Virus record (IMG/VR): IMGVR_UViG_3300010334_003522
Span: 1-25,925 of that record
Direction: 5' to 3' (one strand)
Length of the DNA: 25,925 nucleotides
DNA from: a virus
Positions 1-25,925 of this stretch are shown one piece after another; the stretch's first letter is position 1; the number at the start of each line of letters is the position of its first letter. The notes under the pieces are model-generated. The model was not told where the DNA came from. It saw nothing but the letters and a program-made list of their open reading frames with translations, and did not search any database. A program made the position numbers and the translations under genes.

Positions 1-30
1 AGATTGGTTCGACTCCAATTACTTGCACCA
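1..30 (+). tRNA. tRNA, 3' end only (cut by window edge)
   Basis: The T-stem (3-7 pairing with 15-19, loop TTCGACT), the 3' acceptor strand (20-26), discriminator A27 and an encoded CCA (28-30) are visible. The anticodon lies outside the window, so the amino acid is unknown. It is the first member of the + strand tRNA island. Confidence 0.8.
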
Positions 31-36
31 GTTTAT

Positions 37-110
37 TGCGCGGTGGAGAAACAGTAACTCGAGAGTTTCATACGCTCTAGATCTAGGTGCAATTCCTAGC
101 TGCGCACCCA
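37..110 (+). tRNA. tRNA with CAT anticodon (Met or Ile2), atypical loops
   Basis: The acceptor stem (37-43 with 100-106), anticodon stem (62-66 with 74-78), T-stem (83-87 with 95-99) and encoded CCA (108-110) all pair. The anticodon loop TTCATAC gives CAT. The T1-A72 pair and the lack of the three-GC anticodon stem argue against an initiator tRNA, leaving elongator Met or a lysidine-modified Ile(AUA) tRNA. Two things are odd: the T-loop is TGCAATT, with G where T55 (pseudouridine) is expected, and the D-loop lacks the usual GG. It may be degenerate or a phage variant. Confidence 0.75.
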
Positions 111-129
111 ATTATGATGGAGTTATAAT

Positions 130-717
130 ATGTTATTGAGTGAGATATTTGTTAATTTTATAGCATTACAAGAACTTAATCTTGATAACAAATCTATCAT
201 AGATTATTGTTATGATCTAAAAGAAAAAGATAAAGGCAGAGTTATAAGTAATATACATGGATGGCAAAGCAATGGTATTGATTGGGATAAAGAATCGCCA
301 TTGAATGAATTATTCAGCGAGTCTGAAAAAATATTCAACAATGTATATAAACATTATAAGTTCAAAAATACTTTTAAACAAGAAATTATTAATGGTTGGA
401 TTAATATAAATCAAAAAGACAACTATAATGTATTACATAGTCACCCTAGATCTTTTTTCTCTGGTGTTTATTATCCCAAAGCACCGACAAACTCAGGCAA
501 TATAGTTTTTAAAAGTCCAATAGTTGCACATGAATGGGCTATTGATGATTCTCTTGTTGAATCGTATAATGGATACAATTCATTCAATTATAGGATTGAA
601 CCAAGAGATAATATTTTTATAGTATTTCCAGCTTGGTTAGAACATCATGTTCTTCCAAATGAGTCCGATGAAGATAGAATAAGTATAGCTATTAACAGTA
701 AGGTAGTTTCGATATGA
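130..717 (+). CDS. putative 2OG-Fe(II) oxygenase
   Basis: This 195-aa protein resembles the small 2-oxoglutarate/Fe(II)-dependent oxygenases common in aquatic T4-like phages. The pattern seen is a His-rich segment near residue 100 (LHSHP) followed by SGVYYPKAP, a GNIVFKSP strand, and a C-terminal FPAWLEHHV segment leading into RISIAINS. Histidines in the first and last segments are the expected metal ligands. The family hydroxylates a protein, nucleotide or small molecule; the substrate here is unknown. The ATG follows GGAG at 119-122 with a 7-nt spacer. It overlaps the next gene by 4 nt (ATGA), so the two are probably co-translated. It lies inside the tRNA island. A structural or tail-associated role has been suggested for relatives, but nothing here shows it. 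Confidence 0.75.
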   Translation: MLLSEIFVNFIALQELNLDNKSIIDYCYDLKEKDKGRVISNIHGWQSNGIDWDKESPLNELFSESEKIFNNVYKHYKFKNTFKQEIINGWININQKDNYNVLHSHPRSFFSGVYYPKAPTNSGNIVFKSPIVAHEWAIDDSLVESYNGYNSFNYRIEPRDNIFIVFPAWLEHHVLPNESDEDRISIAINSKVVSI

Positions 718-1127
718 GAATTGGGTTTACATGTTCGGCATTTGATCTTTTACATCCAGGTCATATTGCTATGCTAGGAGAATGTAAAGAATATTGCGAT
801 CATCTGATCGTCGGTTTGCAAACTGATCCAACTATTGATCGACCAGATACAAAACAAAGACCTGTACAATCTACATTTGAAAGATATGTTCAGTTGAACT
901 CTTGTAAATTTGTAAATGAGATTATCCCATATGATACAGAGAAAGATTTAGAAAATCTTTTAGCAACTATTAGAATTGATATTCGTTTCTTAGGATATGA
1001 ATATTTCGATAAAAATTATACTGGTAAAAATATTTGTTTGTCTCGCAATATTGAGATATTTTATAATGAACCAAGATTACATAGTTTCAGTTCTACAGAA
1101 ATGAGAAACCGTCTGAAGAATTACTAA
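714..1127 (+). CDS. cytidylyltransferase-like nucleotidyltransferase
   Basis: A 137-aa protein with the cytidylyltransferase fold signature. It has an N-terminal strand (MRIGFTCSAFDLLHPGH) carrying the HxGH nucleotide-binding motif at about residues 14-17, and a C-terminal SSTEMRNR segment equivalent to the family's second motif (ISSTxIR). Length matches single-domain glycerol-3-phosphate cytidylyltransferases (TagD type, about 130 aa) and the cytidylyltransferase half of RfaE/HldE. Such enzymes join CTP or ATP to a phosphorylated small molecule. The real substrate cannot be read from sequence. The start overlaps the oxygenase stop by 4 nt, with a purine-rich TAAGG just upstream. The pair could act together in making or changing an activated sugar or polyol. 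Confidence 0.75.
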   Translation: MRIGFTCSAFDLLHPGHIAMLGECKEYCDHLIVGLQTDPTIDRPDTKQRPVQSTFERYVQLNSCKFVNEIIPYDTEKDLENLLATIRIDIRFLGYEYFDKNYTGKNICLSRNIEIFYNEPRLHSFSSTEMRNRLKNY

Positions 1128-1134
1128 AAATAAC

Positions 1135-1224
1135 GGACAGGTGGCCGAGCGGTTTATGGCTCTAGTCTTGAAAACTAGCGTAGGTGAAAGTCTACCGTGA
1201 GTTCGAATCTCACCCTGTCCGCCA
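1135..1224 (+). tRNA. tRNA-Ser(TGA)
   Basis: A type II tRNA of 90 nt starting GGACAGG, with GTGGCCGAGCGG typical of tRNA-Ser, a long variable arm (AGGTGAAAGTCTACC region) and encoded CCA at 1222-1224. The anticodon loop CTTGAAA gives TGA, reading UCA, a common codon in an AT-rich phage. Confidence 0.92.
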
Positions 1225-1272
1225 TTAACTAAATATTAACGGTTATTATGACCAAAACACTAGGAGAAACTA

Positions 1273-1920
1273 ATGAAAAATATTGTAATTACTACTGCAG
1301 CACTTCTTGTTGCAACATCTGCATTTGCTACTGATCTCCCTTCAAAGAAGAAAACTCCTCTTCCAACTCCAGCTCCAGTAGCTGCAGTTGCTCCAGCAAG
1401 CACTGATAGCTTGACTGTTTCTTATGGACAAGATCTCGGAAATAATTTCGGTGCAAAGGCTGATGATGCATATCAGCTAACATATAAGCATAACCTTGGT
1501 AATGGCTTCAGTGTTGGTGGTATGGCTAAAACCACTCAGGTATCAGGTTCACAGTTGAATCAGAATCTTGAAGTTCAGGCTGGATATGCACTTCCTGCAA
1601 TGGCTGGTGTAACTGTATCTGGTAAGGTCGGCGTTGGTGAAAAGTTCACTACTGCTAACTTCCCATACTATGCACTTTATGGCGCAGCAGACTATAAGGT
1701 TATGGACGGTCTAACTCTTAATGCAGTTCAGTATCGTTATCGTAACTCATTCGATACTGCTACTTACAGCTATGCAAGCCATCAGCTTGCAACTGGTGTC
1801 ACATATGACATCAATTCAAAGTATAGCGTAACTGCAAAGGTTGCTCGTAACTTCGACACTACCACTAGCTTTAATGCTACTGGCGATGAAGTTATGGTTG
1901 GCTTAACTGTAAAGTTTTAA
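1273..1920 (+). CDS. outer-membrane beta-barrel (porin-like) protein
   Basis: A 215-aa protein with a clear signal peptide (residues 1-19, cleavage after ATSAFA). A Lys/Pro/Ala linker follows (SKKKTPLPTPAPV) and then about 165 residues of alternating hydrophobic/polar strands such as LTVSYGQDLG, YQLTYKHNLG, FSVGGMAKT and VMVGLTVKF. It ends in Phe, the classic C-terminal signal for BAM-dependent insertion. This fits an 8-10 strand outer-membrane barrel of the Omp25/OmpW/porin type. The ATG follows AGGAG at 1262-1266. It sits between two tRNA-Ser genes on the + strand. Codon use seems shifted from its neighbours: more AAG, AAC and CAG, suggesting high expression or recent capture from a bacterium. 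A barrel encoded by a phage could replace or mask a host porin, block superinfection, or alter uptake; none of these is shown. Confidence 0.8.
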   Translation: MKNIVITTAALLVATSAFATDLPSKKKTPLPTPAPVAAVAPASTDSLTVSYGQDLGNNFGAKADDAYQLTYKHNLGNGFSVGGMAKTTQVSGSQLNQNLEVQAGYALPAMAGVTVSGKVGVGEKFTTANFPYYALYGAADYKVMDGLTLNAVQYRYRNSFDTATYSYASHQLATGVTYDINSKYSVTAKVARNFDTTTSFNATGDEVMVGLTVKF

Positions 1921-1928
1921 TAGAATAA

Positions 1929-2018
1929 GGAGAGTTGGCCGAGAGGCTTATGGCACACGTTTGCTAAATGTGCGGACTGGAAACAGTTCCGAGAGTTCGA
2001 ATCTCTCACTCTCCGCCA
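1929..2018 (+). tRNA. tRNA-Ser(GCT)
   Basis: A type II tRNA of 90 nt. Acceptor GGAGAGT pairs with ACTCTCC, followed by discriminator G and encoded CCA at 2016-2018. The anticodon loop TTGCTAA gives GCT, reading AGC/AGU. It has a long variable arm. It lies 8 nt after the barrel gene. Confidence 0.92.
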
Positions 2019-2025
2019 ATTTTGT

Positions 2026-2099
2026 ATCAGTGAAGTGTTACGGTAGCATATCGGTCTCCAAAACCGAGGGCTAGGGTTCGACTCCCTACACTGGTGCCA
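2026..2099 (+). tRNA. tRNA-Trp(CCA)
   Basis: Acceptor 2026-2032 pairs with 2089-2095 (one G-T pair), and CCA is encoded at 2097-2099. The anticodon loop CTCCAAA gives CCA. Its 3' part overlaps, on the other strand, the last codons and stop of the convergent lipase gene. Confidence 0.9.
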
Positions 2100-2826
2100 T
2101 TTTCTTAATCTTGGTGGCATATAGGCTTATACTATGATCATATATGCCATCAAACCATTCTTTTTTTGCCCATGCCCTTTTATGTGCACGCCACTTATCT
2201 TTAATACGTTGCCAACCTGTTAATTTACGTATATTTCCATAGAAATTGATATAGTGTAGCGTTCCATGGTGCTTAAACAAAAATACTGCTGGTGGAACAG
2301 TAGTTACCATATCGTTGCAGTTAACAAAACGATGATGTTCTGTTTTAAAACCTTCAACGTAAGCATGGCTTCCTACTCTTGGACTACCATAAGTAAATAA
2401 CATAGCAGTTTGTAAGTTAGCAAATTCTAACTCTTGTGTTATATAAGTTGCCATTGCAGCGCCAAGACTATGTCCTGTTAGCCATATTCTACGATTAGGA
2501 TATTTTCTAATATAATTAAAAATTAGTGGAAGAATTTTTCTAGCTTCGCGTCTGAAACCTTCATGGACAAATCCTTCACCGTGACGTTTTGGAATTGTAT
2601 CGATATCAGCTAACAGATCATTAGCTTTAGTTGGTTGTGTGCCACGACATGTTATAATCATATCAGTTTCGTTACATGCAGCATGACCTTGTGCTCCTAG
2701 ATTATCAAAGAACACATAGTTTTCTAAACCTAATTTTTCGAAATCTTCTTCGCAATCATCTTTATAGGCAGCTCCTGCCAGTGATGCAAATATATACGCT
2801 TTTTCTAAGAAAGGCAAATCTATCAT
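2086..2826 (-). CDS. class 3 (alpha/beta hydrolase) lipase
   Basis: A 246-aa protein with the lipase_3 pattern. The nucleophile elbow GHSLG puts Ser at residue 120. The catalytic Asp is probably D172 in NDMVTTVPP and the catalytic His H231 in YDHSI. The upstream TCRGTQ segment supplies the oxyanion region, and YGSPRVG after the elbow is typical of this family. These enzymes hydrolyse acylglycerols or phospholipids. No signal peptide is seen, so it should act in the cytoplasm or be released at lysis. It is the only - strand gene within the tRNA island. It has its own late promoter box 36 nt upstream and GGAG before the ATG, so late expression is likely. Its last codons and TAG stop lie within the antisense of tRNA-Trp. 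Possible jobs are attack on host membrane lipid at lysis or lipid turnover. Confidence 0.88.
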   Translation of the reverse strand: MIDLPFLEKAYIFASLAGAAYKDDCEEDFEKLGLENYVFFDNLGAQGHAACNETDMIITCRGTQPTKANDLLADIDTIPKRHGEGFVHEGFRREARKILPLIFNYIRKYPNRRIWLTGHSLGAAMATYITQELEFANLQTAMLFTYGSPRVGSHAYVEGFKTEHHRFVNCNDMVTTVPPAVFLFKHHGTLHYINFYGNIRKLTGWQRIKDKWRAHKRAWAKKEWFDGIYDHSISLYATKIKKMAPV

Positions 2827-2861
2827 AATAATTCTCCAATGACTATATAGTATGTTACTGC

Positions 2862-2869
2862 TATTTATA
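2862..2869 (-). promoter_or_regulatory. T4-type late promoter box (TATAAATA) for the lipase gene
   Basis: An exact TATAAATA octamer on the - strand, 36 nt before the lipase ATG and in an intergenic gap. This is the sequence used by T4 gp55/gp33-type late transcription. On the + strand the same DNA sits just before the AGGAG of the 64-aa gene. Confidence 0.7.
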
Positions 2870-2879
2870 GGAGAATGAT

Positions 2880-3074
2880 ATGGAAGAGTTTAACAAATTC
2901 ATTGGTGAAAGCTATTCAGCAGTCAATGAACAAATTACCGATCTTGCTAACAAGAAAGGTATTACGTCTGTATATCCATGGCCAGAACACATTGGCGGAT
3001 ATGATTCTGACGAAAGCACTCTTGTTGTATTCATAAATAATGATATAGAACAAAAGATAGTAAAATTTAAATAA
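2880..3074 (+). CDS. hypothetical 64-aa protein
   Basis: Not recognised. It is a small acidic protein with an N-terminal helix (FNKFIGESYSAVNEQI), a YPWPEH turn and a C-terminal pair of strands (TLVVFINNDIEQKIVKF). It starts 10 nt after a good AGGAG (2869-2873) and ends 1 nt before tRNA-Val, which supports it as a real gene in the + strand island. The opposite-strand frame over the same bases has no such start and is a shadow. Confidence 0.6.
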   Translation: MEEFNKFIGESYSAVNEQITDLANKKGITSVYPWPEHIGGYDSDESTLVVFINNDIEQKIVKFK

Positions 3075-3075
3075 T

Positions 3076-3151
3076 GGTCGGTTAGCTCTGTTGGTAGAGG
3101 ATCTCGCTTACACCGAGAATGTCGGCGGTTCGAGCCCGTCACCGACTACCA
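3076..3151 (+). tRNA. tRNA-Val(TAC)
   Basis: A 76-nt cloverleaf with acceptor GGTCGGT/ACCGACT and encoded CCA at 3149-3151. The anticodon loop CTTACAC gives TAC, reading GUA. It is the first of three tandem tRNAs spaced 5 nt apart. Confidence 0.92.
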
Positions 3152-3156
3152 ATAAT

Positions 3157-3231
3157 GCGGATGTAGCTCAGTGGTAGAGCACTTGCTTGCCAAGCAAGAT
3201 GTCGTGGGTTCGACCCCCATCGTCCGCTCCA
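3157..3231 (+). tRNA. tRNA-Gly(GCC)
   Basis: A 75-nt cloverleaf with acceptor GCGGATG/CGTCCGC and encoded CCA at 3229-3231. The anticodon loop TTGCCAA gives GCC, reading GGC/GGU. Confidence 0.93.
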
Positions 3232-3236
3232 ATTTC

Positions 3237-3311
3237 GGGGAATTAATGCTAGTGGTAACATGTCTGCCTTGCACGCAGAATTCAGCGGTTCGATTCCGCT
3301 ATTCTCCACCA
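3237..3311 (+). tRNA. tRNA-Ala(TGC)
   Basis: A 75-nt cloverleaf with acceptor GGGGAAT/ATTCTCC and encoded CCA at 3309-3311. The anticodon loop CTTGCAC gives TGC. It marks the end of the + strand island: the next gene converges on it from the other strand, one base away. Confidence 0.92.
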
Positions 3312-3312
3312 A

Positions 3313-3873
3313 TTATTTTTTAGATTTAATCCACTGTAAATCTTTTTCAATAAGAGCAATTCTCTTATCAAGATCTGCTCTAGCTAACGCTGCATTTTTT
3401 TCATTTGCATCAACATGATCAGAAAGGTCGCTGGTTAATTTATTAGATAATGCAGCACTATCAGATCTAATAGCTGCACGAGCTTGAGCCGCCTCAGCCA
3501 TCATTTCCATACGTTGTTTTTCTAAAGCAGCTAACTGTTTCTCTCTATCAAGTGTCATATTTGCTCTTGCAAGAGCTGCATCTTTTTCTACTTTATCAAT
3601 TTTCTCATTGAGTGATTCGCGAATTTGAGCCATATCGATAGTAGTACCCTGTGGTGGAATTGCTTTGTTATCGTTATTAACAACAACTGCAATCTTACTC
3701 TCTAATACTGTTATGGCATGATTGGAAGAACTTAATGCGGTAAATAGATATACTACGCATGAGAAAAGAATAGGTACTGCAGCGAATACAATCTTTTCTA
3801 CTAATGCGCTTTTACTCGCGCTTGCTGCTAATGTTTCGCTCATTTGAGCTGTTTTATCTGATGTTGTTGACAT
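3313..3873 (-). CDS. membrane-anchored coiled-coil protein
   Basis: A 186-aa protein, taken from the ATG giving MSTTSDK because AAAGGATC lies 5-6 nt upstream; a start 27 nt earlier lacks a good ribosome binding site. One hydrophobic segment (IVFAAVPILFSCVVYLFTAL, roughly residues 28-47) is followed by a long charged coiled coil to the C terminus. An internal repeat is visible: EKDAALARANMTLDREKQL and EKNAALARADLDKRIALIEK. The topology suggests a single-span protein with most of its mass on one side of the membrane. It could be a lysis accessory, spanin-like or holin-associated protein, or an inner-membrane tether; no family is recognised. It follows a GATAAATA late-type box. Confidence 0.75.
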   Translation of the reverse strand: MSTTSDKTAQMSETLAASASKSALVEKIVFAAVPILFSCVVYLFTALSSSNHAITVLESKIAVVVNNDNKAIPPQGTTIDMAQIRESLNEKIDKVEKDAALARANMTLDREKQLAALEKQRMEMMAEAAQARAAIRSDSAALSNKLTSDLSDHVDANEKNAALARADLDKRIALIEKDLQWIKSKK

Positions 3874-3919
3874 GATAGATCCTTTCAAATCAAATTTCAA
3901 TCAATCATGATAACAGCTT

Positions 3920-3927
3920 TATTTATC
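3920..3927 (-). promoter_or_regulatory. candidate late promoter box (GATAAATA)
   Basis: A one-base variant of TATAAATA on the - strand, 47 nt before the ATG of the coiled-coil membrane gene and touching the stop of the upstream nuclease gene. NATAAATA is the form seen in some cyanophage late promoters. Confidence 0.45.
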
Positions 3928-4591
3928 TTTTAAAGATCTCTAACACTTTGTCAATATAATAAACACGCTCTTTGATGAAAATCTGGGGCGTGCTTTCATC
4001 ATCTACAGCTATGATAATAACAATTTGTGGAACTGATAAATTATATGTCCACTCAAACATCATAGAATAAACAGTAGCCTGTAAGAAGTAATTTTCAATA
4101 TAACTTTCTTCTTTTAATCTCTTAGATGTCTTAAAGTCAATAATAGACAATACACCATCATACTCTGCTACAAGGTCAGTACGACCTGCACAACCAAGAG
4201 TTTTGGAAGCTAGTGGTGTTTCAATTCCCAAAATAGTTCCGACGTGTTCATTAAGCACAGGTTGTATCTTCTGAAACGTCTCGATATTAATCGGCATTTC
4301 TTTTTGAAAGATAGGTGTCATGTCCTCATTAAGAAGATACTTCTCAGCCATATTATGTATAGCTGTACCTCTACGTGCAGCTTGAGTGGAGATACGATTG
4401 GCTTCTTCTTCGCCAACTCGTTTTCTCCACTCAAGTAATGAAGTTTTATCTGTTTTTTCTCCCAGTATGGTAGTTACCGATTTTAATTTGGTAATACCAT
4501 CTGGAAGAACATAATGTCTTTGGCCATCAATTGTTTCAGTAGTAAGATCTACAACTGGAACAAACTGATGCTTAAATGTTTTACGCGACAA
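3923..4591 (-). CDS. PD-(D/E)XK family exonuclease
   Basis: A 222-aa protein with the RecB/Cas4-like nuclease core. RRGTAIH at residues 73-79 supplies the motif I region. Asp139 lies in GRTD, D152-x-K154 in IIDFKTS is the metal-binding/catalytic motif, and Q171 with a Tyr four residues on (QATVY) is the helix that closes the site. Length fits single-domain phage nucleases. The likely role is processing of DNA ends or degradation of host DNA. Its start overlaps the end of the phoH-like gene by 11 nt, and it is the last gene of the early-type unit beginning with RNase H. Confidence 0.82.
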   Translation of the reverse strand: MSRKTFKHQFVPVVDLTTETIDGQRHYVLPDGITKLKSVTTILGEKTDKTSLLEWRKRVGEEEANRISTQAARRGTAIHNMAEKYLLNEDMTPIFQKEMPINIETFQKIQPVLNEHVGTILGIETPLASKTLGCAGRTDLVAEYDGVLSIIDFKTSKRLKEESYIENYFLQATVYSMMFEWTYNLSVPQIVIIIAVDDESTPQIFIKERVYYIDKVLEIFKR

Positions 4592-5324
4592 TCTTCAACC
4601 TATCTTTCTGAATAATATAATCTTTCACCATAGCACTTCTAACAATATCGTTTTCATCGAAGTCGATAAAAGTAAATGATTTCATCTTCTGAATAATTTT
4701 AATGAAATCTTTAAGACCATTTTTATCACGTTCAAAGGTAAAATCAGACTGTCTAAAATCTCCAGAGAAAACAATACGACAATTTTTACCAACACGTATA
4801 ATAACAGAGTCAAGCTCATGCAATGTCATGTTAGCGATTTCATCAACAATAATAATACAATCATTAAGAGTAACACCACGAATAAAAGATGTGCTGATAA
4901 ACTCAATTATATTCTTTTGCTTGAGATATTCATAGGAGTCACCTCTGCCAAAAAGCTCAGAACATATTGCATAATATGGAGCCTCATAAACTTTGGTTTT
5001 CTCTTTTGTATTACCTGGAAGAAAGCCCATGTCTCTTGTTGGTACTACACTTCTAACGATAATAACTTTTTTATAATTACTCTCTTCTGTAAGAACCTGA
5101 TTAAGAGCAAGGTAAAGTGAGATAAAACTTTTGCCAGTACCTGCTATACCATGAAGCATTAAATTTCTACCACTGTTATATGCTTCAAAAGAGAGTTTTT
5201 GATTCTGTGTTAGTGGATCTACATTCTTTAGTTTAAAATTTAATTTCTCTTGATTAATTTCTTTCTGACCGTTTTGACGAAGGATTCTTTTTTCTTTTCT
5301 TGTTAACCTTTGATTCGTTTCCAT
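4581..5324 (-). CDS. phoH: PhoH-like ATPase
   Basis: A 247-aa protein with Walker A GIAGTGKS at residues 59-66, VIIVRSVVPTRDMGFLPG typical of PhoH, Walker B IIIVDEIAN, and SGDFRQSD corresponding to the PhoH/RecD-like motif III. PhoH-like NTPases are widespread in T4-like phages of aquatic hosts. Their cellular role is unsettled; RNA-linked ATPase/helicase activity is often proposed. There is a Lys/Arg/Gln-rich N-terminal stretch of about 30 residues before the ATPase core. It overlaps the nuclease gene by 11 nt. Confidence 0.9.
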   Translation of the reverse strand: METNQRLTRKEKRILRQNGQKEINQEKLNFKLKNVDPLTQNQKLSFEAYNSGRNLMLHGIAGTGKSFISLYLALNQVLTEESNYKKVIIVRSVVPTRDMGFLPGNTKEKTKVYEAPYYAICSELFGRGDSYEYLKQKNIIEFISTSFIRGVTLNDCIIIVDEIANMTLHELDSVIIRVGKNCRIVFSGDFRQSDFTFERDKNGLKDFIKIIQKMKSFTFIDFDENDIVRSAMVKDYIIQKDRLKIVA

Positions 5325-5335
5325 AATGGTCCTTA

Positions 5336-5578
5336 TTAAAATGTATTTACAGTGCTCCTCGAAATACCTTTGCTATGTTCCTTCTTAATATTTTTTAATA
5401 GATCACGGAAACCGTTGTCAGGTTTGCCCATGCCTCTACCAGAAACAATATGAGGTGCACCGTTTACTAGTTGGGTTACGTTTTTATTTTCTTCCAAATA
5501 AACATCTAGAGCCGAGATACTCATAAAGTCCTCGAACTCCTCACCAGTATCATTATTTACAAATTTATATGTTGGCAT
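5336..5578 (-). CDS. small conserved phage protein, FmdB-like N terminus
   Basis: An 80-aa protein from the ATG at 5578, which shares its A with the TAA stop of the upstream gene (TAATG). A GTG 9 nt upstream is less likely. It begins MPTYKFVNNDTGEEFEDFMS, similar to the first strands of FmdB-type zinc-ribbon regulators, but it has no Cys, so a zinc ribbon is not possible. A Gly-rich middle (SGRGMGKPDNGF) and a basic C-terminal helix (LLKNIKKEHSKG) follow. Such proteins are frequent in T4-like phages; the function is unknown. Confidence 0.72.
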   Translation of the reverse strand: MPTYKFVNNDTGEEFEDFMSISALDVYLEENKNVTQLVNGAPHIVSGRGMGKPDNGFRDLLKNIKKEHSKGISRSTVNTF

Positions 5579-5808
5579 TATTTCCACTGTACTTTCGCAA
5601 ACTCAAGATTATCATCCTCATCAATTTGCCAATTGATAGGATCATCGCCTTCATTGTCCATTTCAACTAGAGTAGAAACATCTTTAATGCGCAATGCACG
5701 ATCTACTCTTTTTTGCTTTCTTTTGTCTACGTATTTGGAAGAAGAGGAATATTCCTCTTCATCTTCATAATCATATCTTTTGTACTTATTAACCGTTGAC
5801 TTGCCCAT
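5578..5808 (-). CDS. hypothetical 76-aa charged protein
   Basis: Not recognised. It has a basic, Tyr-rich N terminus, an acidic-serine patch (YEDEEEYSSSS) and then a strongly basic stretch (VDKRKQKRVDRALRIK). The C-terminal half is acidic. The protein is likely disordered in its first 35 residues. It overlaps the upstream gene by 20 nt and the downstream gene by 1 nt, as expected for translationally coupled phage genes. Confidence 0.68.
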   Translation of the reverse strand: MGKSTVNKYKRYDYEDEEEYSSSSKYVDKRKQKRVDRALRIKDVSTLVEMDNEGDDPINWQIDEDDNLEFAKVQWK

Positions 5809-6214
5809 TGATTAATCCTGGAAGTGCCTCTACTACGTGTTGAAGGGTAATGCCTTTAATTGGCTTCTTGTCTTTAATTTCACAGAGCATTGCTGCATCT
5901 GCAGGTGCACAACGCTCAAGATATTCAACAAACATTGTTTCTCTTTTAAGCTGTGCAAGGTTGTCATGAAATCCTTTAATGAAGTATCTCAACTTAGGAC
6001 AGTCTCTAATAAGAACATTTTCCTGATCAACCAATTCGTTTGGCTTATATGGTGGTATACCTGGAGGTAACAACCATACGACTCCTGGGTCATATGCACC
6101 CTGAAGAATAATACGTAATGGTAAACTATCATTGTACCTAAGAGCTTCAACCTTCTCTTGGGTCTTTTTCATTTTGCCGACTTTTTCTAAAAATTCTGCT
6201 AATCCAACTTGCAT
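5789..6214 (-). CDS. conserved phage protein (DUF6433-like)
   Basis: A 141-aa protein. Its pattern (FLEKVGKMKKTQEKVEALRYNDS, then ILQGAYDPGVVWLLPPGIPPY, then FIKGFHDN and a C-terminal helical part ending in IKGITLQHVVEALP) resembles a family conserved in cyanophages and other T4-like phages without known function; the DUF label is from memory. It starts directly after the RNase H stop and belongs to the same transcript. It may serve replication, judged only from its neighbours. Confidence 0.7.
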   Translation of the reverse strand: MQVGLAEFLEKVGKMKKTQEKVEALRYNDSLPLRIILQGAYDPGVVWLLPPGIPPYKPNELVDQENVLIRDCPKLRYFIKGFHDNLAQLKRETMFVEYLERCAPADAAMLCEIKDKKPIKGITLQHVVEALPGLINGQVNG

Positions 6215-7069
6215 TTAAAACTCCGCGATGTTTTCCATAAGATTTTTCAATCTATTTGCGATAAAGTAGTTCATAAGTTTTGAACGATCACGTCCAGCCT
6301 GTGCATTATATTGTTCCATAACCTTACTACGAATTTCCTTCGGTGTAAAGCTCAGGTCAATCAATTGTGCATTGCGTTGATAATTTCTTGCAACAACACT
6401 ATCATATTGTGAAACGTCTAGGACCATTAAGTGATCCATTTTCTTTGTAGTCAAAGGCTTCTGTCTGTCACCAACCACAAAGCAATTATCATTTGAAAGA
6501 ATATTAGGTACGCCATCCCCTGCATCACCTTTCATAATATGTTCTTTGAGGAATTTATTTGGATCATCATGCTTGATCCACTTTTTACGAGTAGGATCAT
6601 ACTGCGATACATTTGAGTATGTATGAAGTTGGATGAAATCCTTATCGCCTGACAGGATTAGTATTGGCGCTCCACCAACGACAGCACCAAATTCATTTAC
6701 GAGAGTGCCAATGATGTCATCCGCTTCTGCAGATTCAACATCGATAACTCTGTAGGGAAAATATTCTTTAAGCTCTGAACGAATCTTGTTCATGCATTCG
6801 AAGATAGACTTCCAATCCATTTCAGAAGCTTCTTGATTTTTCTTGCGATTTGCCTTGTAATAAGGGAACGCTTGTTTACGCCAGTAATTGGTATTATCAC
6901 AGGCAATAACTAATTCGCCATATTCATCGCCGAATTTAGTTTTATAAGAACGTAGGGAATTTAAGATCATATGGCGAACCATATTCTCTTCAAGATGGGC
7001 ATTAGTATGGTTTCCTAACTGCATAAGCAGATTAGATAACATAACCTGATTCAAGTCTACAATAATCAC
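6215..7069 (-). CDS. rnh: T4-type RNase H (5'-3' exonuclease / flap nuclease)
   Basis: A 284-aa protein with the FEN1/T4 RNase H pattern. An N-terminal metal-binding Asp is in MIIVDLNQ. Then come CDNTNYWRKQAFPYYKANR (the arch region with its basic residues), VESAEADDIIGTL (acidic cluster) and ILSGDKDFIQL (second acidic cluster), followed by GDAGDGVPN, a helix-3-turn-like DNA-binding segment. The enzyme removes RNA primers from lagging-strand fragments. Length is close to the T4 protein (305 aa). It is the first strong replication gene downstream of the TTGACT-N17-TATAAT promoter at 7489-7517. Confidence 0.9.
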   Translation of the reverse strand: MIIVDLNQVMLSNLLMQLGNHTNAHLEENMVRHMILNSLRSYKTKFGDEYGELVIACDNTNYWRKQAFPYYKANRKKNQEASEMDWKSIFECMNKIRSELKEYFPYRVIDVESAEADDIIGTLVNEFGAVVGGAPILILSGDKDFIQLHTYSNVSQYDPTRKKWIKHDDPNKFLKEHIMKGDAGDGVPNILSNDNCFVVGDRQKPLTTKKMDHLMVLDVSQYDSVVARNYQRNAQLIDLSFTPKEIRSKVMEQYNAQAGRDRSKLMNYFIANRLKNLMENIAEF

Positions 7070-7076
7070 AAATCAC

Positions 7077-7487
7077 CTATTCTTCTGTATCGTCACTTCT
7101 TTTTAAGTTTACTACAAGTTCATCTACAATTTTTAACGCTTCTGGATCTTCATCATCTGGGATAAAGACATTCTCTGTTATCCTTTGGAAAGGATGATAC
7201 AGTCCATAATATTTACACATCAAAGACCGTAATGATTCAATAACAAATGCGCCATCTATAATATCTAAGAATGGATCATCTTCTGCTTCCTCATCGCTAA
7301 CCATTGTGAATCCAGCAATGTCTAATTGATTGAATATCATAGGCGCGATACTTGCTATCGTTTCTTGTATATGATAGTGTTTGACCATCTCAAGATTACG
7401 ATCTATTTCCTCAATAGAATATTTCAGCTCTTTAGAGCTCTTTTTCGGAAACAAAATAACATTGTTACTTTCCAACTTAACACTCAT
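7077..7487 (-). CDS. hypothetical acidic protein
   Basis: Not recognised at family level, though an acidic protein of this form next to rnh is common in T4-like phages. It has 136 aa: a basic N-terminal 25 residues, a helical middle (IQETIASIAPMIFNQLDIAGF) and a very acidic C-terminal half with EEAEDDPFLD and IPDDEDPEALKIVDELV. The start codon lies one base after a TATAAT box. A weak AAGG about 7 nt before the ATG overlaps that box. It should therefore be translated mainly from the longer late transcript starting near 7528. Confidence 0.7.
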   Translation of the reverse strand: MSVKLESNNVILFPKKSSKELKYSIEEIDRNLEMVKHYHIQETIASIAPMIFNQLDIAGFTMVSDEEAEDDPFLDIIDGAFVIESLRSLMCKYYGLYHPFQRITENVFIPDDEDPEALKIVDELVVNLKRSDDTEE

Positions 7488-7488
7488 T

Positions 7489-7517
7489 ATTATACCTTAT
7501 TTTTTAAGGAAAGTCAA
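7489..7517 (-). promoter_or_regulatory. sigma70-type promoter (TTGACT-N17-TATAAT)
   Basis: On the - strand, TTGACT (7517-7512) and TATAAT (7494-7489) are 17 bases apart, close to the bacterial consensus. Transcription would start around 7482, inside the 136-aa gene, so this promoter seems aimed at rnh and the genes after it. Confidence 0.75.
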
Positions 7518-7527
7518 TCTTTAATTG

Positions 7528-7535
7528 TATTTATA
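7528..7535 (-). promoter_or_regulatory. T4-type late promoter box (TATAAATA)
   Basis: An exact octamer on the - strand, starting right after the glycosyltransferase stop and 41 nt before the ATG of the 136-aa gene. It lies just upstream of the sigma70-type promoter, giving a tandem late/early arrangement. Confidence 0.68.
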
Positions 7536-8525
7536 TTAAGAGGTTTTGTAAATAAATTTAGCCTTTGGAAACTCCCGAGGAAGGTTTTGTAAGCTACCAA
7601 GAAGAGCATTCCACTGATTGATTCTTGTGTTCCAATTATAGAATACATCGGCGTATGTTTTCTGGATCATAATCTTATTTTGATATTCTTCGTCCGTTGC
7701 ATTGATGATCTCTTCAATTGCATTACGAAGAACAGTGTAGAACATATTAGCATGATCACTCATATTCTCGTTCCACTGATACATATGTGTCCAGTTAGCT
7801 GCAGTTTCAGGTAGTGCACCATAGTTCGGGTGAACACAAACCACACCTGCGCTCATAGCTTCCATAAGAGAGATACAGCTAGTCTCTTCCCAGATATTGG
7901 GATAAGAATAAATGTGACTTGTTTTTAAAACATTATGAATCTCTTCATTAGAAACAGCTCCATGATAATTAATCCCAGGAGTGTTATTGCAAGTGTCAAA
8001 CAATTGCTGGAAAGGTTCATCTCTCTGATCCCATCCATAAACCTTAAACGAAGAATAAACATCAAGTTCGATATTATCGAATGTTTCTCTTAGCTTTTGG
8101 AAAACTGGAACGAGAATTTGTAAACCACGATGTGGAGTAGTGTGATAAATCAACTTGATAATATCACGCTTCTTATCTTCCATAGTGAAGTTAATGGGTT
8201 CGATGCAATTATGAAGAACGATGCACTTTGACCATGGAATTTGATACCTATCGATATACGCCTTCATCTGATAATGAGAAGAGAATACCAACTTATGGAA
8301 CTTTTCCCATCCACGATTGTAAAGATGATCTGATTCTGGATCACCTGCTAAATCCTGACACCAAAGGATACGAACGTGATCTTCTGAAAGTTCTTCATGG
8401 ACACGTGATACAAATATCTGAAATTTATCAAGCAATTCAGGTTCTAAACGCTTTTCAAGCGCATACTTCATTAATTCTGTGCCACCCTTGGCATTACCAG
8501 AAAGATTATCTTTTGCAAAAGGCAT
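7536..8525 (-). CDS. glycosyltransferase (GT4-like)
   Basis: A 329-aa GT-B type glycosyltransferase. The C-terminal donor-binding half shows the usual signs: YHTTPHRGLQILVPVFQKL after the linker, then INYHGAVSNEEIHNVLKTSHIYSYPNIWEETSCISLMEAMSAG in pieces, with the E-x7-E pair (EETSCISLME) that contacts the nucleotide sugar. The N-terminal half is short and begins with KGGTELM, typical of GT4 acceptor domains. It follows an NDP-sugar dehydratase/epimerase gene by 9 nt, and the two probably work in one pathway. It may glycosylate virion proteins, phage DNA or host surface glycans; no target is evident. Confidence 0.83.
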   Translation of the reverse strand: MPFAKDNLSGNAKGGTELMKYALEKRLEPELLDKFQIFVSRVHEELSEDHVRILWCQDLAGDPESDHLYNRGWEKFHKLVFSSHYQMKAYIDRYQIPWSKCIVLHNCIEPINFTMEDKKRDIIKLIYHTTPHRGLQILVPVFQKLRETFDNIELDVYSSFKVYGWDQRDEPFQQLFDTCNNTPGINYHGAVSNEEIHNVLKTSHIYSYPNIWEETSCISLMEAMSAGVVCVHPNYGALPETAANWTHMYQWNENMSDHANMFYTVLRNAIEEIINATDEEYQNKIMIQKTYADVFYNWNTRINQWNALLGSLQNLPREFPKAKFIYKTS

Positions 8526-8534
8526 AATATACTC

Positions 8535-9542
8535 CTATTTCAACCAAATTCTATTTTCGTTATACCAATTAGAAACCTTCTCGATTCTCTCTTCAATAGG
8601 CATTGAAGGTTGCCATCCTAAACCACGCAGATAATCGCCTGAAATTGCGTAACTGAAATCGTGTCCTGGACGTTCGATATTTGGGTCAACTAATTCGTAA
8701 TTGAGTTCAACTTTTAAGCTTAAAGCTAACATCTCTGCAATTTGTAGATTATTCCACTCGATATCAGATGCGATGTTAAACTTAGGGCAGGATCCTCCCA
8801 TACTATTAATAGCAATTTGTTTTAAATTCAAAATAAACAAAAGAGCAGAGGCTACGTCCTTAGCATGGAGGTAACAACGACTTCCAATGTTATTGGTCTT
8901 ACTATCATAGTGGATCGTTAGTTTTTCGTTATTTACGATTTTCTTAAGACACATAGGAATGTATTTTTCGGGATTCTGACGTTCGCCGTAGACATTCATT
9001 GTATGTGTAATGTATATAGGCAGTTTGTAAGTATTCTGATATGCTACGCACATAGCCTCACCAGCTGCTTTAGAAGCCGAGTAAGGGTTGGTAGGGTTAA
9101 AGCGGTCATATTCTGTGAAACTATATCCAGGAACTGCAGGTCCAAATACTTCATCTGTAGAGAAGTATACAAAGCGTTCTAGATTATTTAATGTCCGAGC
9201 ATACTCAAGGAGATTAACTGTAGCAACGACGTTATTTTCAACAAACTCCATTGGATATTTGATAGAGCGTGTAACGTGAGAAGCAGCAGCGACATGAAGG
9301 ATAATATCAATTGGTCCGATAGTATCTGCAATTTGCGGACTAATCGCTGCTCTAAGATCGTGGTAAACTACTTTGACACGATGTTTGTCGGCTCGATCTT
9401 TGACAACCTCTTCAATTCTGTTGAGATTACCAGAGAAATCGAGCCGATCTAAACTAACGATATTGTAGTCTGTATTATCGAGAAAATATTCTATAATGTG
9501 GTGGCCAATGAAACCAGCGCCACCAGTCAAAAGTACATTCAT
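8535..9542 (-). CDS. NAD-dependent epimerase/dehydratase (dTDP-glucose 4,6-dehydratase-like)
   Basis: A 335-aa extended short-chain dehydrogenase. The Rossmann signature GGAGFIG is at residues 7-13, STDEVFG in the middle supplies the catalytic Thr/Asp/Glu region, and YSASK is the YxxxK pair. HDLR and NIASDIEWNN follow family form. The TDE triad is characteristic of RmlB-type dehydratases, so dTDP-glucose 4,6-dehydratase or a close NDP-sugar dehydratase is the best reading. No RmlA, RmlC or RmlD is in the window, so the phage may draw on host nucleotide sugars. It stands 2 nt downstream of speD in a run of seven genes. Confidence 0.85.
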   Translation of the reverse strand: MNVLLTGGAGFIGHHIIEYFLDNTDYNIVSLDRLDFSGNLNRIEEVVKDRADKHRVKVVYHDLRAAISPQIADTIGPIDIILHVAAASHVTRSIKYPMEFVENNVVATVNLLEYARTLNNLERFVYFSTDEVFGPAVPGYSFTEYDRFNPTNPYSASKAAGEAMCVAYQNTYKLPIYITHTMNVYGERQNPEKYIPMCLKKIVNNEKLTIHYDSKTNNIGSRCYLHAKDVASALLFILNLKQIAINSMGGSCPKFNIASDIEWNNLQIAEMLALSLKVELNYELVDPNIERPGHDFSYAISGDYLRGLGWQPSMPIEERIEKVSNWYNENRIWLK

Positions 9543-9544
9543 GT

Positions 9545-9904
9545 TTATGCCTGTCTAGTAACGAACATAACTCTTTCGGAACCTGTCTTAAAGAATTCAC
9601 GAACAGTTTGAATAACTACATCATTATCGAAAGTTTTGCAGCTGAATACATCAAGGTAGAATGTATCAGTATTGTTACAGAAATGGGCAACAATGTTACT
9701 TGTTTCAATAAGTTGAACTAAAGTAAATCCAGCCTTATTACCACTTCCGAAATTTACGACCTGCGGCTCACCATAAGCCACCATGTCAATACGCTTAACC
9801 AATTCCTTGGCGAAATTAGAAATATTTTCACCATCAGTAATCATTCCATGATCTGCGCCAGCGCAGTCAAGCATAAGATGGTAGCCCCAGTATGATGACA
9901 TCAT
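9545..9904 (-). CDS. speD: SpeD-like pyruvoyl-dependent decarboxylase
   Basis: A 119-aa protein of the AdoMet decarboxylase (SpeD/SpeH) family, which makes decarboxylated AdoMet for spermidine synthesis. Counting back from H74 in VAHF, a gap-free match to the bacterial enzyme places S69 at the pyruvoyl-forming serine, H74 at the processing His and C89 (DVFSC) at the catalytic Cys. All three key residues are present. The residue before the cleaved serine is Thr, where bacteria usually have Glu (ES becomes TS), and the next residue is Asn rather than His. Some SpeD homologues have changed substrate to arginine or ornithine, so AdoMet should not be assumed. No spermidine synthase is present here. 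It overlaps the upstream gene by 4 nt. Confidence 0.8.
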   Translation of the reverse strand: MMSSYWGYHLMLDCAGADHGMITDGENISNFAKELVKRIDMVAYGEPQVVNFGSGNKAGFTLVQLIETSNIVAHFCNNTDTFYLDVFSCKTFDNDVVIQTVREFFKTGSERVMFVTRQA

Positions 9905-10194
9905 TCGTCCTCTTCGTAGTTAATTTTGTTGATAAAATTGAATTTTTTCTCTTTTGTCCATGTTTGTAGATAATCATTATCTTCATCAAACATGCGGAGG
10001 TATTCTTCTTCGCTAATCTCGCGATGAGAAATCATTACAGTTGGTCCAAGGTGTTTCTGTGAAAACTCGGTGAAATCTGAATCATTTTCTCGCATTACAA
10101 CTTCATCGAGTGCGTGATCGATATTATCTTCTACTTCTACACAATAACGTAGGCGAAATTGTGATAGAACGTCAACCATAACAAGTTTTTTCAT
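9901..10194 (-). CDS. conserved hypothetical phage protein
   Basis: A 97-aa protein, taken from MKKLVMVDVLSQFRLRYCVEV at 10194 because the upstream gene stops at 10196 and the earlier TTG start has no ribosome binding site; an ATG at 10206 is also possible. It has a mixed strand/helix N terminus (LSQFRLRYCVEVEDNIDHALDEVV) and an acidic C terminus ending NYEEDE. The MVDVLSQFRLRY pattern is familiar from T4-like cyanophages but no function is known. It overlaps speD by 4 nt. Confidence 0.7.
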   Translation of the reverse strand: MKKLVMVDVLSQFRLRYCVEVEDNIDHALDEVVMRENDSDFTEFSQKHLGPTVMISHREISEEEYLRMFDEDNDYLQTWTKEKKFNFINKINYEEDE

Positions 10195-10195
10195 T

Positions 10196-10468
10196 TTAGT
10201 ATGCATCAATAACTTGAAAATAAATTACACTGTCCATACGAAATGAACGCCACGCTCCGATTTGAACATCCCATGCTCGAATAACATCTGTATTCTCTGC
10301 ATGAAATTTCTTTTCAGCTTCGATTTCTTCTGTGATATATTTAGCTGGTAATAAATCAGGTTTAAGCGTACAACGCATCACTCTGTTCTGACCATCTACT
10401 TTTGTGAAAGAAACTTCTGCCACAAATTCTCTTAGATCCTTGATAACTTCATCACGTTTGAAAACCAT
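10196..10468 (-). CDS. small SH3-like/WYL_2 (DUF2693-like) protein
   Basis: A 90-aa protein with the pattern EVSFTKVDGQNRVMRCTLKPDLLP, a charged linker, and VIRAWDVQIGAWRSFRMDSV. This resembles the small beta-barrel family (DUF2693, WYL_2) common in T4-like phages, thought to be a nucleic-acid or ligand-binding barrel. The conserved VMRCTL and GWRSFR-like (GAWRSFR) pieces are both present. It starts 1 nt after the glutaredoxin stop with AAGGAAA upstream. The function is unknown. Confidence 0.7.
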   Translation of the reverse strand: MVFKRDEVIKDLREFVAEVSFTKVDGQNRVMRCTLKPDLLPAKYITEEIEAEKKFHAENTDVIRAWDVQIGAWRSFRMDSVIYFQVIDAY

Positions 10469-10469
10469 A

Positions 10470-10733
10470 TCAATTTCCTTCGTTCAATAATTTACGGTTA
10501 TCTTGAGCTTCTTCCATGAGCATGGTACGAAGTTCTGTATATCCACCAATTCGGAAACCGTCAACTACAACTACTGGAAATGACTTGGCTTCTGGAAATT
10601 TCTCGAGAAGAATTTCACGAGTAAAATCTTCATCTAGTTTTTGTTCAGTGAAAGGAATTTGTTTATCTCGGAGCAAACTCTTGGCTCGCGAGCAATAAGG
10701 GCAATCTGGTTTGGTATAAATTTCTACATTCAT
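10470..10733 (-). CDS. grx: glutaredoxin
   Basis: An 87-aa glutaredoxin, taken from MNVEIYTKPDCPYC at 10733. It has the redox motif CPYC at about residues 11-14, a cis-Pro segment SFPVVVVDG and the GGYTEL glutathione-binding turn. It reduces ribonucleotide reductase and other disulfide targets with glutathione, and so supplies electrons to the phage NrdA/NrdB. The start is preferred over an in-frame TTG 18 nt upstream because it has GGAG nearby and overlaps the upstream 41-aa gene by 4 nt (ATGA). It is near full length for a phage glutaredoxin. Confidence 0.9.
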   Translation of the reverse strand: MNVEIYTKPDCPYCSRAKSLLRDKQIPFTEQKLDEDFTREILLEKFPEAKSFPVVVVDGFRIGGYTELRTMLMEEAQDNRKLLNEGN

Positions 10734-10855
10734 GATAATCTCCACTCCCAAAATAATTCAATGTCACACTGTTTATCTGGATCAAGACCAGCTTTAAACA
10801 TATCGTAACGAACTAATATTTCAAGTTCACTATATCCTGATACAAAATCAAACAT
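10730..10855 (-). CDS. hypothetical 41-aa protein
   Basis: A small ORF found by reading the gap. It has GGAG 8 nt before the ATG, 41 codons, and a TGA that overlaps the glutaredoxin ATG by 4 nt. The protein has a hydrophobic/aromatic pattern: FDFVSGYSELEILVRYDMF, then a Pro/Asp linker with one Cys, then ELFWEWRLS. A sigma70-type promoter ends 18 nt upstream, making it the first gene of the glutaredoxin-to-glycosyltransferase unit. The function is unknown. The tight coupling and the promoter make it credible in spite of its size. Confidence 0.65.
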   Translation of the reverse strand: MFDFVSGYSELEILVRYDMFKAGLDPDKQCDIELFWEWRLS

Positions 10856-10872
10856 ATTATTCTCCATAATCT

Positions 10873-10901
10873 ATTATACTACTTATCTCAATAAAAGTCA
10901 A
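10873..10901 (-). promoter_or_regulatory. sigma70-type promoter (TTGACT-N17-TATAAT)
   Basis: On the - strand, TTGACT (10901-10896) and TATAAT (10878-10873), spacer 17. It has the same hexamers and spacing as the promoter at 7489-7517. The -35 lies in the last codons of clpP. It should drive the 41-aa gene through the glycosyltransferase. Confidence 0.75.
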
Positions 10902-11448
10902 CAATTTTATCTGCAACGCCGTAATCAATTGCTTCTTCTGCAGTTAGCCAAACATCTTCTGGTGGCAACAGGTATTTCTTAATCTTAGCTTCTGATAAAC
11001 CAGTGCATTTTTTATAATGATCGATTATTCTTTCATTAGTATTATTAAACTCTTTAACACGAGCCATAAGTTCATGTTCTTTGCCCCATGATGCCCATGT
11101 AAATTGATGCGAAAGAATACTTGTATTTTGTGTGATGTATCGATGACCTTTTTGACCTGCAATAAAGGTAAGTAATCCACAACTTGCAATTTCACCAAGA
11201 CCATATGTATAAACTGGAATAGTAGATCCTCTCATTGTATCAATAAGTGCAAATGCAGATGGTACTTCTCCACCAGGAGAATTGATAATCATCTTAATCA
11301 TTTTAGGATAATCTTTTTTCATTAAATTACGAGCAATAATAAACTCAATTGCATCACCCGTTGAAGAAGGATCAAATGGTTTATTAAAAAGTAAATAATG
11401 ATGATCTGCGATACTTGGTATATTAGTTTTATCGTCTTTCATAATCAT
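10888..11448 (-). CDS. clpP: ClpP-like serine protease
   Basis: A 186-aa protein from the ATG at 11448; a second ATG two codons later is also possible, and a further upstream GTG would run through the hairpin. The ClpP fold is clear: INSPGGEVPSAFALIDTM, GEIASCGLL with nucleophile Ser at about residue 89, LSHQFTW with His at about 114, and PPEDVWLTAEEAIDYGVAD with Asp at about 165. This is the Ser-His-Asp triad. The family forms tetradecameric barrels fed by ClpX/ClpA. In phages ClpP-like proteases may act in capsid maturation or alter host proteolysis. No partner ATPase is in the window. Confidence 0.87.
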   Translation of the reverse strand: MIMKDDKTNIPSIADHHYLLFNKPFDPSSTGDAIEFIIARNLMKKDYPKMIKMIINSPGGEVPSAFALIDTMRGSTIPVYTYGLGEIASCGLLTFIAGQKGHRYITQNTSILSHQFTWASWGKEHELMARVKEFNNTNERIIDHYKKCTGLSEAKIKKYLLPPEDVWLTAEEAIDYGVADKIVDFY

Positions 11449-11467
11449 ATTATTTTCCAATCTATGA

Positions 11468-11489
11468 GAGTGGGGGTTTCCCCCCACTC
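11468..11489 (-). terminator. GC-rich hairpin between transglycosylase and clpP genes
   Basis: A perfect 9-bp stem (11468-11476 with 11481-11489) with a 4-nt loop, starting 2 nt after the transglycosylase stop. No T-run follows on the - strand, so it is either a weak terminator or an mRNA 3'-end/processing stem-loop. Confidence 0.5.
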
Positions 11490-11490
11490 G

Positions 11491-11949
11491 TTAATTGATG
11501 TTTTTCATTACCCTTTTGCAGTAAGAAGAATCTTTTGCTTTTGATTCTAATCCTCTATTATATAGAGTAGCTGCATGACACAAATTACCATTCGCTCTGT
11601 CGATGGCCATTTTTAAATATTGAAAGGCATATTCTAGATTGGTTTCAGGGTCATATAACTGACTACATTTTCCTTCCAATCCGAGACCATGAGCAGTTCT
11701 ACATTGAATTTGCCCAAGACCAATTGAACTTCCATTTTGCGCTTTAATATTGTATGTTGATTCTACCATAATAATTGCATGCGCAAATGCTGGAGGTATT
11801 TGATGTTGATTAGCTTTATATGTAACTAGATCTTGTATAATTAGATTTCCTTTATGATCTTGCTCTTTCGAAAGAGCTTCACATGAGGTTACATAGGCTG
11901 AAGTCAACATACTAATCCCCATAAGGGGGTATAGTATAAGTTTCTTCAT
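11491..11949 (-). CDS. lytic transglycosylase (SLT-type) with signal peptide
   Basis: A 152-aa protein. Residues 1-25 form a signal peptide (MKKLILYPLMGISMLTSAYV); a Cys at about 23 lacks a good lipobox. The SLT domain follows: AIIMVESTYNIKAQ carries the catalytic Glu, SSIGLGQIQ is the GLGQ motif, then DPETNLEYAFQYLK and LYNRG. It cleaves peptidoglycan glycan strands between MurNAc and GlcNAc. With a signal peptide it would be exported by the host, either as an exported endolysin or for wall remodelling at DNA entry or assembly. The ATG follows AAGGAGAG. A late promoter box 84 nt upstream and a 5' stem-loop suggest strong late expression, which favours lysis. Confidence 0.87.
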   Translation of the reverse strand: MKKLILYPLMGISMLTSAYVTSCEALSKEQDHKGNLIIQDLVTYKANQHQIPPAFAHAIIMVESTYNIKAQNGSSIGLGQIQCRTAHGLGLEGKCSQLYDPETNLEYAFQYLKMAIDRANGNLCHAATLYNRGLESKAKDSSYCKRVMKNIN

Positions 11950-11994
11950 CTTCTCTCCTTAGTGTTTACACAGAGATACTCTCTCTATGCTTTA

Positions 11995-12026
11995 CACACG
12001 GACGGTAAAGGAATAACGCCCGTGTG
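11995..12026 (-). promoter_or_regulatory. 5' leader stem-loop of the transglycosylase late transcript
   Basis: On the - strand, a 7-bp stem (12026-12020 with 12001-11995), extendable to 10 bp with one G-T pair, has a loop of about 12 nt. Its first base lies where transcription from the late box at 12033-12040 should begin. Such 5' stem-loops can stabilise mRNA. Confidence 0.55.
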
Positions 12027-12032
12027 AATAAG

Positions 12033-12040
12033 TATTTATA
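12033..12040 (-). promoter_or_regulatory. T4-type late promoter box (TATAAATA) for the transglycosylase
   Basis: An exact octamer on the - strand, 84 nt before the transglycosylase ATG and 10 nt after the end of the CAT tRNA gene. Confidence 0.7.
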
Positions 12041-12049
12041 TTATTAAAA

Positions 12050-12124
12050 TGGTGGACCGAGCAGGATTCGAACCTGCGCTCGCACTGTTATGAGCAGTGA
12101 GCCTTACCGCTTGGCTATCGGTCC
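12050..12124 (-). tRNA. tRNA with CAT anticodon (Met or Ile2)
   Basis: A regular 75-nt cloverleaf: acceptor GGACCGA/TCGGTCC, D-stem GCC/GGC, anticodon stem CACTG/CAGTG with loop CTCATAA, T-loop TTCGAAT, discriminator A and encoded CCA. It is not an initiator (G1-C72 pair). Elongator Met and lysidine-Ile2 cannot be told apart by eye. Its 5' base is shared with the stop codon of the upstream DUF458 gene. Confidence 0.92.
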
Positions 12125-12594
12125 TAAGCTGCTAAAACTTCTTTAAGCCTATCTGCTGCATAGGAAGCAGCGAAAGCGTTGGGTTTAACAAGTGGTATAA
12201 CGTTACACATACCCCTAATATATCCGGTAGCTTCATTAATAACACAAAAAGAACCGTGGTGTTCATCAGGATTGATATCAAGATGTACTTCCACATGGCG
12301 ATCCTCCAATACTTCTGCTAGTTTTAAATATAATTCAGCAATCTTATATACTTCATTCATAAGACGTAATCGTGGCTTATCTTTCTGCTGATCGTAATCA
12401 CGTTCACGAACTACTTCACCAAAGATTTTACAGCCACGATTGCCATTATAATGAACAACGATAGCGAGAGTGTAATCAGCATACCACAATTTATCAATCA
12501 TAAAACGTTCAGAATCTCCACCAAGATATATCTTTGTTTCTGGAGGCTGATTTAGAATAAACTGTTTAACTTCTTCGATATCGATCTTTTTCAT
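12124..12594 (-). CDS. DUF458/YkuK-like RNase H-fold protein
   Basis: A 156-aa protein. The pattern KIYLGGDSERF at residues 21-31, YTLAIVVHYNGNRGCKIF, RLMNEVYKIAELYL, VEVHLDINPDEHHGS and VKPNAFAASYAADR matches the DUF458 (YkuK) family, which is predicted to have an RNase H-like fold. Conserved Asp in GGDS and in HLDINPD would be metal ligands. It may be a nuclease, but activity has not been generally shown. It starts 5 nt after the 30-aa basic gene and ends one base into the CAT tRNA. Confidence 0.75.
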   Translation of the reverse strand: MKKIDIEEVKQFILNQPPETKIYLGGDSERFMIDKLWYADYTLAIVVHYNGNRGCKIFGEVVRERDYDQQKDKPRLRLMNEVYKIAELYLKLAEVLEDRHVEVHLDINPDEHHGSFCVINEATGYIRGMCNVIPLVKPNAFAASYAADRLKEVLAA

Positions 12595-12599
12595 TTTAT

Positions 12600-12692
12600 T
12601 TACTTCTTTTTATTATTTTTTCTTGCTTTGCGTTTCGCAGAACCAATTTTACGCCGACCCTTACGAGGTCTATTTTTATGAGGATGCGCCAT
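12600..12692 (-). CDS. 30-aa very basic protein
   Basis: A small ORF found by reading the gap. AAGGAG lies 8 nt before the ATG, followed by 30 codons and TAA. About half of the residues are Lys or Arg, with a core RPRKGRRKIGSAKRKARKN. It resembles ribosomal-protein-like or nucleic-acid-binding tails. It lies directly behind tRNA-Leu(TAA) and 5 nt before the DUF458 gene. The strong ribosome binding site and clean spacing support it. A nucleic-acid or ribosome-binding role is inference from charge alone. Confidence 0.7.
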   Translation of the reverse strand: MAHPHKNRPRKGRRKIGSAKRKARKNNKKK

Positions 12693-12709
12693 TATATACT
12701 CCTTTTATT

Positions 12710-12785
12710 TGGTGCCCACGGTCAGACTCGAACTGACACTTTGGAGATTTTAAGTCTCCTACCTCTGCCATTGGGTTACGTGGGC
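12710..12785 (-). tRNA. tRNA with TAA anticodon (Leu), short variable loop
   Basis: A 76-nt cloverleaf: acceptor GCCCACG/CGTGGGC, 3-bp D-stem ACC/GGT, anticodon stem GGAGA/TCTCC with loop CTTAAAA, T-stem GTCAG/CTGAC, discriminator A and encoded CCA. The anticodon TAA reads UUA. The variable loop is only 5 nt (AAAGT), whereas bacterial tRNA-Leu normally has a long variable arm. Confidence 0.85.
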
Positions 12786-12794
12786 TAGAACTAG

Positions 12795-12822
12795 ATTATA
12801 CCTTATTATAGAAAAAAATCAA
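12795..12822 (-). promoter_or_regulatory. candidate sigma70-type promoter for tRNA-Leu and following genes
   Basis: On the - strand, TTGATT (12822-12817) and TATAAT (12800-12795), spacer 16. The start of transcription would fall a few bases before the tRNA 5' end at 12785. Confidence 0.55.
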
Positions 12823-12823
12823 G

Positions 12824-13237
12824 TTAAATCTTAACGTGAGCTTTATGTATTTTTACAGAGATCCATGAATTATAATACATGTCACTTTCCAATACCTTAT
12901 TCTCAAATTGCTGTTTAGCTTCCCAGTAATTACATTCGCCTTTGGTTTTACAAAGTCTCAATACAACTCTTCTAAACTGATCTGCTCCGATTTTTTCAAC
13001 ATCTTCCTGTAATTCTTTATTAGAACCATAATATATTTTCCAATCAGAAGCAATTTTAACTTTTTTCTTTTTTCCTTTTATGCTTTTCGTTCTAGAGAAT
13101 TTGAAAAGCTTTTTACCAATATACATACGTTGATTTGTAAGATTGGTTATCATGTAGATGAAACCTACATAATCTTCTATTATTTCTTCTTTTAATGGTA
13201 TACCATAGTAAAGCCATGGATTTTCATAATCAGACAT
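12824..13237 (-). CDS. GIY-YIG nuclease-like protein
   Basis: A 137-aa protein. GFIYMITNLTNQRMYIGKK at about residues 25-43 is the GIY-YIG signature. Then come a Lys-rich block (KSIKGKKKKVKIASDWKIYYGS), a conserved LCKTKGECNYWEAKQQFE with the likely metal-binding Glu, and YYNSWI. It could be a free-standing homing endonuclease or a DNA-processing nuclease kept in T4-like phages; no extra DNA-binding domain is seen, which favours the second. Translation seems controlled: the ribosome binding site sits in a hairpin overlapped by a late promoter box. Confidence 0.8.
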   Translation of the reverse strand: MSDYENPWLYYGIPLKEEIIEDYVGFIYMITNLTNQRMYIGKKLFKFSRTKSIKGKKKKVKIASDWKIYYGSNKELQEDVEKIGADQFRRVVLRLCKTKGECNYWEAKQQFENKVLESDMYYNSWISVKIHKAHVKI

Positions 13238-13239
13238 AT

Positions 13240-13257
13240 GGGGTAACTCCTTACCCC
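13240..13257 (-). promoter_or_regulatory. hairpin holding the ribosome binding site of the GIY-YIG gene
   Basis: On the - strand a perfect 7-bp stem (GGGGTAA with TTACCCC) has the 4-nt loop GGAG, two bases before the ATG. The Shine-Dalgarno AAGGAG is formed by the stem end and the loop, so the start region is folded in any transcript that carries the full stem. Confidence 0.7.
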
Positions 13258-13258
13258 G

Positions 13259-13266
13259 TATTTATT
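13259..13266 (-). promoter_or_regulatory. candidate late promoter box (AATAAATA) overlapping the hairpin
   Basis: An NATAAATA octamer on the - strand, directly between the zinc-ribbon stop and the hairpin. A start 6-7 nt after the box would fall at about 13252-13253, inside the left arm of the hairpin. Confidence 0.55.
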
Positions 13267-13267
13267 C

Positions 13268-13435
13268 TCAGAAACGATCTTTGTCCTGATCATCCCATTC
13301 ATCTTCATCTTCAAACTTCTCTGTCTTAGTAAGTTTTGAAGAGCAGAATGGGCAATACTCAGGTTCGTTTACAGTATCATGAATGATTTCAAATTCAGCT
13401 TCACACTCTGTGCAAGTGATTATACTATCAGCCAT
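13268..13435 (-). CDS. small zinc-ribbon protein
   Basis: A 55-aa protein found by reading the gap. It has two knuckles, CTEC at residues 8-11 and CPFC at about 28-31, which would hold one zinc, and an acidic tail (FEDEDEWDDQDKD). AAGGAG lies before the ATG within the last codons of the nuclease gene. Small zinc ribbons of this kind are common in T4-like phages and may bind DNA, RNA or polymerase. It is the last gene of the nrd-nuclease unit before the GIY-YIG hairpin. Confidence 0.75.
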   Translation of the reverse strand: MADSIITCTECEAEFEIIHDTVNEPEYCPFCSSKLTKTEKFEDEDEWDDQDKDRF

Positions 13436-13437
13436 TT

Positions 13438-14235
13438 TTACTCCTTACATTGTTTCTTTTTATCTTCTGCCAGTGTTTTCAAATCAACTGGTAGAAGTGG
13501 GTTCTTAATTGTCTTTGAATCAGGAACAGGAAAAGTTGTACCTGTTGCTTTTTCGATATCAGCAACTGTCACTTGGTATTTTGTAAAATCAGAATCAAGA
13601 CCATCTTTATTATTCATTAAAAAAGCATATGATCTTTTAGTTGTATTATCAATTACTATTTTGAAAAGAGCATCTGGTACTACTACTTTATTAACACCTA
13701 TTTTTTTAGAGGCTGATGAATAGATATTACCTGCATATTCAGTAAATGGATGTTTAGTTAAATAAACCCATGCACGAGCTGCTGATTCTAAATTTTTCCA
13801 AGTTCCACGATTAACAGATGGAAGCTGTGGACTCATATTTGACATAAGGAAAGATTCATGTTCAACTTGATCATCCCATGACATGTCAGCATCATTGGCT
13901 AAATGACCTTGATCATAACCAGAAGCTGCATAATCTTTTGGGTCAGATCGTTGTCCAACAGGGAGAGATTGGTCAGCAGCGAAAGCATTAGTTCGTACGA
14001 CGCAGCCAATAGCGTGATCAGGCGTAAGAGTCCACGCCACCCAGTTCGGTATTTTTGCAATCGGATCATGCTCGAGGATATATGCAGAGCGACATATGAT
14101 AGGATGATTTGCAACAGTAGATGGTAACCCATATGGAACCTGTACCTTACATGAATCTATTGGCTTTGGTGGCTGTTGATTTGCAGCAATTGCTAAAGTC
14201 GGTAATAATAAAAGTGCATAAATTAATTTCTTCAT
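13438..14235 (-). CDS. secreted DNA/RNA non-specific endonuclease (NucA type)
   Basis: A 265-aa protein from the ATG at 14235 (GGAG upstream). A signal peptide MKKLIYALLLLPTLAIA is followed by a beta-beta-alpha-metal nuclease domain. The active-site motif reads YDQGHLANDADM (His at about 111; the usual DRGH has Gln in place of Arg). The Mg-binding Asn is in SPQLPSVNRGTWKNLE (about 142). Several Cys suggest disulfides in the periplasm. The enzyme cuts both DNA and RNA without sequence preference. Export to the periplasm is unusual for a phage nuclease: it could destroy DNA of superinfecting phages, or free nucleotides at lysis. It starts 2 nt after the LpxH-like gene. Confidence 0.85.
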   Translation of the reverse strand: MKKLIYALLLLPTLAIAANQQPPKPIDSCKVQVPYGLPSTVANHPIICRSAYILEHDPIAKIPNWVAWTLTPDHAIGCVVRTNAFAADQSLPVGQRSDPKDYAASGYDQGHLANDADMSWDDQVEHESFLMSNMSPQLPSVNRGTWKNLESAARAWVYLTKHPFTEYAGNIYSSASKKIGVNKVVVPDALFKIVIDNTTKRSYAFLMNNKDGLDSDFTKYQVTVADIEKATGTTFPVPDSKTIKNPLLPVDLKTLAEDKKKQCKE

Positions 14236-14237
14236 AT

Positions 14238-14966
14238 TTATCTCCAATAAATTATTTCCATAGTTCCATTTTGATGTTCGATAACCGCACTACAAGTTTC
14301 GACCCAATCGCCGCAATTGACATATGTAATCCCCGAGATATCTCGCAAATTAGGATGGTGGATATGACCACAAATAATGCCTTGAACGCCTTTATATACT
14401 GCATAATTAGAGAGATTTTCTTCATAATCACCAATGAAATTTATAGCTTTTTTAACTTTATACTTAGCCCATGCAGATAAAGACCAATGGGGTAAATTTA
14501 AAAGGTTTCTGATTTTAACAACAACTACATTAATATAAATGAGCATATCATATGCCCAGCTACCGAAATGTGACAACCATTTCATCTTATTGATTACGAT
14601 GTCAAACTGGTCACCATGCATTACTATATATCTTTTCCCATCAACACCTGTATGAATAATAGTGTCAGCTAGGATTATATTTCCAAACTCATGTTCTCCA
14701 AAAGAGCGAAGAAATTCATCATGATTTCCTGGAAGGTATACAACTTTAGTTCCTTTACGAGCTCTACGAAGAATTTTCTGTATTACATCATTGTGCTCTT
14801 GTGGCCAATAAAAGCCAGAGTTTAAAGCCCATCCATCTACTATATCACCAACTAGATACAGGTTATCACATTCAAATGTTTTCATAAAATCAAGCAATTT
14901 ATCTGCTTGACTCATTCTTGTTCCTAGGTGTACATCTGATATGAAAACTGATTTGTAATGGTGCAT
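14238..14966 (-). CDS. LpxH-like metallophosphoesterase
   Basis: A 242-aa calcineurin-like phosphoesterase, taken from the ATG at 14966, one base after the nrdB stop; the longer frame would run into nrdB. Metal motifs are in order: SDVHLG (D11, H13), YLVGDIVDGW, PGNHDEF, MHGDQFD and GHIHHP. The DxH-GDxxD-GNHD-H-GHxH set and the FYWPQEH segment fit the LpxH/UDP-2,3-diacylglucosamine diphosphatase group, which acts in lipid A synthesis at the inner membrane. A central hydrophobic helical segment (MLIYINVVVVKIRNLLNL) may bind lipid or membrane. The same fold also serves other phosphatases, so the lipid A role is probable but not certain. Confidence 0.78.
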   Translation of the reverse strand: MHHYKSVFISDVHLGTRMSQADKLLDFMKTFECDNLYLVGDIVDGWALNSGFYWPQEHNDVIQKILRRARKGTKVVYLPGNHDEFLRSFGEHEFGNIILADTIIHTGVDGKRYIVMHGDQFDIVINKMKWLSHFGSWAYDMLIYINVVVVKIRNLLNLPHWSLSAWAKYKVKKAINFIGDYEENLSNYAVYKGVQGIICGHIHHPNLRDISGITYVNCGDWVETCSAVIEHQNGTMEIIYWR

Positions 14967-14967
14967 A

Positions 14968-16047
14968 TTACAAAGAAAATCCTTTGAAAGTATCGTTAGT
15001 AATATCTTTTTTAACACCACCAATTACATAGCTAGTAATTTCAGTTTCTTGCGGAGCCACTTGAACTTCAGAACCACTGATCCATTTTTGTGTCCATGGT
15101 AGTGGGTTTGATCCTGTTTTATATGGGCATGGTAGACCAACTGCAGTCATACGTTTATTTGCAATCCATTCTATATAGTCATTCAATAATTGTTCATTGA
15201 GACCAATCATAGAACCATCTTTGAACAGGTAATGAGCCCATGCTTTTTCTTGATTTACTGCATCGATGAACATCTTAATGCATTCATCTTTAGTTTCTTC
15301 ACGGATTTGAACATAGTCTGGATCATCAGTAGGTAATACCTTCAACAGCTGCTGCGTACCTGCAAGGTGAAGGTTCTCATCACGAGCAATCAACTTGATG
15401 ATCTTAGCATTACCTTCCATCTTTTTCAATTCAGCAAATGCCCAAGAGCAAGCAAAACTAACGTAGAAGCGAACACCCTCGAGAATATTAACTGACATAA
15501 GAGTAAGCCACAATGCTTTCTTATGACCATACCCACTGTTTGAAACTGATTTGTTATTATATTCGATAAGATTATCATAGTACTTGCTGATATCACCAGC
15601 GCAGTCTACGATTTCTTTCATGTCCATCATACCATCAAAAATTATAGACGGGTCAGCGTATACGTTCCGAATGATGTGAGTGTAACTGCGTGAGTGAATA
15701 GATTCGCTGAACGCCCATGTAAGGATCCAGTTCTCGAGTTCAGGAAGTGAGCAGATAGGACCAAAGGCAGCTGTTGGGGCACGCCCTTGTACTGAGTCAA
15801 GAAGGATCTGTCGTTTGAGATTGGAGGTAAAGATGTGCTGTTCATGAATAGTCAATCCTCTAAAATCTTTTGAATCACGTGTAACGTCAATTTCTTCTGG
15901 ACGCCAAAAGAAGCCCAACTGTTTCTCAGTTAGCTTTTCAAGGAACGGATACTTTTGTTTATCATAACGAGCAATCGTTACGGGATCATCAAAAAATGCA
16001 TGAACCTTTGTTGGATCTTTACGGTTAGTTGAATCAAATACACTCAT
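14968..16047 (-). CDS. nrdB: ribonucleotide reductase class Ia beta subunit
   Basis: A 359-aa NrdB. RPEEIDVTRD holds the first metal ligand. ILDSVQG-like LLDSVQGRAP and WAFSESIHSRSYTHIIRNVY are conserved; the latter carries Glu/His ligands and the radical Tyr in SRSYTHII. LIARDENLHLAGTQ supplies the last Glu/His. The protein holds the di-iron/tyrosyl radical that starts ribonucleotide reduction. It overlaps the upstream 214-aa gene by 4 nt. The C-terminal tail, needed to dock on NrdA, ends NDTFKGFSL, similar to T4-type NrdB tails. It works with NrdA encoded 1 kb upstream in the same transcript. Confidence 0.93.
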   Translation of the reverse strand: MSVFDSTNRKDPTKVHAFFDDPVTIARYDKQKYPFLEKLTEKQLGFFWRPEEIDVTRDSKDFRGLTIHEQHIFTSNLKRQILLDSVQGRAPTAAFGPICSLPELENWILTWAFSESIHSRSYTHIIRNVYADPSIIFDGMMDMKEIVDCAGDISKYYDNLIEYNNKSVSNSGYGHKKALWLTLMSVNILEGVRFYVSFACSWAFAELKKMEGNAKIIKLIARDENLHLAGTQQLLKVLPTDDPDYVQIREETKDECIKMFIDAVNQEKAWAHYLFKDGSMIGLNEQLLNDYIEWIANKRMTAVGLPCPYKTGSNPLPWTQKWISGSEVQVAPQETEITSYVIGGVKKDITNDTFKGFSL

Positions 16048-16688
16048 TTTTGTTCCTCTGTTTCGTAATCATATCTGTCATCATCAGATAAAATCCATCT
16101 TGGTTTATCTTCTACATTCCATACTTTATGATTTATTTTTCTATCGATAATATGTTTATTCCATTTTGTGCAAAAAGATGGCTCAAATAATTTTACTCTA
16201 TTATTAGGCTGTATAGCATAATTTCCATCAGTTAATTCTATTACATGACCACATTTATGCTGTCCTGGATTTTCACTAAATCCTAAATTTGGTATAGAAT
16301 TATCTTGATGCGACCAATCTAAAGTAAAAAGGTATCTTCCTTCTCTTGTATTTTTTGACCTATCGGTATAATGCATTGTTTTATTTTTTAAAAAATCAAA
16401 AGTTGTTATCGATACATATTCACTAAAAGAATTCCATAAAACAAGTTGATAAATTTCTTCCTGTTTAGTTGGAAATTTACAAAAAGCATGTATAGGCATA
16501 CGCCACCATATTCCCCCATCTTCCATTAAAAAATGAAATAATGGTGGATTTCCGGAAATTGATGAAAGACCAAATATTACACACGGAATATACGTATCAT
16601 TTTCTTCAAATTTTTCTGGTCTGGCTTGTAAAAAATTAGATCTTACAAAACACTCTATGGGTGGTAATGGTATATTAAGATATGACAT
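16044..16688 (-). CDS. hypothetical phage protein between nrdA and nrdB
   Basis: Not recognised. A 214-aa protein, aromatic-rich and without a signal peptide or membrane segment. Notable pieces are LPPIECFVRSNFL at the start, EDGGIWWRMPIHAFC, and TMHYTDRSKNTREGRYLFTLDW, followed by a conserved-looking ELTDGNYAIQPNNRV. It overlaps nrdB by 4 nt. Genes of this type are often carried in T4-like phage nrd clusters, which hints at co-expression only. Beta-rich secondary structure is likely from the strand spacing. Confidence 0.7.
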   Translation of the reverse strand: MSYLNIPLPPIECFVRSNFLQARPEKFEENDTYIPCVIFGLSSISGNPPLFHFLMEDGGIWWRMPIHAFCKFPTKQEEIYQLVLWNSFSEYVSITTFDFLKNKTMHYTDRSKNTREGRYLFTLDWSHQDNSIPNLGFSENPGQHKCGHVIELTDGNYAIQPNNRVKLFEPSFCTKWNKHIIDRKINHKVWNVEDKPRWILSDDDRYDYETEEQK

Positions 16689-16703
16689 TATTATTTCCTA
16701 TTA

Positions 16704-16898
16704 TTATGCTGCTTTTCTCCAGTACTTTTTAGCATCATAATCCATATAACCTTCTGGCATTTCGTATAGCTTTTTAGTATCAAACTCAAACAAACATAGC
16801 GTAAGATTATCTTCAGTTTTTACATGAACGATAGTTAGTTTTAGTGCTTTCTCGATTTTATAAAAGATCTTTTCGTGTGTAAGATTGAGTTTATCCAT
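16704..16898 (-). CDS. hypothetical 64-aa protein
   Basis: Not recognised. It has an N-terminal amphipathic helix (LTHEKIFYKIEKALKLTIV), two strands (TLCLFEFDTKKLYEM) and a C-terminal YMDYDAKKYWRKAA. It starts immediately after the stop of the next upstream small gene. Placement within the nrd cluster and dense packing support it as a real gene. Confidence 0.62.
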   Translation of the reverse strand: MDKLNLTHEKIFYKIEKALKLTIVHVKTEDNLTLCLFEFDTKKLYEMPEGYMDYDAKKYWRKAA

Positions 16899-17096
16899 TT
16901 ACCATCTCCCATCGTCGATAAAGATTACTATTTTTAAAAATACAACCTTGACCACCAAATCCAACTTCATTCCTGGATCCATATCACTTTTGGTATCAAA
17001 GTCAACCCAGAACGGTGTTTTGAACCAGTTGAATGGGTTTAAATTTAATGATATTATTATTGTAGAATTTTTAATATAATTAATCAAATTTTGCAT
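16899..17096 (-). CDS. hypothetical 65-aa protein ending in IDDGRW
   Basis: Not assigned. It is hydrophobic and strand-rich: IIISLNLNPFNWFKTPFWV, then DFDTKSDMDPGMKLDL, then VVFLKIVIFIDDGRW. The short C-terminal motif IDDGRW recurs, to my recollection, in small phage proteins of no known function near nrd genes. The start overlaps the last 13 nt of nrdA, which suggests coupled translation. Confidence 0.62.
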   Translation of the reverse strand: MQNLINYIKNSTIIISLNLNPFNWFKTPFWVDFDTKSDMDPGMKLDLVVKVVFLKIVIFIDDGRW

Positions 17097-19372
17097 GCTT
17101 CACAGTCCACATCATCTATTTCGCCCAGTGATAATGGAGAAACAAAATCTATTTCCCCTGCATTGTCATTTGTATTAAAATAATATAATTGCTTCCCACC
17201 ATACTTGTAAAACATAAGCATGTGCTGAAGCATAACACTCATTGGAATTTGATCTTCTTCATAATACTTTGGATTATACGAGGTATTAACAGAAATACCT
17301 TGATCGATAAACTTTTGAAGAACAGATACTATCTTGAGATAACCCTCGGGAGATTTTTGGTCCCATAGGAGATCATATTTGTTTTTGAGTTTACGAATCT
17401 CTGGCACGACTTGTTTGAGGACACCATCTTTGCTCTGTTTAATCGAAACGAGGGAACGTGGCGGCTCGATCCCGTTTGTAGCATTACTGATCTGAGCTGA
17501 TGTTTCCGATGGCATAAGAGCCATGAGTGTAGAGTTTCTAATTCCATATTGTTTAGCCCTCTCTTTTAATGCATCCCAATCAAAAGTATATATTGGAGTT
17601 ACGAGCTCGTCAACTTCTTTCTTATAGGTGTCGATTGGGAAGATACCTTGTGAGTACTTGGTCTCGTTAGACTTAGATGGAGCTCCGACTTCAGCCGCAA
17701 GATCGATTGAGGCTTTAATGAGATAATAAGACCAAGCTTCGGTATACTCATGTAATTTCTGTAATCCCTCTTTACTGATAGATTGATAGCTCAAATCATT
17801 ACGAGCAAGCCAATATGCAAGATTAATAATACCAATACCAAGAGGACGACGAGCCATCGTGGAGTTTTTTGCTGCAAGTACGGGATAATCTTGGTAACTA
17901 AGCAACTCATCCAAAGCACGTACTACGAGAGTACAAGGACGTTCAAAATCAGATCGATCGCGAATTTTACCCCAATTAATAGCTGCTAATGTACATAGTG
18001 AAATTTCACCATCTGGATCATTAATATCCTTGAGTGGTTTAGTTGGTAGATCAATTTCAGAGCAAAGATTGCTCATACGGATAGGTGCAATTTCCTTAAT
18101 GAATGAACCATGGTCGTTAGCGTGGTCCACATTTTGTAAATAAATTCTCCCTGTGTCTTTTCGCTCTTGCATAAATGACGAGAATAAATCGATCGCGGAA
18201 ATAGTTTTTTTTCTGATTTTGGTTGAACGCTCATATTTTTCATAGAGTGTTCTGAATTTTTCTGTATCTGTGAAAAACGCTTCGTACATGTCAGGAACAT
18301 CTTGCGGCGAGAATAGTGTGATGTTTCCGCCAGCAAGCAATCTTTCATACATAACTTTGTTGAATTGGACTCCGTAGTCGAGATGTCTAACACGATTATC
18401 CTCCGTTCCTTTGTTGTTTTTTAATACGAGGATGTCCTCGACTTCCATGTGCCATAAAGGGTAGTAAAGAGTCGCAGCGCCTCCTCGTACTCCTCCTTGA
18501 CTACAACTTTTAACTGCTGACTGAAAATGCTTATAAAAAGGTATAACACCCGTATGACTAGCATCACCATTACGGATAGGAGAGCCAATAGCCCGAATAC
18601 GACCAGCTCCAATACCAATCCCAGCCTTTTGAGACACATACTTAACAATCGAAGAAGCCGTTGCATTAATGGAGTCGAGTGAGTCGTCTGTTTCAATAAG
18701 AACACACGAACTGAACTGCTTTTGAGGAGTACGAAGACCTGCCATGATAGGCGTAGGGAGCGAAATTTCGAAATTAGAAATTGAATCATATAAATCCTTC
18801 ACCCATTTTAATCTATCTGTTTTGTAATTGCGAAACAATACCATAGCGATAAGCATATATGCCATCTGTGGTGTTTCATAGTATTTACTCGTTACTCTAT
18901 TTTTAACGAGATATTTTCCTCTGAATTGCTCCATACCGACATAGGCGATGTTAAAATCGCGATCATGGTCAATATAACTGTCAAGAATGTCAATATCTTT
19001 TGAGTTATACCATTCGTATATGCTACTGTCGTAGTAGCCAGCATTGATAACATTGCTGATATGATCAGATAGTTTTGGTACATTGTAATCTCCATATACT
19101 TCTTTTCGAATATGATAATTGATTAGACGACCAGCAACATACTGATAACTCGGTGTTTCTTCGCTAATTAGGTCGGCGGCTGCTTTGATTAAGGTTTCTT
19201 GAATGTCAGATGATTTAATCTTATTATAAAATTGTATTTGTGATTTAATTTCGATTTCAGACTCAGAAACCCCATTAATGTCTTTACAAGCCCATGCTAC
19301 AACTTTGTGAAATTTATTAAGGTTTAAAGGCTCTGTACTACCATCTCTTTTAGTTACTTGAATCTGCGACAT
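17084..19372 (-). CDS. nrdA: ribonucleotide reductase class Ia alpha subunit
   Basis: A 762-aa NrdA of full length. An N-terminal ATP-cone-type segment (VTKRDGSTEPLNLNKF onward) is present. SSCVLIE places the first active-site Cys at residue 223. MSNLCSEIDLP carries the radical Cys and the Asn/Glu, and SLCTLAAINW the partner Cys. The radical-path YY lies in KQLYYFNT. The C-terminal DVDCEACKI is the redox CxxC tail that thioredoxin or glutaredoxin reduces. It turns NDPs into dNDPs. It lies 15 nt downstream of thyX. No intein or intron is visible: the frame is unbroken through all catalytic motifs. Confidence 0.95.
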   Translation of the reverse strand: MSQIQVTKRDGSTEPLNLNKFHKVVAWACKDINGVSESEIEIKSQIQFYNKIKSSDIQETLIKAAADLISEETPSYQYVAGRLINYHIRKEVYGDYNVPKLSDHISNVINAGYYDSSIYEWYNSKDIDILDSYIDHDRDFNIAYVGMEQFRGKYLVKNRVTSKYYETPQMAYMLIAMVLFRNYKTDRLKWVKDLYDSISNFEISLPTPIMAGLRTPQKQFSSCVLIETDDSLDSINATASSIVKYVSQKAGIGIGAGRIRAIGSPIRNGDASHTGVIPFYKHFQSAVKSCSQGGVRGGAATLYYPLWHMEVEDILVLKNNKGTEDNRVRHLDYGVQFNKVMYERLLAGGNITLFSPQDVPDMYEAFFTDTEKFRTLYEKYERSTKIRKKTISAIDLFSSFMQERKDTGRIYLQNVDHANDHGSFIKEIAPIRMSNLCSEIDLPTKPLKDINDPDGEISLCTLAAINWGKIRDRSDFERPCTLVVRALDELLSYQDYPVLAAKNSTMARRPLGIGIINLAYWLARNDLSYQSISKEGLQKLHEYTEAWSYYLIKASIDLAAEVGAPSKSNETKYSQGIFPIDTYKKEVDELVTPIYTFDWDALKERAKQYGIRNSTLMALMPSETSAQISNATNGIEPPRSLVSIKQSKDGVLKQVVPEIRKLKNKYDLLWDQKSPEGYLKIVSVLQKFIDQGISVNTSYNPKYYEEDQIPMSVMLQHMLMFYKYGGKQLYYFNTNDNAGEIDFVSPLSLGEIDDVDCEACKI

Positions 19373-19387
19373 GTTTACCTCTTTTTA

Positions 19388-20068
19388 TTATTGTCCAATA
19401 TCTAGTGTATCCTTTAATGAAGGAAACACTTTCGTAATTTCGTACCATGCATCAGTAGCTACATCGCGATGTTCTTTCTGCGTACCATTAGCCATACGTA
19501 ACTGACAGTAGTGAATCCAGCTTCTAAGAGAACCAGACATATAAAGACGAGAGACAGTAAGACCTTCTGGCAAAACTGCACGAGCTTGTTCTTTTGCAAT
19601 TCCATTTTTAATAGCCCAATCATATTCTTTTTTTGCATATTCAATTACTATATTTTGACGCTCATTCCACATGTGTTTGAGCTCTGGATCGTCTTCAACT
19701 TCAATTGAGTTTTGTCTGTTCTTTGTATCTTGGAGACGGGCTTCACGAGTGATGAACCCAAGGTCTTTGATTGGATCTGCATAACGTTGACTAAACTCCT
19801 GAAATGTAAAAGAACGATGACGAAGAATTTGTCGAGCTATATCACGAGTTGTATTTATTTCCATGACCAAGTGAACAATTTCAAAAGGCGACCAATGTTT
19901 GTTCTTTGCTAAATATTTTAATAATTTATTTGCCGTATCTGTATTATTTTGATTTGATGGATTACTTACGCGGGCAACATAAGCAATAAACTCATCTGTA
20001 GTCATTGGAATACCATCGCCATTATTGATATATGGTTCGGTTGCTGCAATCAATTTAGCATTATTCAT
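19388..20068 (-). CDS. thyX: FAD-dependent thymidylate synthase
   Basis: A 226-aa ThyX. The signature RHRSFTFQEFSQRY is at residues 83-96, matching the family's RHRxxSxxExSxRY with Thr in place of the first Ser. WSPFEIVHLVMEI before it, and the C-terminal GSLRSWIHYCQLR (dUMP/FAD binding), agree. It makes dTMP from dUMP using FAD and methylenetetrahydrofolate, and replaces ThyA. Its start overlaps the end of the AbrB-like gene by 8 nt. Placed before nrdA, it completes a nucleotide-synthesis unit. Confidence 0.93.
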   Translation of the reverse strand: MNNAKLIAATEPYINNGDGIPMTTDEFIAYVARVSNPSNQNNTDTANKLLKYLAKNKHWSPFEIVHLVMEINTTRDIARQILRHRSFTFQEFSQRYADPIKDLGFITREARLQDTKNRQNSIEVEDDPELKHMWNERQNIVIEYAKKEYDWAIKNGIAKEQARAVLPEGLTVSRLYMSGSLRSWIHYCQLRMANGTQKEHRDVATDAWYEITKVFPSLKDTLDIGQ

Positions 20069-20231
20069 TCACTTCTACCTTTTGAAGAGTATAAGACCCA
20101 TTTCCATTTTCAATCCATTCAATTTCATCTCCTGGATTCCATCCGAGTTCAGTCAATGTTGCATAAAACTCTTCTGGAATAGGAATGTAATAATCACCTG
20201 TATTGATATCATATTCTACTTTTACAATCAT
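20061..20231 (-). CDS. small AbrB/MazE-like protein
   Basis: A 56-aa protein found by reading the gap between thyX and the 71-aa gene. The first half has YDINTGDYYIPIPEEFYATL and the second GWNPGDEIEWIENGNGSYTL, ending QKVEVNE. The strand order and the GWxPGDEIEW turn resemble the swapped-hairpin AbrB/MazE fold of small DNA-binding proteins. The ATG overlaps the stop of the 71-aa gene by 4 nt and its TAA overlaps the thyX start by 8 nt. A regulator of the dNTP operon is possible but unproven. Confidence 0.7.
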   Translation of the reverse strand: MIVKVEYDINTGDYYIPIPEEFYATLTELGWNPGDEIEWIENGNGSYTLQKVEVNE

Positions 20232-20443
20232 GCTTTACTTTTCTCCATTTGCTCCATAATGAATTCAACAGACTCAGTGCATGCGATTACACGACCATTT
20301 GATAATGCAATCTTTGTGTAGTAATCTTTTTCATTCGGGAGAAGCAACCCATGATTATTTGGACGAATTTCACGTTCGATGTATTTGACATCAGAAAGGT
20401 CGACATAGATATCAAGTCCAGGAAAAGTAAGTTTTGTAAGCAT
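20228..20443 (-). CDS. small FlbD-like protein
   Basis: A 71-aa protein: LTKLTFPGLDIYVDLSDVKYIE, a loop, then YTKIALSNGRVIACTESVEFIM and a basic tail. The arrangement of strands with a SNGRVIxxxES turn is like FlbD-type small proteins seen also in T4-like phages. The function is not known. It starts on the last base of the primase stop (TAATG) and overlaps the AbrB-like gene by 4 nt. Confidence 0.68.
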   Translation of the reverse strand: MLTKLTFPGLDIYVDLSDVKYIEREIRPNNHGLLLPNEKDYYTKIALSNGRVIACTESVEFIMEQMEKSKA

Positions 20444-21465
20444 TATATTTTACTCCATTTTGTAAGCGCCATTTTGGCAGCGAGATCTTTATATGTATTT
20501 GTATCAATTATATGTTTAATAAACTCAGGAGATAATCCTGCTAATATCATATCGTTCACATCCTTGTGTTCAAGGTTGCTCGGCCAGATACATACATTAT
20601 ACCCGTTTAATATCGCTTTGTCAAGCTTTTTTATTGTTTCCCTCGATCTAGGTTCATTATCATAGACGATGACGATAATGTTTTTTTCAAAACTAGAAAT
20701 CGCAGAAACGAGATCACCACCAGCGGTAGCTATAGCATTATGTAAAAACATACTATCGATCGGACCTTCGAGTACGTAAATTTTTTGATTTTCATCTACG
20801 GTGTCTAATCCATATATCTTAGGGACATTTTCGTTAAGAACAATAGTGATATACTTAACTGATGATTTACTTATGCTTCTACCCTGAAAGGCATGCAAGT
20901 TTTTATCCTTATCAAAAAATGGAATAAGGATTCTAGTTTCATCTTTCTTTAAAGCTTCTTCGGAAAACTTATTAGGAATAAGAGTATTAACAAAGCCCAT
21001 AAAATTGGGAACAGAAAAAAGTTTTGCATGATAGGGATTGGGTATCTTCCTATTTGAGATGAACAATTTAACTGGATCATCTGGTTTAAGCTGACTTATC
21101 TTCTTCAATCCCTTCAGTGGTCCACTTTTAAGGAACACTGGAGTTTTCATTTTATCAACGAAATTTTGTAGTTCAACCTGCTCTGGAGACTTCTCATCCT
21201 TTAACTTTTCGAAAACATAATCATTATATACGCTCTGGTCCACAGCCTTGATAAATTTAGGAACAGAAGAAGTCGCATTGCAGTTATGGCAGTGGAACAA
21301 CATTTTTCCCTGCTTCTCATAGATATATGCACGTGCTTTGGATTTGTTCGTTTCGGAGTCGCCACAAATAGGACAACGAAAATTATATAGACTCGGTCCC
21401 TTGCGCTTAAAGCGTTCTAAACGACCAGAAATTATACCAATGTACTTCTGCTGCAACCAATCCAT
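20443..21465 (-). CDS. DNA primase (T4 gp61-like)
   Basis: A 340-aa protein. An N-terminal zinc ribbon has CPIC at 31-34 and CHNC at 59-62. The TOPRIM part shows YVLEGPIDSMFLHNAIATAGGD (the Glu motif) and IVIVYDNEPRSRET (the Asp-x-Glu motif). Length matches T4 gp61 (342 aa). It synthesises RNA primers on the lagging strand, with the gp41-type helicase as partner (not in this window). It is first in the unit driven by the promoter at 21496-21523 and overlaps the next gene by one base. Confidence 0.9.
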   Translation of the reverse strand: MDWLQQKYIGIISGRLERFKRKGPSLYNFRCPICGDSETNKSKARAYIYEKQGKMLFHCHNCNATSSVPKFIKAVDQSVYNDYVFEKLKDEKSPEQVELQNFVDKMKTPVFLKSGPLKGLKKISQLKPDDPVKLFISNRKIPNPYHAKLFSVPNFMGFVNTLIPNKFSEEALKKDETRILIPFFDKDKNLHAFQGRSISKSSVKYITIVLNENVPKIYGLDTVDENQKIYVLEGPIDSMFLHNAIATAGGDLVSAISSFEKNIIVIVYDNEPRSRETIKKLDKAILNGYNVCIWPSNLEHKDVNDMILAGLSPEFIKHIIDTNTYKDLAAKMALTKWSKI

Positions 21466-21495
21466 AATAATACCTTATTCAAAAGCGACAATACT

Positions 21496-21523
21496 ATTAT
21501 ACCGTCTTTATCGAAAAAGGCAA
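21496..21523 (-). promoter_or_regulatory. sigma70-type promoter (TTGCCT-N16-TATAAT) for the primase-nrd unit
   Basis: On the - strand, TTGCCT (21523-21518) and TATAAT (21501-21496), spacer 16, in the 61-nt gap before the primase ATG. It probably drives the long run from primase to the zinc ribbon. Confidence 0.65.
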
Positions 21524-21526
21524 CAA

Positions 21527-21919
21527 TTATTTTACGAATATCTTTATGATATGATCACCATTTGCAATTATGAACGAAATAACAGAGAATGCACCGACAT
21601 ACATCCATGTCATCTTTTCCATTTTACTAATTTTTTCGGAAAGTATTGCATGTTGCGCAGATGATTCTTCGCGCATTTTATTTAATTGTTGAATTATATT
21701 GTTGTCTTGATCTCTCATTGTATTATATACTTCATCAATTTGTTTATCCGTTTGTAATCTACGTGATTCTAACATATTTTCTATATAATCTTGGTTTTTA
21801 TCAACTTGACCAAGACGCTGTTCGTGAACAGCGATTATTTTATTTAAATCACTAGAAATTTCTGCGAGTTTCTCTAGTGTATTTTCTATGCGGCTGATTC
21901 TATACGTTTCTTCAGTCAT
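21527..21919 (-). CDS. coiled-coil protein with C-terminal membrane segment
   Basis: A 130-aa protein. Residues 1-100 are a heptad-rich coiled coil (ISRIENTLEKLAEISSDLNK and on), followed by a membrane segment (MTWMYVGAFSVISFIIAN) and a short tail. The plan, coil then one C-terminal span with the coil in the cytoplasm, is like XhlA-type lysis accessory proteins. It overlaps the metallopeptidase gene by 4 nt. A holin partner or a phage receptor/tail-tether function is possible; neither is shown. Confidence 0.72.
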   Translation of the reverse strand: MTEETYRISRIENTLEKLAEISSDLNKIIAVHEQRLGQVDKNQDYIENMLESRRLQTDKQIDEVYNTMRDQDNNIIQQLNKMREESSAQHAILSEKISKMEKMTWMYVGAFSVISFIIANGDHIIKIFVK

Positions 21920-22560
21920 GAGTTTCTCGTGTCAGCTCTGCGTTCTTGATTTTTTTCGTGTCTAGTGATATCACGAAGTTTTTTGCCACCTAGAATACTC
22001 TTTGCTGTTGTACGACCAGAAATATTACCACCAAGCAATGAGGATATTACATTGTCTTCAGCAACTGGATCTGATGGATTTCTTCTTTTAATCATCGGTA
22101 TTTTCTTTTTATTACCACCAAGTATAGGATCGAATTTAGCTATATTACCGTCGCCGATATTATTAACAGCACCACCCATAGCGGCTACACCATCTTCTCT
22201 TAATTTCATAATTGGCATATCCTTAAAAACTTCTGGATGAGTTGTATCAAATTCTCTCATAATTCTACCTGCAAGTGCATTGGCTTCATCTTCTTTCATT
22301 TGTTCAGAAGAAGATACGCCATGAACTCTTTGCTTATAATGGATTAATTCGTGAGCGATTGTACGCATAACGTCAATTGGATGACGATCAGTAATTCTTA
22401 CAGAGATAGTATTGCCTTTACCAGAGGCTAGGAAATGACCAAATGCATTTCTGATGTTTTCGGATTTACCGACAAAATGGATTTTTGGCATAGATGTTAG
22501 CTTGAGCTTTTTAGCTGCAAAATCTATAAATTTTTTAATATCTTTTATAGAAGCTTCCAT
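21916..22560 (-). CDS. HExxH zinc metallopeptidase-like protein
   Basis: A 214-aa protein. TIAHELIHYKQ (H70-E71-xx-H74) is a zincin HExxH site, and EDEANALAG at about 90-98 supplies a downstream Glu/Asp as third ligand. The second half (about residues 105-214) is Gly/Lys/Arg-rich, with the repeated element LGG (ILGGNKKK, LLGGNISG, ILGGKKL), and seems disordered. Such proteins are found among T4-like phages near structural genes and could cleave a virion or host protein. The neighbours are linked by one- and four-base overlaps. Confidence 0.75.
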   Translation of the reverse strand: MEASIKDIKKFIDFAAKKLKLTSMPKIHFVGKSENIRNAFGHFLASGKGNTISVRITDRHPIDVMRTIAHELIHYKQRVHGVSSSEQMKEDEANALAGRIMREFDTTHPEVFKDMPIMKLREDGVAAMGGAVNNIGDGNIAKFDPILGGNKKKIPMIKRRNPSDPVAEDNVISSLLGGNISGRTTAKSILGGKKLRDITRHEKNQERRADTRNS

Positions 22561-22949
22561 TATACTTTCCTTAACTTTGCAACTATCTTACTGTCCATTT
22601 CAATAAGATTAGTATCTATTATTTTATCATCACCTACATTATATATCTTTTCTGGAATCACTTCTAGCAAAACAAGAAAAGGTTTTATGTACTTCATTTG
22701 ATTTTTTAACTTCAAATAAAGTATTCTACATAAAACCTCAGCACCAAAACAATTATTTAAAACAATAATATGATTAAGTATCAATCTTTCTTTAAGATCA
22801 CCGCTTTCAATATATCTTGTAATCAATTTTTTAATATATTTGATTCTGTTTAAATCTTCATAAAAATCTTCAGTTGAATAATACTGAGGATTATCATAAT
22901 TAGCAGCGCAAAATAACAAAAAATTCTTATCAGTCAATTGTTCATTCAT
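22560..22949 (-). CDS. conserved hypothetical helical protein
   Basis: A 129-aa protein. It is mostly helical: NYDNPQYYSTEDFYEDLNR, then YIKKLITRYIESG, DLKERLILNHIIVLNNCFGAE, and LKPFL-like IKPFLVLLEVIPEKIY. This overall pattern is widespread in T4-like phages of aquatic hosts, of unknown function. It shares one base (TAATG) with the metallopeptidase. It lies next to structural genes, so a virion or assembly role is conceivable. Confidence 0.72.
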   Translation of the reverse strand: MNEQLTDKNFLLFCAANYDNPQYYSTEDFYEDLNRIKYIKKLITRYIESGDLKERLILNHIIVLNNCFGAEVLCRILYLKLKNQMKYIKPFLVLLEVIPEKIYNVGDDKIIDTNLIEMDSKIVAKLRKV

Positions 22950-22964
22950 TATTAATCTTTATTT

Positions 22965-23387
22965 TTAATACCCTATTGCTTGGTATTGTACATTTACGCC
23001 TGTAGTCGTTGATGTAGTTCTAATTGTAGCAACAGTAGTATTAGGCGAAGCTGCTTGATATGCAACATTAGAAGAACCTATTACTGACAATACAACAGAT
23101 TGACATGCTGTTGGGAATGCTATTGAAAAAGTAGCATTCCCAGTTGTTGTATTAGCTAAAACTGCACCCCATTGATGTAATACACCATTTGCAAGAAATA
23201 CATATCCATTAGCAGTTTTTGAATTATTACTTGCTACAAGTGTTGATACGTTTACTGTTCTAACAGATGAGTTACCACTGTTAATAGATGTATTACCTGA
23301 TGCATTGTAAAGTAGTAGCACCCGATCAGTGGGTGCTACGTTAGCAGCTGTAGGTAACTGTGATACCTTTAGCGAATTATCAGTCAT
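22965..23387 (-). CDS. tail-fibre-like structural protein
   Basis: A 140-aa Ser/Thr/Asn-rich protein. The N terminus has LKVSQLPTAANVAPTDRVLLLYN. The C-terminal half carries GYVFLANGVLHQWGAVLAN and then FSIAFPTACQSVVLSVIG, the pattern of C-terminal tail-fibre/gp53-like domains in which a QWG segment precedes beta strands. It may bind host receptors or form a small fibre. It follows the 336-aa structural gene by 18 nt in the same transcript. It is short for a whole fibre, so it might be an adaptor or tip module. Confidence 0.7.
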   Translation of the reverse strand: MTDNSLKVSQLPTAANVAPTDRVLLLYNASGNTSINSGNSSVRTVNVSTLVASNNSKTANGYVFLANGVLHQWGAVLANTTTGNATFSIAFPTACQSVVLSVIGSSNVAYQAASPNTTVATIRTTSTTTGVNVQYQAIGY

Positions 23388-23405
23388 TACTTAAACCCCT
23401 ATCTA

Positions 23406-24416
23406 TCAGGAGTCGTGGAATATGTTATCGTCCGCACCGTCAGCAGTTGTTGCAGCTGTACCGTACTTAGCGTCAGTTTGACCAAGTGAACCCATAGCTA
23501 CAAGAGTTTCGAACTGAACACGACCAGCACGACCACCAGTACCTTCAGTACGAACAACCCAACCAGCGTGAGCAGCACCATTGAACTTAGCTCCCGATGG
23601 AATTAAAAGACCAGTAGCTGTTGTTCCTTGAATAGTATGAACTTCGCCAGTTGCTGTAGTTCTAGCATCTGTGATGTCAATATTGGCACCAGTAGCTGTT
23701 GTTGAAAGAGCAATTGTCGATGTATTAGCAAATGATACGTAGTAGTATGTATTGCCAGTAAGTGGAGCAATTGGTGTATTTGATGTAGGAACGCCGTAAT
23801 ATAGACGATCACCAACCTGCCACTTTGAGTTAGCAGTAGCAACAACAATAGTATCTGATGTATTTGAGAAACCAACGGAGTTTGCAGTAATATTAATTGC
23901 AGCAGGAGCAGCAATTGTAAGAGTTGGCTTCAATGCAATATTAACAATTGTTTGATTTGATGTTAGAGCAGTAACACGACCAGCACTAGTACCTGTTGTA
24001 CCAACAGTTGAGTTAGCAGCTGAACCGTTTGAATAACCATTAGAGAAGCTAAGAGTTACTGCAGCATTTGCGCCGTATCCAGTACCGCCTGATGTAACAC
24101 GGAAAATACCATTTGTTGAACCAGTAGTATAAGACATTTCAGTTGGGTCAAGACCAAATACGCCTACAGCCTGATCTTGTCTAAATGCATTAATGGTAGT
24201 ATTAACATACATACCAGAATCAACAGATGCACGAGAACCTGAAGATGTATTACCGAAATGACCATTCGGTGTGTGCGGAACTGCAACAGTTGCAATATTC
24301 GAAGTACTACCGCCATTAATGAGAGCGTAAGTACCAATTGGCGCACCATTAGATGTTTCTTTTGTAGTGCTGCTATTAGCAGTTACAGCTTGATCGTTTC
24401 TACCCCATTGTGCCAT
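23406..24416 (-). CDS. virion structural protein
   Basis: A 336-aa protein of strand-rich, low-complexity Ser/Thr/Gly/Ala content. It begins MAQWGRNDQAVTANSSTTKE and ends with HAGWVVRTEGTGGRAGRVQ and FETLVAMGSLGQTDAKYG, a C-terminal signature familiar from T4-like cyanophage virion proteins. A late promoter octamer and AGGAGGAAT before the ATG suggest strong late expression. Which virion part it builds is not known. The middle (about residues 100-290) is Thr/Asn-rich and probably built of repeated beta strands. Confidence 0.78.
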   Translation of the reverse strand: MAQWGRNDQAVTANSSTTKETSNGAPIGTYALINGGSTSNIATVAVPHTPNGHFGNTSSGSRASVDSGMYVNTTINAFRQDQAVGVFGLDPTEMSYTTGSTNGIFRVTSGGTGYGANAAVTLSFSNGYSNGSAANSTVGTTGTSAGRVTALTSNQTIVNIALKPTLTIAAPAAINITANSVGFSNTSDTIVVATANSKWQVGDRLYYGVPTSNTPIAPLTGNTYYYVSFANTSTIALSTTATGANIDITDARTTATGEVHTIQGTTATGLLIPSGAKFNGAAHAGWVVRTEGTGGRAGRVQFETLVAMGSLGQTDAKYGTAATTADGADDNIFHDS

Positions 24417-24447
24417 TTTATTATTCCTCCTAAGAATTTCTTTTTTG

Positions 24448-24455
24448 TATTTATA
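24448..24455 (-). promoter_or_regulatory. T4-type late promoter box (TATAAATA) for the structural gene
   Basis: An exact octamer on the - strand, 32 nt before the ATG of the 336-aa structural gene, in a 50-nt gap. Confidence 0.72.
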
Positions 24456-24466
24456 TTAATTGATTA

Positions 24467-24799
24467 CTAGGTTAACATATCGACCAAATAGGTAGAATGC
24501 TGACGATCTACTTTACCACCAATATTTAAAAGCTCATGTTCAGGATCAATTACTGGTCTAGGTTCTAACTGTATATTTGTTTTAGCTTTTGCAGGAGCGA
24601 CTTTTTTTACAGACACAGGAGCAATTTTAATCTCAGGTTCAGGTAATGGTTTATTATCCTGAATAACTACAACTTTTGGTTCATTCGTTAATTTTATTTT
24701 TTCAAAAAATGCATTATTTACTGGCGGATCAACATGCTGTACAGGAGAAGAAACCTTCTCCTGCCCAACTATCGTTATGTTACCAGTAATTAATGGCAT
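24467..24799 (-). CDS. hypothetical Pro/Lys/Val-rich protein
   Basis: Not recognised. A 110-aa, probably extended or disordered protein: VVVIQDNKPLPEPEIKIAP, VKKVAPAKAKTNI, and RPVIDPEHELLNIGGKV near the end. It starts on the last base of the stop of the upstream gene (TAATG) and ends in the gap holding the late promoter. Its place next to structural genes suggests a minor virion or assembly role. Confidence 0.65.
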   Translation of the reverse strand: MPLITGNITIVGQEKVSSPVQHVDPPVNNAFFEKIKLTNEPKVVVIQDNKPLPEPEIKIAPVSVKKVAPAKAKTNIQLEPRPVIDPEHELLNIGGKVDRQHSTYLVDMLT

Positions 24800-25925
24800 T
24801 AGACCTTTAAACCTTCAGCAGATGCATGCATCTTTGCAACAGCTGATTGACGGTCAGCTGGTTTAAGATCAGCTAGATGAGAAACGATCTTTCTACCCAT
24901 TGGTGCAGTAAGTTTACTTACATCACCATTATCGTGTTTGAAATCAACAGGAACACCTGCCATGGCACGACCAGCTTGAACCTGAATATGCTGGCGAGGA
25001 TCACGACCCATACCTACATTTGGATTGTCAGCATCTTTTTCTGCTTTTGATGGGCGACCCATTTTCTTTTTTCCTGATTCATCAAGGATAGCAGATGAAG
25101 GAACTTGACCAACGTCAGCTGAATCTTTATCAGTTTGTGGAGCAACTGCTGATTCATCAAAAGAAGCTAGATGTTCTAATTCTTCATCAGAAAATAAACC
25201 TTCCATTTGAACGCCTGGAACCTTAACCTTCTTTAACGATGCTGATCTTTTTTCAACTTCAGCTGTACGCTTTGCAGGTGCATTTTTTTCCCAGCTGTCA
25301 ATTGGCGCTTGACCTTTACGTGAGTCATGATAGCCTTTCATTGAACCAGCTAAAACTTTTTTAGCAAATGGACCAGCTTCATCAACTGACTCGGCTTCTT
25401 CATTTTGAGAATTTTTAAGTGCAGCAGAAGTTGGTGCACCTTTTGATCCAGGCTTACGCATATGTTCACCAGAGCCACGCTTAATGCGTTCTTGCTTTGC
25501 ATGGATATTATCCCAAAGACCACGCTTACCTTCACTAACTTCAATTTCTTCTTTTACATGAGGACCACACTTGCAAGGGTTCATACCACATTCTGGGCAT
25601 TTACCTTCCATCATTTTCTTTTTTCCAAGAAGCTCGAAATCTTTTTTATCAAGACGACCATTTTTGTTTTTGTCTAATTTTGTTTGATTACCAATTAGCT
25701 TTTCTTCAATAGTTTCAACTTCTTCATAATTGATTTTTCTTTGTTTTGATTTAGGTAATTCCGATCGAACAGCTTTCTCTTTAAATTTATTAGCTTGTCT
25801 TTGATATTCAGCAGCTGCTGAATGACCAGTAAAGGTATCAGTATTTCTTAATTCTTCTGCTTTTCTATTGGCTTTATCGGCTGCGTTATAGTATGTTTGA
25901 GCACTCAATTCATCAATAGTTTCAA
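24799..25925 (-). CDS. partial acidic/basic protein with EF-hand-like and Cys motifs (N terminus beyond window)
   Basis: The frame is open to the window edge, with codons for ETIDELSAQTYYNAADKANRK; the internal TTG at 25908 is unlikely to be the start, so the gene is probably longer. Numbering from that TTG, an EF-hand-like loop KLDKNKNGRLDKKDFELL lies near residue 78-94, with Asp/Asn at 79, 81, 83, 87 and 90. A Cys cluster CPECGMNPCKC is at about 104-114. The rest is a low-complexity mix of Lys, Glu, Ala and Ser segments, e.g. GKKKMGRPSKAEKD, ending in a helical LADLKPADRQSAVAKMHASA. Calcium and zinc binding are plausible. Similar proteins occur in aquatic T4-like phages near structural genes; the function is unknown. 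Confidence 0.7.
   Translation of the reverse strand, partial: ETIDELSAQTYYNAADKANRKAEELRNTDTFTGHSAAAEYQRQANKFKEKAVRSELPKSKQRKINYEEVETIEEKLIGNQTKLDKNKNGRLDKKDFELLGKKKMMEGKCPECGMNPCKCGPHVKEEIEVSEGKRGLWDNIHAKQERIKRGSGEHMRKPGSKGAPTSAALKNSQNEEAESVDEAGPFAKKVLAGSMKGYHDSRKGQAPIDSWEKNAPAKRTAEVEKRSASLKKVKVPGVQMEGLFSDEELEHLASFDESAVAPQTDKDSADVGQVPSSAILDESGKKKMGRPSKAEKDADNPNVGMGRDPRQHIQVQAGRAMAGVPVDFKHDNGDVSKLTAPMGRKIVSHLADLKPADRQSAVAKMHASAEGLKV

Follow-up and report, generated by a model that had tools for sequence, protein, structure and literature searches.

Is the inverted repeat that encloses the ribosome binding site of a small nuclease gene, directly behind a late-promoter-like box, a switch that keeps translation off early in infection and turns it on late, as known from phage T4? 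The locus lies in a virus record of 25.9 kb (25,925 nt; IMG/VR IMGVR_UViG_3300010334_003522), the whole stretch of DNA analysed here and hereafter the window, which probably comes from a T4-like phage. A first-pass annotation, made from the letters of the window, had proposed such an early-off/late-on switch. We consider a T4-type switch at this gene very probable: comparison with relatives supports it through covariation of the hairpin arms, the joint occurrence of box and stem and the distribution of TAAATA in the cultured phage S-CREM1, while the RNA ends and their timing are what we infer.

Hairpin and box in the window

The features of the locus, all on the minus strand, are as follows.

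12824 to 13237, minus strand: GIY-YIG nuclease gene, 137 aa, PF19835 SegE_GIY-YIG / phrog_447 (profile matches)
13236 to 13238, minus strand: TAT overlapping the start codon, able to pair with the ATA at the end of the box, 13259 to 13261 (fold)
13240 to 13246, minus strand: right arm of the hairpin, TTACCCC (sequence, fold, compensatory changes in relatives)
13247 to 13250, minus strand: loop GGAG; the Shine-Dalgarno sequence (SD) AAGGAG is this loop preceded by the AA at the end of the left arm (sequence)
13251 to 13257, minus strand: left arm of the hairpin, GGGGTAA (sequence, fold, covariation with the right arm in relatives)
13252 to 13253, minus strand: predicted late transcription start, within the left arm (from T4 spacing)
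13259 to 13266, minus strand: putative late-promoter box, AATAAATA (sequence; box kept in relatives)
13268 to 13435, minus strand: upstream gene, 55 aa, zinc-ribbon-like with an acidic tail (weak Pfam match below the curated cut-off)

Read directly on the minus strand, positions 13270-13235 are TGA GAATAAATAC GGGGTAA GGAG TTACCCC AT ATG, where the stop codon of the 55-aa gene adjoins the box and two bases separate the right arm from the ATG at 13237. The perfect 7-bp stem, the GGAG loop and the 2-nt distance to the start codon had thus been described exactly in the first-pass annotation, as had the position of the box. The fold adds an extension of the stem, a possible pairing of the ATA at 13261-13259 with T13238, A13237 and T13236 that reaches two bases into the start codon.

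The predicted folding energy of the leader is -11.6 kcal/mol, that of its shuffles -5.3 +/- 2.3 (z-score -2.8; 1 of 200 shuffles does as well), and no other of the 28 gene starts of the window has so stable a local fold, the runner-up standing at -7.7 kcal/mol. A GGAG loop closed by seven perfect base pairs occurs once against 0.17 expected in the shuffled window on both strands, and TAAATA, with 33 sites against 43 expected in this AT-rich DNA, is not enriched. The significance of the element has to be drawn from its relatives; taken alone, the window is suggestive, not conclusive.

Arms, box and stem in relatives

Five family members, used as queries, yielded 395 usable loci, among which 188 leaders are distinct. 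In these leaders we counted 41 distinct arm pairs, and the majority of stem positions from +1 to +8 show standard pairs of four or five types. The mean stem score is 21.2 for native leaders and falls to 11.3 +/- 0.55 when the 3' halves are swapped between phages. MAFFT alignment of leaders with unequal spacing misplaced the stems, so these counts were made by script in the register of the stem and repeated on an ungapped subset of 12 leaders. There 100% of the cells are paired, and covariation scores 0.461; shuffling gives 0.119, and sliding the partners no more than 0.231. A covariance model was also built and left unused, as a pattern scan with free arms is the cleaner test. In that scan of IMG/VR viral contigs, the pattern kept box, SD core and ATG constant and left four bases per arm free; the gene class of each match was set by motif and by eye. 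There were 104 matches, 70 of them fully complementary, and 69 of these 70, many closely related, lie before a gene of the GIY-YIG family; the remaining one is AT-rich and precedes an unrelated gene. None of the 34 incompletely paired matches stands before a family gene, and before other genes complementarity is at the level of chance, with one exception. The comparison for compensatory changes, which had been proposed as a check on the hairpin, is therefore passed strongly by the arm pairs, the swap, the ungapped subset and the pattern scan alike.

This covariation bears on two other readings of the locus. The inverted repeat could be a DNA operator: with a repressor, for which the nuclease is one candidate, bound to the palindrome that overlies the late promoter, the gene would stay off; I-TevI does repress its own late promoter through an overlapping operator (PMC2988022), and the repeat here likewise overlaps the predicted promoter. 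A protein that reads sequence would, however, keep the letters, and the 41 arm sequences differ yet pair; moreover, no operator needs an SD in the loop or a stem that reaches the start codon. We regard an operator as very unlikely. The second is that a GC-rich hairpin and an AT-rich hexamer have come to lie side by side by accident, for which the many TAAATA sites of the window and the scant genome-wide excess of hairpins flush with TAAATA (see below) could be cited; covariation across dozens of relatives already refutes this for the family and leaves it hardly credible for the locus. Both readings are rejected on the covariation.

The box and the stem also go together. A TAAATA or TAAGTA box lies upstream in 76 of the 188 distinct leaders, and 70 of these 76 possess a strong stem whose end is close to the start codon and which in 65 of the 70 starts within 3 bases of the end of the box. 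Of the 112 leaders without the box, 100 have no stem and 12 have one, five of the latter with a TATATA form of the box; TATATA[GC] was dropped as a box, as it is also found in the tail of the upstream coding sequence. The association of box and stem gives a Fisher's p of ~2e-31 over sequences that are related to one another. Along the protein tree there are 22 changes of the box and 20 of the stem, and with correction for phylogeny the trend is the same, the independent pairs agreeing in 4.2 cases and disagreeing in 0.4 (median p 0.125, underpowered).

The layout of the locus changes as well. Hairpin leaders occupy an intergenic gap of ~28 nt that box and hairpin fill, and in most of them the purine-rich SD is located in the loop; the final A of the box takes part in pairing in 40 of the 46 unique cores, a pairing of box with start codon common to most relatives. 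For 114 non-hairpin leaders the upstream gene could be identified, and 82 of them overlap that gene or come close to touching it; many marine family members combine such an overlap with neither box nor stem. Homologous leaders that lose the stem without compensation had been named in the first-pass annotation as a finding that would speak against the switch. Stem loss does occur, but together with promoter loss, and mostly with a change to the overlapping layout, which answers that objection.

Probable late promoter and predicted messages

The T4 late box has the consensus TATAAATA, and its form in cyanophage S-PM2 is NATAAATA (PMC2984593, PMC2988020), which is present at 13266-13259 on the minus strand of the window. 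The ACTAAATA form of the box in the nearest relatives fits the consensus published for Aeh1 (PMC2988020). The isolate S-CREM1 carries the element as CATAAATA-CCTCTAA-GAGA-TTAGAGG. In this phage 18 of 30 structural genes, but only 2 of 93 early/hypothetical or replication genes, have TAAATA in the 70 nt before them, a distribution that suggests that it behaves as a late promoter. Homologues of the late sigma factor gp55 are encoded by S-CREM1, S-SCSM1 and two large metagenomic genomes (G007 and G009), all four of which carry the element; the gp55 gene is absent from the 25.9-kb fragment of the window. Genome-wide, hairpins flush with TAAATA number 24 of 989, with 1.1-1.9% for control hexamers. 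As this is no clear excess, the element belongs to particular genes and not to late promoters in general.

It might still be that the hairpin is a constant damper of translation, or an element of RNA stability, and that the adjoining TAAATA is not a promoter. Start-site hairpins reduce translation without any promoter, the late start at this one is predicted rather than mapped, and some family leaders have neither box nor stem and are presumably translated. A constant damper, however, gives no account of box and stem being gained and lost together in the family, of the short distance that separates them, or of TAAATA marking the structural genes of S-CREM1, and we consider it improbable.

For the early-off/late-on switch, the course of events would be as follows. 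Read-through messages from the upstream nrd and nuclease genes would carry the whole hairpin, which would hold the SD in a tight loop and tie up part of the start codon, and the nuclease would be poorly made from them. In the fold of the long RNA of the window the four loop bases GGAG are formally unpaired, so hiding must rest on the constrained loop, the pairing of the AA in AAGGAG and that of part of the start codon; repression by these three together we infer. Late in infection, a polymerase with a gp55-type sigma would start at the AATAAATA box at about 13253/13252, as predicted by the T4 convention in which the box spans -13 to -6 (PMC2988020). The resulting RNA would be without most of the left arm, the hairpin could not form, and AAGGAG would be exposed 9 nt before the AUG. 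Both forms of the leader were folded, as had been advised earlier. The mean folding energy, -19.3 kcal/mol for the long form, weakens to -5.8 kcal/mol after truncation at the predicted start, and in 42 of 46 leaders the initiation region becomes open, but control leaders are also more open when cut (95 of 112), and the energy argument therefore ranks below covariation.

The same arrangement is known from T4. In genes e and soc the late box lies immediately 5' of the left arm or inside it, and the hairpin covers the SD and/or the AUG on a long early RNA, the late RNA being without the left arm (PMC3014915). When we folded these leaders, the stem of gene e was found to start in the ATA of the box; in soc the loop contains AAGGAG and the stem the ATG, the same geometry as in the GIY-YIG leader. 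For the latter, a hairpin over the SD and/or start codon of the long transcript is borne out by fold and covariation; a late promoter placed to leave out the 5' arm is indicated by its sequence only. The likeness to e, soc and I-TevI drawn in the first-pass annotation thus holds in logic (PMC2988022, PMC3014915). Its further suggestion, that an SD forming the loop itself is new, falls, since that geometry is already found in soc. What differs is the gene, its place beside nrd genes and the divergence of the arms of the GIY-YIG leader in many phages, which leaves their pairing intact. The switches of e and soc are experimentally supported, whereas the present one is known from sequence comparison.

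Nuclease genes are also among the known cases. I-TevI, I-TevII, I-TevIII and segB of T4 and mobE of Aeromonas phage Aeh1 lie on larger early or middle transcripts and have a hairpin at the ribosome binding site with a promoter placed for late escape (PMC2988022); the title of a paper by Gibb and Edgell places mobE, too, in an nrd cluster. In the seg43(25) leader of Aeromonas phage 25 the hairpin leaves the ribosome binding site free (PMC2988022). The former are mobile endonucleases, whereas the protein here has 137 aa and is mostly catalytic domain. The mechanism itself being known from T4, what is new is the gene, of a nuclease family widespread in cyanophages, and the breadth of the comparative evidence; in reviews of the T4 examples we found none of such a kind as the 41 arm pairs. 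Such a switch, familiar mainly from a few genes of the T4 group, would thereby extend to a gene that is widespread among T4-like cyanophages and their freshwater relatives. As two cultured Synechococcus phages, S-SCSM1 and S-CREM1, carry the element, a direct check of the switch is possible.

The nuclease, its neighbours and variant leaders

The 137-aa protein matches PF19835 over residues 8-126 (5e-40). It has the GIY-YIG catalytic domain expected of a homing endonuclease, with the motif residues, R90, E106 and N123 invariant in 11 diverse family members, and it is barely more than that domain; no solved structure resembling it was found by sequence. The family (phrog_447) is present in 463 phage records, mostly of cyanophages. 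Its small size and wide presence would be unlike a typical mobile endonuclease, and if the switch is true, the nuclease would not be made early, which makes its role testable. The cyanophage family phrog_447 / T4-GC 213, to which the gene of the window belongs, is called 'NAD synthetase' in many GenBank records. Pfam finds a GIY-YIG nuclease domain only, and we regard this database name as misleading. An 'NAD synthetase' is counted among cyanophage metabolic genes (PMC7238727), and that entry may refer to phrog_447.

The nuclease gene stands last in a same-strand run that comprises thymidylate synthase (td), nrdA, a phrog_3704 'ferredoxin', nrdB, a phosphoesterase, a non-specific nuclease and the 55-aa protein. 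No convincing terminator was found on that strand between the run and the GIY-YIG gene, and no early promoter for the upstream unit was identified with confidence. The zinc-ribbon-like gene overlaps the nuclease gene in many relatives, and the two proteins are a possible functional pair. An Rfam scan of the window returned tRNAs only, nine genes at 37-3308 on the plus strand and 12053-12785 on the minus strand, two of which lie just downstream of the GIY-YIG gene on its strand. A nucleotide search of phage isolates for near relatives gave matches to nrdB only.

Other leaders show related designs. In five of the family (L333, L363, L368, L369 and L374), TAAATA is flush with a GC-rich hairpin that is followed by T7-8 and then by the ATG, an order that suggests a terminator fused with a late promoter in its 5' arm. 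Such a hairpin would terminate early RNA, and late RNA, begun inside the 5' arm, would escape termination, making a promoter-in-terminator switch. Tentatively, and with rather more doubt than conviction, we propose that the family swaps layouts at one site, among a hairpin over the ribosome binding site with a late promoter, an overlap with the upstream gene and this fusion.

Box-flush hairpins also precede other genes. In the contig of the closest long relative (G001), the minus-strand endolysin gene, with its box at 44086 and its start at 44041, has AATAAATA flush with a 9-bp hairpin and then TTTTT, upstream of a free SD; the arrangement is similar to the fused form of the five family leaders and may be compared with T4 gene e. 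In G007 such hairpins cover the SD at starts 43409 (minus), 125956 (plus) and 152960 (plus), before two homing-endonuclease-like genes (phrog_314) and one tail-tube-like gene (phrog_45). Similar leaders occur before a possible glycosyltransferase gene of G009 and the portal gene of S-CREM1; at this portal gene, as at the G001 endolysin, the hairpin does not cover the SD. Over the same genomes, very strong stems at boxed starts were seen 9 times against 0.7 expected, and four of the nine belong to the GIY-YIG family.
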